Shown here: positions 1 through 64,000 of the stretch, piece after piece
Layout of the letters: every line of letters starts with the position of its first letter
Position numbering within the stretch: the stretch's first letter is position 1
Assembly: GCA_014801955.1 (NCBI GenBank)
Contig: JAAVDE010000012.1
Location: 168,889 to 232,888 of the forward strand
Direction of reading: 5' to 3'
From: Bacteroides sp.
GTDB lineage: Bacteria; Bacteroidota; Bacteroidia; Bacteroidales; Muribaculaceae
Length of the DNA stretch: 64,000 nucleotides
Program-made: the position numbers and the translations under genes
Notes under the pieces: model-generated
The model's input: the letters and a program-made list of their open reading frames with translations, nothing else
What the model was told of the DNA's origin: nothing
Database searches by the model: none

Positions 1-705
1 GTCGCCGGTAACGTGGGTGTTGCCTGCGAGCTTGCTGACAGGAACAACCGATACTTCTTCGAGGTAGAAACCGGGCTTGTTGCCACCGCAGGAAAGACCG
101 GCACCGTCGAAAGTCAGAGCGAGGTAGGTCTGGTTGGTGGGAAGGTTGTAGTACAGGTCGACTACGCGATAGCCTTCTTCATCCCAGTAGGATGCAACAG
201 TTTCTTCATAGATAGGCGAGGTGAAGCAGTCATCCTGAGCGTTGTTGGTCAGACGAACATGGAAAGGTTTAGCCGGTTCAGACTTTGCATAGCCTTCAAC
301 TTCAACGCGATAAATTACGCGGATACGGCAAACTTCATTAACCTGAGGAAGAGCGAAGTTGAAGTTACCATATGCCCACCAGGTGGGAGCCTGCATTTTG
401 ATAGCGTATGCACCTTCGTTCCAGGGATCGGCAACTACGGGGCACATTTCGTTTGCTTCTTCGATAGATTCGATAGCCTTCTGAGCGAACCAAACGGCAG
501 GCATACCATAGCATTCGGCCATGTCGGCACCGCCCTTCATCATCAGTGCGGGCCAGTTGTCGTTATCAGCAAACTTTTCAGCGTCGTTATCGAACCAGCT
601 GAAATCGGGGTTGATAGCGTAAACAAAAGCTTCACCTTTCTGGAAGGTTTCTGCAGATGCGGTCAGGGCAACGCCTGCGCAGAGAGCGAGTAAAGTTTTT
701 TTCAT
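1..705 (-). CDS. Secreted protein of unknown function, 3' end cut by window edge
   Basis: Reverse-strand reading from ATG at 705 gives MKKTLLALCAGVALTASAETFQKGEAFVYAINPDFSWF..., a signal peptide followed by an ORF open to the window edge. It lies downstream of susD on the same strand. Confidence 0.75.
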   Translation of the reverse strand, partial: MKKTLLALCAGVALTASAETFQKGEAFVYAINPDFSWFDNDAEKFADNDNWPALMMKGGADMAECYGMPAVWFAQKAIESIEEANEMCPVVADPWNEGAYAIKMQAPTWWAYGNFNFALPQVNEVCRIRVIYRVEVEGYAKSEPAKPFHVRLTNNAQDDCFTSPIYEETVASYWDEEGYRVVDLYYNLPTNQTYLALTFDGAGLSCGGNKPGFYLEEVSVVPVSKLAGNTHVTGD

Positions 706-811
706 AAAAACTGTTTTTTTTGATATTAATAAATGATTGATTAAAAAGGATTGCCTGAAAATTGAGGGCATCGGGAGCGGAATCGCCCCCGATGCCGGGG
801 AAGGTCAGTTA

Positions 812-2626
812 TTAACGAACGAGGTTGGGGTTCTTCTCAACTTCGGTCGGAGGATAGGGGTGATACATCGCGCGAATGCCATTCCAGCTATTAGCAACGG
901 GCTGCTCCTCCTTGAGTCGGAGGTCTTCCTCAAGCTCATACTCATAAGGGAGAGTAGCCCAGCGGGGACGACCGCTGGTGCTGGTATTCTTAACCATGTA
1001 GCCTTTGGTAAGGGTGCCTGCGGGAACAAGCACGTCGTTCTGCTCGCCGTGACGGTATTCCCAGCTGGCTTTGAAAGTCTGGTCGGCCCAAACGCCGGTA
1101 GCGGTTTCGCCCAGACGGAACTGGTCAGAGCGACGGGTCACAAGCGAGAGCGGATAGCCGGTAACTTCATAGCCGTGCTCAAGGAAAGCCTGCTTGGCCA
1201 GCGCTTCGCCGGTAAGAGAGCTTGCGTCGATTCTGTTGTCGGAATTATAGGCGCGGTCAATAACCTGCTGAAGGGCGGCCTGAGCTTCGGAAGTGTACTT
1301 GCCGCAGCGGGCAGCGGATTCGGCAAACCAGCAGAGCACTTCGCTATAACGGATAAAGCGATGGTTCTGGGGGTAGGACTGACCGTCGTAGGCGGGCTTG
1401 GCGAAATCATGGGGTTCGCGGATAGGAGCGCCTTCAGCATCGGCGTTGATGGTAAACGGTGCAAAGAGCGGGTGACGCGGGCTGACAGCATCTGAGCGGA
1501 AGTCAACAACTTCGGGTTCATTCTGCTTGTAGTTGATAACCTCGGCCCACCAGTTAACCATCAGCACGTTGCCGTTGCTATCCTTGATGTAGCTGTAGAT
1601 TTCGGGGTCATAGACCGCATTTTTGCGCGGGCCGTCGGGGTAATTGGCCCACCAGCGGCGTTCGGGAACAAAGTCACTCCAACCGTTGTTGAGAGCCGCG
1701 AAACGGTGGCATTTGCAGAATTGCGAGGTATAGGAACCCATGTTGCCCATAGTGCCGGGAGAGTCATAGTAGGAAATCGTCATGATCTGCTCAGCGCTCC
1801 AGTCATTGCCGCAGCTGTAAACCTGGTTCCAATCGCTTTCAAGAGCAAGATTATAGGTTCCGGCATTAACGCCGTCGATAACCTCCTTGGCCTTGTCGGC
1901 GGCCTTTTCATAGTAGCCATCGAGGAAGAGTGGATAGCCGGCCATTGACATATAAACCGACGCGAGAACCGACTTAACAGCCTGACGTGTAACCCAATAG
2001 TCACAGTTGCCGGTGTGGCCGTACTTCCAGCCGTCGTAGGTGGTAGGAATGTTATAGGAGTCGGCGGTTGTCAGGTCACTGACAATCAGTTCGTAAACCT
2101 TATCAACCGGAGTCAGCGGAGTCTTGTTATCGTCGGCTTCATTGTGCATGTTGATAGGCAGCGGACCAAAGATGCGCACCAGCTGATAATAGGCACACGC
2201 ACGCCAGAAATAGGCGTTACCCTTGGCCATATTGATGTATTCCTCGGTGGTCGGCACGCGGTCGGCATTGTCGATAACGAGATTGGCGGCCTGGATGATG
2301 CGGTACTGGTTCAGCCAAAGAGCCTCTACGCCTTTATAGTCCGAAGGCTCCTCGAATGCATCGGCCGAGAGATATGCTCCCTTATTCGAACCGGTGGTCG
2401 AGGTTATGTCGTCGCCTTGAAGCTGAGGAATAGTCGGGTTGGAGTTGGTTTGAGCATAGGCAACGTTGAAATAGAGCGCATTGATTGCCATTTCCAGGTC
2501 ATTCTGACTTTGGAAAAAGTTTTCCGTAACGAGCTGACCCTTGGGGTCGGCCTCGAGGAAGTTCGCGCAGGAGGTAGCAGTGAGTGCCAGGGCGGCTACC
2601 GCGCAGTATTTATATAGATTTTTCAT
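812..2626 (-). CDS. SusD/RagB family nutrient-binding outer membrane lipoprotein
   Basis: 604 aa; lipobox MKNLYKYCAVAALALTATSC; SusD-like N-terminus (NFLEADPKGQLVTENFF); directly downstream of a SusC gene. Confidence 0.93.
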   Translation of the reverse strand: MKNLYKYCAVAALALTATSCANFLEADPKGQLVTENFFQSQNDLEMAINALYFNVAYAQTNSNPTIPQLQGDDITSTTGSNKGAYLSADAFEEPSDYKGVEALWLNQYRIIQAANLVIDNADRVPTTEEYINMAKGNAYFWRACAYYQLVRIFGPLPINMHNEADDNKTPLTPVDKVYELIVSDLTTADSYNIPTTYDGWKYGHTGNCDYWVTRQAVKSVLASVYMSMAGYPLFLDGYYEKAADKAKEVIDGVNAGTYNLALESDWNQVYSCGNDWSAEQIMTISYYDSPGTMGNMGSYTSQFCKCHRFAALNNGWSDFVPERRWWANYPDGPRKNAVYDPEIYSYIKDSNGNVLMVNWWAEVINYKQNEPEVVDFRSDAVSPRHPLFAPFTINADAEGAPIREPHDFAKPAYDGQSYPQNHRFIRYSEVLCWFAESAARCGKYTSEAQAALQQVIDRAYNSDNRIDASSLTGEALAKQAFLEHGYEVTGYPLSLVTRRSDQFRLGETATGVWADQTFKASWEYRHGEQNDVLVPAGTLTKGYMVKNTSTSGRPRWATLPYEYELEEDLRLKEEQPVANSWNGIRAMYHPYPPTEVEKNPNLVR

Positions 2627-2650
2627 TTTGATGATTCGGGTTAACGGGGA

Positions 2651-5644
2651 TTAGAACACGAAGCGCACGCCAAAAGTATAGGTGCGGGGGCAGGGAGAAG
2701 TGCCCATATCAACGCCACTCTTCCATTCGGCATCGCCGAAGGTCATTGCGGAGGGGTTAACACCCTTGTAGTTGGTAATGGTGAAGGCGTTCTGAACCGA
2801 GAACTGCAGGCGGATGTCGGCAAACTTGGTCATTGAGCGCTTGAAATCATAGCTGAGCGAGAGGTTTTCAAGGCGCAGGTAGTCGGCACGTTCAATCCAC
2901 TTGTCAGATTCGCCGGGACAGAAATTGTTGGAGTAGCGGGTCGGGTCGGCCATGTTGCCGTTGAGAACGTCGTCAACCCAGTTAGCGTCGGTTACGAAAC
3001 GCGAGTTGCCGATAAGGGTGTTCATTGCGTAGCGAAGAGCGTTGAGGCGCTTGCCGCCAAACGAACCGTTGAAGAACACATTAAGGCTCAAGCCTTTCCA
3101 GCTGATAGTATTGTTCCAACCCAGAGTAAAGTCGGGCGATGCCTTGCCGAGAACAACGCGGTCGGTGGCTTCGGGCTTGGTGGTAACTTCGCCGTCGGCG
3201 GTATAGTAGGTATCATAGCCTTCGTCGTTGACGCCTGCCCAGCGGTAGCCGTAGAACGAACCGATTGCTTCACCTTCCTTAACGATCAAAGCGTCGTTGA
3301 GAATCGAAACCGTGCTACCGGAGTAAATTACGGGTTCGGTTGCGGTGAGCTTTTCAACGCGGTTCTTCATATAGGAGCCCTGGAGGGTGGTCGACCAAGT
3401 CCAGTCGCGGGTTTGGATGCAGGTGGCGGTTATCGAGAGGTCAAGACCGGTATTGCTTACCTGGCCGGCATTAACAACGTAGGATGCGCCGCCGAGATAG
3501 CCGGGAGGGGTAGTGTTGAGCAGAGCATCGTAGGTGCGCTTGTAGTACCAGTCAAGGCTAACGTCGATTCGGCCGTTGAGGAAACCGAAATCAAGGCCGA
3601 CATCAACCTGTTTGGTGCGCTCCCATTTCAGGTCGGGAGTAGGCATTTTGTTGCTCCAATAGCCGGGCGAGGGAGTGGTGGTGCCATAGTAAACACTTGC
3701 GGCGGAAAGGAGTTCGAGCGTCTGATATGCACCAATGTCCTGGTTACCGATAATACCCCAGCTTGCGCGGAGTTTCAGGTTATTCATAACGGGGGTAACA
3801 GATTCCATGAAGGGTTCGTTGGTAACGGTCCATGCGGCAGCCACCGAGGGGAAGTATGCCCATTTGTGGTTGCTCAGGCGCGAGGAGCCGTCGGCGCGGA
3901 AAGTTGCGGTCAGCATGTAGCGGTCTTTCCAGGAGTAGATTGCGCGGGCAACCGCCGACATGAGAGTCCACTTGGAATAGCTGTTGCCGGCGCCTTTGGT
4001 GTCGGCCAGGTCAACGTTCCACCAACCAACGCTCTCGGTCAGCAGGTTGCTGCCGCTGATGCTCATGCCGCGCGAGGTCGAAGATGTTGCTTCCCAAACG
4101 GCGGTTGCAGTCAGCGCGTGGCCGCCCTCCCAGGTATTGTTGTAGGTAAAGTTATTGGTAGTCTGAAGCAGCCAGCGGTTGGTGTTGCTGTTGCCCATCG
4201 ACACGTTGGTAATCGAAGCAGCACGGTTCGAGCCGGAGAAACTGTAGTTATACATGTTTGCGTAGTCGATACCGTTCGAAGTTGTGAACGTCAAACCCTT
4301 GCAGATGTTGAATTTCAAGTCAACGCGGCCATTGAGAATGTCGCGGCGGCGTTCATTCTGAAGAGTCAGCTCCCCATAGGGGTTATACATAATGGAGTTA
4401 TAGGGGTCAACGGCATAGGCCTGGGCGGCTTCGTCCCAGAGCTTCATGGTCGGGGAATAGGTAAACGCTGCCCAAACCGGGCCGGTGGTCATTTCAAAAC
4501 CGCCGATGCCGTGGCCATTACCGTGGCTGAGGTCAACGTCAACGGTGGTTTCAAGCCAGTTGGTAACCTTTGCGCGGACATTGGCGCGTGCGGCAAAGCG
4601 TTCGTAGCTTGAGCCTTCGAGCACGCCCTTATCCTTCATGTAGTTAGCCGAAAAATAGGTTTGGATGTTATCGTTGCCTTTGGTGTATGAGAGTTTATAG
4701 TTCTGAGTGTTACCGGTGCGGAAAATCTGGTCAATCCAGTCAATGCCGGCATCTTCGCCATTGATATATGCAGCCAGCGCGGGGTCGGGATTTTCGAGAG
4801 TACCGGAGCTGATGATTTTCGCACCATCGGGGCCGCCATAAACCTGAAGAGCTTCGGCATACTGCTTGGTGCTCATAATTTTAGGCAGGTGGGTTGCGTT
4901 GCTCCAGCCAAAGGATGCGTCGAAGGTGATTTCGGCGGAGCCGGTTTTGCCGCGGCGGGTGGTGATGAGCACTACGCCGTTGGCGCCGCGGGAACCGTAG
5001 ATTGCGGTCGAGGAGGCGTCTTTCAGAATCTGCATCGAAGCGATGTCTTCGGGATTGATGCCTTCGAGACCCGATTCGCGCACCAGGCCGTCAACAACGT
5101 AGAGCGGTTCGTTGCTCTTGTTGATTGAGTTGGCACCGCGGATGCGGATTTTCGGCGAGGAGCCGGGAACGCCGCCGGAAATTACGTTAACGCCGGAAAC
5201 ACGGCCCTGGAGGGCTTCGCCAACAGTGGTAATCGGCTGGGCGGAGAATGCTTTGCTGTCAACAACGCTGACCGAACCGGCCAAGTCGGCCTTGCGAACG
5301 GTGCCGTAGCCGATAACGACTACTTCGTCGAGCATTTCGGAGTTGTCGCTGAGAGTGATGTTCAGCGGGGCGGTCGAGCTGGCCGTAACCTTTTTGGTTT
5401 CGTAGCCAATGGAGGTAATGGTTAGGGTGGCGGGGAGTTTTGCCACTTTGACTTGGAAGTTGCCGTCGAAATCGGTTGCGGTCGCTTCCTTTGAATTGTC
5501 TACCCTGACGGTAGCGCCGATAATCGGTTCGCCGTCCTTGTCGTTAACCGTGCCGGTAACGGTTACCGGGCCTTGGGCCGACATGGAGAGCCAGGCAGGC
5601 AGGAACCCGACTAACAGAAGCAAGATAACTCTGAGTTTATCCAT
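2651..5644 (-). CDS. SusC/RagA family TonB-linked outer membrane protein
   Basis: Carboxypeptidase-D-like domain (VTGTVNDKDGEPIIGATVRVDN), TonB plug (VVVIGYGTVRKADLAGSVSVV), C-terminal TYTFGVRFVF. Start set to MDKLRVILLLL at 5644 rather than the ORF-track start 5695. Confidence 0.95.
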   Translation of the reverse strand: MDKLRVILLLLVGFLPAWLSMSAQGPVTVTGTVNDKDGEPIIGATVRVDNSKEATATDFDGNFQVKVAKLPATLTITSIGYETKKVTASSTAPLNITLSDNSEMLDEVVVIGYGTVRKADLAGSVSVVDSKAFSAQPITTVGEALQGRVSGVNVISGGVPGSSPKIRIRGANSINKSNEPLYVVDGLVRESGLEGINPEDIASMQILKDASSTAIYGSRGANGVVLITTRRGKTGSAEITFDASFGWSNATHLPKIMSTKQYAEALQVYGGPDGAKIISSGTLENPDPALAAYINGEDAGIDWIDQIFRTGNTQNYKLSYTKGNDNIQTYFSANYMKDKGVLEGSSYERFAARANVRAKVTNWLETTVDVDLSHGNGHGIGGFEMTTGPVWAAFTYSPTMKLWDEAAQAYAVDPYNSIMYNPYGELTLQNERRRDILNGRVDLKFNICKGLTFTTSNGIDYANMYNYSFSGSNRAASITNVSMGNSNTNRWLLQTTNNFTYNNTWEGGHALTATAVWEATSSTSRGMSISGSNLLTESVGWWNVDLADTKGAGNSYSKWTLMSAVARAIYSWKDRYMLTATFRADGSSRLSNHKWAYFPSVAAAWTVTNEPFMESVTPVMNNLKLRASWGIIGNQDIGAYQTLELLSAASVYYGTTTPSPGYWSNKMPTPDLKWERTKQVDVGLDFGFLNGRIDVSLDWYYKRTYDALLNTTPPGYLGGASYVVNAGQVSNTGLDLSITATCIQTRDWTWSTTLQGSYMKNRVEKLTATEPVIYSGSTVSILNDALIVKEGEAIGSFYGYRWAGVNDEGYDTYYTADGEVTTKPEATDRVVLGKASPDFTLGWNNTISWKGLSLNVFFNGSFGGKRLNALRYAMNTLIGNSRFVTDANWVDDVLNGNMADPTRYSNNFCPGESDKWIERADYLRLENLSLSYDFKRSMTKFADIRLQFSVQNAFTITNYKGVNPSAMTFGDAEWKSGVDMGTSPCPRTYTFGVRFVF

Positions 5645-5868
5645 GGTAAATAGTTGAAAATTAGATAATTTTTGGTTTTGCCGAGGCATTGCCAACAGGT
5701 TTTTATAAATGAATTTTGTTTATTATTCCATTATAATTCGGGGGCAAATTTAACCATTTTTTTGTGTTTAGCAAAAATTTTTAGGAAATTTCGACAAAAT
5801 GCAGCCTTAACATCAGGCGCTTGCGCCGCCTGTGAAATTTTTATTTTTCATGTTAGGTGTTCTTTTCG

Positions 5869-5876
5869 TAACTTTG
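5869..5876 (+). promoter_or_regulatory. Bacteroidetes -7 element TAACTTTG
   Basis: Exact TAnnTTTG 27 nt upstream of the MFS start at 5904. Confidence 0.55.
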
Positions 5877-5903
5877 CAGGCAATTTACGCAATAATAACC
5901 ATC

Positions 5904-7082
5904 ATGGAAGAGAAGCTTTGGAATAAGGAGTACCTGAAAGTTATGACGAGCAATTTCCTGCTCTTTTTCGCCTTCTATCTGCTAACGCCGCTGCTGCCGA
6001 TTTATCTCGACGCGCAATTCAGCGCCGACAAACATATTATTGGCGTGGCTCTTAGCGGCTACGTTGTCGCAACACTGCTGATCAGGCCTTTTTCGGGCTA
6101 TGTTGTTGACTCGTTTAACCGCAAAACGGTTCTCAGTATCTGCTTCTTTTTCTTTTTTCTCTGCTTCGCGGGCTATATCGGCGCGGGAACGCTGCTGATG
6201 TTCGCCATCGTCAGAACGCTCCACGGCATACCCTTCGGCGCCACCACGGTTGCGAACTCAACGGTGGCCATCGACACTCTGCCGTCGTCGCGCCGCAACG
6301 AGGGCGTCGGCTACTACGGCCTGAGCAACAACCTGGCAATGGCCATTGCGCCGAGCGCCGGCATCTATCTCTACGGACTGACCAATAACTTTGAGCTGCT
6401 CTTCTGGCTGTCGCTGATTCTGGCAATGGTCGGCTTTTTCGTGACCACCCGCGTTAAGCTCCCCGCGCGCGCAAAGGTTGCCAACAAGCCCAAAATGAGC
6501 CTCGACCATTTCTTTTTGGGACGCGCATGGCTGATGGCAATCAATATCAGCCTGTTTGGCCTCTGCTGGGGCGTTATGAGCAACTATGTCGCCATCTATG
6601 GCCGCGAATCGCTGGGCATCACCGACGGCACCGGCATTTTCTTCGCCATTCTGTCGGGCGGCCTGATTCTTTCGCGCCTGTTCGGAGCCCGGCAGCTGCG
6701 CAAGGGGCGCATTGTTCAGAACTGCCTGCGCGGAGTGTGTCTGTCAACCATAGGCTTCGCGCTCTTTGCCGGCGCCTTCGGTCCGTGGAGCTTCTACCTG
6801 TCGGCGCTGCTGGTCGGACTGGGCAACGGCCAGATGTATCCGGCGTTTCTCAACATGTTTCTCAACGTTGCGCGCCATGACCAGCGCGGCACGGCCAACT
6901 CCTCCATCCTCATTTCCTGGGACCTGGGAATGGGCATAGGCATTCTGCTGGGCGGCTTCATTGCCGAATATACCGGCTACGGCGCCGCCTTCCGCCTCGT
7001 TGCCGCCGCCCAAGCCGCCGGGGCGCTGCTCTTTGCGCTGGCCACCCGCCGCTTCTATCTCGCCCGCAAAATCGAAAACTGA
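5904..7082 (+). CDS. MFS transporter
   Basis: Multi-TM protein with an MFS-like loop (RPFSGYVVDSFNRKTVL). Start MEEKLWNKEYL at 5904, just after the promoter motif. Confidence 0.88.
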   Translation: MEEKLWNKEYLKVMTSNFLLFFAFYLLTPLLPIYLDAQFSADKHIIGVALSGYVVATLLIRPFSGYVVDSFNRKTVLSICFFFFFLCFAGYIGAGTLLMFAIVRTLHGIPFGATTVANSTVAIDTLPSSRRNEGVGYYGLSNNLAMAIAPSAGIYLYGLTNNFELLFWLSLILAMVGFFVTTRVKLPARAKVANKPKMSLDHFFLGRAWLMAINISLFGLCWGVMSNYVAIYGRESLGITDGTGIFFAILSGGLILSRLFGARQLRKGRIVQNCLRGVCLSTIGFALFAGAFGPWSFYLSALLVGLGNGQMYPAFLNMFLNVARHDQRGTANSSILISWDLGMGIGILLGGFIAEYTGYGAAFRLVAAAQAAGALLFALATRRFYLARKIEN

Positions 7083-7100
7083 TTTGCGGATTTCGCGAAA

Positions 7101-7122
7101 CCGGTATTTATACTGATACCGG
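7101..7122. terminator. Possible bidirectional terminator hairpin between converging genes
   Basis: Inverted repeat CCGGTAT-N8-ATACCGG overlapping the 3' end of the methyltransferase gene; no strong T tract. Confidence 0.3.
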
Positions 7123-8067
7123 CAATCTGTTTCTTACGATAATTCTAAAATATGGACACTTACCATTCACTCTAAGATCCTTGCCATCATCTCCTTTCCG
7201 AAATCTGACAATTTCGAACTGATTGGGATTGTATTTATGCAGGAAAGTAATCGGTACTCCCATATCGCCCGCATAATCCTTAGGGATGTCTTTCGTAAAG
7301 TTTATATTTATGCCTTCGTAATTATCAAACTTGCTGTATGAGCCTTCATTCCCTTCATAGGACTTCGTCAGCTCAATTTTTTCATGTCTGACCTCAACAT
7401 CGAGATTGGTAAGCCACAAACAATTATTAGGTGATATTATCCTTTCACCATTCTCGCCTATGCTCGTTTCCGTTCCGAACAAGTCATAATAGTCCGGGAC
7501 TAAAAAGCCGGAAATACCACGACCCATGTGAACGCCAAGCCAAATTTTATTATCCTTAATAAGAGAGAAAGTCTCCCTATAAGTCAATGCGTTAATATTG
7601 GCGATGATTAAAAATAACTTCTTCTTATTCACCAAAAGATTCAGAAATTCCCTAAATAAAGAAAATGGCGGATTGGTAACGACAATATCGGAATCTTCAA
7701 GCAATTGAGTACACTCTGAGCTTCTAAAATCACCATCGCCTTTCAAATCCCTAAGTTCAACCGGGCCGCTACCGTCGTAAATGCAGTAATGGCCACAACA
7801 AGACGCCGGGCTGAACAGATCCTGTGCTTGCTTGTTGTAACATGATGCAATCAGTTTCTTTAATCCAAGCTTATGGAAATTCTGCTTAAAATATAAAAAA
7901 AAGTTGCTGCGTTCAGGGTCATCACAATTGCAATACACAACTTTACCGCTAAACGCATTCCGGTAATAAGCCAATTCTCTTTCAATATCGGGCATAAGCG
8001 TATAGAACTCATCGCTTTTTGATGACTTCGCGTTATGTAAAAGTGAATTCGAACCTTTTCTGCTCAT
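7108..8067 (-). CDS. EcoRI-type adenine-specific DNA methyltransferase (M.EcoRI family, predicted GAATTC)
   Basis: 319 aa; [60 protein letters not shown] closely resembles M.EcoRI as recalled; motif IV NPPF (DIVVTNPPFSLFREF); adjacent to an EcoRI endonuclease gene. Confidence 0.95.
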   Translation of the reverse strand: MSRKGSNSLLHNAKSSKSDEFYTLMPDIERELAYYRNAFSGKVVYCNCDDPERSNFFLYFKQNFHKLGLKKLIASCYNKQAQDLFSPASCCGHYCIYDGSGPVELRDLKGDGDFRSSECTQLLEDSDIVVTNPPFSLFREFLNLLVNKKKLFLIIANINALTYRETFSLIKDNKIWLGVHMGRGISGFLVPDYYDLFGTETSIGENGERIISPNNCLWLTNLDVEVRHEKIELTKSYEGNEGSYSKFDNYEGININFTKDIPKDYAGDMGVPITFLHKYNPNQFEIVRFRKGDDGKDLRVNGKCPYFRIIVRNRLPVSV

Positions 8068-8906
8068 TATTTATTCTTCTTTCTTAATTGCTTGAACAAA
8101 TCACTGTATATAATCTGAATTGACGTTGTTGCTATGTCATACATTATATCAAACATTTCTCTGAAGCTCCAACGTTCGCCTGTTCCCTGAGTATATATTG
8201 ATGTAGCTTGCAGCATAATAGCCTTATCACCATGATACACAAATTTATTTCTACAAAGATTAGTATTCATTGGCATGCCATAATTTGCAGCTGTCAGCCT
8301 ATCAAGCCGGTTTAACATGCTTGAATCATAGTTTAGCGTTACCTTTCGTCCGTCGGGTCGTTCAATAACAACTGTTTCAGTCAGAAAGTTGGAGCCCTCT
8401 AACAGCAAGAGGTATGGAAAATGCGACTCACCCAGCATGAGGTTGGCAATTTCCGAAATATTCTTATAGGCCCTTTCTATTGCATTGCCCGCGGCCATGA
8501 GATCTTGATCATTATGTTTACCGACTAATTTGCCCTGTCGGATATTATCAATATCTTTCCCTTGATATTTAGCTTCCGATACCAGCAGAACTCGCCATTT
8601 GTCATTGTCATCAAGAACCTCTAATAGACCACCATCAGGCTTAATATTAGACCCCGTCACGAATAAAGTTTGGCCCAAATTCGCATCTATCTCCTTTAAG
8701 GCACCATTTATCTCCTCCTTGCTAACACTCTTCCTATGCCTGAACTGCAATTGCGGGAACTCGGTCTCCAGCTGTTTCATAACAGCCTTTGCTACCTGCC
8801 CAACAGCAACATCATGCAACTTGGCTTCTTCGCCAAATATTCCAATAACTCCGTGACTTTCCGTATGTTGAGAAGTCAACCTAACTGTTTGCTTTCGTAT
8901 ACTCAT
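8067..8906 (-). CDS. EcoRI-type type II restriction endonuclease (predicted GAATTC)
   Basis: 279 aa; collinear with EcoRI over its length as recalled. IKPDGG (D91), SEAKYQGKD (E111, K113, Q115), [13 protein letters not shown] (M137-A142, R145) and [14 protein letters not shown] (R200, R203) are at EcoRI numbering. Confidence 0.96.
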
Positions 8907-8923
8907 ACCGATCTGTTTTATTG

Positions 8924-8931
8924 CAAAGTTA
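8924..8931 (-). promoter_or_regulatory. -7 element TAACTTTG for the EcoRI-like operon
   Basis: Reverse complement of CAAAGTTA, 17 nt upstream of the endonuclease start codon. Confidence 0.55.
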
Positions 8932-8985
8932 CAATTTTTTTTCGACTTTGACTGAATATTTGTTCAATTATACTGATTTTTTACT

Positions 8986-8993
8986 TAACTTTG
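8986..8993 (+). promoter_or_regulatory. -7 element TAACTTTG for asd
   Basis: Exact TAnnTTTG 35 nt upstream of the asd ATG at 9029, divergent from the EcoRI operon promoter. Confidence 0.55.
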
Positions 8994-9028
8994 CGTTGGA
9001 AAAGAATTTTTTTGACAACGTTTATTTT

Positions 9029-10039
9029 ATGAAAGTAGCAATTGTCGGCGCTTCGGGCGCCGTTGGCCAGGAGTTTCTCAGAGTGCTGGCCGAGCAGGAG
9101 TTTCCGATTTCGGAACTGCGGCTCTTCGGGTCGAAGCGTTCGGCCGGAACAACCTATGAGTTTCGCGGAAAGGAATATACGGTTCGCGAGCTAACCCACA
9201 ACAAGGCCGATTTCGAGGGTCTTGACTTCGTTTTCACCTCGGCAGGCGCCGGAGTGTCGAAGGAGTTCGCCGAAACCATCACCTCGGGCGGCGCGCTGAT
9301 GATCGACAATTCGTCGGCCTTCCGCATGGACAAGGACGTTCCGCTGGTCGTTCCCGAAGTTAACGGCGACGACGCGTTCAACACTCCCCGCCGAATCATT
9401 GCCAACCCCAACTGCACAACGATTCAGATGGTCGTTGCCCTCAAGCCGGTCAATGACCTTTCGCCCATCCGCCGCGTCCACGTCGCTTCCTATCAGGCAG
9501 CATCGGGCGCCGGAGCCTCGGCAATGGCCGAACTGGAGCAGCAATATATCGACATCGCCGCCGGCCGCGAGCCCAAGATGGAGAAGTTTGCCTATCAGCT
9601 GGCCTATAATGTTATTCCTCATATCGACGTGTTTCAGGACAACGGCTACACGAAGGAGGAGATGAAAATGTATAACGAAACGAAGAAAATCATGCACGCC
9701 CCCGACCTCGACGTGTCGGCCACCTGCGTGCGCGTTCCCGTTATGCGCGCCCACTCCGAGGCAATATGGGTTGAAACCGAGCAGCCGCTGGAGCTCGACG
9801 CTGTTCGCGCTGCCTTTGCCTCGGCCGAAGGCCTGGTCGTTATCGACAATCCGGCCAACAAGGAGTATCCCATGCCGCTGTTCACCGCCGGCAAAGACCC
9901 CGTCTACGTCGGTCGCCTGCGCAAAGACCTGACCAACCCCAACGGGCTGAGCTTCTGGGTTGTCGGCGACCAAATCAAGAAGGGCGCCGCCCTGAATGCC
10001 GTGCAGATCGCACAGTATATCATCAGCCACCGCCGGTGA
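9029..10039 (+). CDS. asd: Aspartate-semialdehyde dehydrogenase
   Basis: [26 protein letters not shown]...; catalytic context [30 protein letters not shown]. Confidence 0.96.
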
Positions 10040-11355
10040 AACAGACCAGTCAGCTGACCCAATCCCAACTGCTGCGCCAGCGCCTGCTGCCGCAGCAGTT
10101 GCGGCTTGTTGCGCTGGTTGAGAAAACCGACGAGGAGGTGGAGCAGGAAATTGCCCGCGAACTCGACGAGAATCCCGCCCTGGAGCGCGTCAGCGCCCCG
10201 CCGGTTCCGGCAGCGACGACGTCGGCCCCGGCTATCGAGCGCCCCGAAACGCCCGATTTCGACGAAACGCTGGCCGAAGCTCTGGAGCGACAGCTGGCTG
10301 AGCTGCCCGACGCGTCGCCGACCATTCGCCGGCTGGCGGCTTACATGGTTGGAGCGCTCGACGGCAACGGCTACATGACGCGCACGCTGCCTCAGCTGAA
10401 AACCGACATTGAGCTTGCAACGGAACTCCCCTTCACCGACGCCGAGCTGCGCGAGGCCTACAACCTGCTGCGCTCGCTCGACCCCGCCGGCGTCGGCGCC
10501 CAGGACCTGCGCGACACCCTGCTGCTGCAACTGCGGCGCCTCGACCCGGAGCGTCCCGAGGTTGCCGACGCCCTGGAAATCGTTCGCCACTTTTTCGACA
10601 TTTACTCGCGCCGCAGCCTGCGTAAGCTCGCCGACTATGCTGAGATGACCCCGGCGCGCGTCGAAGCCGCCGACGCCCTGGTGCGCACGCTGAATCCCAA
10701 GCCAGGAGCCGCCTATGCGTCCGATCCGACGCAGGCCCTGGCCCGCGCAGCCGTGCAGCCCGATTTCATCGTTGAAACCGACGGCAAACGCGCCTGGATT
10801 GCGCTCCCTAACTCGCTGCCCGAGCTCCGCATCGAGCAGAGCTTTGCCATCGACCCCGAGAATCCCGAAGCGGCCAAGTTCGTTCGCGACCGCCGCTCGC
10901 AGGCACTCAGCTTCATCGACGCCCTGCGCCGCCGCCAGGAAACGCTGCTGGCCATCGGGCGCGCCATCGTTGAGCTGCAGGCGCCATTTTTCACGTCGGC
11001 CGACGACGAAAGCCGCATCCGCCCGATGGTTCTGCGCCAGATTGCCGAGGCCACAGGCCTGGACCTTTCGCTGATTTCGCGCGCCGTGGCCGGCAAATGG
11101 CTGGCTACGCAATGGGGCGTTTATCCGCTGAAATCTTTTTTTAACCATCGCTCCGGCGCCGCCGACGACTCAACGTCGGCCCGCGAAATCGAGGCCGCCA
11201 TCCGCCGCCTGGTCGACGAGGAATCGACTCCGCTGACCGACGACGCCCTGACCGACGCCCTCGCCGCTATTGGCTACAAGGTCGCCCGCCGCACGGTTGC
11301 AAAATACCGCACGCGCATGGGCATTCTTCCCGCGCGCCTGCGCCATAAGCACTAA
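10036..11355 (+). CDS. rpoN: RNA polymerase sigma-54 factor
   Basis: N-terminal Q-rich region I ([38 protein letters not shown]) and C-terminal RpoN box [12 protein letters not shown] start overlapping the asd stop. Confidence 0.95.
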
Positions 11356-11363
11356 GCCGCCGC

Positions 11364-11960
11364 CTAAAGCAGCAGGCGCGCTTCGGGTCCGAGATTAAAA
11401 ATGGAATCGAGAATCGACAGGCCGGGAATGAAGCCGAGACGGTCGGCCCTCACCTGCCAGTAGGGAGCAAGCTCGAAGCCGGCGGGCTCAGTCGGGCGCA
11501 GCGCGGGATCAAAGGAGTAGCTCACGTCAACGTCGGTCAAATCGAGCGCACGGCGAACAAAACTGTCGACCGCGGCATTGAGCGCGCCAACGGAGTCGAA
11601 TCGCGCCGGGTCGGAGAGCAGCGGCAGCAGATCGGGCGCATAAAATTCAAAGAAAGGAGTGCGGCCATAGGCGCTTTCAAGCGCCGCCGGAATGGTTTCC
11701 CACCATGTTCCGTGGGTCGACAGGCGCGTCGCGGCCCACGTTCGCCCGTAGGGCTTGGCAATCGGAACGGTCAGGTCCAGCGGGCCGCGCGTGTCGGCAA
11801 TAACGAAACGATGGGCGGCCTTGCAGCGCTTGTCGAAGCGCTCGGCACAGCAAATAACAACAGGGCCGCGATGAGCGGCCAGTGCATGATAGAATGCCGG
11901 CGTCGGAGCGAGTCGGCAGGGAAGATAAAGAGTTGCAGATGGGGCAGCGGCGTCAGTCAT
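11364..11960 (-). CDS. WbqC family protein
   Basis: TLYLPCRLAPTPAFYHAL...CCAERFDKRCKAAHRFVIADTRGPLDLTVPI...TWWETIPAALESAYGRTPFFEFYAPDLLPLL. Start MTDAAAP at 11960, overlapping the ribH end. Confidence 0.8.
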   Translation of the reverse strand: MTDAAAPSATLYLPCRLAPTPAFYHALAAHRGPVVICCAERFDKRCKAAHRFVIADTRGPLDLTVPIAKPYGRTWAATRLSTHGTWWETIPAALESAYGRTPFFEFYAPDLLPLLSDPARFDSVGALNAAVDSFVRRALDLTDVDVSYSFDPALRPTEPAGFELAPYWQVRADRLGFIPGLSILDSIFNLGPEARLLL

Positions 11961-12417
11961 CGAAGCGACGGGCAAAATCGACCATAGCAATAGCCGTTTG
12001 GGCGGCTTCGATGCCTTTATGGCCGGCCGGGCCGCCGCAGCGGTCAAGAGCCTGCTGCTCGTTCAAAACGGTCAGAACACCGAAAATCACCGGCACCGGG
12101 CCGTCGGCGTTGAGCGAGGTGATGCCCTGCGTAACGCTCTGGCAAACATAGTCGAAATGGGGGGTGTCGCCCTTAATAACGCAGCCGAAAACAATAACCG
12201 CGTCGAACTGCTCGGAGTCAATGATGCGCTGAGCGGCATAGGTCAGCTCAACCGCGCCGGGAACAACAAATTCCTCAACGTCGGCGCCCGAGGCAGTCAG
12301 CGTTTCAATGGCGCCGGAAGCCAGGCGGGTTGTTATCTGCTCGTTCCACTGGGTGCGGACAACGGCGATTGCCATATCTTGTCCGCTGAGCTGCTGGGGG
12401 TTATATCCGTGGTTCAT
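11953..12417 (-). CDS. ribH: 6,7-dimethyl-8-ribityllumazine synthase
   Basis: VPGAVELTYAAQRI, VIVFGCVIKGDTPHFDYVCQSVTQGI, IFGVLTVLNEQQALDRCGG. Confidence 0.96.
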   Translation of the reverse strand: MNHGYNPQQLSGQDMAIAVVRTQWNEQITTRLASGAIETLTASGADVEEFVVPGAVELTYAAQRIIDSEQFDAVIVFGCVIKGDTPHFDYVCQSVTQGITSLNADGPVPVIFGVLTVLNEQQALDRCGGPAGHKGIEAAQTAIAMVDFARRFDD

Positions 12418-13034
12418 TTCGCAGGGTTGCAGCAGTTACGGAGTTTTTCGCCGAGCGAGCCGCCCTGATGGCGAACGGCATATTGCTCGCGGGTAAAGCC
12501 GGTTCGGAGCATCATGCCAACGATGAGCAGATGGCCGATAACGGTCATTGCGGTAATGGAGGTCGTCGGAGTCAGACCCAGGGGGCAGACCTCGGCGGGA
12601 TTTCCGGTGAAGATTCCGATAGAATCGGGAGTCTGAGCCAGCGGCGAAGAGGGCTCGGCAGTAATGACGATGGCGCGAATATCGGGATATAGCATTCGGG
12701 CGATTTCATAGAGGCGCAGAATTTCGTCGGTTCGGCCGGAGTTGGAAATCAGAAGCATCACGTCGTTGGGCTGGAGCACTCCAAGGTCGCCATGCTGAGC
12801 CTCCGCGGGATTTATACACACTGCCGGGATGCCGGTAGAGGCAAAAGTAGAGGCGATGTTAGAGGCAATCTGTCCGGCTTTACCCATTCCGGAAGCCACA
12901 ACTTTACCACCCAGGGTGCAAACCTGGTGCTGAATCAGGTCGAGAGCCGCTGAATAGTTGGGAGTTAGGGGCACAGAGGCGATTGCCTGTGCCTCAGCGG
13001 CGAGAATGTTGCTAAGGTTTTGGAGTTCGTCCAT
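12414..13034 (-). CDS. SIS-domain arabinose-5-phosphate isomerase-like protein (no CBS domains)
   Basis: KVVASGMGKAGQIASNIASTFASTGIPAVCINPAEAQHGDLGVL...LLISNSGRTDEI; 206 aa, ends after the SIS domain. Confidence 0.85.
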   Translation of the reverse strand: MDELQNLSNILAAEAQAIASVPLTPNYSAALDLIQHQVCTLGGKVVASGMGKAGQIASNIASTFASTGIPAVCINPAEAQHGDLGVLQPNDVMLLISNSGRTDEILRLYEIARMLYPDIRAIVITAEPSSPLAQTPDSIGIFTGNPAEVCPLGLTPTTSITAMTVIGHLLIVGMMLRTGFTREQYAVRHQGGSLGEKLRNCCNPAK

Positions 13035-13060
13035 TTGTGAATGCTATAGAATTTCGGCGG

Positions 13061-13068
13061 CAAAGTTA
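13061..13068 (-). promoter_or_regulatory. -7 element TAACTTTG upstream of the SIS-domain gene
   Basis: Exact TAnnTTTG on the minus strand, 26 nt from the start codon at 13034. Confidence 0.5.
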
Positions 13069-13152
13069 CGCAAAATTTCCTTAATTAGCAATTAGTAATT
13101 CGCAATTAGTAATGTCTGACGCCGAATTTAGCCATTTTGCCTCCCCCTCAGC

Positions 13153-13286
13153 TGGGAGCGACGGCGTCCCGCCGTCGGCATCTGCGACGCGAAGCCCTTG
13201 ACGCCGCTACGACGGCGAGACGCCGTCGGCATCCGCGTCGCGAAGCCCTTTGACGACCCTACGACGGCGAGACGCCGTCGCTCCCA
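13153..13286. repeat. 134-bp palindromic element with 16-bp perfect terminal inverted repeats and about 2.5 internal ~51-bp units
   Basis: TGGGAGCGACGGCGTC (13153-13168) pairs with GACGCCGTCGCTCCCA (13271-13286); CGACGGCG unit starts at 13159, 13210 and 13262. Confidence 0.85.
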
Positions 13287-13406
13287 TAAATTTTTTGCTG
13301 CCGGAGTGAACCAAATCTGGGTGGCGGGTGTTTTAATGATGTAAAGCAACTGAAAGAAGCTTTTCCATGTGTGAATGATTGTGATAATGATTGGTTTATT
13401 ATTCGA

Positions 13407-13435
13407 CGAGGAGTGACTGCGACAGCCACTCCTCG
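13407..13435. repeat. Strong intergenic hairpin
   Basis: CGAGGAGTG-A-CTG / CAG-C-CACTCCTCG, 12 bp with one mismatch and a 3-nt loop. Confidence 0.7.
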
Positions 13436-13473
13436 CCTACATTATACACCGTCGATTCTCAACGGAATGGATT

Positions 13474-13974
13474 TTAGGGAAGGGGAAATTCATGGAGGAG
13501 GCGATGGAGGGCGGCGAGGTTTTCGGGGCCGAAGCGGGCAATGGAGGCTTCGACGCGCTCGAGGGAGTGGCGCTGCATGTTGCCGGACTTGGAGTAGAAC
13601 TTGTCGGCAATGCAGATGAGGCGCTCAAGGCGCGTTTCGGGCATGTGGGGCGGAATGCCGACTCCGGTGTGGCGCTCGGCCACGCGTGCGGCCCATTCGG
13701 GCGCTCCCTCGCGGCGCAGAAGGTCGGCTCCGAGCGGGCCGTGGTTGATGTAGGGCTCGGTGCCGTTGCAGTGAATGGCGGGCGCGGAGGTCAGGAAAAT
13801 GCCGATGTCGTGGAGCATCGCGGCGGCGCGCACCTGCTCGGGGTCAAGCTCGGGAGCCGATTGGGCGCGCATCTGCTCGGCCAAGTCGGCGACCGAGAGG
13901 GCATGGCGCATATAAATATCCCGAAGGGGAGTGCCTTCGGGATAATATTTGTCGATTATAGCTTGCCAGTTCAT
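13474..13974 (-). CDS. HD domain phosphohydrolase
   Basis: YMRHALSVADLAEQM...AAAMLHDIGIFLT...HGPLGADLL...AERHTGVGI: HD-domain pattern. Confidence 0.88.
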   Translation of the reverse strand: MNWQAIIDKYYPEGTPLRDIYMRHALSVADLAEQMRAQSAPELDPEQVRAAAMLHDIGIFLTSAPAIHCNGTEPYINHGPLGADLLRREGAPEWAARVAERHTGVGIPPHMPETRLERLICIADKFYSKSGNMQRHSLERVEASIARFGPENLAALHRLLHEFPLP

Positions 13975-14996
13975 TCAATCAGGGTGTTCCAGCCGTGGGT
14001 GTCGGGGTCGTCGCCATTCTGAATGGCCTGCAGGCGATGGTAGAGCTCGGTGGTCACGGGGCCGGGCTGGCCGTCGCGGGCAATGACGTATTTCTTGCCG
14101 GTGTCGATGTCGTCGATTTCGCCGATGGGCGAGGCAACGGCTGCGGTACCGACTGCGGCGGCTTCGCTGACCTCAGCGAGTTCGTCAACGGTGATGTGAC
14201 GCTGCTCAACCTTCAGGCCCATGTCGGCGGCAATCTGCATCAGGCTCTTGTTGGTAATCGAGGGGAGGATTGATTCGGATGCGGGGGTGATGTAAACGCC
14301 GTTTTTGATGGCAATGAAGTTTGCGGGACCACATTCGTCGAGATATTTCTTCTCCTTGGGGTCGAGATAGAGAACGGCGGAATAGCCCATGTCGTGGGCA
14401 CGCTGGCCGGCGGCGATGGAGGCAGCGTAGTTGCCGCCCACTTTCCAACGGCCCGTGCCCTTGGGAGCCACGCGGTCATATTCGCGCATGATGCAGATGT
14501 TGGTGGGCTTGAAGCCGTTTTTGAAATAGGGGCCTACGGGCTGCACGAAGATGATGAACGTATATTCCGTTGCGGCCTTAACGCCGACCTGGGGGGTGAT
14601 GCCGATTTCGAGGGGGCGGATATAGAGCGACGCGCCGGAACCGTAGGGGGGCACGAAGCGGGCATTGGCCTTGACCACGCGCTTAACCATTTCGGCGAAG
14701 AGTTCTTCGGGCACCGGCTCCATCAGCAGACCGCGGGCCGAGTCGGCGATGCGGCGGGCATTTTCTTCGAGGCGGAAAACGCGGATTTTATCGTCCTTGC
14801 CTCTGAAAGCCTTCAGGCCTTCAAAACACTCCTGGCCGTAGTGGAGCGAGGTGGCAGCCATGTGGATGTTGAGATATTCGGAGGTCGATTCTTCAATCGG
14901 GCCCCATTTGCCGTCCTTGAACGTGCAGCGCACGTTAACGTCGGTAGGAAAATAGCCAAAAGATAGCTTTGACCAGTCGATTTCGGGAGTTTCCAT
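13971..14996 (-). CDS. ilvE: Branched-chain amino acid aminotransferase
   Basis: LHYGQECFEGLKAFRGKDDKIRVFRLEENARRI; GTGRWKVGGNYAASIAAGQRA; KKYLDECGPANFIAIKNG. Confidence 0.95.
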   Translation of the reverse strand: METPEIDWSKLSFGYFPTDVNVRCTFKDGKWGPIEESTSEYLNIHMAATSLHYGQECFEGLKAFRGKDDKIRVFRLEENARRIADSARGLLMEPVPEELFAEMVKRVVKANARFVPPYGSGASLYIRPLEIGITPQVGVKAATEYTFIIFVQPVGPYFKNGFKPTNICIMREYDRVAPKGTGRWKVGGNYAASIAAGQRAHDMGYSAVLYLDPKEKKYLDECGPANFIAIKNGVYITPASESILPSITNKSLMQIAADMGLKVEQRHITVDELAEVSEAAAVGTAAVASPIGEIDDIDTGKKYVIARDGQPGPVTTELYHRLQAIQNGDDPDTHGWNTLIE

Positions 14997-15022
14997 TAGT
15001 TAATAGTTTATATTGAACGCCG

Positions 15023-15030
15023 CAAAGTTA
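15023..15030 (-). promoter_or_regulatory. -7 element TAACTTTG upstream of ilvE
   Basis: Exact TAnnTTTG on the minus strand, 26 nt from the start at 14996. Confidence 0.5.
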
Positions 15031-15117
15031 CGCAAAAATTTGCTGATTCGAAAATTTGAATTAACGGCCGGGCGCTAAAAAGCGTCCGGCCGCAATTATA
15101 GGTTGTTCTAAAAAATA

Positions 15118-16719
15118 TTAGAGGGCGGGGCCAGCAACCACGAGGGCTTTGCCTGCGGGGTTGTTTTCGAACTTCTTGAAGTTGCTGATGAACTTCTCGG
15201 CGAGCATGGTAGCTTTCTTCTTCCATTCTTCGGGATCGGCGTAGGTGTCGCGCGGATCGAGAATCTTGGGATCAACGCCGGGGAGTTCGGTGGGAACGGT
15301 GAAGCCGAAGATGGGAATCTGCTTGGTGGGAGCGGTCAGGATAGCGCCGTCGAGGATAGCATCGATGATGCCGCGGGTGTCGCGGATGGAGATGCGCTTG
15401 CCGGTGCCGTTCCAGCCGGTGTTAACGAGATAAGCCTTAGCGCCCGATTTTTCCATCTTCTTAACGAGTTCTTCAGCATATTTGGTGGGGTGGAGGCTGA
15501 GGAATGCTGCGCCGAAGCAGGCAGAGAAGGTGGGGGTGGGCTCGGTGATGCCGCGTTCGGTGCCGGCGAGCTTCGAGGTGTAGCCGCTCAGGAAGTAGTA
15601 CTTGGTCTGCTCGGGGGTCAGGATGCTGACGGGGGGCAGAACGCCATAGGCGTCGGCGCTCAGGAAGATAACGTTCTTGGCTTCCGGGCCGGCAGAGGGC
15701 TTAACGATGTTCTTGATGTGGTCGATCGGGTAGCTAACGCGGGTGTTTTCGGTCACGCTCTTGTCGGCGAAGTCGATTTTGCCGTTAGCGTCAACGGTAA
15801 CGTTTTCGAGCAGAGCGTCGCGGGTAATAGCGTTGAAGATGTCGGGTTCGCTCTCCTTGTCGAGGTTGATAACCTTAGCGTAGCAGCCGCCTTCGAAGTT
15901 GAACACGCCGTTGTCGTCCCAGCCGTGTTCGTCGTCGCCGATGAGCAGACGCTTGGGGTCGGTCGAAAGGGTGGTTTTGCCGGTGCCGGACAGACCGAAG
16001 AAAATTGCGGTGTTTTCGCCGTTCATGTCGGTGTTGGCCGAGCAGTGCATGGAAGCCATGCCCTTCAGGGGGAGGTAGTAGTTCATGATGGAGAACATAC
16101 CTTTCTTCATTTCGCCGCCGTACCAGGTGTTGATGATAACCTGCATGCGTTCGGTCAGGTTGAAGGCAACGCAAGTTTCGGAGTTGATGCCGAGTTCCTT
16201 CCAGTTTTCAACTTTTGCTTTGGAAGCGTTGAGAACAACGAAGTCGGGTTTGAAGTTATCGAGTTCTTCCTTGGTGGGACGGATGAACATGTTGGTAACG
16301 AAGTGGGCCTGCCATGCAACTTCAACGATGAAGCGAACAGCCAGACGGGTGTCCTTGTTGGTGCCGCAGAAAGCGTCAACAACATAGAGGGGCTTGTTGG
16401 AGAGTTCCTTGTCGGCGATTTCCTTCAGGGCGTTCCAGGTCTGGGGAGTGATAGGCTTGTTGTCGTTTTTGTATTCCTCGGAAGTCCACCAGATAGTGTC
16501 GCGGCTGGTATCGTCCATAACGAAGAATTTATCCTTGGGCGAACGGCCGGTGTAGATGCCGGTCATAACGTTAACGGCGCCGAGCTCGGTTTCCTGGCCT
16601 TTTTCATAGCCGGTCAGTTCGGGCTTGGTTTCGTCGATAAAGAGCTGGTCCCAAGAGGGGTTGTGGAAGACTTCGGGGGTACCCGTGATTCCATACTGAG
16701 TCAGATCAATCTTGCTCAT
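15118..16719 (-). CDS. pckA: Phosphoenolpyruvate carboxykinase (ATP)
   Basis: [53 protein letters not shown]. Start [13 protein letters not shown] at 16719. Confidence 0.97.
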
Positions 16720-16792
16720 AGTTAGAGGATTACTTGAATTGTTATAGGGTTTTATTGTTTTTGAGTTTGAATTCAACCTTGTTTATCAAGTG

Positions 16793-16800
16793 CAAAGGTA
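16793..16800 (-). promoter_or_regulatory. -7 element TACCTTTG upstream of pckA
   Basis: TAnnTTTG match on the minus strand, about 73 nt upstream of the start. Confidence 0.45.
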
Positions 16801-16873
16801 TGAAATTTTTTTTGAAACGAAAAATCAAAAATCAATAAAAAATATTAATCAACCGCATCCGGCGGCGCGGCAG

Positions 16874-18940
16874 TTAGAGCATTCCGTTGTCGCTATCCTG
16901 ATTGTTGATTCGTTTCTCCCGGTGGGAATTTTTATTATTTCGGGAGAAATTCCATGAAACTTGAATCAGAATCATGGGTTTATTGCCGCGCTGATAGAAA
17001 TACTTTGAGCCGGTGGCATAGGCCGAAGCGGTTTTGAGCGTATAGAGATACTCGTTCAGCGGCTGACTCAGATCGATGCCGAATCGCAGGGATTTCACCC
17101 TGTAGGCAACCCCGAACAGGAGTGACTGCTGAGTTTTCCTTTTGCCGAAACCATAAACCAGCGCATCGGCGTTCTTATAATAGTCGAGCGAAAAATTGAA
17201 TTTCTGCAATGAATAGCTGACTCCGCCTTTGAACCACCAGGTGTGGATGCGGTTAACATAGCTGTTGCACTCCCAGTTGCCAAAGCTATAGCCGAGGCGG
17301 GGCGATATATTCAGCTTGCCGTTCAGCAGCCGGATTCTCGAACCATACGACACGTTGACCATGTCGGCCCGGTTGCCATTGACGGTTGTTGTGAAAAACC
17401 GCTCTCCATCTCTGAATATATCCTGCATCAGCGGCGAGTTTTTCCGGCTGTAGGAAACGTCGAAGTCGCCGAAGTAGCTTCCGAAGAATAGAAACGACGA
17501 AAAAGATACGTTATAGGTCTTTTCGGGCTTCAGCTCAGTATTGCCGGCCATGTATTGGAACTTGTTGTTCTGATACACTATTGAACTCGACTGACCGAGA
17601 ACCGAACCCGACATGGTTGAATTGCCGCTGACTGAAAAGCTGAGATTGCGGGTCGCGTTATATGAAAGCTGAATCTGAGGCTGCAGGTTCCACTCCCGAA
17701 CCATCTCCTCGTTCTGGTTATATGCTACATGATGCCCCTGCAGCCCGACCGTATAGTTAAACCGCCGTATGCTGCCCGACCACTCGGCAAAGACGTTGAA
17801 CGCGTGCCTGGTCTGCTTGCTTTCCGAGAACATCGTGCCGCTATATTCATTCCGGCTCTTGTTCCATGTGTGTTTCACTCCGACCGACAATTTTCCCTTG
17901 CGGATCGGCTGGATATATTGAAGCTGGCTTATGGTGGAATATTTTTTGCCGGAGCCGTAGGTCAATATGGAACTGCCCGAAGAATCGCCCGGGGAGTAGA
18001 ACTTCTCGTTGTCGTTATGAACCGTCATGTCATTGAGAACCGCATCAAAAATCAGAAGTCCCTTTGAGGCAAACTCATGCTGATAATACATATTGACTTG
18101 CGGATTCAGATCCTTTGAGCGCAACGTTTGCCGTTCGAGTTCAGTCGTTTCCGAGTCGCCTACTGATTCCTGAATGGTTGAATGCACAGTTGTTTCAGGA
18201 ACCTGCAGCCCGGATAACAGCAGCTTTGCAACAAAAAGATTGCGGTCATCCATATATGAGTAAGCCGCCGATGCCTGAAGATAATCCTCTTTCTGCACAT
18301 AAGGGTCAGACTTGTTTACCCTGCTGAGAACACTACCGTCGGCAAACTGATATGACGACACGTCAGTCAGCCTGCTATCCGAAAATCTGCCATATTCATA
18401 GTGGCCATAAACGGTAAACTCCGATTTCCTGTAGTTCGCTTTCAGCGATGCGCGATAGACTCCCTTTCCCTGATTGAGACCCTGCCGGCCACTGACATTG
18501 CCGCTCAGCCCAACGTCGGGGCGCGCAGTAAACACGTTAAGGACCACGCCTGCGTCGCCGTATCTCAGCCCGGGGGCGGTGATATATTCTATTTTGCGTA
18601 TATTCGCGGGATTAATCGCCCTGAAATCCGCCTCGGTAGCCGGAGCGCCATTAATTCTATAGGCTATCGCGCCCTTTTTCGTAGAACTCAAACTACCGGT
18701 CTTGTTATCGAGAAATACACCCGGAAGATTCATATTTCCGATGAGTTCCACCGCGTCGTTGGACCGCGCCATATCATCCGCTTCCGGAAAAAGAACGAAT
18801 CCGTCATTCTTCCGGATGATATTCGCTGCCTTCACAACGACCTCGCGAAGTTCAACGACACTGCTGCTATCTACCGGCTCCTGCGCCGAAAGCGCGAAGC
18901 CAAACAAAGCCGCTAAAGCAACGACAGGTAAGCGACCCAT
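16874..18940 (-). CDS. Outer membrane beta-barrel / TonB-dependent receptor-like protein
   Basis: Signal peptide MGRLPVVALAALFGFALSAQE; plug-like region (VVELREVVVKAANIIRKNDG; INPANIRKIEYITAPGLRYGDAGVVLNVFT); repeated barrel-like strands; no SusD partner. Confidence 0.82.
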   Translation of the reverse strand: MGRLPVVALAALFGFALSAQEPVDSSSVVELREVVVKAANIIRKNDGFVLFPEADDMARSNDAVELIGNMNLPGVFLDNKTGSLSSTKKGAIAYRINGAPATEADFRAINPANIRKIEYITAPGLRYGDAGVVLNVFTARPDVGLSGNVSGRQGLNQGKGVYRASLKANYRKSEFTVYGHYEYGRFSDSRLTDVSSYQFADGSVLSRVNKSDPYVQKEDYLQASAAYSYMDDRNLFVAKLLLSGLQVPETTVHSTIQESVGDSETTELERQTLRSKDLNPQVNMYYQHEFASKGLLIFDAVLNDMTVHNDNEKFYSPGDSSGSSILTYGSGKKYSTISQLQYIQPIRKGKLSVGVKHTWNKSRNEYSGTMFSESKQTRHAFNVFAEWSGSIRRFNYTVGLQGHHVAYNQNEEMVREWNLQPQIQLSYNATRNLSFSVSGNSTMSGSVLGQSSSIVYQNNKFQYMAGNTELKPEKTYNVSFSSFLFFGSYFGDFDVSYSRKNSPLMQDIFRDGERFFTTTVNGNRADMVNVSYGSRIRLLNGKLNISPRLGYSFGNWECNSYVNRIHTWWFKGGVSYSLQKFNFSLDYYKNADALVYGFGKRKTQQSLLFGVAYRVKSLRFGIDLSQPLNEYLYTLKTASAYATGSKYFYQRGNKPMILIQVSWNFSRNNKNSHREKRINNQDSDNGML

Positions 18941-18959
18941 TGATTGATTGATTGATTGA
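18940..18959. repeat. Tetranucleotide tract (TTGA)5 on +, (TCAA)5 on -, overlapping the start codon of the downstream gene
   Basis: Five perfect copies at 18940-18959; the minus-strand ATG at 18940-18938 overlaps the last copy. Confidence 0.9.
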
Positions 18960-18990
18960 GAAGAGATTGCATATTCTTACTTCTTATGGA

Positions 18991-19716
18991 TTAATGATTG
19001 GAGGCGGGAGCGGAATGGCCGCCGGCGGGGCGAGGGCGGGGGGTGGTGGCCTGGAACTCTTTCAGGTAGAGGGGCACGGAGTAGGCGGGGTCGAGGAAGT
19101 CGCCGGCGCGGAAGGCTTTTTCGCTCAGGGCGAGCATGTCGGCTGCCAGCGGCTGAACGCCTTCGACCCAGCGGGCATTGGGGTGGTCAATCACGGTGCG
19201 TGCCTTTTCAACGGCGTTGCCCATGAAGAGCAGCGGCCCACGGTCGAGCAGCTCGCGATAGCTGTCGGGAGTCAGAATCAGCGGCTGGGTGGGCATCAGT
19301 TCTTTGAGCCACATGTCGAGCACGCAGGTGTAGACTTCCATGCGGCGGGCGTCGATCATCGGCGCGAAGCGGCTGTTGAGGTCAATGCCGTGGTGGTTGA
19401 ACATAACGTTGGTTGCCATGATTTGCAGCGTAGGCACTCCGATGAGAGGGAGCCCCAGGGCGTAGGCGAGGCCTTTGGCTTCGCTCAGGCCGATGCGCAG
19501 GCCGGTGTAGCTGCCCGGGCCGAGGCTAACGGCGATGGCGTCGAGCTTGCGTTCTTGTTTTTTGGCTTCGTCGAGCGCTTGGGCAATGAATCCGCTGAGC
19601 AGCTCGGCGTGGCGGCGGCCGGTTCGGTCTTCGAAGTTGGCGAGCACGGAGCAGTCGCCGGTCAGGGCCACCGAGCAGGCCTCGGTGGAGGTTTCTATGT
19701 TAAGGATGTTAGCCAT
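18991..19716 (-). CDS. tsaB: tRNA threonylcarbamoyladenosine biosynthesis protein TsaB
   Basis: MANILNIETSTEACSVAL...; SGFIAQALDEAKKQERKLDAIAVSLGPGSYTGLRIGLSEAKGLAYAL. Confidence 0.94.
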   Translation of the reverse strand: MANILNIETSTEACSVALTGDCSVLANFEDRTGRRHAELLSGFIAQALDEAKKQERKLDAIAVSLGPGSYTGLRIGLSEAKGLAYALGLPLIGVPTLQIMATNVMFNHHGIDLNSRFAPMIDARRMEVYTCVLDMWLKELMPTQPLILTPDSYRELLDRGPLLFMGNAVEKARTVIDHPNARWVEGVQPLAADMLALSEKAFRAGDFLDPAYSVPLYLKEFQATTPRPRPAGGHSAPASNH

Positions 19717-20641
19717 TGTTGTTATTATCGTTATCGTAGAGTTTAAGGGTTTCGCGCAGGCGTTCGGCCAGCATGGTCTTGAGCTCCGGGGGCGCAATAA
19801 CCGTAACGTCGGGGCCGAGGCTCATCAGCTCGCGCAGAAAGTCGGGGGTCAGAAGGAGTTCGTAGGTGAAGATAGAGAAGTCGTCGTGGATCATTTCCTG
19901 CTGCGAGGGGTGGAGCGGCAGGGCGCGCAGATATTTTGCCTGGCGGGAGTCGGTTCGCAGGGTGACGCGCCGCGGTTTCTGGCGGTCAACAACGATGCCG
20001 AAGCTATAGCGGAAATACTCCTTGGGGTCAAACGTAGGCGGCATAATGAACGGCGTGCTGGTCAGCGTAGGCTCGGAAATGCGGTCGAGGGCATAGGTTT
20101 TGATGCGACCTTCGGCAACGTTGCGGCCGGCAACGTACCAGCGCTGACGAAACAGTTTCAGCAGATATGGCTCCAGCTCAATGCCGCGGGTTTCCACGGA
20201 GCGACTGAACGGATGGTAGTCGAAGCGCACGACCCGTTCGTTTTTTATCGCCTCGATCATCGGCGCCAGATTCTGGCGCGCGGAGGGAACGTGTTCGAGA
20301 AATATGCGGTCGGAAATCGAGCGCGCATCGGAGAGCATGCCGCTCATGGCGGCGGAGTTGAGCAGCCAGTCGGTAACGGAGTCGCCGCCCCCCGGGGCCG
20401 AGGTGTCGGAGTCGCCGCTGATATAGTATTCGTCGGTCGAGGGGTCAAACAGAATCTCAACGCCGAAGAGGTCGGCAACGGCCTGGCGGTAGTTATAGAA
20501 GGTGCGCCGGCGCAGTTCCGACCCGTTGCCAACGGTTGAGTCCATCCAGCGGCGGTTGATTTCGGCGCGCGTCATGCGGCCGGTGCGACGCAGGGTGTCG
20601 ACCAGCCAGGTGTATTTCGAAAGTAGCGAGCTGCCTCCCAT
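19709..20641 (-). CDS. WYL domain-containing transcriptional regulator
   Basis: N-terminal HTH-like region; WYL-like core FRQRWYVAGRNVAEGRIKTYALDRISEPTLT. Confidence 0.88.
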   Translation of the reverse strand: MGGSSLLSKYTWLVDTLRRTGRMTRAEINRRWMDSTVGNGSELRRRTFYNYRQAVADLFGVEILFDPSTDEYYISGDSDTSAPGGGDSVTDWLLNSAAMSGMLSDARSISDRIFLEHVPSARQNLAPMIEAIKNERVVRFDYHPFSRSVETRGIELEPYLLKLFRQRWYVAGRNVAEGRIKTYALDRISEPTLTSTPFIMPPTFDPKEYFRYSFGIVVDRQKPRRVTLRTDSRQAKYLRALPLHPSQQEMIHDDFSIFTYELLLTPDFLRELMSLGPDVTVIAPPELKTMLAERLRETLKLYDNDNNNNG

Positions 20642-21963
20642 CAGTCCTGGCGCATGATTTTGGCTCCGAGGGCCGTCAGGCGGCCTTCAATGTCTTCATA
20701 GCCGCGGTCGATTTGCTGAATGTTGTCGATAACGCTGGTGCCCTTGGCCGAGAGGGCCGCGATTAGCAGGGCGATGCCGGCGCGGATGTCGGGCGACGAC
20801 ATATCGTTGGCCTTCAGCTCGAACTGGTGATCATGGCCGATAACAACGGCGCGGTGGGGGTCGCAGAGAATAATCTGGGCGCCCATTTCAATCAGATTGT
20901 CAACGAAGAAGAGGCGGCTCTCAAACATTTTCTGATGAATCAGAACCGAGCCCTTGCACTGGGTCGCAACAACGAGCATAACGCTCAGCAAGTCGGGCGT
21001 CAGACCGGGCCACGGGGCATCGGCGATGGTCATGATAGAGCCGTCGAGGGCGGTTTCGATAACGTAGTGTTCCTGGGCGGGAACGAAAATATCGTCGCCC
21101 CGCTGCTCGAGCTTGATGCCGAGGCGGCGGAAGCTCTCGGGAATGATTCCGAGGTCGGGATAGCTGACGTTTTTAATCGTAAGCTCGGAGCGGGTCATGG
21201 CCGCCATGGCAATAAAGCTGCCGACCTCGATCATGTCGGGCAGAACGACGTGGGAGGCCGCAGTGGTGCCAACGGTGCATCCCAGGCCGTGGACCGTCAG
21301 CAAGTTGCTGGAAATGCCGTCGATAGCTATGCCCATCTTGGTCAGCAGGCGGCAGAGCTGCTGAACGTAGGGTTCGCAGGCGGCATTGTAGATTTGCGTA
21401 GTGCCGCAGGCCAGGGCCGCAGCCATGATAATATTTGCCGTGCCGGTAACCGACGCCTCGTCCAGCAGCATGTTGCAGCCGCGCAGCCCGTCGGCAGGTG
21501 CGGTCAGCAAAAACGCTTCGAGCTTGGGGTCATATTCCATCGAGGCGCCGAGGTTGAGCATGCCCTGAATGTGAGTATCGACCTTGCGGCGGCCAATTTT
21601 GTCGCCGCCCGGCTTGGGAAAGTAGGCCCGGCCCAGTCGCGCCAGCAGCGGCCCGACGAGAAGCACCGAGCCGCGCAGTCCGGCGCAGCGGCGAACGTAG
21701 TCGCGGCTCATAACGAACTCCTCGTCGATATCGGCTGCGCAAAACGTATAGCTCCCCGGGCCGCGGCGGGTAACATGAACGCCAATGCGAACCAGCAGGT
21801 CAATCAGGTTATTGACGTCGAGAATCTCGGGAACATTGTCGATTTCCACTTCGGCGCGCGTCAGCAGCGTGGCCGCAATTACTTGGAGCGCCTCATTCTT
21901 GGCGCCCATCGGGGTTATTGAACCGCTGAGGGAGTGGCCGCCCTCGATAATGAATTTACTCAT
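20641..21963 (-). CDS. murA: UDP-N-acetylglucosamine 1-carboxyvinyltransferase
   Basis: MSKFIIEGGHSLSGSITPMGAKNEALQVIAATLL; SRDYVRRCAGLRGSVLLVGPLLARLG; overall EPSP-synthase-like architecture. Confidence 0.95.
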   Translation of the reverse strand: MSKFIIEGGHSLSGSITPMGAKNEALQVIAATLLTRAEVEIDNVPEILDVNNLIDLLVRIGVHVTRRGPGSYTFCAADIDEEFVMSRDYVRRCAGLRGSVLLVGPLLARLGRAYFPKPGGDKIGRRKVDTHIQGMLNLGASMEYDPKLEAFLLTAPADGLRGCNMLLDEASVTGTANIIMAAALACGTTQIYNAACEPYVQQLCRLLTKMGIAIDGISSNLLTVHGLGCTVGTTAASHVVLPDMIEVGSFIAMAAMTRSELTIKNVSYPDLGIIPESFRRLGIKLEQRGDDIFVPAQEHYVIETALDGSIMTIADAPWPGLTPDLLSVMLVVATQCKGSVLIHQKMFESRLFFVDNLIEMGAQIILCDPHRAVVIGHDHQFELKANDMSSPDIRAGIALLIAALSAKGTSVIDNIQQIDRGYEDIEGRLTALGAKIMRQD

Positions 21964-22931
21964 AGGTGTTCGACTTCGGGAATTAAGGTTATTGAAAAAC
22001 GGCGCTCAACGGCGCTGACAATCGTCTGCTCCAGCTCGAGCACGTCGGCAGCCGTGGCCCGGCCGTCGGCATTAACGATTACCAGCGGCTGCAGCGGCCA
22101 GACCGCCGCACCGCCGACCGCAGTGCCTTTCAGGCCGCATTGGTCAATCAGCCAGGCGGCAGGCACTTTATACAGACCGTTGCCCAGGTCATAGCGCGGC
22201 ATTTCCGGGCGCAGCAGCTCGGCGCCGACCTCAGGATTGCGGAAAAACGAGCCGGCGCTGCCAACCGTTGCGGGATCGGGCAGCTTGGAGTCACGGGTGG
22301 CGAGCACCGCGCGGCGAACAGCCTCGGGCGTCGGCTCGGCGTCGCCTAAGGTTGCCCGCAAGTTGCCATAGTCAACGTTGGCCGCAGCCGACGGCGGGAG
22401 CAGCTCCAGGCGCGCGGAAAGAACAACATAGCGCCCGCCCTCGGTCTTCAGCCGCGAAGAGCGGTAGGCAAACTCCATCCACTCGCGGTCAACGGTCAGC
22501 GTTCGACCCGTTTGCAGGTCAAAAAGCGTTGCATCGACCAGCAGCGAGCCGGTTTCGGCGCCATAGGCACCGGCATTCTGCACCAGCGCGCCGCCCAGAG
22601 TTCCCGGAATACCCGACAGGTTCTCGGCGCCGCGGAGACCGGCCTCAGCGACAGCCGCACAAAAATCGTCGAGCGCCATATGGGCGTCAACATCAAACCG
22701 CGTAGCCGAAAGGCGGCGCATTTCCGCCGGCCCCTCGCGCAGCAACAGCGTGCCGCCGAAATCGCCGGTAAAAAGCAGATTACTGCCCCCGCCGACCACC
22801 TTCAGCGGCCTCGGAACCTCATTCAGATTCCGCAAATCGTCGGCCGTCTGCCACCTGACCAGCGCCGCAGCCTTCGCCTCGACGCCAAAAGTAGCCAGCC
22901 CGCCAACTTCAACATTCGTCTCTATTGTCAT
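21960..22931 (-). CDS. murB: UDP-N-acetylmuramate dehydrogenase
   Basis: LKVVGGGSNLLFTGDFGGTLL; GAENLSGIPGTLGGALVQNAGAYGAE; GSAGSFFRNPEV; WLIDQCGLKG. Confidence 0.96.
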   Translation of the reverse strand: MTIETNVEVGGLATFGVEAKAAALVRWQTADDLRNLNEVPRPLKVVGGGSNLLFTGDFGGTLLLREGPAEMRRLSATRFDVDAHMALDDFCAAVAEAGLRGAENLSGIPGTLGGALVQNAGAYGAETGSLLVDATLFDLQTGRTLTVDREWMEFAYRSSRLKTEGGRYVVLSARLELLPPSAAANVDYGNLRATLGDAEPTPEAVRRAVLATRDSKLPDPATVGSAGSFFRNPEVGAELLRPEMPRYDLGNGLYKVPAAWLIDQCGLKGTAVGGAAVWPLQPLVIVNADGRATAADVLELEQTIVSAVERRFSITLIPEVEHL

Positions 22932-22938
22932 ACTCCCG

Positions 22939-22946
22939 CAAAGTTA
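22939..22946 (-). promoter_or_regulatory. -7 element TAACTTTG immediately upstream of murB
   Basis: TAnnTTTG on the minus strand, only 7 nt from the murB start codon. Confidence 0.5.
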
Positions 22947-23019
22947 CGCAAAAAACTCATAACCCCCAAAAAAGCCACGCACATCCCCACCAAATTTTAT
23001 ATATACCGATAAATAAGTG

Positions 23020-23050
23020 GCGCCCGCTGACCGGGTGGGGTTGCGGGCGC
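23020..23050 (-). terminator. Possible terminator after the DUF3332-like gene
   Basis: 8-bp perfect stem GCGCCCGC/GCGGGCGC with 15-nt loop downstream of the gene ending at 23070; weak U tract. Confidence 0.35.
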
Positions 23051-23069
23051 GTTGTTGGCCGTTGGAGGG

Positions 23070-23615
23070 TTAGTTCATGGCGAAGGGGGCGGGGGCTGCG
23101 GCGGCGCGGTAGGCCATGAGGCCGGCCTGGTCGAGGCTTACGGTCATGCGGGTGCCGTCGGCAGCGGGGAGCGAAACATGGTCGGCGTCGATGAAGGTCA
23201 TGAGTTCGTAGGTTTCGCCATTGGCGGTGAGGTCCCAGCGCTGAGCTTCGACGTTGAAGTCAAGGCGGATGGTCGGGCCGTTTTCAGCGATGATGTCGTA
23301 GCCTTTGCCGTCGCACTTAACGAGGTAGCGCTGGCCGTCGGTGCCTTCGATACGCTTGGTCGAGCAGGCCATTGGGTTGGAGCCGCTCCAGAACTCTATT
23401 GAGTTGATAACGAGGATGTCGGCCATAGCCGATACTTCATAGACCGGGAGCACCCAAAAGGCTATGAACACGAGCTCGTTAAAGAACTTGTTGCCGATGG
23501 TTTTGTTCCAGTTCATCAGGCGATTGGTCAGGGCGAAGCTGCCGATGCAGGAGCTGAGCCCAAGCGAGGCGGCGATGGTCAGAATCACTGCCACGCGGAT
23601 AGAAGCTTTTCTCAT
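23070..23615 (-). CDS. DUF3332-like lipoprotein
   Basis: MRKASIRVAVILTIAASLGLSSCIGSFALTNRLMNWNKTIGNKFFNELVFIAFWVLPVYEVSAMADILVINSIEFWSGSNPM; lipobox LSSC. Confidence 0.8.
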   Translation of the reverse strand: MRKASIRVAVILTIAASLGLSSCIGSFALTNRLMNWNKTIGNKFFNELVFIAFWVLPVYEVSAMADILVINSIEFWSGSNPMACSTKRIEGTDGQRYLVKCDGKGYDIIAENGPTIRLDFNVEAQRWDLTANGETYELMTFIDADHVSLPAADGTRMTVSLDQAGLMAYRAAAAPAPFAMN

Positions 23616-23635
23616 ATATGCAATTAAATAGTTGA

Positions 23636-25018
23636 TTAGGCGGGTATTGCTGTTTTGCCGAGGTTATAGAGGGTCATTATTCGGTCAACGTAGTCAAACG
23701 TTTCACGACCGCGAAGATAACCATATTTTACGACATTATCATTATAATGGCGCGGATTTGCGAGCATAAGCACGGTTTTTTCAACGTTGTCGTCCCATTT
23801 GGTCGGGTCGAGGCCATATTTTTCGGCCAGGCGCATGGCGTCGAAAATGTGGCCCTGCCCGGCATTATAGCTGGCGAGAATGAACTTTTTGCGCTCCTCG
23901 GGATCGGGAACCTTTGAGGCAAACATGCGGTTGAGGTCGTCGAGATAGCTGACGGCGGCCTTGACCGACTGCTCCGGATTGTTAGCATTTCGCAGGCCAT
24001 AGGAGCGCCCCGTGCGCGGCATTATCTGCATCAGGCCGCGGGCGCCCGCAAATGAGCGTGCGCGCGGGTTGAAGCGGCTTTCCGTATAGGCCTGCGCGGC
24101 CAGCAGCCGCCAGTCCCAGTTAATTGTCTTTGCCCAGCGGCGGAAAATCGGGTCATAGGCCGGGCTCATCGTGCCGTCGGAGAAATCGATTTTGCCATAG
24201 GTCAGCCGCCCGTCGAGCTTGTCGAGCTGATAGTAGCGCTTCAAAAGGTCGGCGCGGGCTTCGGCGGGTTGGGCCTCCGCAGCCCAGGAGTCAACGGCAT
24301 TGGCCAGCACCGTGTTGCCCGGGGCCACCGCCCATGCGAGGCGCTGGTCGAGCGAAAGAGCCACGGAGGTGTTGACATTCGTGTGATACGACCCATGCAG
24401 GCGCGCCAGGTCAGCCGAAAGTGCCGCACGCGAAATGCGACCGTCGGCCACCATATCTATCAAATCTTCCGGAGCTACCGAGTCGGGGTCAAGGCGGCGG
24501 ATTTCAATGCCCCCGCCCAGCTCGGAATCGAGGTTCTGCAGACGGTGGTCATAGCTCGAGCCGGCCAACACATAGACCTCGCGGCCTGGCAGCTGCGCCG
24601 CATCGGTAATTTCCGGTTCGGAACCCATCGGCGTTTGCTGAACGAGCACCTGGCAGTCGGTCGACACGAAGCCGCAGGGCAGAGCCTCGGCGGAATATTC
24701 GGCCGTTATCGGAACCGGATAAGCCACCAGGTTGATAACGCCCGAATCGAGCATGGCCAGCAACTGCGGCAGCGAGCGCGCCACGCGCAGCGTCATCGGC
24801 AGTCGCAGCGAGTCGGCCAGCTGACGCGCCAAGTCATAGTCAATACCCAGCGAATCGCCGCGATAGATAAAAAACGACGTTGGCGAATAGAGGGTGCCGA
24901 CGCGCAGCGTGTCGGGCATCGAATCGGGCGCCGGGTCGGCAGCTGCCGTTGCAACCGGCGCCGGGCGCGTACACGCAAAGAGAACTGCGGCCGCAGCGGC
25001 TAATATCAATTTCTTCAT
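23636..25018 (-). CDS. MltF-like lytic transglycosylase lipoprotein
   Basis: Lipobox LFAC; solute-binding-like N-terminal half; SLT domain (WRLLAAQAYTESRFNPRARSFAGARGLMQIMPRTGRSYG; LASYNAGQGHIFDAM). Confidence 0.92.
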   Translation of the reverse strand: MKKLILAAAAAVLFACTRPAPVATAAADPAPDSMPDTLRVGTLYSPTSFFIYRGDSLGIDYDLARQLADSLRLPMTLRVARSLPQLLAMLDSGVINLVAYPVPITAEYSAEALPCGFVSTDCQVLVQQTPMGSEPEITDAAQLPGREVYVLAGSSYDHRLQNLDSELGGGIEIRRLDPDSVAPEDLIDMVADGRISRAALSADLARLHGSYHTNVNTSVALSLDQRLAWAVAPGNTVLANAVDSWAAEAQPAEARADLLKRYYQLDKLDGRLTYGKIDFSDGTMSPAYDPIFRRWAKTINWDWRLLAAQAYTESRFNPRARSFAGARGLMQIMPRTGRSYGLRNANNPEQSVKAAVSYLDDLNRMFASKVPDPEERKKFILASYNAGQGHIFDAMRLAEKYGLDPTKWDDNVEKTVLMLANPRHYNDNVVKYGYLRGRETFDYVDRIMTLYNLGKTAIPA

Positions 25019-25060
25019 ATTAACCACAACCGCCGCGCGGCGAAAAAAGTTCGGCGCGAA

Positions 25061-25483
25061 TCAGTTCCAGGCCAGCGTGCGCGACCCGTCGGGGTTAACG
25101 GTCAGGCTAACGTCGATGGTGTCGTCGGGGAGCATCGGATCAACAACGTCGGGCCACTCGATCAAACAGAGGGCGCCGCAGTCGAGATAGTCCTCAATGC
25201 CCATGTCAATGGCTTCGTCGAGACTTTCGAGGCGATAGAGGTCGAAGTGATAGATGAGCTCGGCGGTCGAATCGGAGCGATATTCATTGACCAGCGCAAA
25301 GGTCGGCGAAGCCGTGGCGTCGGTTTCAACGCCCAGCTCCCGGCAGAGCGCATTGATGAAAGTTGTTTTTCCGGCGCCCATGTCGCCATGGAAAGCAACA
25401 ACGGTTCGGTCGCCCATATCGGCGATAAATTCGCGCGCCGCAACGGGGAGCGCTTCGAGGTTTTCAATTGTCAATGTTTTCAT
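25061..25483 (-). CDS. tsaE: tRNA threonylcarbamoyladenosine biosynthesis ATPase TsaE
   Basis: VVAFHGDMGAGKTTFINALCRELGV...SPTFALVNEYRS...IYHFDLYRL; start MKTLTIENLE at 25483. Confidence 0.95.
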   Translation of the reverse strand: MKTLTIENLEALPVAAREFIADMGDRTVVAFHGDMGAGKTTFINALCRELGVETDATASPTFALVNEYRSDSTAELIYHFDLYRLESLDEAIDMGIEDYLDCGALCLIEWPDVVDPMLPDDTIDVSLTVNPDGSRTLAWN

Positions 25484-25491
25484 TTCGGCGG

Positions 25492-25499
25492 CAAATTTA
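25492..25499 (-). promoter_or_regulatory. -7 element TAAATTTG immediately upstream of tsaE
   Basis: TAnnTTTG on the minus strand, 8 nt from the start codon. Confidence 0.45.
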
Positions 25500-25547
25500 C
25501 GATTTTTTTTCGAACATTCCATCGTTTGGCGCGGTTTTACTATCACT

Positions 25548-26468
25548 ATGAACAGCTACTCTACTACTACCCTCCAAGCTCTCGATTTCAAAACCATAAC
25601 GCCGGCCGATTTCGCCGACATAGCCCACTTCATGCGACTGTCCGACAGCCGCACCTGCGACTACACCTTCGGCGGCGTTGCCCTCTGGATCAACCACTTC
25701 GGCTACCGCATGGCCATTGCCGACAACACGCTCTACATCAAGGGCGGACGCGAGGACGACCTATCGGTGCCGGCCTATGCCATGCCCGTTGGCGACACCG
25801 CCTTCAGCGAGGCCATGACCCTGCTGCGCGACATCGAAGACCCCGCGCCGCTATGGCTGTCGGCAGTGCCCGAGGACCGGCTGCACCTCTTTGCCTCGCT
25901 TCCGAACGCAACCGTCAGCGAGCTGGGCCGCGAGTGGAGCGACTATCTCTACGACATCCGCGCCATTGGCCAACTCAGCGGCGGCGCCATGAAAAAGAAG
26001 CGCAACCACGTTAACAAATTCCTGGCCTCCAACCCCCACTCCACCCTGATTAACATCGACGCCCCGGTTGCCGGCGAGTGTCGGCGCCTGCTGCATCAGC
26101 TCGGCCACGACCAGACCCCGACCGGCATCTCGGAGTTCACGGCGGTTGACCAAATGCTGGCCAACTGGCGCGACTATGCACCCTATCTGATTGGCCAGGC
26201 GCTGATTGTCGATGGCCGCGTCGGCGGCTTCAGCGTTGGTGAAACCAAGGGCGACACGCTCCACGTCCACGTTGAAAAGTGTGACCACACCATCGCCGGA
26301 GCCAACGAAGCCCTGGCCTCGATGTTTGCCGCCGAAATGATGCGCCGCGACCCGCGCCTGCTCTACGTTAACCGCCAGGACGACGCCGGCGACCCGGGCC
26401 TGCGGGCCTCAAAAGAGAGCTGGCGACCGCTGCGTCTGCTCCCGAAATTTAACGTTTGTTTGCAATAA
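25548..26468 (+). CDS. DUF2156 / phosphatidylglycerol lysyltransferase-like protein
   Basis: FKTITPADFADIAHFMRLSDSRTCDYTFGGVALWINHFGYRMAI...KKKRNHVNKFLASNP...; start MNSYSTTTLQ at 25548. Confidence 0.8.
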   Translation: MNSYSTTTLQALDFKTITPADFADIAHFMRLSDSRTCDYTFGGVALWINHFGYRMAIADNTLYIKGGREDDLSVPAYAMPVGDTAFSEAMTLLRDIEDPAPLWLSAVPEDRLHLFASLPNATVSELGREWSDYLYDIRAIGQLSGGAMKKKRNHVNKFLASNPHSTLINIDAPVAGECRRLLHQLGHDQTPTGISEFTAVDQMLANWRDYAPYLIGQALIVDGRVGGFSVGETKGDTLHVHVEKCDHTIAGANEALASMFAAEMMRRDPRLLYVNRQDDAGDPGLRASKESWRPLRLLPKFNVCLQ

Positions 26469-26482
26469 CAGAAAATATTTTG

Positions 26483-26490
26483 TATTTTTG
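26483..26490 (+). promoter_or_regulatory. -7 element TATTTTTG immediately upstream of the DUF3298-like gene
   Basis: TAnnTTTG ending 4 nt before the ATG at 26495. Confidence 0.45.
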
Positions 26491-26494
26491 CAGC

Positions 26495-27364
26495 ATGAAA
26501 CGTTTGGCATACATTGGCAGCGCCGCCATAGTGGCGCTTGCGTTCTCCTGCAAACCGAGCGCCGCCCCCGACGGGCCGGTGCTGACGGTCGACTCCATTG
26601 CGCTGGCCGACTCTATTTCCATCGGACTCTCGTCGGCCGAAGTCACTATCTCCGGCCAGTATCCCGATTCGGGCGCAACGGCGCTGGTCGACAGCACCCG
26701 CCGCTGGCTGGCCGACTGCCTGAGCTGGGGAACTTTCGCCGGCACCGCCAGGGTAATTATTCCGACCAAGGCCGAAATCAACAATCCGCAGCAGCTGCTG
26801 GCCCACCTGACAAAGAAACTCCTGGCTTCAGCCGAACGCGACTTCATTGACTTCAACAGCAGCTTCCCCGACACCCGTCTCGGCTACGAATACCAAATCA
26901 GTTTCGAGCCGGCGTTTATGTCGGACTCGCTGGTAACCTACGTCTACAATGCCTATGGCTACCAGGGCGGAGCCCACGGCGGCTCGGTTGCGAAAACAGC
27001 CACTTTCGCCGCATCGACCGGACAAATCCTGACCTACGCCAACGCCTTTCTGCCCGACCGCCGCAAGGAGCTGATTGCTCGCATACGAACCGCCCTCTGG
27101 GAGCAATATTTCCGCCCCACGGCTGCCGACCCCGGCGCCCCCGTCAGCCTGGAGGAAGCGCTGCTCATCAACCCGCAGGAGCTCGACCTCCCCGCCTCCG
27201 GACCGCAATTTGGCCGCGACGGCGTTACCTTCACCTACGGGCAATATGAAATCGCCCCCTACGCAGCCGGAATGCCGGCGTGTACGATCAAGTATGCTGA
27301 CCTCCACCCGCTGCTCCAGGCCTGGGTGATTCCCCTGGTAACCGATAATAGCTACACACTGTGA
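26495..27364 (+). CDS. DUF3298/RsiV-like lipoprotein
   Basis: Lipobox VALAFSC; SLVTYVYNAYGYQGGAHGGSVAKTATFAASTGQILTYANAFLPDRRKEL; FTYGQYEIAPYAAGMPACTIKYADLHPLL. Confidence 0.85.
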   Translation: MKRLAYIGSAAIVALAFSCKPSAAPDGPVLTVDSIALADSISIGLSSAEVTISGQYPDSGATALVDSTRRWLADCLSWGTFAGTARVIIPTKAEINNPQQLLAHLTKKLLASAERDFIDFNSSFPDTRLGYEYQISFEPAFMSDSLVTYVYNAYGYQGGAHGGSVAKTATFAASTGQILTYANAFLPDRRKELIARIRTALWEQYFRPTAADPGAPVSLEEALLINPQELDLPASGPQFGRDGVTFTYGQYEIAPYAAGMPACTIKYADLHPLLQAWVIPLVTDNSYTL

Positions 27365-28464
27365 ACGACCTGCTATCACGCCTGGACGGCATCGACGAAC
27401 GCTTCTCGGAGGTTGCAACGCTGATTACCGACCCCGATGTCATTGCCGACCGCAAGCGCTACGTTGCGCTGACAAAGGAATATAAGGAACTGGAACGCCT
27501 GACCTCAACGGTTGCGAACTATCGGACCCTGCTGGCTAACCGGGCCGAAGCAAAAGAGGTTCTCGAAACCGAAAAAGACGAGGAAATGCGTGCAATGGCC
27601 CGCGAGGAAATCGACGCCGCCGACCGGGCCATTCCGGCCATTGAGGAGGAAATCAAGCTGCTGCTGATTCCCGCCGACCCCGAAGACGCGAAAAACGCAA
27701 TCGTTGAAATCCGCGGCGGCACCGGCGGCGACGAAGCCGCTCTGTTTGCCGGCGATTTGTTCAAAATGTACACCCGCTACTGCGAGTCAAAGGGCTGGAC
27801 CGTTGCTGTCAGCTCCTTCAGCGAAGGCGCCGCCGGCGGCTTCAAGGAGGTAGTGTTTTCGGTCAGCGGCGCCGACGTTTACGGCACGCTGAAATATGAA
27901 AGCGGCGTTCACCGCGTTCAGCGCGTGCCCGCAACCGAAACGCAGGGCCGCGTCCACACTTCGGCGGCCACCGTTGCCGTGCTTCCCGAAGCCGAGGAGT
28001 TCGACGTTGAAATCAACGAGGGCGAAATCAAATGGGACACCTTCCGTTCCGGCGGCGCAGGCGGCCAGAACGTCAACAAGGTGGAATCGGGCGTCAGACT
28101 GCGCTACATGTGGAAAAACCCGCTGACGGGCGTTAGCGAGGAGATTCTCATTGAGTGTACCGAAACGCGCGACCAGCCCAAAAACAAGGAGCGCGCCCTG
28201 AGCCGCCTGCGAACGTTTATCTACGACCGCGAGCACCAGAAATATGTCGACGACATTGCCTCGCGCCGCAAAACCCTCGTTTCAACCGGCGACCGCTCCG
28301 CAAAAATCCGAACCTACAACTTCCCCCAGGGGCGCATTACCGACCACCGCATCAACTACACGATCTATAACCTCCAGGCCTTTCTCGGAGGCGACATTCA
28401 GGAGGTTATCGACAAGCTGATTATCGCCGAAAATGCCGAAAAACTTCAGAGCGAAAGTCTCTGA
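27361..28464 (+). CDS. prfA: Peptide chain release factor 1
   Basis: RGGTGGDEAALFAGDLFKMYTRYCE; VQRVPATETQGRVHTS; GGAGGQNVNKVESGVRL; GTG start overlapping the upstream stop. Confidence 0.96.
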   Translation: MNDLLSRLDGIDERFSEVATLITDPDVIADRKRYVALTKEYKELERLTSTVANYRTLLANRAEAKEVLETEKDEEMRAMAREEIDAADRAIPAIEEEIKLLLIPADPEDAKNAIVEIRGGTGGDEAALFAGDLFKMYTRYCESKGWTVAVSSFSEGAAGGFKEVVFSVSGADVYGTLKYESGVHRVQRVPATETQGRVHTSAATVAVLPEAEEFDVEINEGEIKWDTFRSGGAGGQNVNKVESGVRLRYMWKNPLTGVSEEILIECTETRDQPKNKERALSRLRTFIYDREHQKYVDDIASRRKTLVSTGDRSAKIRTYNFPQGRITDHRINYTIYNLQAFLGGDIQEVIDKLIIAENAEKLQSESL

Positions 28465-28990
28465 CATCCACTCCCACGACCCTCTGGCGCCCGACTCGGC
28501 GGTCATTAACCTGGACCGCTACGCCGCAATGCGCCCCGACCATCGGCTCTATAGCGTCGGGTGGCACCCCTGGTGGCCCGACCCCGACATGGAGTGGGTT
28601 GAACGAACGGCCGCCGACCCGCGCGTCGTGATTATCGGCGAATGTGGCCTCGACCGCCGGCGCGGAGCCCTGGCTTTGGGCGAGCAGATTGAGCTGACGC
28701 GGGCCCACGCCCTTTTGGCCGAACGGCTCGAAAAGCCGCTGCTGCTCCACGTCGTTGGCGCCTGGAGCGAAATAATTGCCCTGCGCCGCCAAATGAAGCC
28801 GCAACAGCCCTGGATTATCCACGGCTTCCGCGGCAAGCCTCAGCTGGCCCGGCAGCTGCTCGACGCTGGCTTCGACATTTCGCTCGGCGTCCGCTTCAAC
28901 CCCGAAGCCGAAGCCATTATTCCGCCCGAACGCCTCCACCGCGAAACCGACTCTCAGCCGCCCGCCACGGACGGCTCCGGCGGTGCATAA
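28433..28990 (+). CDS. TatD family hydrolase-like protein (short)
   Basis: VSDIHSHDP; YSVGWHPWWPD; IGECGLDRRRGALALGEQIELTRAHALLAERLEKPLLLHVVGAW; IIHGFRGKPQLARQLLDAGFDISLGVRFN; ends soon after ETD. Confidence 0.85.
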   Translation: MPKNFRAKVSDIHSHDPLAPDSAVINLDRYAAMRPDHRLYSVGWHPWWPDPDMEWVERTAADPRVVIIGECGLDRRRGALALGEQIELTRAHALLAERLEKPLLLHVVGAWSEIIALRRQMKPQQPWIIHGFRGKPQLARQLLDAGFDISLGVRFNPEAEAIIPPERLHRETDSQPPATDGSGGA

Positions 28991-29039
28991 AAAAATCATA
29001 AATTGCGTTAAATTGTTTGGCGGGCTGAACGGATTTCGC

Positions 29040-29047
29040 TAACTTTG
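29040..29047 (+). promoter_or_regulatory. -7 element TAACTTTG upstream of recJ
   Basis: Exact TAnnTTTG, about 115 nt upstream of the recJ ATG. Confidence 0.5.
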
Positions 29048-29162
29048 AAGTGACATTAGCCCGCTCTCTCCCGTATTTTCCTCTTCTCGGTCTGGCTATG
29101 TTGCTGATTCTTACACATAAGAGAATCGGCCGCTATTCGATTATAATAAAAAACAAATATAA

Positions 29163-30899
29163 ATGACCGACAAATGGAACCCTTTAACCACAGACCAAGC
29201 CCAACTCCGCCCGGCTGCTGACGACGCCGAGCCTCGCCGCTCTGCCGCCGAACGCTACTTCGACTCGCCGGTTATGGCTAAAATCATGCGCGACAGGGGA
29301 ATAAACAACCCCGACGAGGCTCAACGATTCTTCTACCCGCAGCTCAGTGACCTCCACGACCCGTTCCTCATGCCCGGAATGGACGTTGCGGTGGCGCGAC
29401 TGAATGAAGCTATGGGTGCCAAACAGAAAATTCTGGTCTATGGCGACTACGACGTCGACGGTACTACCGCCGTTGCCTTAGTCTACAAATATCTGCTCCA
29501 GTTCTACTCGAGCATCGACTACTACATTCCCGGACGCTACGACGATGGCTACGGGATTTCGAAACACGTCATCGACATGGCCGCCGACGCCGGAGTCAAG
29601 CTAATCATTATTCTTGACTGCGGAATCAAAGCCAACGAGGAAATAGCCTATGCCAAAACCAAGGGCATAGACTTCATTATCTGCGACCACCACGTTGCCG
29701 GAGCCGAGCTCCCCGACGCGGTTGCGATTCTGAACCCCAAACTCGAGGACTCGACCTATCCGTTTCGCCACCTGAGCGGATGCGGCGTCGGCTTCAAGTT
29801 CATGCAGGCCTTTGCCGCCAGCAACGGCCTCCCCTCGCGCGACCTCGACAACTACCTCGACCTGGTGGCTGTCAGCATCGCTGCCGACATAGTGCCGATG
29901 ATTGGCGAAAACCGAATAATGACCTACTACGGCCTGCGCCGCCTGAACTCGAACCCCAACATGGGGCTGCGGGCAATTATGCGTATCTGCGGGCTCACGG
30001 GCCGAGAAATAACCCTCTCGGACGTTATTTTCAAAATCGGCCCGCGCATCAACGCTTCAGGCCGAATGCAGTCGGGCCGCGAGGCAGTTGACCTGCTCGT
30101 TGCGCGCGACGCCGCCGAGGCCCGCGCCAAGGCCCTCGAAATCGACCAATACAACCAGGACCGCAAGGAGCTCGACAAGCAAATCACCGAAGAGGCCCAG
30201 GCGCTGCTCGAGGCCGCCGGCGACACGAGCAAGAAGTCAATCGTTATGTACAACGAGGACTGGCACCGCGGAATCATCGGCATCGTTGCCTCGCGCCTGA
30301 CCGAGGTCTACTATAAGCCGGCGGTCGTTCTGACGCTGACCAACGGCCTGGCCTCAGGCTCGTCGCGCTCGGTCCAGGGATTCGACATCTATTCCGCCGT
30401 TGAGTCATGCGAGGATCTGCTCGAAAACTTCGGCGGCCACACCTATGCCGTCGGCCTGTCGATGAAGCCCGAAAACATCCCCGCCTTCACCGAGCGGTTC
30501 GAAAAATACGTTGCCGACCACATTTCGGAGGCGCAGCTCAAGCCGCTCCATGAAATCGACGCCGACCTGCGGTTCGACGACATTAACCTCGACATGCTCC
30601 ACTTCCTGCGCCGCCTCTACCCCTTCGGCCCCGGCAACATGAAGCCGGTTTTCCGCACTTCGGGGGTGGTCAACGCCGGAACGTCGAAAATCGTTGGCAA
30701 AAACAGCGAGCATATCAAGCTCGACGTCACCAACTCCGCGGGTCAGCACGTTGTTCACGCAATCGCCTTCAACATGGCCGACAAATTCGAGGCCATCGCC
30801 TCGGGCGAACCGTTCACTATCGTCTACACCATTGAAGAAAACAAGCACCACGCCGCCGGTTATCCCATCCAGCTGCTGGTCAAGGAAATAATTCTCTGA
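29163..30899 (+). CDS. recJ: Single-stranded-DNA-specific exonuclease RecJ
   Basis: ILVYGDYDVDGTTAVALVYKYL; IDFIICDHHVAG; HLSGCGVGFKFMQA; GPRINASGRM. Confidence 0.96.
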   Translation: MTDKWNPLTTDQAQLRPAADDAEPRRSAAERYFDSPVMAKIMRDRGINNPDEAQRFFYPQLSDLHDPFLMPGMDVAVARLNEAMGAKQKILVYGDYDVDGTTAVALVYKYLLQFYSSIDYYIPGRYDDGYGISKHVIDMAADAGVKLIIILDCGIKANEEIAYAKTKGIDFIICDHHVAGAELPDAVAILNPKLEDSTYPFRHLSGCGVGFKFMQAFAASNGLPSRDLDNYLDLVAVSIAADIVPMIGENRIMTYYGLRRLNSNPNMGLRAIMRICGLTGREITLSDVIFKIGPRINASGRMQSGREAVDLLVARDAAEARAKALEIDQYNQDRKELDKQITEEAQALLEAAGDTSKKSIVMYNEDWHRGIIGIVASRLTEVYYKPAVVLTLTNGLASGSSRSVQGFDIYSAVESCEDLLENFGGHTYAVGLSMKPENIPAFTERFEKYVADHISEAQLKPLHEIDADLRFDDINLDMLHFLRRLYPFGPGNMKPVFRTSGVVNAGTSKIVGKNSEHIKLDVTNSAGQHVVHAIAFNMADKFEAIASGEPFTIVYTIEENKHHAAGYPIQLLVKEIIL

Positions 30900-32806
30900 T
30901 GCCCGCGTACTCCTCTCCTCTCGACGCCCTGCGGCGCCATTGGGGGTACGACTCGTTCCGCCCCCTCCAGGCCTCGATTATCGACTCGGTGCTCAACGGC
31001 AACGACACTCTGGCACTCATGCCGACCGGCGGCGGAAAGAGCATAACTTTCCAGGTGCCGGGGCTGATGCTGCCGGGGTTGACGGTGGTCGTGACGCCCC
31101 TGATTTCGCTGATGAAAGACCAGGTCGACAATCTGCGCGCCCACGACATTGCCGCCGTCTATCTCCACTCAGGCCTGACCGCCCGCGAGGCGCGCCTGGC
31201 AATGCAAAAGGCCGAATTGGGCAAGGTTAAGTTCCTCTATCTCTCGCCCGAGCGGCTCCAGAACGAACGCTTCATCGGCGAGCTGAAAACCTGGAATGTT
31301 TCGCTGCTGGTGGTCGACGAAGCCCACTGCATTTCGCAGTGGGGCTACGATTTTCGCCCGCCCTACCTGTCAATCGCCCGCCTGCGCAGCTACTTTCCGC
31401 GCGTGCCGGTGCTGGCGGTAACGGCCTCAGCCACTCCGCAGGTGGCCGACGACATTTGCAGCCGGCTGGAGTTCCGCCCCGGCGCTCAGCGGTTTCAAAT
31501 GAGCTTCGCGCGCAAGAATATCAGCTATATAGTTCGCCGCGACGTTAACAAGCCGGAGCGGCTCCTGACGGTTCTGCGCAACACTTCCGGCTCGGCCATC
31601 GTCTACGTTCGCTCGCGCAAAAAAACCGCCGAAATAGCCCGCGCGCTCGCTGCAGCCGGAATTTCGGCCGAGAGCTACCATGCGGGCCTGCTCCCGGAGG
31701 TCAAATCCGAACGCCAGCAGCGCTGGAAGGAGTCGAAAGTGCGCGTAATGGTTGCGACCAACGCCTTCGGCATGGGCATTGACAAACCCGACGTCCGAAC
31801 GGTCATCCACTATGACCTCCCCTCCTCGCTCGAGGAATACTACCAGGAAGCGGGCCGCGCCGGGCGCGACGGCCTGCCGTCGTTTGCCGTATGCCTGGTT
31901 GCGCCGACCGACCGCCGCGTGCTTGCCCGCCGCCTGGAGGATGCCTTTCCGCCGCCCGAACTGATTGGCGAGGTCTATGAAAAGGCGTGTCTCCACGTTG
32001 ACCTCTGTCTGGGCGAAGGGCAATATAACGTTTTTGACTTCAACATCGAGGACTTCTGCCGGAAATGGAACCTCTGGCCGGCAACGGCGCGCGCGGCCAT
32101 GCAGCTGCTGGCGCTCGGCGGCTATGTTGAGTATGTTGAAGACGTCGACGCCCGCGCCCGCGTAATGGCCATTTGCCGCCGCGAGGAGCTATATGCAATG
32201 GAGCTGACTCCGGCCGAGGAGAGCGTCATGGTCTACCTGCTGCGCAACTGCCCGGGGCTCTTTGCCGACTATTTCAACATCGTTGAAACGGTCATTGCGT
32301 CGCATCTGTCAATGTCGCCCGACGAGGTTTATCAGACGCTGCTGTCGCTCAGCCGCCGCCACGTTGTTCACTACGTTCCGCGGCGCCAGCAGCCCTATCT
32401 CTACTTTCCGTCGCGACGCATCGAGAGCCGCTATCTGCGCTTCTCGCGCGAAATCTACGAGGAGCGGCGCGAGCGCATGGCCCGCCGAATCGACGCGATG
32501 ACGCGCTTTGCGTTTGCCGACTCCGACTGCCGCGCCAAAACCATTCTCGACTATTTCGGCGAAACCGACGCCGGTTTCTGCGGCAGCTGCGACGTTTGCC
32601 GCCAGGCTGCGCCCCGCCCCAAGCCCCCCATTGGCGTCGACGACTCGATAATGCACCTGCTCTCCAACAATCCGGCGCTGACACCGCCCCGGATTGCCGA
32701 GCGGCTCAACATTCGCCAGGAAATAATAATCGAACACCTGCGGACCCTTCTCGACCGCGGACTGATAACCCTAAATCACGACCAAACGATATGCAAGCAC
32801 CCTTAG
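30899..32806 (+). CDS. recQ: ATP-dependent DNA helicase RecQ
   Basis: FRPLQASIIDSVLNGNDTLALMPTGGGKSITFQVPGLM; VVDEAHCISQWGYDFRPPY; ATNAFGMGIDKPDVRTVIHYDLPSSLEEYYQEAGRAGRDG. Confidence 0.97.
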   Translation: MPAYSSPLDALRRHWGYDSFRPLQASIIDSVLNGNDTLALMPTGGGKSITFQVPGLMLPGLTVVVTPLISLMKDQVDNLRAHDIAAVYLHSGLTAREARLAMQKAELGKVKFLYLSPERLQNERFIGELKTWNVSLLVVDEAHCISQWGYDFRPPYLSIARLRSYFPRVPVLAVTASATPQVADDICSRLEFRPGAQRFQMSFARKNISYIVRRDVNKPERLLTVLRNTSGSAIVYVRSRKKTAEIARALAAAGISAESYHAGLLPEVKSERQQRWKESKVRVMVATNAFGMGIDKPDVRTVIHYDLPSSLEEYYQEAGRAGRDGLPSFAVCLVAPTDRRVLARRLEDAFPPPELIGEVYEKACLHVDLCLGEGQYNVFDFNIEDFCRKWNLWPATARAAMQLLALGGYVEYVEDVDARARVMAICRREELYAMELTPAEESVMVYLLRNCPGLFADYFNIVETVIASHLSMSPDEVYQTLLSLSRRHVVHYVPRRQQPYLYFPSRRIESRYLRFSREIYEERRERMARRIDAMTRFAFADSDCRAKTILDYFGETDAGFCGSCDVCRQAAPRPKPPIGVDDSIMHLLSNNPALTPPRIAERLNIRQEIIIEHLRTLLDRGLITLNHDQTICKHP

Positions 32807-34044
32807 CCGAGCGCATGCGCCCGACAACCCTCGACGACTACATCGGCCAGACCCACCTGGTCGGCCCGGGCTCGATTCTGCGCCGCATGATTGAGCAGCA
32901 GCGCGTCAGCTCCTTTATTCTCTGGGGGCCGCCCGGAGTTGGCAAAACAACCCTTGCGCGCATAATTGCCAACACAACGAACTCGCCTTTCTACACGCTC
33001 TCGGCCGTCAACGCCGGCGTCAAGGAGGTGCGCGAGGTCATTGAGCGCTGCCGCGCCGACAATCAGTCAATGTTCTCGCAGGGGCGCCCGATTCTGTTTA
33101 TCGACGAAATCCACCGCTTCTCAAAAAGCCAGCAGGACTCGCTGCTCGGAGCGGTTGAGAGCGGAATCGTTACTCTCATCGGCGCAACGACCGAGAACCC
33201 GTCGTTTGAGGTCATCAGGCCGCTGCTGTCGCGCGCCAGCGTCTACACTCTGCGCCCGCTCGAGGCCGAGGAGCTGCAGCGCCTGCTGCAAAACACCCTG
33301 GAGCGCGACGAGGTGTTGTCGAAAATGGAGGTGAAGATTGAAAGCACCGACGCGCTCTTTCGCTTTGCCGGCGGCGATGCCCGCAAGCTGCTCAACATTC
33401 TCGACCTGCTCGAGCAGTCAACCCCGGCCAACGAGCCGCTGGTGATTTCCGACGCCATAGTTACAGAACGCCTCCAGGAGAATCCCGCGGCCTACGACAA
33501 GGGCGGCGAAATGCACTACGACATCATCTCGGCCTTCATCAAATCGGTGCGCGGCTCCGATGCCGACGCGGCCATCTACTGGCTGGCGCGCATGGTCGCC
33601 GGCGGCGAGGACCCCGAGTTCATTGGCCGCCGCCTGGTGATTCTCGCTGCCGAGGATATTGGCCTGGCCAACCCTAACGCACTGCTGCTGGCGAACGCAA
33701 CGTTCGACGTCATCAAAAAAATCGGCTGGCCCGAAGGGCGCATCCCGCTGGCCGAATGTACGATCTACCTGGCGCGCTCGCCCAAGAGCAACTCGGCCTA
33801 CATGGCCATCGGCGCCGCCCTGGCCGAGGTGGAACGCTCGGGCAATCTGCCGGTGCCGCTTCACTTGCGCAACGCGCCGACGTCGCTCATGAAAGAAATG
33901 GGCTATGGCGCTGACTATAAGTATCCCCACGACTACGAAGGCCACTGGGTTGCCCAGCAATATCTGCCCGACGCGCTCAGCGGCGCCCGCTTCTGGCACC
34001 CCGCGCCCAACGCCTCGGAAAACCGCCTCAGCGCAAAAGACTGA
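32791..34044 (+). CDS. rarA: Replication-associated recombination protein RarA
   Basis: MQAPLAERMRPTTLDDYIGQTHLVGPGSILRRMIEQQRVSSFILWGPPGVGKTTLARIIA; FIDEIHRFSKSQQDSLLGAVE. Start set to 32791. Confidence 0.96.
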   Translation: MQAPLAERMRPTTLDDYIGQTHLVGPGSILRRMIEQQRVSSFILWGPPGVGKTTLARIIANTTNSPFYTLSAVNAGVKEVREVIERCRADNQSMFSQGRPILFIDEIHRFSKSQQDSLLGAVESGIVTLIGATTENPSFEVIRPLLSRASVYTLRPLEAEELQRLLQNTLERDEVLSKMEVKIESTDALFRFAGGDARKLLNILDLLEQSTPANEPLVISDAIVTERLQENPAAYDKGGEMHYDIISAFIKSVRGSDADAAIYWLARMVAGGEDPEFIGRRLVILAAEDIGLANPNALLLANATFDVIKKIGWPEGRIPLAECTIYLARSPKSNSAYMAIGAALAEVERSGNLPVPLHLRNAPTSLMKEMGYGADYKYPHDYEGHWVAQQYLPDALSGARFWHPAPNASENRLSAKD

Positions 34045-34096
34045 ACCTTTTGAACCCCGCGGGCGTTCTATCAGTAGCTTTCAACTATTTGCTCTT

Positions 34097-35239
34097 ATGA
34101 AATTCATCACTCTGCTGCTGTTGGCCTCCGCTGCCAACACCCTGTCCGCCCGGGGCATCGACGATTGCGTCGATGCCCTGGCTAACATGCCGGGCTATCG
34201 CGCTTCGGCAACCTACTCGGTTACTCTCCCTCAGGCTCAGGACGATATTGTCTACACCGTTGACCTGGCCCAGGACCCGGCGGAGGCCGACAGCTATCTG
34301 CTGCAATGGTCTGTTATGTCGCCCTCAGGGCCCGTCAGCGGCTTCACGGCCTGGTTCGACGGCAATTTCTATAACTTCCGCAACCATCGCCTGCAGGAGC
34401 GCCACGACGACCGCGACCCGGAAACTCCGGCCGGCACACGCGCGCCGCAAAACGCCGCGCAGTTCGCCTCGCTGCTCCCCACGCGCATTGCCCAATGGCT
34501 CCGCGAGGTGCAAAACGAGCCGAACACCGCCGCCACTCTCAGCGAGCAGGGCAACGAGCTGACTCTCACCCTTGTTCGCCAACCCGCCGACGAAATCGAA
34601 TCGGAAATCACCTGGACCTTCGAGCTCCCGTCGATGCGCCCGCTGAAATTCTATGCCGACTATAACCCCGGCTCCATTTCGGGCCAGCAGGTCAACGCAG
34701 TGTATGCCTACGGCGATTCGCTCGCCCCGCTCCCCGCCGGGCTTAACGAGGCTTATCTGCGCGGGCTCTTCCCCGACGCCTTCGAAAAGTATCGCGAAAG
34801 CCAGTTTGCCGTCGAAAACATGCGCGGACTGCCTCTGCCCGCCTTTTCGCTACCGAAACTCGGCGGCGGCCGACTGGCCAGGCAGGCTTCCGACGCGTTC
34901 AGAGCGCCCACGGCGGTCGTTTTCTTCGACCCCGCGGCAACCCTCACCCCCGAGCTGATAAAGGCGCTGCGCGGCGCCGTTGACCGCCTGCCCGTTGACG
35001 CCGAAATCATTTGGGCCTCCACCGAAAAGAACCCCGACGCCGCAGCTCAGCTGCTCGAACCGCTGCGACCGGGCGAAACCGCCCTGACAGGCGCCAACAG
35101 CCTGGCTCTGGCATGCGGCACGGCTGCACTCCCGACCATTCTCGTCTGCACCCCCAAGGGCGAAATCTCAAACATCATAACAGGCCTGAACCAAAACCTT
35201 CAGTCAGACGTTATGCAATTGCTGACAACAGCGAAATAA
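34097..35239 (+). CDS. Exported protein with a redoxin-like C-terminal region
   Basis: Signal peptide MKFITLLLLASAANTLSARG; C-terminal LPLPAFSLPKLGGGRLARQAS...TAVVFFDPAATL...LPTILVCTPKGEI resembles a thioredoxin-like fold without the usual cysteines. Confidence 0.65.
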   Translation: MKFITLLLLASAANTLSARGIDDCVDALANMPGYRASATYSVTLPQAQDDIVYTVDLAQDPAEADSYLLQWSVMSPSGPVSGFTAWFDGNFYNFRNHRLQERHDDRDPETPAGTRAPQNAAQFASLLPTRIAQWLREVQNEPNTAATLSEQGNELTLTLVRQPADEIESEITWTFELPSMRPLKFYADYNPGSISGQQVNAVYAYGDSLAPLPAGLNEAYLRGLFPDAFEKYRESQFAVENMRGLPLPAFSLPKLGGGRLARQASDAFRAPTAVVFFDPAATLTPELIKALRGAVDRLPVDAEIIWASTEKNPDAAAQLLEPLRPGETALTGANSLALACGTAALPTILVCTPKGEISNIITGLNQNLQSDVMQLLTTAK

Positions 35240-35285
35240 CCACCCTTTGATTCATTAACATTACTCTACTACTCTACTATCTGTT

Positions 35286-35795
35286 ATGGAAACCGTTTAC
35301 CTCCAGGGAACTCCCTGCCACACCTATGGTACTCTGCCCGCCGTTGGCGAAAAAGCACCCTGTTTCAACCTCGTTGACTCCAACCTGAAAGACATTCGCT
35401 GCAACGACTTTTTCGGTCGCACAGTTGTTCTTAATATCTTCCCCAGCCTCGACACTGAAGTTTGCGCAGCCTCGGTTCGCCGCTTCAACAAGGAGGCCGC
35501 CGAGCTCCCCAACGTTTCGGTCGTTTGCGTCAGCATGGACCTTCCGTTTGCCGCCAAGCGCTTCTGCACCGCCGAAGGCATCAAGGACCTGACCGTGGCC
35601 TCGGCCTTCCGCTCGCCGATGTTCGGCCAGAAGTATGGACTCGAACTCGTCGACGGTCCTCTGGCCGGCCTGCTGACCCGCGCGGTCATCATCTACGACC
35701 CCGACCTGAAAATCATCTACGAAGAGCTCGTGCCCGAAATCACCAGCGAGCCCGACTATCGCGCCGCCTTGGCCGTTCTTAAACACGAAAAATAA
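35286..35795 (+). CDS. tpx: Thiol peroxidase
   Basis: METVYLQGTPCHTYGTLPAVGEKAPCFNLVDSNLKDI; NIFPSLDTEVCAASVRRFNKEAAEL; CVSMDLPFAAKRFC. Confidence 0.96.
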   Translation: METVYLQGTPCHTYGTLPAVGEKAPCFNLVDSNLKDIRCNDFFGRTVVLNIFPSLDTEVCAASVRRFNKEAAELPNVSVVCVSMDLPFAAKRFCTAEGIKDLTVASAFRSPMFGQKYGLELVDGPLAGLLTRAVIIYDPDLKIIYEELVPEITSEPDYRAALAVLKHEK

Positions 35796-35849
35796 CGACC
35801 AACTGAGCGGCTCGCGCCAAAAAACGAAATCTCAGAGCCTCTAAAGCAA

Positions 35850-35900
35850 CAAAAAACATTCGCAATGCGCTAATATGCAACGCATTGCGAATGTTTTTTG
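35850..35900. terminator. Bidirectional-looking intrinsic terminator after tpx
   Basis: Perfect 20-bp stem CAAAAAACATTCGCAATGCG / CGCATTGCGAATGTTTTTTG with 11-nt loop. Confidence 0.85.
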
Positions 35901-35931
35901 TTTATCGGCATTTTTTATCGGAAAAATTGCG

Positions 35932-35939
35932 TAACTTTG
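35932..35939 (+). promoter_or_regulatory. -7 element TAACTTTG upstream of ybeY
   Basis: Exact TAnnTTTG, 45 nt upstream of the ATG at 35985. Confidence 0.5.
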
Positions 35940-35984
35940 AAGGTCGTAAAATGGGGCAATCCGCCCATAAATATATTTATTTAC

Positions 35985-36413
35985 ATGATTATCAGATGGT
36001 TAACTGAAAACATAGAGTTCCCCGACGTTATCTCCAAGGAGATTGTTGAGCCCTGGCTGGCAAAAGTTGCCGAAGCCCACGGCAAAATTCCGGGAACGCT
36101 GACCTACATCCTGACCGACGATGAAGGAATCCTTCGGGTGAACCGCAAATTCCTCGACCACGATTACTTCACCGACATCATTACCTTCGACTACTCCAAG
36201 CGCGGAATGGTCAGCGGCGACATCTACATTTCGCTCGAAACCGTTGCGACCAATGCCGAGCAGTTCGGCCAGAATCCGATTCGCGAGCTGCACCGCGTTT
36301 TGGCCCACGGCCTGCTCCACCTCTGCGGAATCAACGACAAAGGTCCCGGCGAACGCGAAATAATGGAGCAACACGAAGACCGGGCTCTTGAACTACTCTA
36401 CGAAATGCTATGA
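35985..36413 (+). CDS. ybeY: Endoribonuclease YbeY
   Basis: FLDHDYFTDIITFDYSKRGMVSGDIYISLE...HRVLAHGLLHLCGINDKGPGEREIMEQHEDRAL (HxxxHxxxxxH-type zinc motif). Confidence 0.95.
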   Translation: MIIRWLTENIEFPDVISKEIVEPWLAKVAEAHGKIPGTLTYILTDDEGILRVNRKFLDHDYFTDIITFDYSKRGMVSGDIYISLETVATNAEQFGQNPIRELHRVLAHGLLHLCGINDKGPGEREIMEQHEDRALELLYEML

Positions 36414-38263
36414 TATTCGACTTCGACGTTATTGTTGTCGGCGCAGGCCATGCCGGCTGCGAGGCCGCGCGCTCGGCGGCTCTTTGCGGCTGCCGCACGC
36501 TGCTGATAACGATGGATCTCAACAAAATCGCGCAAATGAGCTGCAATCCCGCTGTCGGCGGCATTGCCAAAGGCCAGATTGTTCGCGAAATCGACGCCCT
36601 GGGCGGCGCAATGGGCCTGGTAACCGACGCCTCGTCGCTGCAGTTCCGAATGCTCAACCGCTCGAAAGGCCCCGCAATGTGGAGCCCGCGCGCGCAGGCC
36701 GACCGCATGGCGTTCAGCGCCGCATGGCGCCGCGAGCTGGAAATGACGCCCAACCTGTTCATGTGGCAGGACTCCGCGACGGGGCTCATCGTTGAAAAAG
36801 GCGCCGTTTGCGGCGTCAGGACGGCCTGGGGCGTGAATTTCACCGCAAAAGCCGTTGTTCTGACCAACGGAACGTTTCTCAACGGCCTGATGCACGTTGG
36901 CCGCACGCAGATTCGCGGCGGACGAGTGTCGGAACCCCACTCCACCGGCCTGACCGAACAGCTCGTCAGCCTCGGCTTCGAGGCCGACCGCATGAAAACC
37001 GGCACGCCCGTGCGTCTTGATTCGCGAACGATCGACTTCACGCTCTGCGAGCGCCAGGACGGCGACGAAACCGACGATAAATTCTCCTTCCTCCCCGAAA
37101 GCCGCCGGATTCTGCGCCAGCTCCCCTGCTGGGCAACCAAAACCAACGCAGAAACCCACGAGGTTCTGCGCCGCGGACTGCCCGATTCGCCGCTCTACAA
37201 CGGCCAGATCCAAAGCATCGGCCCGCGCTACTGCCCCAGCATCGAGACCAAAATCGTTACTTTCGCCGACAAAGACGAACACCACCTCTTCCTCGAGCCG
37301 GAAGGCGAGAACTCAACGGAGTATTATCTCAACGGCTTCTCGTCGTCGCTTCCGTTCGACATTCAGATGCGCGCGCTGCAAACCATTCCGGCGCTGCGCA
37401 ACGTTCAGATTCTACGCCCCGGCTACGCGATTGAATATGACTTCTTCCCCCCGACCCAGCTCTTCCACTCGCTGGAAACCCGCCTTATCCGAAACCTCTT
37501 TTTCGCCGGCCAAATCAACGGCACGACCGGCTACGAAGAAGCGGCCGGCCAGGGGCTGATTGCGGGCATCAACGCAGCCGCGGCGGTTAAAGGAACCGAG
37601 CCGCTAATTCTCGGACGCGACCGCGCCTACATCGGCGTGCTCATCGACGACCTGGTAACGAAAGGGGTCGACGAACCCTACCGCATGTTCACCTCGCGCG
37701 CCGAATATCGCATTCTGCTGCGCCAGGACGACGCCGACAGCCGCCTGACCCCGCTCGGCCACTCCGTTGGCCTCGCCTCCGACCGCCGGCTCGATATTTT
37801 GCGCAACAAAGAGCGCCTCATCGACGACCTCACCGGCGAGCTGCGCTCAACGTCGCTGCGCCCCGAAGCGGTCAATCCCCTGCTCGGCGAAATCGGTTCC
37901 GCACCCGCCCGCCAGTCGACCAAAGCCGCCGACATTCTACTTCGTCCTGGCATGACCCTCGAACTGATGAGCCGCATCCTGCCCGGCATTCTCAACTTCC
38001 CCGACGACGTTCGCCAGGCAGTTGAAATCCGCCTCAAATATGCCGGCTACATCGACCGCGAGCGCCAGCTGGCCGAGCGAATGACCCGCATTGACCACAT
38101 CACCCTGGGCGACAAACTCGACTACTCGAAAATCGCCGCACTCTCGACCGAGGCCCGCCAGAAGCTCGCCTCAATCCGCCCCGCAACGGTTGGCCACGCC
38201 AGCCGAATCCCCGGCGTTTCGCCCGCCGACATCAACGTGTTGCTGCTGATGCTCGGTAAATAA
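36410..38263 (+). CDS. mnmG: tRNA uridine-5-carboxymethylaminomethyl(34) synthesis enzyme MnmG
   Basis: FDVIVVGAGHAGCEAARSAALCGCRTLLITMDLNKIAQMSCNPAVGGIAKGQIVREIDALGGAMG. Confidence 0.97.
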   Translation: MIFDFDVIVVGAGHAGCEAARSAALCGCRTLLITMDLNKIAQMSCNPAVGGIAKGQIVREIDALGGAMGLVTDASSLQFRMLNRSKGPAMWSPRAQADRMAFSAAWRRELEMTPNLFMWQDSATGLIVEKGAVCGVRTAWGVNFTAKAVVLTNGTFLNGLMHVGRTQIRGGRVSEPHSTGLTEQLVSLGFEADRMKTGTPVRLDSRTIDFTLCERQDGDETDDKFSFLPESRRILRQLPCWATKTNAETHEVLRRGLPDSPLYNGQIQSIGPRYCPSIETKIVTFADKDEHHLFLEPEGENSTEYYLNGFSSSLPFDIQMRALQTIPALRNVQILRPGYAIEYDFFPPTQLFHSLETRLIRNLFFAGQINGTTGYEEAAGQGLIAGINAAAAVKGTEPLILGRDRAYIGVLIDDLVTKGVDEPYRMFTSRAEYRILLRQDDADSRLTPLGHSVGLASDRRLDILRNKERLIDDLTGELRSTSLRPEAVNPLLGEIGSAPARQSTKAADILLRPGMTLELMSRILPGILNFPDDVRQAVEIRLKYAGYIDRERQLAERMTRIDHITLGDKLDYSKIAALSTEARQKLASIRPATVGHASRIPGVSPADINVLLLMLGK

Positions 38264-38264
38264 T

Positions 38265-38280
38265 TGTTTCACGTGAAACA
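38265..38280. promoter_or_regulatory. Candidate parS centromere-like site (ParB/Spo0J binding)
   Basis: Perfect 16-bp palindrome TGTTTCACGTGAAACA, identical to the widely conserved chromosomal parS consensus; intergenic between mnmG and apt. Confidence 0.8.
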
Positions 38281-38328
38281 TATGCAACTTTCGAAAATTC
38301 AAATTATTAACTTATAACTTTTCACATC

Positions 38329-38847
38329 ATGGAATACATTAAACGACACATCCGCGACGTTCAAGACTTCCCGACAAAGGGAGTACTCTTCAAAGACCTC
38401 ACAACGGCATTCAAAGACCCCCGCGCGCTCCACATCATCGGCTGGGACCTCGGCCAGCTCTATCGCGACAAGGGCGTAACCAAGGTTGTCGGCATCGAAA
38501 GCCGCGGCTTCATCGGCGGCTCGATTCTGGCCTTTGAACTCGGCGCAGGCTTCGTGCCCTGCCGCAAACCGGGCAAACTCCCCGCCGACACCCTCAAGGC
38601 TACCTACGACAAGGAATATGGCACCGACACCATCGAGGTTCACGCCGACGCAATCACCCCCGACGACATTGTTGTTATCCACGACGACGTGCTCGCCACC
38701 GGTGGCACCATGGCCGCAGCCTATAACCTCATCAAGTCGATGAACCCGAAAAAAATCTATATCAACTTCATCATCGAGCTAACCGCGCTCAACGGCCGCG
38801 ACCGCCTGCCCGCCGACGCCGAAGTAACCTCGCTGATTACCTATTAA
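38329..38847 (+). CDS. apt: Adenine phosphoribosyltransferase
   Basis: IRDVQDFPTKGVLFKDLTTAFKDPRALHII; VVGIESRGFIGGSILAFELGAGFVPCRKPGKLP; VIHDDVLATGGTMAAA. Confidence 0.96.
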   Translation: MEYIKRHIRDVQDFPTKGVLFKDLTTAFKDPRALHIIGWDLGQLYRDKGVTKVVGIESRGFIGGSILAFELGAGFVPCRKPGKLPADTLKATYDKEYGTDTIEVHADAITPDDIVVIHDDVLATGGTMAAAYNLIKSMNPKKIYINFIIELTALNGRDRLPADAEVTSLITY

Positions 38848-38864
38848 TCCCCCACTCTCTCCCA

Positions 38865-40706
38865 TTGCCTAAACACCAGAAATCTGCCGAGCTTCACGAA
38901 AAAATCGCCCTGATGCCGTCAACCCCCGGCGTCTACACATACTACGACGCCGAGGGAACGGTTATCTACGTTGGTAAGGCCATTAACCTCAAACGCCGCG
39001 TAAGCTCCTATTTCAACCGAACCCACGACCGCGTGCGCACGAACCTGCTGGTTCGCGCAATCGCGGACGTAAGCTATATCGTGGTACCGACCGAGCAGGA
39101 CGCGCTCAACCTCGAGAACTCGATGATCAAGGAGTACAAGCCCCGCTATAATGTGCTCCTCAAAGACGACAAATCCTACCCGTGGATCGTCGTGACCAAC
39201 GAGTATTTCCCGCGCGTGTTCATGACCCGAAACCGGCTCAAGGACGGCTCAAAGTATTTCGGACCCTACACCGACCAGGCGTCGGCCAAGGCGGTTCTGA
39301 ATCTAATCCACGAGCTCTACCCGATTCGCAACTGCCGCCACGCGATAACGCCCGACTACCTGAGGCGCGGAAAGGGACGCCTGTGCCTGGAGTACCACAT
39401 GAAAAAGTGTGGCGGCTGCTGCGTGGGGCTCGTTGACCACGAAGCCTACATGCGCGACATCGAACAGGTGCGCCAGATTCTGCGCGGCGACACCGCCTCG
39501 CTGCTCGCCCATCTGCGCGGCGAAATGGAGCGCCTGGCCGCCGACCTGAAGTTCGAGGAGGCCCACGAACTGAAAAAGAAATATGACCTGATTGAGCGCT
39601 ATCAGGCCAAATCTGTGATTATCAGCCAGGTGCTGGACCAGATAGACGTGTTCGGAGTGTCGGATGACGGCGGCAAAGACGTGTATATCAACTACATGCA
39701 CGTTCGCCGGGGCGCGGTTGTCCGCTCCCTGACGCTCCACTATACCCGCTCGCTCGACGAAGAGCTCCCTGCCCTGCTCTCGCTGGCCATCAACGAGATT
39801 CAACAGGAGTTCGGCACCGAGTTCGACGAAATCATCGTTGCCTCGATGCCTGAAACCGAGCTGCCCGGAGTTACGTTCACCATTCCTCAGCGCGGCGACC
39901 GCGCCAAGCTCCTCGAGGTTAGCCGACGCAACGCCGAGCAGGCGCGCAACGACGCTCAGGCACGCGCCGAAAAGCTCAATCCCGAGCAGCGAACAATGCG
40001 CGTCCTGACCCGCATGAAGGAAGACTTCAGGCTGCCGGAGCTGCCGCGCCATATCGAGTGTTTCGACAACTCGAACATCCAGGGCACGAATCCGGTGGCA
40101 TCGTGCGTAGTGTTTCGCAACGCCAAGCCCGCCAAAAAAGACTATCGCCACTTCTGCATCGAAACGGTCGAGGGGCCGGACGACTTTGCCTCGATGCGCG
40201 AAATCATTACGCGCCGCTACACACGCCTGCTGCGCGAGTCGCCCGAGGACCTTCCGCAGCTAATCGTTGTTGACGGCGGCAAGGGGCAGCTCTCGGCAGC
40301 CGTTGAAGCGCTCGACTCCATCGGTCTGCGCGGCGTAATCCCGATCGTCGGCATCGCAAAAAGACTCGAGGAAATCTACTTCCCCGGCGACTCGATTCCG
40401 CTCTATATCGACAAGAACTCGGAATCGCTGCGAGTGGTCCAGCATCTGCGCGACGAAGCCCACCGGTTCGGCATCACGTTCCACCGCGACCGTCGCTCCA
40501 AAAGCCAGACTACCAGCGCCTTAGACTCAGTCCAAGGCATAGGCCCGAAAACTAAAGAACTGCTGCTCAAGAAGTTCCGCTCAGTTACCCGCATCAAAGC
40601 GGCAACGCTGCCCCAGCTAACCGAGCTTATCGGCCCGGCGAAAGCCTCAACCCTATTTAACGCACTCCACAACACCCCCGAGAATCATGAACCCAAACAA
40701 TCATGA
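38865..40706 (+). CDS. uvrC: Excinuclease ABC subunit C
   Basis: MPSTPGVYTYYDAEGTVIYVGKAINLKRRVSSYF; LPRHIECFDNSNIQGTNPVASCVVF; SVQGIGPKTKELLLKKF. A TTG start at 38865 is plausible. Confidence 0.96.
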   Translation: MPKHQKSAELHEKIALMPSTPGVYTYYDAEGTVIYVGKAINLKRRVSSYFNRTHDRVRTNLLVRAIADVSYIVVPTEQDALNLENSMIKEYKPRYNVLLKDDKSYPWIVVTNEYFPRVFMTRNRLKDGSKYFGPYTDQASAKAVLNLIHELYPIRNCRHAITPDYLRRGKGRLCLEYHMKKCGGCCVGLVDHEAYMRDIEQVRQILRGDTASLLAHLRGEMERLAADLKFEEAHELKKKYDLIERYQAKSVIISQVLDQIDVFGVSDDGGKDVYINYMHVRRGAVVRSLTLHYTRSLDEELPALLSLAINEIQQEFGTEFDEIIVASMPETELPGVTFTIPQRGDRAKLLEVSRRNAEQARNDAQARAEKLNPEQRTMRVLTRMKEDFRLPELPRHIECFDNSNIQGTNPVASCVVFRNAKPAKKDYRHFCIETVEGPDDFASMREIITRRYTRLLRESPEDLPQLIVVDGGKGQLSAAVEALDSIGLRGVIPIVGIAKRLEEIYFPGDSIPLYIDKNSESLRVVQHLRDEAHRFGITFHRDRRSKSQTTSALDSVQGIGPKTKELLLKKFRSVTRIKAATLPQLTELIGPAKASTLFNALHNTPENHEPKQS

Positions 40707-41577
40707 AGCCTACATGAGGCGCTGCCTCGAGCTGGCCGCGATGGGCGAAATCGGCGCCCATCCGAATCCGATGGTCGGCGCGGTCATAGTTGACCGCAAT
40801 GGCCGGATTCTGGGCGAAGGCTACCACGAACGCTGCGGCCGGGCCCACGCCGAGGTCAACGCCGTTGCCGACGCCGACCGACGCGGCGAAGACATAACCG
40901 ACGCCACCATCTACGTCAGCCTCGAGCCCTGCTCACACTGGGGCAAGACACCCCCCTGCGCAAAACTCATAATCGACCGCCGGATTCCGAGGGTAGTTGT
41001 GGGCACCATAGATCCGTTCGCAAAAGTTCAGGGGCGCGGAATCGCCATGCTCCGCGAGGCAGGAATTGAGGTAACGGTGCTGAGCGGCGAAATCGCCGAA
41101 GAATGCCGCCGGTTGAACCGCCGCTTCTTCACGGCCCACACTCTGGGTCGTCCGTTCGTTGCCCTGAAATGGGCCCAGACCGCCGACGGCTACGTTGACC
41201 GCCTGCGCACCGACCCCTCTACCCCACCCCACCGCATATCGTCTGCCGCAAGTCAGATGGCCGTTCACCGCTACCGGTCAACGTTCGATGGCATCGCCGT
41301 CGGCTCCAACACGGCGCGCCTCGACCGTCCGCGCCTCGATGCGCGCCACTGGCCCGAAGGCCGTCCTCCCCGCCGCGTGGAGTTCCACCGAGGCGACCTG
41401 GCCGCGCAGCTGCGCAGCCTCTACGAATCGGGCGTCACCTCCCTGCTGGTCGAAGGCGGCCCAACGCTCCAGCGCGCCTTTTTGGCTGCCAACCTCGTTG
41501 ACGAAATGCGCATCGAGCGATCAGCCGAAACCCTCGGCGAACCCGGCGTCGTCGCCCCCCTGCCACCCGAAATCTAA
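40687..41577 (+). CDS. ribD: Bifunctional riboflavin deaminase/reductase RibD with a compact reductase domain
   Basis: MRRCLELAAMGEIGAHPNPMVGAVIV...YHERCGRAHAEVNAV...YVSLEPCSHWGKTPPCAKLII; reductase region ALKWAQTADGYVD...SLLVEGGPTLQRAFL; only 296 aa. Confidence 0.9.
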   Translation: MNPNNHEAYMRRCLELAAMGEIGAHPNPMVGAVIVDRNGRILGEGYHERCGRAHAEVNAVADADRRGEDITDATIYVSLEPCSHWGKTPPCAKLIIDRRIPRVVVGTIDPFAKVQGRGIAMLREAGIEVTVLSGEIAEECRRLNRRFFTAHTLGRPFVALKWAQTADGYVDRLRTDPSTPPHRISSAASQMAVHRYRSTFDGIAVGSNTARLDRPRLDARHWPEGRPPRRVEFHRGDLAAQLRSLYESGVTSLLVEGGPTLQRAFLAANLVDEMRIERSAETLGEPGVVAPLPPEI

Positions 41578-41694
41578 AAAAATTTGCATCCGCCGTGAAC
41601 CATCCGACCCCGGTCGGCGTTCATAAAGCAAAGAGAAGGCATTTCAGGCTTTCATAAAAGGTCACCAAAAACAACTCAGATAACCTTCTCCATC

Positions 41695-41723
41695 GACCCG
41701 ACCGCCCCCCGGCGGCCCGGGTC
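41695..41723 (+). terminator. Possible terminator hairpin downstream of ribD
   Basis: GACCCG-A-CCGCC / GGCGG-CC-CGGGTC imperfect stem followed by a short T-rich stretch. Confidence 0.4.
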
Positions 41724-41791
41724 TCTTGGTTTTATACACACTAATTTGGTTAAAAATTTGAAAATTAGTGTGGAAATTGGTCGAATATTGC

Positions 41792-41799
41792 TAAATTTG
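41792..41799 (+). promoter_or_regulatory. -7 element TAAATTTG upstream of the DUF6242-like gene
   Basis: TAnnTTTG, 27 nt upstream of the ATG at 41827. Confidence 0.45.
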
Positions 41800-41826
41800 C
41801 ACGTTGATAATTATAACTTTTCAAGA

Positions 41827-43254
41827 ATGAATAGAAAATTTTCGAAGTTCATCATAGTTGCTCTGGCAGCCTCAGCAGGGCTGACGGCGTGTAACCCAAC
41901 GTCGGAACAGCAACAGACCTACGCCGGTAATCTCCTGAACTCCAGCACCATGATTTCCGCCTTTTCGCTCAAGGCGAATAATAAGGTTATGGCGAATCTG
42001 GACAACGTGTTCTTTTCGATTGACCAGGTGAAGGGCGAAATCTTCAACGCGGATTCGCTGCCGTGGGGCACCGACGTGCGCAAAATCGTTACGAATATCA
42101 GCACCCAGGGCGAGGCCACGGTTCAGATTATCATGCCGAGCCTGACCGACGGCTCGCAGGTAACGGTTGAGGTTTCAGACTCGGTGAACTTCACCGGCGC
42201 CAATGGCGTTTGGGCGCGCGTCACCGCAGCCGACGGCTCGCGCGAGCGCGTATATTCAGTCAAGGTCAACGTTCACTCCTGCAACCCCGACTCGCTGCAG
42301 TGGAACATGACGCCGACGCAGCTGCCGTCGCTCAACCTGCTCCAGCAGCAGACCCTCGCGATGGGTAACCAATATTACTGCATTGCCCGCACGGCCCAGA
42401 ACGCAATCAACCTCTACACCACTTCCGACCCTGAACACCCCGTCTGGCAGTCGGTCAACACGGACCTGCCGGCCGATGCCGACGTCAATTCGCTGGCCGC
42501 GACCGACGACGCTCTCTTTATCCGCTGCGCTTCCGGCGCCGTTATGACCTCGACCGACGGCATGGCCTGGACCGAAGCAACTACGGGCTGGTCCCACATC
42601 TACGGCACCTATGGCTCGCAGCTGCTCGGCGTCAAGGATGGCAAGTGGATTTCATGGCCCGCGGGCAACGGCGGCGAACTGCCGGCCGGAATGCCCGTCA
42701 GCGACACCTCGCGCCTCTGGACGTTCACCAACGACTGGGCCCTGCAGCCGCAGGCAATGTTTATTGGCGGCAAGGATGCCGACGGAAACCTCAGCGGCGA
42801 CGCCTGGGGCTTCGACGGCCGTTCGTGGATGCGCCTGAGCGGCTATCTCGGCGCCCGCCAGCTGCCGCAGGCAACAGGCATGGCGCTGGTGCCCTACTTC
42901 ACTTTCCGAGTTAACACGCAGAACTTCCTGTCGACGAAGCAGAGCATGTGGCTCGCAATGGGCGGCAAGCTCAGCGACGGCACCCTGAACAAAACCGTTT
43001 ACTATTCGCTCGACAACGGCGTTAACTGGCTCGAAGGCGGCGAAAGCATTCAGCTCCCCTCGGCAATCGCTCCGCGCCACGGCGCCTCGATGCTGCTGAT
43101 TGAAAAGACTCTGACCTCGCGCGCCGTGCGCCCCATCAACGAGTGGGACGCCCCCTATCTGATGATTATGGGCGGCTACGACGCCAATGACCGCCTGCTC
43201 AGCCAGGGCTGGGTCGGCGTGATTAACCGACTGACGTTCAAACCGCTTCAATAA
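41827..43254 (+). CDS. DUF6242-like lipoprotein
   Basis: Lipobox AGLTAC; NSSTMISAFSLKANNKVMANLDNVFFSIDQVKGEIFNADSLPWGTDVRKIVTNI...; WVGVINRLTFKP. Confidence 0.75.
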   Translation: MNRKFSKFIIVALAASAGLTACNPTSEQQQTYAGNLLNSSTMISAFSLKANNKVMANLDNVFFSIDQVKGEIFNADSLPWGTDVRKIVTNISTQGEATVQIIMPSLTDGSQVTVEVSDSVNFTGANGVWARVTAADGSRERVYSVKVNVHSCNPDSLQWNMTPTQLPSLNLLQQQTLAMGNQYYCIARTAQNAINLYTTSDPEHPVWQSVNTDLPADADVNSLAATDDALFIRCASGAVMTSTDGMAWTEATTGWSHIYGTYGSQLLGVKDGKWISWPAGNGGELPAGMPVSDTSRLWTFTNDWALQPQAMFIGGKDADGNLSGDAWGFDGRSWMRLSGYLGARQLPQATGMALVPYFTFRVNTQNFLSTKQSMWLAMGGKLSDGTLNKTVYYSLDNGVNWLEGGESIQLPSAIAPRHGASMLLIEKTLTSRAVRPINEWDAPYLMIMGGYDANDRLLSQGWVGVINRLTFKPLQ

Positions 43255-43277
43255 AGCCTCACCAACACGAGAAACCG

Positions 43278-43973
43278 ATGACCCTTTCCGCGCGCCACAT
43301 TCGCCTTTGGCTGCTGTTGCTGCTTTTGCCGGCAACGGCCTTTTCCGTGCGCGCGCAGGAAGAGAGCTATAAGTTCGACCTCGGCGCCGGAGTTGGCATG
43401 AGCGGCTATCTGGGCGACGTTAACCAGTCGAACATGTTTCGCAACCCCGGTTTTGCGGCGCAAGTCGGCTTCCGCTACCTCTTCGACACCCGCTGGGCCA
43501 TACGAACAGCCGTTACTACCCTCGGCCTGCGCGGCAACTCCGAGCTCTACGACAACCGGTTCCCGACGCAGCAGCTCTACACGTTCAGCGCCCGCGCCTA
43601 TGCCCTCGACGTCCGCGGCGAGTTCAACTTCCTCCCCTACGGCATCGGCGAAACATTCAAGCGCCTCAAGCGCTGGACGCCCTACGTTGCCTTGGGCATC
43701 GGCGGAGTGCTGTCGGCCTGCAGCGGCCAAACCTCCGGCGCATTCGAAATTCCAATGGCCGTAGGCTTCAAATTCAAGCTCCGCGAGCGCCTGAACCTGG
43801 CGCTGGAGTTCTCGATGGCCAAAGCCTTCGGCGACGGCCTCGACGGCAACATCTCCGACCTGCAGGGCATTAAAAGCGACTTCATAAAAAACACCGACTG
43901 GCACTCGGGGCTGCTCCTGTCGCTGACCTACGAGTTCGGCAAGCGATGCGAAACCTGCCACTATAAAGACTAA
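43278..43973 (+). CDS. Outer membrane beta-barrel protein (DUF6089-like)
   Basis: Signal peptide; KFDLGAGVGMSGYLGDVNQSNMFRNPGFAAQVGFRYLFDTRWAIR; lies immediately before uppS-bamA. Confidence 0.78.
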   Translation: MTLSARHIRLWLLLLLLPATAFSVRAQEESYKFDLGAGVGMSGYLGDVNQSNMFRNPGFAAQVGFRYLFDTRWAIRTAVTTLGLRGNSELYDNRFPTQQLYTFSARAYALDVRGEFNFLPYGIGETFKRLKRWTPYVALGIGGVLSACSGQTSGAFEIPMAVGFKFKLRERLNLALEFSMAKAFGDGLDGNISDLQGIKSDFIKNTDWHSGLLLSLTYEFGKRCETCHYKD

Positions 43974-43991
43974 ACCAACCGAAAATCATAT

Positions 43992-44783
43992 ATGTCATTT
44001 TCAGAAAAAGCACAGCAACTCGACCCTCAACGAATCCCCGCCCACGTTGCAATCATCATGGACGGCAATGGCCGCTGGGCCAAACAGCGCGGACTCGACC
44101 GCTCGGAAGGCCACGTCCGCGGGGTTGACACGGTGCGTCTGATAACCGAGGCCGCCTCGGAACTGGGCGTAAAATACCTTACGCTCTACACCTTTTCGAC
44201 CGAAAACTGGAACCGTCCGCAGGCGGAGGTCGACGCGCTGATGGCGCTCGTCGGCATCGCTATTGCACGCGAAACGCCCGACCTGATTAAAAACAACGTG
44301 CGCCTGACGATTATGGGCGACCTTGACCGTCTGCCGAAAGAGACCCTCGAGTGCCTCGAGGGGTGCATGGCTGACACCGCCCACTGCAACGGCCTCGTTC
44401 TGAACCTGGCAATCTCCTATTCCGCCCGCTGGGAAATCACCGAAGCCGCGCGCAAGCTGGCGCGCCGCGTGGCCGCCGGCGAGCTCGACCCCGAAGCCAT
44501 TACCGACGCCGACGTCAGCGCCTCGATGGCAAAGGCCGACCTCCCCGACCCCGACCTGCTGATCCGAACCGGCGGCGATTTCCGAATCTCGAACTATCTG
44601 CTCTGGCAGCTCGCATATAGCGAACTATTTTTCACCTCCGCCTTCTGGCCCGACTTCGACAAGGAAGCCTTTGCCGACGCCCTGCTGACCTACCAGCAGC
44701 GCCAGCGACGCTTCGGCCTCACCGGCGACCAAGTATCATCATCCTCTTCATCATCGACCGCAACCACCGACGCTGCCAATTGA
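43992..44783 (+). CDS. uppS: Isoprenyl transferase (undecaprenyl diphosphate synthase)
   Basis: [72 protein letters not shown]. Confidence 0.96.
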
Positions 44784-44797
44784 CCAATCACTGACGA

Positions 44798-47428
44798 ATG
44801 CGACTTTCTTCAACCTTCCGCTCTCTGACCCTGCTCGCCGCGCTGCTGCTCGCCGCGCCCGCTTTTGCGCAGGCCCCGACCGACACCGTTACTAACCCCA
44901 AGGTTATCTACGGCTCGATTCCCCGAACCTACACCGTTGCCGGAATCGAGGTTGTCGGCGCCCCGAACTTCAGTCCGCAAAACATTATCAACTACGCCGG
45001 TATCTCTATCGGCGAACGAGTTGAAATTCCCGGCACCGAACTGACCCGCGCCGCCAAGCGGCTGATGGACCAGGGCCTGTTTTCCCACGTTAAAATCCGC
45101 GTTGACAAAACCGTTGGCAGCCAGGCATGGCTAATCTACGACCTGCGCCAGCAGCCCCGAATCCACTCGGTTGACTATCGCGGAATGAAGAAAAACGAAC
45201 GCGACGACATCGACGGCCGACTCCACCTGCGCCAGGGCGACCAGATTTCGCAAAACATCGTTGACCTCATCGTCAAGACCATCAAGGACTACTATAAGGA
45301 CAAGGGCTACAACAACGCCGACGTGAAGGTTACGCTGACCGACGTTCTCGACGCCCCCAACGAGCAAGACGTGCGCATCGTGGTTGACCGCAGCAACAAA
45401 GTGAAGGTCAACTCCATCAACTTCAGCGGCAACACGGTTTTCACCGACCGCCAGCTGCGCAACGTGATGAAGAAAACCAACATCAACAAGGACCTCATCA
45501 AACTCTTTTCGCAGAAAAAGTTCACCGAAGCCGACTATGAGGAGGACCTCGAGCGAATCCTCGAAAAATATAACGAACACGGCTACCGCGACGCTATCAT
45601 CGTGGCCGACAGCGTGGTGCCCAACGCAAACGGCAAGGTTGACGTCTACATTTCCATCGACGAAGGCAAGCAATACTACCTCCGCTCGATCAACTGGGTC
45701 GGCAACACGGTCTATAACTCCGACCGCCTGCAGGAATATCTCGACATCAAGCCGGGCGGCGTCTATAACGAAAAAATGCTCAACAAGCGCCTGAAAGACG
45801 ACGAAGACGCCGTTGGCAACGCCTATTATAACAACGGCTACATCTTCGCCGACATCAACCCGGTTGACCGCCACATCGAGGGCGACTCCATTGACCTTGA
45901 GCTTCAGGTTATTGAAGGCCCCCAGGCGCGCATCAACGCCGTTAACATCAACGGCAACGACCGCCTGTATGAAAAAGTTGTGCGCCGCGAACTGCGCACC
46001 CGCCCCGGCGAGCTCTTCAACCGCGACGCTCTGATGCGTACGGCCCGCGAAATCATGCAGATGGGCCACTTCGACCCCGAATCCGTAGCCCCCGACGTTC
46101 AGCCCAACCAGGAGGACGGCACCGTTGACATTAACTGGAACCTCACCTCCAAGGCCAACGACCAGATCGAACTCTCGCTCGGCTGGGGCCAGACCGGTCT
46201 TATCGGCAAAGTGGGCCTGAAGTTCACTAACTTCTCGATCAAAAACCTCTTCCACCCCAAGAGCTACAAAGGCCTCGTGCCCCAGGGCGATGGCCAAACC
46301 TTCTCGCTCTCGGTTCAAACCAACGCCCGCTACTACCAGGCCTACCAGATTTCATTTCTCGACCCCTGGTTCGGCGGCAAGCGCCCCAACGCTTTCTCCG
46401 TGACCGGCTACTACTCGCGCCAGACCGGCATCTCCAACTCGTTCTATAGCAAGAACCTGAGCCAGATGTCGAGTATCTATGACTACAACTATAACTACAA
46501 CTATGGCTACGACTACATGAGCAACTACGCCTACCAGGATGCCTACGACCCCAACAAGGTTCTGCAACTGGCCGGCATCACGGTGGGCTTCGGCAAACGC
46601 CTCAGCTGGCCCGACGACTACTTCACCTTCAATGCCGACCTCAGCTATAACTTCTACTCGCTGAAGAACTGGCAATACCTCTTCAAATTCTCCGACGGCA
46701 CGTCGAACTCGCTCGTGCTCGGCCTGACCCTGGCCCGCAACAGCATCGACAACCCGCTGTTTACCCGCTCCGGCTCGTCGTTCCAGATCAACGCCCAGCT
46801 GACCCCGCCGGCGTCGCTCTTCATGCCCGGACGCGACTGGGCAGCTCTCTCGGCCGACCAGAGCGAAAAGAACCGCCAGGACCTCTATAAATGGGTGGAA
46901 TACTGGAAAATTCGCTTCCACTCCAAGACTTACACCCCGCTGATTAACTTCACCGAGAAATACACCCTGGTTCTGATGACCCGCGCCGACTTCGGCCTCA
47001 TCGGCTCCTACAACAAATATCTGAAAACGCCGTTCGAAACCTTCTATGTCGGCGGCGACGGCATGTCGGGCTCCTCGATGTATGCCACCGAAACAATTGC
47101 CCTGCGCGGCTACGACAACGGCTCGCTAACCCCCTATGGCAGCGAAGGCTACGCCTACACCCGCTTCGGCGTTGAACTCCACTTCCCCTTCCTGCTGCAA
47201 CCGACAACCACCATCTATGGCCTCGCCTTCGCCGAAGCCGGCAACGCCTGGACCAAGGTCGGCGACTTCAACCCCTTCCAGATGCGCCGCTCGGCCGGCC
47301 TGGGTATCCGTGTGTTCCTGCCTATGGTTGGTCTGCTCGGCATTGACTGGGGCTATGGCTTCGACCGCGACGCCTACGGCACCCGCGGCGGCAGCCACTT
47401 CCACTTCGTTCTCGGCCAGGAGTTCTAA
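44798..47428 (+). CDS. bamA: Outer membrane protein assembly factor BamA
   Basis: Repeated POTRA-like regions (IDEGKQYYLRSINWVGNTVYNSDRLQEYL), C-terminal barrel, MVGLLGIDWGYGFD...HFHFVLGQEF. Confidence 0.95.
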   Translation: MRLSSTFRSLTLLAALLLAAPAFAQAPTDTVTNPKVIYGSIPRTYTVAGIEVVGAPNFSPQNIINYAGISIGERVEIPGTELTRAAKRLMDQGLFSHVKIRVDKTVGSQAWLIYDLRQQPRIHSVDYRGMKKNERDDIDGRLHLRQGDQISQNIVDLIVKTIKDYYKDKGYNNADVKVTLTDVLDAPNEQDVRIVVDRSNKVKVNSINFSGNTVFTDRQLRNVMKKTNINKDLIKLFSQKKFTEADYEEDLERILEKYNEHGYRDAIIVADSVVPNANGKVDVYISIDEGKQYYLRSINWVGNTVYNSDRLQEYLDIKPGGVYNEKMLNKRLKDDEDAVGNAYYNNGYIFADINPVDRHIEGDSIDLELQVIEGPQARINAVNINGNDRLYEKVVRRELRTRPGELFNRDALMRTAREIMQMGHFDPESVAPDVQPNQEDGTVDINWNLTSKANDQIELSLGWGQTGLIGKVGLKFTNFSIKNLFHPKSYKGLVPQGDGQTFSLSVQTNARYYQAYQISFLDPWFGGKRPNAFSVTGYYSRQTGISNSFYSKNLSQMSSIYDYNYNYNYGYDYMSNYAYQDAYDPNKVLQLAGITVGFGKRLSWPDDYFTFNADLSYNFYSLKNWQYLFKFSDGTSNSLVLGLTLARNSIDNPLFTRSGSSFQINAQLTPPASLFMPGRDWAALSADQSEKNRQDLYKWVEYWKIRFHSKTYTPLINFTEKYTLVLMTRADFGLIGSYNKYLKTPFETFYVGGDGMSGSSMYATETIALRGYDNGSLTPYGSEGYAYTRFGVELHFPFLLQPTTTIYGLAFAEAGNAWTKVGDFNPFQMRRSAGLGIRVFLPMVGLLGIDWGYGFDRDAYGTRGGSHFHFVLGQEF

Positions 47429-47489
47429 ACCTTTCGCTCCCTGAGTTGTCTAATATAATATAAGCAACAGATTAACACCCTAACCGACA

Positions 47490-48005
47490 ATGAAAAAATT
47501 TCTCCTTCTTCTGATTCTCGGCATCGGCTCCACTTTCGTTGCCGCCGCTCAGAAATATGCTCTGGTCGACATGGAGTATATTCTGAAAAACTACCCCCAA
47601 TATGAAATGGCAAACGAGCAGCTCAACCAGCTCTCGCAGCGCTGGCAGCGCGAGGTAGAGGCCAAGAACGCCGCCGCCGAAACCCTCTATAAAAACTACC
47701 AGTCGGAGCTGGTTTTCATGACCGACGAACAGAAAAAAGCCAAAGAACTCGAAATCGTTGCCGCCGAAAAGGCCGCGACCGACCTGAAATATAAATACTT
47801 CGGACCCGAAGGCGAGCTCTACAACAAGCGCCAGAACCTGATGGAGCCGATTCAGAACGAAATATATAACGCAATCAAGAAAATCGCCGAAGAAAAAGGC
47901 TACCAAACGGTCTTTGACCGCGCCTCGTCGGCCAACATCATCTATGCCTCTCCGCGCATCGACATTTCAAACGAAGTGCTCAACAGGCTCGGATATTCAA
48001 AATAA
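47490..48005 (+). CDS. OmpH/Skp family periplasmic chaperone
   Basis: Signal peptide; AAQKYALVDMEYILKNYPQYEMANEQLNQLSQRWQREVEAKN; next to bamA. Confidence 0.92.
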   Translation: MKKFLLLLILGIGSTFVAAAQKYALVDMEYILKNYPQYEMANEQLNQLSQRWQREVEAKNAAAETLYKNYQSELVFMTDEQKKAKELEIVAAEKAATDLKYKYFGPEGELYNKRQNLMEPIQNEIYNAIKKIAEEKGYQTVFDRASSANIIYASPRIDISNEVLNRLGYSK

Positions 48006-48010
48006 TTCGT

Positions 48011-48018
48011 TATATTTG
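48011..48018 (+). promoter_or_regulatory. -7 element TATATTTG upstream of the second ompH
   Basis: TAnnTTTG, about 43 nt upstream of the ATG at 48062. Confidence 0.45.
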
Positions 48019-48061
48019 CACCCGATAATAAAAATTAACCAAACAAATAATCTAACTAAAA

Positions 48062-48556
48062 ATGCTTAAGAAACTTTTACTGGCTATCGCCATCATTCTC
48101 CCCACCTGCGCCTTCGCACAGGCCAAATTCGGTATTGTCGACGCTCAGAGCGTTATGGAACTCATGCCTGAATTCAAAGCCGCCCAAGAGCAGCTCGCAT
48201 CCGTTTCCAAACAGTATGAAGACGAATACGCCAAACTGACCGAAGCAATCAACAAACAGATTCAGGAATTTCAGGCTCTGGCCGAAGACACCCCCACGGC
48301 AATCCGCGAACGTCGCCAGCACGAAATCCAGGACCTCGACCAGCGCCTCCAGGCTTTCCAGCAAACCGCTCAGCAGGACCTCGCCCGCAAGCAGCAGGAA
48401 CTCGTTGCCCCCATCCAGGAAAAACTCGTTAACGCAATCAAGGCCGTAGGCTCCGAAAAGGGCTTCACCATGATTTACCCCGACGGCGTTGCAATCTACG
48501 TTGGCAATGACGTTGTTGACGTTACTCCCGACGTTAAGACCAAGCTCGGAATCTGA
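48062..48556 (+). CDS. OmpH/Skp family periplasmic chaperone
   Basis: Signal peptide; AQAKFGIVDAQSVMELMPEFKAAQEQLASVSKQYEDEYAKL. Confidence 0.92.
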   Translation: MLKKLLLAIAIILPTCAFAQAKFGIVDAQSVMELMPEFKAAQEQLASVSKQYEDEYAKLTEAINKQIQEFQALAEDTPTAIRERRQHEIQDLDQRLQAFQQTAQQDLARKQQELVAPIQEKLVNAIKAVGSEKGFTMIYPDGVAIYVGNDVVDVTPDVKTKLGI

Positions 48557-48639
48557 TTCAAACATTAAAAAAATTCCTTTCCGGCCGGTCTGCAGATGCA
48601 GATTGGCCGGAAATATTTTATTTTTAATAGATTTTTGCT

Positions 48640-48647
48640 TATATTTG
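48640..48647 (+). promoter_or_regulatory. -7 element TATATTTG upstream of a secreted paralog pair
   Basis: TAnnTTTG, 40 nt upstream of the ATG at 48688. Confidence 0.45.
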
Positions 48648-48687
48648 CCGAAAATTTTTTTACAAACGCTATCACTATTATTCACCT

Positions 48688-50589
48688 ATGAAGAAATTTC
48701 TACTTCTTGCATCTCTGCTTTTCGCCGCTTTCGGCGCCAAGGCAGAAACCAAAGATCTCGGCCATGTCATAGTATCGCAAAACCAGGCCTGGCAATACGA
48801 CGGTTACACGGCCGGCATCGACGAAACCGACATGGGCTTCGGCGTCAAGCTGCCCAAAACCATGATCAGCAACTTCGCCGGCTGCAAAATCATTGGCTTC
48901 CGCATCGGCTGGGGCGCCCCCCAGTTCCCGGGCGAGCTCAACGTGTTCCTGCGCGAGGGTTCATTTAACGCCCCCGACCTTGCAACTCAGCAGGCCACGG
49001 TCTACAGCAATAATACCACCACCATGTACTGGAACGAGGTAAAGCTCGACAACCCCTATGAAATCACCTATAACACGGAGGATCTCTACATGGGCTACTA
49101 CGTCAGCTTCCCCGCCCAGACTCCGACCGCCTCGATGTCGCCCCTGGGCCAGAGACCCGCAGGCTCGCTCTATTTCTCCTTCCCCGATGAGGTGGACAAT
49201 AACGGCGACCGCATCTGGTTCGATGCCCTCCAGGACACGCGCTACAGCGCTCTGCTCATGGTAGCCATCGTTGAAATCCCCGAAGGCCTGGAAAAAACCG
49301 CAGCCGCCGAAATCACAACCCTGTTCACTCCCGGCATTCAGCGCGTAGGCGACATGAAAACCGCCTACATGAAAATCCGCAACCACGGAACGGAAGACAT
49401 CTCGTCCATCAAGTTCCGCTATTCAATCGGCGACCAATCCTACGAGCACACCCAGGTACTCACCGGTGGCACCATTCCCGCCGGCGAGCAGAAAACCGTC
49501 TACGCTCCCGTTGCAGCTCTCGCAACCGGCAATACCCGCCTGGAAATCACCGAGCTCAACAATAAGCCCAACAACTTCAAGCAGGACCTGACCTATCCGA
49601 TACTGGCAGTGCCCGCCGACGTGGCCGATAACTATCACCACCGCCCCGTCACCGAGTTCTTCGCATCGGAAACCACCCACCTCCAGCCCCTCTATTTCGA
49701 CTCGATTTTCATGGTCGGCTTCAAGCCCCATATCAATGACATATCGCTCATTTGCCATCACATCTCCGACCAGTTCATGACCGGCGACGACGATGACAGC
49801 GCCCTGGGCCTGATGCTGAGCGACAATAACCCGAACGTTGGTATTCCCTCGGTTATGTTTGACCGCTCCGTGGTGCCCACCGACCCCCAGGGTCCCAGCT
49901 CCATTTCCGTTATCAACAGTATTCTCTACCCCGAGTTCGCCGAGTACCCCTACAAGGAAACCCTCGAGCGCCCCACCTTCGTTTCCGTCAACGTTGAAAC
50001 CGCGCTCAACACCGCCTCCGACGAACTGACCATCACCGTTAGCGGCAACATCGAGCCCAACATCCTCCCCGCCGACGAGCAGCTCTACATTTCGGTTTAT
50101 CTCGTTGAGGACTACGTTGAATCAACCGCTCAGGACTGGGCCGACGAAACCCAGAAAGAAGCCTACGGCGGCGTTATCAAACACATGGCCGTTATCCGCC
50201 AGCGTCCCACCTCGGTGTTTGGCGACGTTCTGGGCGCCCAAGGCGAATACTCCAAGACCTACACGGTCGACATTGACCCCGAACTCTGGAAAATCAACGA
50301 CATGCGCGCAATCGCCCTCGTTCACCGCGACCACCGCAACGAACGCTTCGAACGCCAGGTAATCAACGCCGGCGAACGCAGCGCTGGCTCCGCCTCCATC
50401 CGCGCCATCGAGGCCGACGGAACCGAAGCCATCATCAGCGTGGCCAACGGAACCGTTACTCTCAACGGCTCGACTGCCGGCGTTAAGGTCTATAACCTCG
50501 CAGGCATCGAAATGCCCAACTCCGGCCTCCGCACCGGCATCTATGTTGTTAAAGCAGGTACCATCCAAACCAAAGTAATCGTAAAATGA
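48688..50589 (+). CDS. Secreted Omp28-like paralog with T9SS-like C-terminal tail, no CxxC
   Basis: Signal peptide; N-terminal domain resembles the next gene (YWNEVKLDNPYEITYNTEDLYMGYYV); tail VYNLAGIEMPNSGLRTGIYVVKAGTIQTKVIVK. Confidence 0.75.
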   Translation: MKKFLLLASLLFAAFGAKAETKDLGHVIVSQNQAWQYDGYTAGIDETDMGFGVKLPKTMISNFAGCKIIGFRIGWGAPQFPGELNVFLREGSFNAPDLATQQATVYSNNTTTMYWNEVKLDNPYEITYNTEDLYMGYYVSFPAQTPTASMSPLGQRPAGSLYFSFPDEVDNNGDRIWFDALQDTRYSALLMVAIVEIPEGLEKTAAAEITTLFTPGIQRVGDMKTAYMKIRNHGTEDISSIKFRYSIGDQSYEHTQVLTGGTIPAGEQKTVYAPVAALATGNTRLEITELNNKPNNFKQDLTYPILAVPADVADNYHHRPVTEFFASETTHLQPLYFDSIFMVGFKPHINDISLICHHISDQFMTGDDDDSALGLMLSDNNPNVGIPSVMFDRSVVPTDPQGPSSISVINSILYPEFAEYPYKETLERPTFVSVNVETALNTASDELTITVSGNIEPNILPADEQLYISVYLVEDYVESTAQDWADETQKEAYGGVIKHMAVIRQRPTSVFGDVLGAQGEYSKTYTVDIDPELWKINDMRAIALVHRDHRNERFERQVINAGERSAGSASIRAIEADGTEAIISVANGTVTLNGSTAGVKVYNLAGIEMPNSGLRTGIYVVKAGTIQTKVIVK

Positions 50590-52490
50590 ACCTGAAATCC
50601 ATCCTGACCCCGGCGCTGCTGCTCGCTGCAGCAGCCGCCGGCGCTCAGTCAACCACCCATTTCGGCTACGTTGCCGACAATCCGTCGCTTGAAGACCTCT
50701 CGTCGCAGGGAACGAACAAAAACCTCTGGCTCGAATGTGCGGTCGGCTTCGACCCCGCAACCGTGCCCTACTTCGCGTCGCTCAAGGGCGCCAAGATAAC
50801 CGGCGTGCGCTGCTATCTGCGCTGCGACTACAAGCAAAAAGCCCAGGGTCGCACGACTATCAACCTCTATGCCGGCGAACTCAGCGACACTCCCCTGCTG
50901 ACCAAAACGACCAACTTCCTCGAAGGCTGGAACGAAGTCCTGTTCGACGAGCCCTATGAAATCACCGACCCGGAGCTGCCCATCTTCGTGGGCTACAGGG
51001 TTTTCGAACTCATGGGCCCGCAGTCGCTGCCGCTGGTGTCATATTCCCCCTCGGGAGTCACCGGCTCCTATTATGCCAACCCCGGCCGCACAGGCTGGGT
51101 CGACAATTCCGACCGCGGCTCGCTGCTGGTGCAGGCAATCGTTGAGCTCCCCGAAGGCAGCGACCCGATGGCCGCTCCGGGCGCCGTTGCCCAAATCTCC
51201 GGCGCCCCGCGAATCGTTGCTCCCGAAGCGCCCTTCGCCGCCAATCTCTACGTCCACAACTTCTCCTCCTCCCCCATCGAGTCGTTCACTCTGACCACCA
51301 CCAACCCCGACCGCACCTATGATTTCACGCCGGCTGAGCCTATCGCCCCCTTCGGCTCAACGCTCATTCCCACTGAAATCTACACCTCGGACGAGGAAGG
51401 CACCGACGTTAAAATCACCGCCTGCGTCAGCGCAATCAACGGCTCGGAAGTAACCCCGGCAGCAACGACGCAAACAACCCTCTACGTTTCGAAAGACAAC
51501 TTCCTGCGCGTGCCCCTGATCGAGGAATACACCTCGCAGAAATGCGTCAACTGCCCCTTCATGGCCTACTATCTCGAAAAAGCACGCGAAAACGTTGGCC
51601 TGCCCCACATTTTCGTGGCCCACCACTCCGGCTACGCCTACGACTCGTTCACCCAGCAGGTCGACAAGGAGCTGGAATACCTCTTCTTCGGCGAACCGAG
51701 CAACCCCCAGGCAACATATGACCGCACCATCCTGCCCGGCAAAAAGAGCATCATGAACGGCGCCTACGTTGCCGAATGGGAACCCTATGCCGAACTTATC
51801 ACCGAGGCCTACAACCTGCCGGCGTTCGCAACCATCAACGTTAGCCACACAACCGCCGACGACGGCCAAATCTCGGTCAGCGTCAATGGCCGCGTAGCCC
51901 AGGGCGACGTGTCGGCCGACGGCCTGGTCTACCTGTCGACCTACGTTGTTGAAGACAAAATCTCGCGCGACGGCTACCCCCAGATCGGCGTTGACGCCAA
52001 CGTTGACCCGACCGCTCCGGGCGACCTCGCCGCAACCTATCGCCATAACGGCGTTATCCGCCGCAACCTCTCAACGGTTGAACTCGGCGACAAACTCGAC
52101 TTCGACGCCGACGGCAACTTCGCCGTTACCTACGAACCCTTCGCAGCCGATGCCAAGTGGGACCCCGACAACACCCACGTCGTTGCCTTCATTCACCGCA
52201 TCAACAAAGAAGTTCCCGCCGACAACTACGTTCTCAACGCAGCCGACTCCCCCACCCTCTCCGGCAAGAACTCGGCTATCCCCTCGGTCGAAGCCGGCCC
52301 CGAAGCCCTTCGCTGGATCGTTGACGCCAACGGCCGCCTGACCGTTACGACCGCGATCCACTCCGCCCGACTCTTCACGACCGCCGGACGCGAACTCCCG
52401 CTGTCGGCTCGTCTGACCCCCGGAATCTACATTCTGCGCGCAATTCTCCCCTCCGGCGCAGTTCGCAGCGAACGCATTCTCGTGCGCTGA
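50586..52490 (+). CDS. Omp28-related outer membrane/secreted protein with CxxC motif
   Basis: LIEEYTSQKCVNCPFMAYYLEKARENVGLPHIFVAHHSGYAYDSFTQ; tail ARLFTTAGRELPLSARLTPGIYILRA...ILVR; ATGA overlap with the upstream gene. Confidence 0.82.
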   Translation: MNLKSILTPALLLAAAAAGAQSTTHFGYVADNPSLEDLSSQGTNKNLWLECAVGFDPATVPYFASLKGAKITGVRCYLRCDYKQKAQGRTTINLYAGELSDTPLLTKTTNFLEGWNEVLFDEPYEITDPELPIFVGYRVFELMGPQSLPLVSYSPSGVTGSYYANPGRTGWVDNSDRGSLLVQAIVELPEGSDPMAAPGAVAQISGAPRIVAPEAPFAANLYVHNFSSSPIESFTLTTTNPDRTYDFTPAEPIAPFGSTLIPTEIYTSDEEGTDVKITACVSAINGSEVTPAATTQTTLYVSKDNFLRVPLIEEYTSQKCVNCPFMAYYLEKARENVGLPHIFVAHHSGYAYDSFTQQVDKELEYLFFGEPSNPQATYDRTILPGKKSIMNGAYVAEWEPYAELITEAYNLPAFATINVSHTTADDGQISVSVNGRVAQGDVSADGLVYLSTYVVEDKISRDGYPQIGVDANVDPTAPGDLAATYRHNGVIRRNLSTVELGDKLDFDADGNFAVTYEPFAADAKWDPDNTHVVAFIHRINKEVPADNYVLNAADSPTLSGKNSAIPSVEAGPEALRWIVDANGRLTVTTAIHSARLFTTAGRELPLSARLTPGIYILRAILPSGAVRSERILVR

Positions 52491-52525
52491 TTTTCCGCAG
52501 ATTTGCTCACCTCAGAAATTTTTCG

Positions 52526-52533
52526 TATATTTG
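52526..52533 (+). promoter_or_regulatory. -7 element TATATTTG upstream of secDF
   Basis: TAnnTTTG, 79 nt upstream of the ATG at 52613. Confidence 0.45.
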
Positions 52534-52612
52534 CGCGCATTTTCATGCGAAATGCCCAATCCTAACGAAATAATTTTTAACCATTTCACACTAAAAGACA
52601 TTATCTAAACAC

Positions 52613-55474
52613 ATGAACAGCAAAGGTTCTTTGGGAAGCATCGTGGCGGGCGTAATCGCCATCTTCCTCGTGCTCATCTGCCTGTTCTATCTGTCGTTCT
52701 CCTGGAAAGGAAACCAGATTGAAAACCAGGGCAAAGAGTACGCCGCCGCCGTTGCCGGCGCCGACAACACAACCGACGCCTACACCGGTGCCTACAAGCA
52801 CTACATGGACTCCGTAGCGCTCGAACCCGTTTACATGGGCTACACCTATGCCGAAGTGCAGCGCTGGGGCGTGGGCCTCGGCCTCGACCTCAAAGGCGGC
52901 ATGAACGTTACCCTCCAGGTCAACATGGGCGACATGATCAAATCGCTGGCCGCTGACCCCAACGGCACTACCCTGCGCCGCGCAGTCAACGCAACCGACT
53001 CGATTGCCTACGCAGCCCCCGAAACCGAATACGTTGAAACCTTCATCGAACAATACAAGCTCGCCGCCAACAATCCTCAGGTGGACTTCTCGGTAGTGTT
53101 CCCCGACGTAATCTCCTCGAACGGCACCAACTACGGCGCTGTGGCCGACAAACTGAAATCCGAAGCCCAGGACCGCGTGAACACCTCGGCAACCAACGTG
53201 CTCCGCAACCGTATCGACGCCTTCGGCGTTGTTTCGCCCAACATTCAGGTGCTCCAGGGCAAACAGGGCCAGATTCTTCTGGAACTCCCCGGCGTTAAGG
53301 AACACGAACGCGTGCGCGACCTGCTCCAGCGCTCCGCCAACCTCGAATTCTACGAAATGTATAACATCTCCGACATTCAGGAAGGCCTGCGCAAAGCCTA
53401 CGCCTACAACAACGACACCCTTAAATCGCTGCTCGCTCCCAGCCAGTACAACTCGCCGCTGATCGGCTATGCCCGCGCTAAGGACAAAGAAACCATCAAC
53501 GCAATTTTCCGCTCTCCCGAAGTGCGCGCCGCCCTGCCCAACAATCTCAAGCTCGCATGGTCCAACAAGGCCGTGAAGCCCGAAAACGTTGGCGGTCAGA
53601 AAGACATCTACTCGCTCGTTGCTCTCCGCACCGACATTGACCCCGAAACCCACGAACAGCGCCCCCGAATGAACGGCGACAACATCGTTGACGCCTCGAC
53701 CGACTTCGACGCCATGCGCGGCCAGACCGTTAACATGCGCATGAACCCCGAAGGTGCACGCCAGTGGGCTGCAGTTACCCGCGCCAACGTTGGCAAGCCC
53801 GTAGCCATCGTGCTCGACGACGTTGTTTACTCCTACCCCGTTATCAACACCGTTATTGAAGGCGGCTCCTCTGAAATCACCGGCGACTTCACCGTTCAGG
53901 AAGCACAAGACCTTGCAAACGTGTTGAAATCCGGTAAGATGACCGCCCGCGTAAGCATTATCTCCGACATGGTCGTTGGCCCGTCGCTCGGCGCCCAGGC
54001 CATCAAGGACGGCATCATGTCGTTCGTCGTTGCCCTGGTGCTGCTGATGATTTTCATGTGCGCCATGTATGGCCTCATCCCCGGCCTCGTTGCCAACCTC
54101 GGCCTCGTGCTCAACATCTTCTTCACCTTCGGCATCCTCGCCTCGTTCCAGGCCGTTCTGACCCTCTCGGGTATCGCCGGTATCGTGCTGGCTCTCGGCA
54201 TGGCAGTTGACGCCAACGTGCTCATCTTCGAACGCGCCAAGGAAGAACTCCGCGCCGGCAAGAACGCCCGCACCGCAATTGCCGACGGCTACTCCAACGC
54301 CTTCTCCGCAATCTTCGACTCCAACCTGACCTCGATTATCACCGGCATTATCCTGCTGCTGTTCGGCACCGGCCCCATCAAGGGCTTCGCAACAACCCTT
54401 ATCATCGGCCTCTGCTGCTCGTTCTTCACCGCCGTTTACCTGACCCGTCTGGTATTCATCCTCGGCGCCAAGAATAAAGCATTCCAGAACCTCACCTTCT
54501 CGACCAAGCTCTCGGCTAATCTCTTTGCCAACGCCAAATATAACTTCCTCGGCACCCGCAAAATGTCGTTCACCATTGCCGGCGTCGTAATCGTTGCAAT
54601 CATCTGCTCGCTCTGCCTGCGCGGTCTCAACCAGGGCATCGACTTCTCCGGCGGTCGCAACTACGTCGTTAAATTCGACCACCCCGTTGAAGCCTCCAAG
54701 ATTCAGGCCGACCTGCAGCCCCTCTTCCCCGACGCATCCGTTTCCGTTATCACCATCGAAAACAAAAACCAGGTGCGCGTTTCGACCAACTACAAAATCA
54801 AAGACTCCTCGCCCGAAGTTGAATCGGAAATCGTTGGCCTGCTCTTCAACGGTCTTGCCCCCGAAATGAACGGCATCACCCCCGAACAGTTCTCGACCGC
54901 CAACACCGAATTCGGCCTCATCTCCTCGCAGAAAGTTGGTCCCTCCGTTGCCGACGACATGAAGAAAGACGCCTACATTGCCGTGACCCTCGCCCTCATC
55001 GCAATGTTCCTCTACATCCTCATCCGCTTCCGCAACGTTGCCTTCTCGCTCGGCGCCCTTGCCGCAGTTGCCTTCACCGCATTCTGCATCATCGGCTTCT
55101 ACAGCTTCTTCTATGGCCTCGTGCCCTTCTCGATGGAAATCGACCAGACCTTCATTGCCGCTATCCTGACCGTTATCGGTTATCAGATTAACGACACTGT
55201 GGTCGTGTTCGACCGCGTGCGCGAAAACATTACCCTCTATCCCAAACAGAACTTCTTCGAACTCATCAACAAGTCGATCAACTCTACCCTGGGCCGCACG
55301 GTAATGACCTCCGCATCAACCCTGCTCGTTCTGCTCTGCATCTTCATTCTCGGCGGTGAAGCCATCCGCGCATTCACCTTCGCCATGATTTCCGGCGTAG
55401 TAATCGGCACCCTCGCCACCATCTACATCGCCGCTCCCGTGGCCTATCTGACCGACTCGAAGAAGAAAGCCTGA
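52613..55474 (+). CDS. secDF: Protein translocase subunit SecDF (fused)
   Basis: GLGLDLKGGMNVTLQV; NVLRNRIDAFGVVSPNIQ; GMAVDANVLIFERAKEELRAGK; SecF part GIDFSGGRNYVVKF and TVIGYQINDTVVVFDRVREN. Confidence 0.97.
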   Translation: MNSKGSLGSIVAGVIAIFLVLICLFYLSFSWKGNQIENQGKEYAAAVAGADNTTDAYTGAYKHYMDSVALEPVYMGYTYAEVQRWGVGLGLDLKGGMNVTLQVNMGDMIKSLAADPNGTTLRRAVNATDSIAYAAPETEYVETFIEQYKLAANNPQVDFSVVFPDVISSNGTNYGAVADKLKSEAQDRVNTSATNVLRNRIDAFGVVSPNIQVLQGKQGQILLELPGVKEHERVRDLLQRSANLEFYEMYNISDIQEGLRKAYAYNNDTLKSLLAPSQYNSPLIGYARAKDKETINAIFRSPEVRAALPNNLKLAWSNKAVKPENVGGQKDIYSLVALRTDIDPETHEQRPRMNGDNIVDASTDFDAMRGQTVNMRMNPEGARQWAAVTRANVGKPVAIVLDDVVYSYPVINTVIEGGSSEITGDFTVQEAQDLANVLKSGKMTARVSIISDMVVGPSLGAQAIKDGIMSFVVALVLLMIFMCAMYGLIPGLVANLGLVLNIFFTFGILASFQAVLTLSGIAGIVLALGMAVDANVLIFERAKEELRAGKNARTAIADGYSNAFSAIFDSNLTSIITGIILLLFGTGPIKGFATTLIIGLCCSFFTAVYLTRLVFILGAKNKAFQNLTFSTKLSANLFANAKYNFLGTRKMSFTIAGVVIVAIICSLCLRGLNQGIDFSGGRNYVVKFDHPVEASKIQADLQPLFPDASVSVITIENKNQVRVSTNYKIKDSSPEVESEIVGLLFNGLAPEMNGITPEQFSTANTEFGLISSQKVGPSVADDMKKDAYIAVTLALIAMFLYILIRFRNVAFSLGALAAVAFTAFCIIGFYSFFYGLVPFSMEIDQTFIAAILTVIGYQINDTVVVFDRVRENITLYPKQNFFELINKSINSTLGRTVMTSASTLLVLLCIFILGGEAIRAFTFAMISGVVIGTLATIYIAAPVAYLTDSKKKA

Positions 55475-55500
55475 ACCTGACCCCTGAAATCAATAATCCG

Positions 55501-55534
55501 AAAGGCCTCCGCCCCCTCCCGGGCAGAGGCCTTT
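55501..55534. terminator. Intrinsic terminator after secDF
   Basis: AAAGGCCTC / GAGGCCTTT perfect 9-bp stem with 16-nt loop, followed by T. Confidence 0.75.
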
Positions 55535-55583
55535 TCCCCAACCGACACTAACCCATCTACCCCACTCCCCAAAGGCTCCGCCA

Positions 55584-56030
55584 ATGATTACAACCATCTC
55601 CAACCTCGCCCAGGCGCAACAGGCCCTCGGCTCCGGCGCCCGCTGGCTCCATCTGACCGACCCCGCCGACCTCGACGCCATAATCCCCGAGGCGCGCAAT
55701 GCAAACGTCATTCTGACCCTGCAGTCCGACCACCGGCGCGTTCTCGAAACTCTCATCCACGGCGTTATTCTCGGCCCCGCCGACACCCCCGCCGCCGAAG
55801 TGCGCGAACTCCTCGGCCCCCACGCCATTATCGGCTGCCGGGTGGCCTCGCTCTTCGAAATCATGAACCTCGCGCCGCTCGACGTTGACTTCTTCGTTCT
55901 CGACCTCCCGGCCGAGCAGGCAGCCGAAATCATTGCCCTGGCCCGCGCAAAAGGCGTTGAGCAACGAATCGCAACCCCCTGCCCCACCCCGGGCGCCGAC
56001 GCAATTATCGCGCCCGTTAACGCAATTTAA
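55584..56030 (+). CDS. Hypothetical protein, possibly TIM-barrel/thiamine-phosphate-synthase-like
   Basis: WLHLTDPADLDAIIPEARNANVILTLQSDHRRVLETLIHGVILGP...; phase-like beta/alpha pattern, about 148 aa. Confidence 0.5.
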   Translation: MITTISNLAQAQQALGSGARWLHLTDPADLDAIIPEARNANVILTLQSDHRRVLETLIHGVILGPADTPAAEVRELLGPHAIIGCRVASLFEIMNLAPLDVDFFVLDLPAEQAAEIIALARAKGVEQRIATPCPTPGADAIIAPVNAI

Positions 56031-56065
56031 CCGACCCGGGCAACGTGTTTGCCCGCAAAAATTCG

Positions 56066-56073
56066 TAACTTTG
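56066..56073 (+). promoter_or_regulatory. -7 element TAACTTTG upstream of recA
   Basis: Exact TAnnTTTG, 62 nt upstream of the recA ATG. Confidence 0.5.
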
Positions 56074-56135
56074 CACTCGTGGTTACCAACCCACATTACT
56101 AATTATAAACTACTAATCACTAATTCCAACTAACT

Positions 56136-57308
56136 ATGGCAAAAAAAATCACCCCCGCCGGTGCCGCTGCCGATCCCAAAGCAGCCAAACTCGAAGCCCT
56201 CAAACAAGCTATGGGCAAGATTGAAAAAAGCTACGGCCGCGGTGCCATCATGAAGATGGGCGACGAAGTGGTTGAGAAAGTCGACGTGATACCTACCGGC
56301 TCCATCGGCCTCAACATGGCCCTGGGCGTAGGCGGATATCCGCGTGGCCGCGTGATCGAAATCTACGGCCCCGAATCGTCCGGCAAAACTACCCTTGCTA
56401 TCCACGCCATTGCCCAGGCCCAAAAGGCCGGCGGCATCGCTGCAATCATTGACGCCGAGCACGCCTTTGACCCCTACTACGCAAAAGCCCTCGGGGTCGA
56501 CATCGACTCTCTCTACATTTCTCAGCCCGACAACGGCGAGCAGGCCCTCGAAATCGCCGAACAGCTCATTCGCTCGGCGGCCATCGACATTCTGGTTATC
56601 GACTCCGTTGCCGCACTGACCCCCAAAAGCGAAATCGACGGCGACATGGGCGACCGCCAGGTAGGCCTCCAGGCCCGACTGATGAGCCAGGCCCTGCGAA
56701 AACTGACCGGCGCGATTTCCCGAACCAAAACCTGCTGCATTTTCATTAACCAGCTCCGCGCGAAAATCGGCGCCATGTTCGGCCCCGCCGAAACAACGAC
56801 CGGCGGCAACGCGCTGAAGTTCTACTCCTCGGTGCGCATCGAAATCCGCCCGACGACCACCATTAAAAACGGCGACGAGCCCATTGGCCGCCTCGCTGTT
56901 TGCAAGGTAGTTAAAAACAAGGTGGCACCCCCGTTCAAACGCGCCGAGTTCGACATCATGTTCGGCCAAGGCATTTCCCGCTCAGGAGAAATCCTCGACA
57001 TGGCCGTTGACTTCGACATCATCCAAAAGTCCGGCTCATGGTTCAGCTACGACGGCGGAAAACTCGCCCAGGGACGCGACGCCGCAAAATCCGTCATCGC
57101 CGACAATCCCGAACTCGCCGACGAACTCGAAGCAAAAATCATGGAAGCCCTCCGCGAGAACCCCGACAAGAAGCGCGCCTCGCGAGCTCCCAAGTTCAAA
57201 CGCGCCGGCGCGAGCGCCGACTCTGCCCCCGCAGCCGACGCCGACTCCGCCCCGGCCGACACCGACTCTCCCGCCGACGAAGAGTTTTCAATCGAAGAAG
57301 ACGAATAA
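56136..57308 (+). CDS. recA: Recombinase RecA
   Basis: [75 protein letters not shown]. Confidence 0.98.
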
Positions 57309-57470
57309 TTTCGCCGAGGTTCCCGCAAAAGAACCTGACACACCGAAAAATAACCCCATTTTTCAAAGCGGCAGCGCCCAAATCGGGCCTGCCGCTAACT
57401 TTTTTATGGTAAAAAAGTAACAAAATGCACACAAATTGCTCAAAACGTTGGTAAACCGAAATAATTTTTG

Positions 57471-57478
57471 TACTTTTG
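57471..57478 (+). promoter_or_regulatory. -7 element TACTTTTG upstream of the large secreted protein gene
   Basis: TAnnTTTG, 43 nt upstream of the ATG at 57522. Confidence 0.45.
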
Positions 57479-57521
57479 CCGCCATAATCCTATTTAATTC
57501 ACAATTTATTTAACACTTAAC

Positions 57522-60500
57522 ATGAAAAGATTGTACTCCATCATGCTCTCGGCCGCAGTCGCCGTCGCAGCATCCGCAGCAATCCCGGTGAGCAAAGCAC
57601 CCGCGCAACTCACTCCCCGAGCTGCAACAGAGGTGGTATCGCCCCTGCCCGGCGGCATCAACATTCGCATAGCCGAACCGCAGCAGTCGATCGCCGAAGC
57701 CCTGCCGACAAAGAACCGCACTCAGCAGACCCGCCTTCAGGGCACTTCGCTGCAGCGCATAGCAAAAGCGCCCCGCAAGGCCGACGGCACCGGTTCGAAA
57801 TACGACGGCACCTACACCCTGACTGCCGGCGAATGGTACTATAATACCCAATCGCAAAGCTCTGTTCCCGTTCAAGTTGAAATGACGGTTGAAGACGGCG
57901 TTGCCATTATCAGTAACGACGACTACCTCGTTTCCGACATCATGGCGCTGTTTGACGAAGAAACCGGCGTTATGTCGTTCGTTAACTACTACGTTGGCGC
58001 AAACACCAACCACGCAATTTCATTCATGCCTTTCATTTGGAACGGCACCATTAACCACACTACCTACTCCGTTACCTTCAACGAAGAAACCCAATCGTTC
58101 GACATTCCCGCCGACCACGGCCTCGACTGGCTTGCTTGGGATGTTGCCAACATCGCCGATGCCAAGGCCTACAATGTAGACTCGGCCATTGGTTCTTATG
58201 ATACATTTGACCTCGAAGGCCTGGCCAAGAATGACGACTCAACAACCTGGACGTCCATCGGCACCGGCGAATGGTACGAAGGCCTCCTGACCATTTTCTC
58301 CGACATCGACGAAGGTCAGCACTGGTCGGTTGAAATCGAAGAATGCGACCAGACGCCCGGCGTTTACCGCATGAAACCCTATGCCGTTGCAGGTAACCCC
58401 ATTGCCCAACTACTGGGTAAGGTTGACTCCTCTACCGAAGTAATCGTTAACGCAACCGACCCCACAAAGGTATATACCGACGGTAGCTTCGCCCCCTTCG
58501 GCCTGCGCACCTTCTGCGGCATTAACAAGGAGAATAACTTCCAAAGCAGCGTCTACGGCACCCTGGAGGACAAGGTTATCACCTTCCCGGCAGCATCTTT
58601 CGCCTACTATAACAACGGCACTTGGTACGTCGTTAACAAAAGCGGCTTCAAAATCGCCCTCCCCGGCGCTGTTATTAAGGACTACACCCTGAAAGCTACC
58701 ACAACCGACATCTGCTCGCCCGCAGCTGAAACCACCGTTAACCTGACCGTGGGAGCCGACATCGCATCCCTCAAGGCAGTAGTTCTGCCCGGCAAGTACG
58801 AAACCGCATATGGCACCAACGCCCAGATTGTTGCCGCCAACGGCACCGAAGTCACCATCGGCGACTCTTTCACCATTGAAACTCCCACTGAAGGCGGCAT
58901 CTACTCCATCATGATTGTTGGTCTGGACGCCAACGGCGATATCGTTGCCACTGCCAACACCTATCAGCTTGTCGACGCCGAACAGACTATGGACTGGGAC
59001 GTGGTTACCTGGGAAGTGGTTCCCAACGTTAAGGCAACCTTTACCGAAGGATTCCTCGCCGGCATCTTCAGCGACATTGACGCAGAAGATTTCGAAGTAG
59101 TTCTCGAAGAAAGCACCATTACCCCCGGCCGCTTCCGCTTCGAAGCTCCCTACGCTCAACATTCGAAGAAGTTCCCCGTTGCCGACCACTCCCCTGCCCA
59201 TAAACACTACATCTACGTTAACGCTACCGACCCCGACAAAGTCTATGTTGAGCTCTCGCCCCTGGGCGTAAGCGTTCCCGGCTTCGGTTCAGCCTATGGT
59301 TACTCTTTCCCCGGACTCTATGCCGGCACTGCAAACTTTGAAACCGTTCCCGACTCTTATTTCGGCACTTTTGCCGACGGCAAAATCAACGTGCCCGCAC
59401 TCGCTTCGTTCAATAACTCCCCCAATACCGCAAACTACACCGCATCTCTGACCCTCACCATCGACACCATCGCAGAACCGACTCCGATCGAAGAGTGGAA
59501 GTCGCTCGGCGAAGGCACCTGGGTTGACGGCTTCTTCACCGACTGGTATGTTCTGTTTGAGGGTGTTAACAACTCTTGGACCGTAAACATCGAAGAAAAC
59601 ACCACTACCCCCGGTCTCTACCGCGTTCTCCCCTATGCCTCTGAAACCGAAGGCGCTGAAAATCTCGACGACGCCGACGATTCCAACTACTTCCTGGTTA
59701 ACGCTACCGACCCCGAAAAGGTGTTCATCGAAGGCCCGTTCACTCCCTTCGGCGACTATGACCTGCGCCAGAACTGCGCCGAAAGCTGCGAAGACTATGA
59801 TGGCGAAGGCACCTACGGCAAGTTCGTTGACGGCGAAATCTTCTTCCCCGCACGCTCGTTTACTGAATATTACGAAGGCGAAGCCTACGATCCCACCAAC
59901 ACCGAAGGCATCCTGATGATCGTTCTCCCCGGCCATGAAGTCAAGGACTACCAGCTGGTAACCGCTTCTTCGCTCTGCGGCGACAACGGCAAGGCTACCA
60001 TCAACTTCGAAACCGTTGGCAGCGGCATCGCTTCGATTCAGACAACCACCGTTGCCGGCCACTATATCTTTGCCGACGACGTTGAAGGCGAACCGGTCAA
60101 CGTTGACCTGTCGGTTGCTGAAGCCATCAGCCACACCGTTAACAACCCCGTTGGTGGCAACACTACCCTGGTTGAAGCTCTCGACGCCAACGGCAACGTT
60201 CGTCGCGCCAAAACCGTTTACCACTTCAACAACTTCGACTTCATCGGCTGGCACTACGTTAAGGAAGCCAAGGTTACCGAATCGTGCCTCTTCCCCGCCT
60301 TCGGCTATGAAGACGCCGAACTGACCTGCAACTTCGAGGAGAAGGACGACGAACCCGGAATGTATCGCATCGCCAACGTTTATCGCGAACACGACTACTC
60401 GCTCGGCCACCTGATGCACAACCACTATCTCTACATCGACGCCACCGACCCCGACTATGTTAAGGTAATTCCCTCCAACACCGGCGTAGGCGACGACGAT

Positions 60501-60845
60501 ATGGGCGAAATCTATATCACCAACGATGCCGAATACTACGAACAGAGCGGCTACGGAGAACTTGCAAAGGAATTCGGAACGTGCGGCACCATGAACGATA
60601 ACATCATCGACCTGGGCGAAATCTTCGTTGCGTTCAGCAAGGTCTACAACGGCGCCTGGAACGAAGGCTACGGCACCATCAGCATCGAACTCGTCGACGA
60701 CGGCAAGGACCCCGGCGCCATTTCTGAAATCAGCTCCGACAGCGAAGCCGATGCGGTTTACTACAACATCCGCGGCCAGCGCGTTGCCCGTCCGACCGTT
60801 CCCGGCATCTACGTTCGCAACAACACCAAAGTCTACGTTAAGTAA
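57522..60845 (+). CDS. Large secreted repeat protein with T9SS-like C-terminal tail
   Basis: Signal peptide MKRLYSIMLSAAVAVAASAAIPVSK; four related modules with (V/I)(N/D)ATDPxxV; tail VYYNIRGQRVARPTVPGIYVRNNTKVYVK. Confidence 0.8.
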   Translation: MKRLYSIMLSAAVAVAASAAIPVSKAPAQLTPRAATEVVSPLPGGINIRIAEPQQSIAEALPTKNRTQQTRLQGTSLQRIAKAPRKADGTGSKYDGTYTLTAGEWYYNTQSQSSVPVQVEMTVEDGVAIISNDDYLVSDIMALFDEETGVMSFVNYYVGANTNHAISFMPFIWNGTINHTTYSVTFNEETQSFDIPADHGLDWLAWDVANIADAKAYNVDSAIGSYDTFDLEGLAKNDDSTTWTSIGTGEWYEGLLTIFSDIDEGQHWSVEIEECDQTPGVYRMKPYAVAGNPIAQLLGKVDSSTEVIVNATDPTKVYTDGSFAPFGLRTFCGINKENNFQSSVYGTLEDKVITFPAASFAYYNNGTWYVVNKSGFKIALPGAVIKDYTLKATTTDICSPAAETTVNLTVGADIASLKAVVLPGKYETAYGTNAQIVAANGTEVTIGDSFTIETPTEGGIYSIMIVGLDANGDIVATANTYQLVDAEQTMDWDVVTWEVVPNVKATFTEGFLAGIFSDIDAEDFEVVLEESTITPGRFRFEAPYAQHSKKFPVADHSPAHKHYIYVNATDPDKVYVELSPLGVSVPGFGSAYGYSFPGLYAGTANFETVPDSYFGTFADGKINVPALASFNNSPNTANYTASLTLTIDTIAEPTPIEEWKSLGEGTWVDGFFTDWYVLFEGVNNSWTVNIEENTTTPGLYRVLPYASETEGAENLDDADDSNYFLVNATDPEKVFIEGPFTPFGDYDLRQNCAESCEDYDGEGTYGKFVDGEIFFPARSFTEYYEGEAYDPTNTEGILMIVLPGHEVKDYQLVTASSLCGDNGKATINFETVGSGIASIQTTTVAGHYIFADDVEGEPVNVDLSVAEAISHTVNNPVGGNTTLVEALDANGNVRRAKTVYHFNNFDFIGWHYVKEAKVTESCLFPAFGYEDAELTCNFEEKDDEPGMYRIANVYREHDYSLGHLMHNHYLYIDATDPDYVKVIPSNTGVGDDDMGEIYITNDAEYYEQSGYGELAKEFGTCGTMNDNIIDLGEIFVAFSKVYNGAWNEGYGTISIELVDDGKDPGAISEISSDSEADAVYYNIRGQRVARPTVPGIYVRNNTKVYVK

Positions 60846-60870
60846 TCACCCTCCCATCCCCTTTCAATAG

Positions 60871-60898
60871 AAAAAGCCCGCCAATCGGCGGGCTTTTT
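60871..60898. terminator. Bidirectional intrinsic terminator between converging genes
   Basis: AAAAAGCCCGCC / GGCGGGCTTTTT 12-bp perfect stem with 4-nt loop and flanking A/T tracts. Confidence 0.9.
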
Positions 60899-60924
60899 TA
60901 TTTTCGTCAGTCAGTCGGCGCGAG

Positions 60925-63165
60925 TCAAACAACCGTGAAGCGCGCATATTTCAGCAAAAGGGTTTTGCGCCCCTCGCGCTCGAAGTCAACAACGATGCGC
61001 GTATCGTCCATCGAGCGGTCAACCTCGGCAATAACGCCGCGTCCGAACTTCAGGTGTTCGATAACCATGCCCTCGCTAACGTCGATTTCCGGCTCTCTGC
61101 GGGCCGATCGCTGCTGCGGCGGGGAGTAGGGGCGGAATGAGTCGAGCGGGCGCATCTGAGGCCTTACGGGCACCTCCTCGACCGAGCCGCCGACCGAGTT
61201 GCGCAGATAGTCGGTGGCAATGTCTTTCAGAAAACGCGATGGCTGGGGCATGACGGTTGCGCCGTTGCGGAAGCGCGACTGCGCGTAGCTGAGCATGCAG
61301 AACTGCTTGGCGCGCGTAATCGCAACGTAGAGCAGGCGGCGCTCCTCCTCGACCTCGCGCAGCGAACCCATCGCCATCGACGACGGAAACAGCTCCTCTT
61401 CAACGCCAACAACGAACACGTTGTTGAACTCCAGCCCCTTGGCCGCATGGGCCGTCATCAGCGTAACGCGCTCCGAGGCCTGCATGTCGTCGTCCTTGCG
61501 GTCCTGGTCGGTTGCCAGCGACGCCATGCCCAGGAAGTCGGCCAGCGAAATATCGGTCGACCCCTCCTCCAAGCGCTCCTCAACGAACTCGCGAACGGCG
61601 CTGACCAGCTCCTCGAGGTTCTCGCGGCGCGCAACAGTTTCGGGCGCATGGTCGGTCAGATACTGGGCCATCAGCCCCGAGCGGGCAATGATTTTCTCGG
61701 CAACCTCGAAGGCCGACAGCCCGCGCAGGTTCATGTCGGCAAACCCCTCGATGAGCTCGCGGAAGGCAGCGAGCTTCTTCAGCGCCGCCGCCCCCAGGCC
61801 GGCAGGGTAGGTCTCGGGGTCGCAGATAACGCTCCAGAGGCTCACTCCGCCGTCGAGCGCCGCGCGCCCCAGGCGCTGCATGGTCGTTTGGCCAATGCCG
61901 CGCGAGGGAGTGTTGATTGCGCGGCGCAGCGCCTCGTCGTCGTCAACGTTGAGGCTCAGGCGGAAATAGGCCAGGGCGTCCTTAACCTCCTGGCGCTGGT
62001 AGAACGACAGGCCGCCATAGATGCGATACGGTATATTGCGCTTGCGCAGCGACTCCTCCAGAACGCGGCTCTGGGCGTTGGTTCGATAAAGAATCGCGTA
62101 GTCCTCAAACGAATCGTGGGCCTCGGCGCGGCGCGCGGCAATGCGGTTGGCAACCAGGTAGCCCTCCTCGAAGTCACTGTAGGCCTTGACCAGCTCGATG
62201 GGGGCGCCGACGTCGTTGCGCGAAAAAACGTTCTTGCGGATCTGCTCCGTGTTTTTCGCAATCAGCGAATTGGCGGCGTTGGTGATGGTCTGCGTCGAGC
62301 GGTAGTTCTGCTCCAGCTTGAAGATGCGCAGGGTAGGGTAGTGGCGCTGCAGATTCAGAATGTTGTCAATATTGGCGCCGCGGAAGGAATAGATGCTCTG
62401 CGCGTCGTCGCCGACAACGCAGAGATTCCCGCTCTCGCGGGTGAGCATCTGAACTATCAGGTGCTGCGCAAAATTAGTGTCCTGATACTCATCGACCAGA
62501 ACATAGCTGAAAAACTCCTGATAGTGATGAAGAATATCCGGATTGTCGCGAAACAGAACGTTGGTGAAATACAACAGATCGTCGAAGTCCATTGCGTTGC
62601 TGACAAAGCAGCGGCGGCAATACGCTTCATAGACCGCATAGAGCAACGGGCGGCGCGCGCGCTTGTCGGCATCGATGATTTCGCGGCTCATCTTATACTG
62701 CGCAGGCGAAATCAGCGAATTTTTCGCGGCAGAAATCGCCCCGAGAACCGCCGACGGCTTATAAATCTTGTCGTCCAGGTCCATATCCTTCAGAATCGCC
62801 TTTACCAGCGCCTTGGAATCCTGAGTGTCGTAGATGCTGAACCCCGGCTTGAAGCCCAGTCGGTCGGCATGGCTGTTCAAGATGCGGCGAAAAATCGAGT
62901 GGAAAGTGCCCATCCAGAGGCGTGAAGCCGTTTTCGGTCCCACCATCTGCTCGATTCGGCTGCGCATCTCGTTGGCCGCCTTATTGGTGAAGGTCAGAGC
63001 CATGATGCGCCAGGGCTCCATCTTCAGGTCAATCAGCAAGTGCATTATCTTATACGTCAGCACGCGGGTCTTGCCCGAGCCGGCACCGGCAATCACCAGC
63101 TCCGGGCCGCTGCAATAGGTAACGGCGGCGCGCTGGGCGTCGTTGAGTTCATCTAAATAGCTCAT
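60925..63165 (-). CDS. UvrD/PcrA-type ATP-dependent DNA helicase
   Basis: LNDAQRAAVTYCSGPELVIAGAGSGKTRVLTYKIMHLL; VDEYQDTNFAQ; VGDDAQSIYSFRGANIDNIL; MTAHAAKGLEFNNVFVVGVEEELFPS. Confidence 0.96.
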   Translation of the reverse strand: MSYLDELNDAQRAAVTYCSGPELVIAGAGSGKTRVLTYKIMHLLIDLKMEPWRIMALTFTNKAANEMRSRIEQMVGPKTASRLWMGTFHSIFRRILNSHADRLGFKPGFSIYDTQDSKALVKAILKDMDLDDKIYKPSAVLGAISAAKNSLISPAQYKMSREIIDADKRARRPLLYAVYEAYCRRCFVSNAMDFDDLLYFTNVLFRDNPDILHHYQEFFSYVLVDEYQDTNFAQHLIVQMLTRESGNLCVVGDDAQSIYSFRGANIDNILNLQRHYPTLRIFKLEQNYRSTQTITNAANSLIAKNTEQIRKNVFSRNDVGAPIELVKAYSDFEEGYLVANRIAARRAEAHDSFEDYAILYRTNAQSRVLEESLRKRNIPYRIYGGLSFYQRQEVKDALAYFRLSLNVDDDEALRRAINTPSRGIGQTTMQRLGRAALDGGVSLWSVICDPETYPAGLGAAALKKLAAFRELIEGFADMNLRGLSAFEVAEKIIARSGLMAQYLTDHAPETVARRENLEELVSAVREFVEERLEEGSTDISLADFLGMASLATDQDRKDDDMQASERVTLMTAHAAKGLEFNNVFVVGVEEELFPSSMAMGSLREVEEERRLLYVAITRAKQFCMLSYAQSRFRNGATVMPQPSRFLKDIATDYLRNSVGGSVEEVPVRPQMRPLDSFRPYSPPQQRSARREPEIDVSEGMVIEHLKFGRGVIAEVDRSMDDTRIVVDFEREGRKTLLLKYARFTVV

Positions 63166-63198
63166 AAACAAAAGGGATAGGGTAGGGGAGAGGAGGGA

Positions 63199-63993
63199 TT
63201 ATTCCATTGAAAGATGGGTCAGCCGGCGCTCCAGTTCGGCAGTGCTGACGTGGGTCGACAGCTTGCCCTGATGGGCGATGCTGATGCCGCCCGTCTCCTC
63301 GCTGACAACTATGGCAACCGCGTCGGTTGCCTGCGCAATGCCCAGCGCAGAGCGGTGGCGCAGGCCCAGCGAGCGCGGAATCGAGCTGTCGTGGCTCACC
63401 GGCAGGATGCACCCGGCCGATGCAATGCGCCCGCGGGCAATGATGGTCGCACCGTCGTGGAGCGGCGAATTTTTGAAAAAGATATTCTCCAGCAAGCGCG
63501 AATTGAGGCGCGCATCAATCATGTCGCCCGTCTTTTCATAAGCCGTCAGGCTGATATTCTGCTCAATGACGATCAGCGCGCCGGTTCGCGAACGCGCCAT
63601 GTTCATGCAAGCATAAACGATTGGCATAACCCAGCGATGGGCCTTCTCCATTTCGTCGGCCTCGGCGCTCTTTCCCTCCAGCTTGCGCTGGAACAGGCGG
63701 CGCAGACCGCGCCAGCGCTGATTCGAACCTATCTCCTCGAGAAAACGCCGAATCTGCTCCTGAAAAAGAATCACCAGCACCAGCAGCCCGATGCTCATGA
63801 ACTTATCCAGGATAGTGCCGGTCAGACGCATGCCGAGAATCTCCGACGTCAGCAGCCAAACGCCGATAAACGCCAGCACCCCGATAAACAGATTGCGGGT
63901 ACCCGACTGCTTCATCAGCTTATAAAGCCAGAACAACAGCGCTGCGACCAACAGAACGTCCAGCGCATCCTTAAATCCGAAATTGCTAATCAT
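63199..63993 (-). CDS. cdaA: Diadenylate cyclase CdaA
   Basis: DVLLVAALLFWLYKLMKQSGTRNLFIGVLAFIGVWLL; DGATIIARGRIASAGCILPVS; LGLRHRSALGIAQATDAVAIVVSEETGGISI. Confidence 0.94.
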   Translation of the reverse strand: MISNFGFKDALDVLLVAALLFWLYKLMKQSGTRNLFIGVLAFIGVWLLTSEILGMRLTGTILDKFMSIGLLVLVILFQEQIRRFLEEIGSNQRWRGLRRLFQRKLEGKSAEADEMEKAHRWVMPIVYACMNMARSRTGALIVIEQNISLTAYEKTGDMIDARLNSRLLENIFFKNSPLHDGATIIARGRIASAGCILPVSHDSSIPRSLGLRHRSALGIAQATDAVAIVVSEETGGISIAHQGKLSTHVSTAELERRLTHLSME

Positions 63994-64000
63994 ACCCGCA

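Follow-up and report, generated by a model that had tools for sequence, protein, structure and literature searches.

A very likely horizontally acquired EcoRI-family restriction-modification pair in a Bacteroidales chromosome

The endonuclease family of EcoRI includes RsrI from Rhodobacter sphaeroides and LraI from Lactococcus raffinolactis, which are proven GAATTC isoschizomers (PMC4081073, PMC5896346). RsrI shares 50% identity with EcoRI and cleaves G^AATTC as EcoRI does (PMC4081073, PMC5896346). As of 2018, REBASE held 526 putative EcoRI-like proteins, which are widespread over phyla at 50-70% identity (PMC5896346). An EcoRI-type pair was also published in 2017 for Prevotella intermedia ATCC 25611. 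Strain 17 of this species lacks the pair, and GAATTC is unmethylated in ATCC 25611, where the pair is presumed to be inactive (PMC5608340). Here we examine two adjacent genes, R and M, in a 64,000-nucleotide stretch (the window) of contig JAAVDE010000012.1 from a member of the Muribaculaceae. This locus very likely represents a complete, horizontally acquired Type II restriction-modification system of the EcoRI family, in which R would cut and M would methylate GAATTC and both would be expressed from one operon.

The R gene (8067-8906, minus strand) encodes a 279-amino-acid EcoRI-family Type II restriction endonuclease. It scores 447 bits against the Pfam profile PF02963 (EcoRI; cut-off 22) and covers the profile completely (positions 1-257 of 257). 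The solved EcoRI chain 2oxv_A matches residues 1-277 on 1-277 with an E value of 1.6e-120. With the E. coli plasmid pair (L019) as the reference for R and M, a global alignment of R with EcoRI yields 187 identical residues of 277 (67.5%), 90 substitutions, and no internal gaps. The catalytic residues D91, E111, and K113 of the PD-(D/E)xK site are the same in both proteins and carry the same numbers (Met = 1). This is also true for Q115, M137, A138, A139, G140, N141, and A142, and for E144, R145, R187, R200, and R203, such that all 15 catalytic or recognition positions checked are identical. Among the aligned family members, D91, E111, K113, Q115, G140-N141, R145, R200, and R203 are invariant where present. 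Position 138 is variable, and the recognition residues are otherwise nearly invariant. At this level of identity, the fold of R is already given by the solved EcoRI structures.

The M gene (7108-8067, minus strand) encodes an EcoRI-family adenine methyltransferase of 319 amino acids. This protein scores 388 bits against PF13651 (EcoRI_methylase; cut-off 26.4) over profile positions 2-305 of 345, and is identical to M.EcoRI of the reference pair at 201 of 318 residues (63%). The NPPF catalytic motif is present as TNPPF, as in M.EcoRI. A sequence search for a relative of M with a solved structure returned none. PADLOC labels the two proteins REase_II (R) and MTase_II (M). An earlier, sequence-only reading of this DNA had placed the two open reading frames at these same positions, had described their products as collinear with EcoRI and M.EcoRI, and had listed catalytic and recognition residues of R at their EcoRI numbers. 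Each of these observations is borne out by the profile matches and alignments. Judged from these comparisons, the likeness of both proteins to the EcoRI pair cannot be due to chance.

Both genes are intact, with no frameshift or premature stop, and are located on the same strand with R first. They overlap by one base, with the ATG of M positioned on the stop codon of R (TAATG). At all 16 loci that carry an EcoRI-type M, R likewise precedes M, and the two genes either overlap slightly or are separated by a short gap. A TAACTTTG element located 17 bases upstream of the R start (8924-8931, minus strand) is the probable −7 element of the promoter for the pair. A second TAACTTTG element (8986-8993, plus strand) belongs to the divergent asd gene, lies outside the cassette, and marks its right edge. 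Both elements fit the pattern TAnnTTTG, which we take to be the Bacteroidota −7 promoter consensus. This pattern occurs 38 times in the window compared to 18.6 expected, which is an excess to be expected of a Bacteroidota genome, and SusC/RagA genes near the locus likewise point to this phylum. Transcription of the pair probably starts at a promoter of the Bacteroidota type immediately before R. A scan for sigma-70 promoters gave fewer matches than chance, and the sigma-70 pattern is unsuited to Bacteroidota. At the opposite end of the cassette, a weak terminator-like hairpin (7101-7122, plus strand; one such hairpin found versus 1.6 expected) overlaps the last codons of M and marks the left edge beside an MFS transporter gene.

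In the proposed mechanism, R and M would be transcribed as a single operon in that order. R would act as a homodimer that uses D91, E111, and K113 to cut unmethylated GAATTC between G and A. M would transfer a methyl group from AdoMet to the N6 position of the inner adenine (GAm6ATTC) and thereby protect the host. Together, the proteins would defend the host against phage and plasmid DNA, and the pair may also hold itself in the genome, as do other Type II systems, by making its own loss harmful. We infer expression, cleavage, methylation, exact specificity, and defence for this pair. It is conceivable, although doubtful, that the pair has adapted to Bacteroidales, as its host-type promoter and one-base gene overlap would reflect, and has shifted biochemistry, such as altered star activity or temperature optimum, while GAATTC recognition has been kept.

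The alternative that best survives is that the pair is intact but silent in this organism, either unexpressed or inactivated outside the residues checked, and is a recent passenger. The unmethylated state of GAATTC in P. intermedia (PMC5608340) favours this possibility, and is the main caution against assuming that the window pair is active. A locus in a different genome of this family (L025, on G170:C11) also fits this reading. There, two in-frame stops break R (2319-1492), and the adjacent M (1471-494) has an open frame from end to end, as would be expected from decay of R with retention of M, or from an assembly error. Moreover, avoidance of the GAATTC site is not specific to carriers of the genes. 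The window's genome contains 250 GAATTC sites in 2.136 Mb, the lowest of 11 genomes from the genus, and the window itself has six compared to 22.7 expected. However, a genus-mate that has no match to the family (G097) contains 271 sites in 2.2 Mb. Ratios of observed to Markov-expected counts, taken from samples of 380-520 kb with G042 left out, are 0.71 for the window's genome, 0.70 for G097, 1.12 for G062, and 1.31 for G158. Because GAATTC is equally scarce in G097 without the genes, we rejected site avoidance as a proxy for activity, and it gives no independent support to an active pair. Nevertheless, the open reading frames without a frameshift or stop, the retention of all key residues, and the host-type promoter element upstream of R argue against a silent pair, and we consider it unlikely.

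Several other palindromes are depleted as well in a sample of approximately 522 kb from the window's genome (L056-L079 plus the window). Relative to Markov expectation, TTTAAA (3 versus 50), GATATC (21 versus 86), and CTTAAG (10 versus 49) are far scarcer there than GAATTC. Additional restriction specificities may act in this genome.

The pair is very probably specific for GAATTC, because R is 67.5% identical to EcoRI and retains every named contact residue. This identity is well above that between the proven isoschizomers EcoRI and RsrI, which further supports the same site. The sequence-only reading had arrived at GAATTC from the residues it named, and this assignment follows strongly from the identity and the contacts combined. 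The 90 substitutions in R could be taken to favour a related site other than GAATTC, as exemplified by MunI, a member of the wider fold family that recognizes CAATTG and has low similarity to EcoRI (PMC5896346). This is very improbable given that the named recognition residues are all identical and that EcoRI and RsrI share GAATTC despite being only half identical (PMC5896346, PMC4081073).

The cassette is located between the MFS transporter gene (5832-7082, plus strand) and asd (9029-10039, plus strand), which rpoN follows. The GC content is 0.41 for R and 0.39 for M, and the GC3 of both is approximately 0.41 compared to 0.65-0.79 for neighbouring core genes. An EcoRI-family match was sought in 10 other genomes of the genus and found in none of them; four of these are less than 90% complete and five are at least 94% complete, most at 98-99% or better. 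In G137 and G158, whose asd genes are closest to that of the window, tsaB directly adjoins asd without an insert, and the MFS gene adjoins pckA. In the window, tsaB is located about 9 kb from asd, on the opposite strand and beyond pckA, and the MFS gene flanks the cassette at its other end. Thus, positions 5832-20641 are rearranged relative to these two genomes, with the tsaB-asd and pckA-MFS neighbours split apart, and the cassette is positioned at a site of altered gene order. The orientation of the MFS gene relative to pckA is not the same even between G137 and G158. The low GC and GC3 values, the lack of a match among genus-mates, and the adjoining tsaB and asd genes in G137 and G158 together indicate that the cassette was horizontally acquired. 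Integrase or insertion-sequence boundaries were considered and rejected, because a search for flanking direct repeats, a mark of mobile elements, revealed none around the cassette beyond short chance-like pairs, and the neighbours are the MFS gene and asd/rpoN.

A contaminated or chimeric contig carrying a cassette from another organism in the metagenomic bin would fit the sharp G+C drop and the draft state of the genome (45 contigs, 84% complete, 2.8% contaminated), but is the least probable reading of all, since the contig is 243,720 bases long and has host core genes on both sides of the cassette, the gene is also present in six further genomes from the same family, and restriction-modification genes are commonly A+T-rich compared to their hosts.

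An EcoRI-family R is present in seven of 199 genomes of the same family (including that of the window), which represent seven of the 30 genera sampled, and exceeds the cut-off in two further genomes in a phylum sample of 399. Relatives of R occur in an uncultured Alistipes MAG (70% identity) and in Flavobacterium covae (66%), as well as in records from Clostridia, Lentisphaeria, Anaerolineaceae, Bifidobacteriaceae, Succinivibrionaceae, and Myxococcales. Plasmid-borne relatives are found in Escherichia, Klebsiella, Raoultella, Rhodococcus, Staphylococcus, Leuconostoc, and Acinetobacter. A relative with more than 60% identity is also encoded in two phage or virus records. Viral contigs L142-L158 encode distant EcoRI relatives that match part of the query at 31-32% identity. 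The sequence-only reading had stressed the distance between this phylum and the source of the textbook enzyme, but in the records searched the family already spans Bacteroidota plus at least six further phyla. The novelty of the window pair is small in view of the same-family genomes, Alistipes, F. covae, P. intermedia, and plasmids from multiple phyla. It is an ordinary new member of a family that has previously been recorded in many phyla.

In the R tree, the window protein is placed beside the Alistipes R with modest support (90/85), whereas M is placed elsewhere in the M tree, and therefore we claim no source lineage. Both trees have little supported structure near the window, which is consistent with frequent transfer. 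A second branch of EcoRI-family R proteins, mostly from Clostridia (L004-L007, L009, L011, L014-L017), is partnered with an unrelated N6_N4_Mtase (PF01555; four scanned) and has no adjacent EcoRI-type methylase. This methylase is usually upstream of R, for example at 5032-5973 of L005 beside R at 5995-6834. Two changes suffice to explain the methylase partner type on the R tree. The second branch resembles RsrI, whose methylase belongs to the beta class.

In practical terms, DNA intended for transforming this host should be GAATTC-methylated. The locus adds one more case to a scattered, horizontally spread family and one data point on how restriction-modification cassettes settle in chromosomes, and opens no new question.

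Compared to EcoRI of the E. coli plasmid (PDB 1ckq, 2oxv; NZ_OW967970), the window proteins have lengths within 2-7 amino acids, the same R-then-M order, the same catalytic and recognition residues, and the identities given above for R and M. The E. coli genes reside on a small mobilizable plasmid and are 29 bases apart, whereas the window genes are chromosomal in Bacteroidales, overlap by one base, and, unlike E. coli EcoRI, carry a host-type promoter element. The other Bacteroidota pairs, from Alistipes (L002), F. covae (L003), and six genomes of the same family, have R proteins 64-72% identical to that of the window, and the loci read show the same R and M families in the same order. In P. 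intermedia, M is 51% identical to M.EcoRI and, by its coordinates, is located upstream of its R (PMC5608340). M.RsrI belongs to the beta class of N6 methyltransferases (PMC5173035), a different family from that of M.EcoRI, whereas the window M is of the EcoRI type.

What the first reader, a model, noticed from the sequence alone, without database searches (positions are those of the whole stretch)
38265..38280. Perfect parS-like palindrome TGTTTCACGTGAAACA between mnmG and apt
Seen in sequence: exact 16-bp palindrome in the 65-bp intergenic gap after mnmG. Established knowledge: it matches the chromosomal parS consensus bound by ParB/Spo0J, and mnmG (gidA) is often near the origin/par region in bacteria. 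Inference: a chromosome-segregation centromere site, so this window may be origin-proximal. I saw no second copy in the window, and parA/parB are not here.
Basis: partly seen in the sequence, partly recalled or inferred. Interest (0 to 1): 0.7.

Follow-up and report, generated by a model that had tools for sequence, protein, structure and literature searches.

The report
Chromosomal parS centromere site beside mnmG
The 16-letter palindrome is almost certainly the DNA handle (parS) by which this gut bacterium's ParB protein pulls new chromosome copies apart; it sits next to the same gene, mnmG, in most Bacteroidota sampled, far from the ParA/ParB genes and often far from dnaA, so it is a known kind of site in an unusually faithful place.

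Summary
The interpretation (parS) is strongly supported. The genome encodes adjacent ParA and ParB on another contig, and this ParB carries the two residues (R157, G185, equivalent to Caulobacter R173/G201) that a published study found invariant in ParB. The motif occurs in 115 of 119 genomes of the family (Muribaculaceae), usually once; the reversed control in 1. In 74 of 80 named Bacteroidales mnmG loci, parS lies within 250 bp of the mnmG stop, also where apt is gone; in a phylum sample of 30, 24 have it within 300 bp of one end of mnmG. Across family loci only the 16 bases are conserved. In two complete or near-complete relatives parS lies 14 and 43 kb from the origin-type GC-skew minimum, while dnaA and parAB lie 0.5-1.1 Mb away. 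So 'origin-proximal' is supported by relatives but not shown in this fragmented genome, whose own skew is inconclusive. No full Smc condensin was found in 59 family genomes. It is a new member of a known kind; the added value is the mnmG anchoring. Binding was not tested.

The parts
38265..38280 (.). parS palindrome TGTTTCACGTGAAACA
   Evidence: exact sequence; unique in the genome at 0-1 mismatch; position next to mnmG conserved in family, order and phylum
36410..38263 (+). mnmG (gidA); its 3' end is the conserved neighbour of parS
   Evidence: TIGR00136, 797 bits, over cut-off
38329..38847 (+). apt, adenine phosphoribosyltransferase; downstream neighbour, dispensable for the association
   Evidence: NF002636, 203 bits; absent beside many Bacteroidales parS sites
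38264..38328 (.). 65-bp mnmG-apt gap holding parS; no terminator-like or sigma-70-like site found

Best explanation
The palindrome is the chromosomal parS (centromere) site of this Muribaculaceae bacterium, probably its only strong one. ParB, encoded on another contig, would load on it as a CTP-gated clamp, spread into the flanking mnmG/apt/uvrC DNA, and be moved by ParA so that newly copied origin regions separate. Shown here: sequence, uniqueness, conservation of position, presence of parA and parB, ParB specificity residues, closeness to the skew-inferred origin in two relatives. Inferred from the ParABS literature: binding, CTP gating, spreading and segregation. Because no full-length Smc was found in the family, the usual ParB task of loading Smc-ScpAB is either missing here or done with an unrecognised partner.
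For: Exact consensus, single copy in own genome. TGTTNCACGTGNAACA in 115 of 119 family genomes against 1 of 119 for the reversed control, one copy in 99 of them. Of 30 apt loci fetched without regard to parS, 28 have it upstream of apt by script, plus G032 by coordinates; the 30th is cut by a contig end. Bacteroidales: 74 of 80 mnmG loci with parS (0-1 mismatch) within -30..+250 of the stop, control 0. Phylum: 24 of 30 within 300 bp of either end of mnmG (L283, with a truncated flank, counted by hand from its coordinates). In 66 family loci positions 1-4, 6-11 and 13-16 are invariant and flanking columns hold 0-0.9 bit. Adjacent ParA-ParB in own genome with ParB_N, HTH_ParB and ParB_C domains. 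Own ParB has R157/F163/K168/G185, i.e. RXXG; PMC7383237 reports R173 and G201 invariant in ParB. Skew minimum at 1,377,001 with parS at 1,420,462 in G092, and at 2,946,001 with parS at 2,931,714 in G057.
Against: No binding data. Own genome is about 84% complete, so further sites could be missing. Skew around the window is inconclusive. Only two genomes were used for the origin test. DnaA-box clusters were not found near the skew minima. parAB and dnaA are unlinked to the site.
Confidence: 0.95

Rival explanations
1. The palindrome is an operator for a transcription factor controlling apt (or the 3' end of mnmG), its likeness to parS being incidental.
For: It ends 48 bp before the apt start codon, an operator-like position.
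Against: The site stays at the mnmG 3' end where apt is absent (Parabacteroides, Alistipes, Porphyromonas, Prolixibacteraceae loci), in other Bacteroidota it lies 5' of mnmG or on both sides, and it is usually a single site per genome, unlike a regulon operator.
Confidence: 0.02
2. It is an RNA element: a terminator or hairpin at the end of the mnmG transcript.
For: A palindrome directly after a stop codon could form a stem in RNA.
Against: No terminator-like site found; RNA fold no better than shuffles, z -0.12; the palindrome is uninterrupted with no loop. Read on the mnmG strand, the common variant TGTTCCACGTGAAACA would break a stem pair (C against A), yet sequence at the other 14 positions is invariant, which fits a DNA-binding site and not a stem.
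Confidence: 0.01
3. It is a former parS site, conserved in sequence but no longer the working centromere, with the true one elsewhere in the missing 16% of the genome.
For: Own assembly is incomplete; parAB and dnaA lie elsewhere.
Against: Genomes of the family that are 99% complete also mostly have this as the only exact site, and the site stays invariant while flanks diverge, so selection still acts on it.
Confidence: 0.02

Closest known systems
Chromosomal parS of the ParABS (Spo0J/Soj) system, e.g. Bacillus subtilis and Caulobacter
   Same: Same 16-bp consensus, adjacent parA-parB in the genome, ParB with N-terminal, HTH and C-terminal domains and RXXG specificity residues, origin-near position in two complete relatives.
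   Different: Usually a single site; parAB is not next to it (about 0.3 Mb or more away in the complete genomes measured here); dnaA also far away in many Bacteroidota; no Smc above cut-off in 59 family genomes.
parS sites mapped by consensus in Bacteroides caecimuris and Muribaculum intestinale (PMC10197239)
   Same: Same order and family; parS at the origin inferred from skew and read coverage, dnaA not always at the origin, no condensin homologue found.
   Different: That paper, in the passages read, does not name the mnmG neighbour or its conservation; the present work adds the phylum-wide mnmG anchoring.
Noc-binding site NBS (Firmicutes nucleoid occlusion)
   Same: 16-bp palindrome bound by a ParB paralogue.
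   Different: The sequence here has the parS bases, and the ParB has R and G, not Q and R, at the two switching positions.

Membership tests
chromosomal parS / ParABS | 16-bp palindrome matching TGTTNCACGTGNAACA | tested here: met
   perfect match at 38265-38280
chromosomal parS / ParABS | genome encodes a chromosomal ParB with parS-type specificity residues | tested here: met
   one TIGR00180 hit, 183 bits; R157 and G185 compared with PMC7383237
chromosomal parS / ParABS | adjacent ParA ATPase | tested here: met
   L174:14343-15116 directly before parB; AAA_31 229.6 bits
chromosomal parS / ParABS | site lies near the replication origin | tested here: inconclusive
   met in two relatives, 14 and 43 kb from the skew minimum; own contig skew unclear
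chromosomal parS / ParABS | site conserved in related genomes beyond neutral expectation | tested here: met
chromosomal parS / ParABS | ParB binds the site and spreads; needed for segregation | not testable with these tools
   needs ChIP-seq, EMSA or genetics
parS as Smc-ScpAB loading site | genome encodes Smc | tested here: not met
   TIGR02168 over cut-off in 0 of 59 family genomes, own included; best 40 bits, partial; MukB/MksB, ScpA, ScpB not searched
Noc/NBS | NBS-type site and Q/R specificity residues | tested here: not met
   site is CACGTG-centred; ParB has R and G

The most novel reading that the evidence does not exclude
In Bacteroidota the chromosomal centromere has been inherited for the age of the phylum as an mnmG-parS pair, independent of parAB and dnaA, a remnant of the mnmG-rsmG-parA-parB origin cluster of other bacteria; this pair marks the origin better than dnaA does, and in families without a recognisable Smc, such as this one, ParB at this site segregates origins without the canonical condensin.
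Probability: 0.45. Interest if true: 0.5.

Novelty: new member of a known kind. Interest (0 to 1): 0.36.

Why it matters
It gives a sequence-only candidate marker of the origin region in fragmented Bacteroidota genomes (look for parS at the end of mnmG), where dnaA misleads. It also makes a testable case of ParABS working from what is usually a single site, remote from its own genes, in cells without a recognisable Smc.

Tried and rejected
Skew on the own contig: too confounded by gene-strand bias to place the origin. DnaA-box clusters (TTATNCACA) near the skew minima: none found, at most two per 600 bp in any sampled stretch. Rfam over the window: nothing. Terminator/promoter/RNA-fold readings of the palindrome: rejected. 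Apt operator: rejected because the site persists without apt. Literature for an mnmG-parS link in Bacteroidota: none found in the open library; subscription papers, including the 2007 parS survey by Livny and colleagues, could not be read.

Full report
Observation. It is the only match with up to 3 mismatches in the window and the only one with 0-1 mismatch in the own assembly of 2,135,973 bases, 45 contigs, 84.5% complete. The window is contig C12:168889-232888.

The organism. One genome of the window's family (G082, locus L035) is 100% identical over 3016 bases to a named Muribaculaceae MAG (L184), so the window is from a Muribaculaceae bacterium (Bacteroidales); the species is not known to me.

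The protein partners. The own genome has one ParB (TIGR00180, 183 bits) on contig C22, directly behind a ParA ATPase and before an unnamed gene and a MltD-like lytic transglycosylase. The ParB has ParB_N, HTH_ParB and ParB_C domains and a GERRFRA motif in its N-terminal domain (from general knowledge this belongs to the CTP-binding signature). Alignment to solved ParB and Noc structures and a motif search give R157, F163, K168, G185 at the four positions that Jalal et al. (PMC7383237) showed to decide parS versus NBS; they report the R and G positions as invariant in ParB and replaced by Q and R in Noc. Eleven of twelve other family ParBs read the same RXXG; the twelfth was missed by the search pattern.

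Conservation in the family. TGTTNCACGTGNAACA occurs in 115 of 119 genomes and the reversed control in 1; 99 genomes have exactly one site, 15 have two, one has three, four have none. Loci fetched by the apt protein, so without regard to parS, have the site upstream of apt in 28 of 30 by script; one more (G032) has it by coordinates (C55:27818 against apt 27880), and in the last (G007) the contig breaks there. Second sites, where present, often lie within about 2.5 kb, near uvrC. In 66 distinct family loci, 14 of the 16 positions are fully invariant, positions 5 and 12 vary in the usual parS way (T/C and A/G), and flanking columns hold 0-0.9 bit. Many of those 66 loci were fetched by the motif, so they show flank divergence, not frequency.

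Conservation in the order and phylum. Of 80 named Bacteroidales loci fetched by MnmG, 59 have an exact and 74 an exact or 1-mismatch parS within -30..+250 of the mnmG stop, median 8 bp; the reversed control gives 0. Many of these lack apt there, so mnmG, not apt, is the anchor. Of 30 phylum-wide mnmG loci (own included), 18 have it on the 3' side and 24 within 300 bp of either side, several on both sides (locus L283, with a truncated flank, was counted by hand).

Origin. In G092 (one contig, 3,306,969 bases) the skew is mostly negative from 275 to 1375 kb and mostly positive from 1375 to 2720 kb, and third-position and intergenic values switch with it. The cumulative minimum of the finely sampled stretch is at 1,377,001 and parS at 1,420,462; dnaA is at 781 kb and parB at 454 kb. 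In G057 (main contig 3,306,869 bases) the minimum is at 2,946,001 and parS at 2,931,714; dnaA is at 683 kb and parB at 2,357 kb. A random site would lie within 50 kb of the minimum in both genomes with a probability of about 0.001 (own arithmetic). The two genomes are of one genus, so they are not fully independent. In other complete genomes, mnmG and dnaA are 8-26 kb apart in G182, G132 and G160, but far apart in B. fragilis Q1F2 (mnmG 4.60 Mb, dnaA 3.64 Mb, parB 0.18 Mb of 5.20 Mb) and others; parB was at least about 0.3 Mb from mnmG in all single-contig ones. Skew could not be sampled there. In the own contig the skew right of parS is negative to the contig end and near zero to the left, which fits an origin to the right but does not show it.

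Published work. A Hi-C study of mouse gut bacteria (PMC10197239) found parS clusters at the inferred origin in all 12 strains, Bacteroides caecimuris and Muribaculum intestinale among them, noted that dnaA is not a reliable origin marker, and found no condensin in these two. Its origin calls used parS itself to choose between skew shifts, so they are only partly independent. My Smc search agrees on condensin: 0 of 59 family genomes over the cut-off, with ten of fourteen control genomes over it. The mnmG link is not mentioned in the passages I read and I found no paper on it, but the library lacks most subscription journals.

Verdict. The site is parS with near certainty by sequence and comparative evidence; its role is inferred. 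It is a new member of a known kind. The useful addition is that in Bacteroidota parS is tied to mnmG rather than to parAB or dnaA. A plausible history (inference) is that the mnmG-rsmG-parA-parB cluster known near the origin in other phyla came apart, leaving parS with mnmG.

Noticed in passing
window 1-25000 versus 25000-64000: Gene orientation and raw GC skew change together near 25 kb (mainly minus-strand genes and positive skew to the left, plus-strand genes and negative skew to the right); coding strands are C-rich at third positions, so raw skew here mostly follows gene strand.
   Followed up: partly
L174:14343-18399 (own contig C22): parA-parB is followed by an unnamed gene and a MltD-like lytic transglycosylase, linking segregation and cell-wall genes.
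   Followed up: no
family genomes, e.g. G055, G057, G090, G037, G043: Several genomes carry extra long ParB-like proteins (frames of about 560-690 aa) beside the chromosomal ParB, probably from mobile elements.
   Followed up: no
G092:C1: Twelve weak DnaA-like hits of nearly the same score in 262-aa frames, presumably IstB-type ATPases of one insertion sequence in many copies.
   Followed up: no
L214, L208, L239: In a few Bacteroidales the parS motif overlaps the last codons or stop codon of mnmG itself, so the site may constrain the protein's C-terminus.
   Followed up: no
L247 (B. fragilis) and L217 (B. ihuae): Both have CGTTTCACGTGAAACA at mnmG and a second site TGTGTCACGTGAAACA about 9.4-9.9 kb away, the same paired variant in two species.
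   Followed up: no
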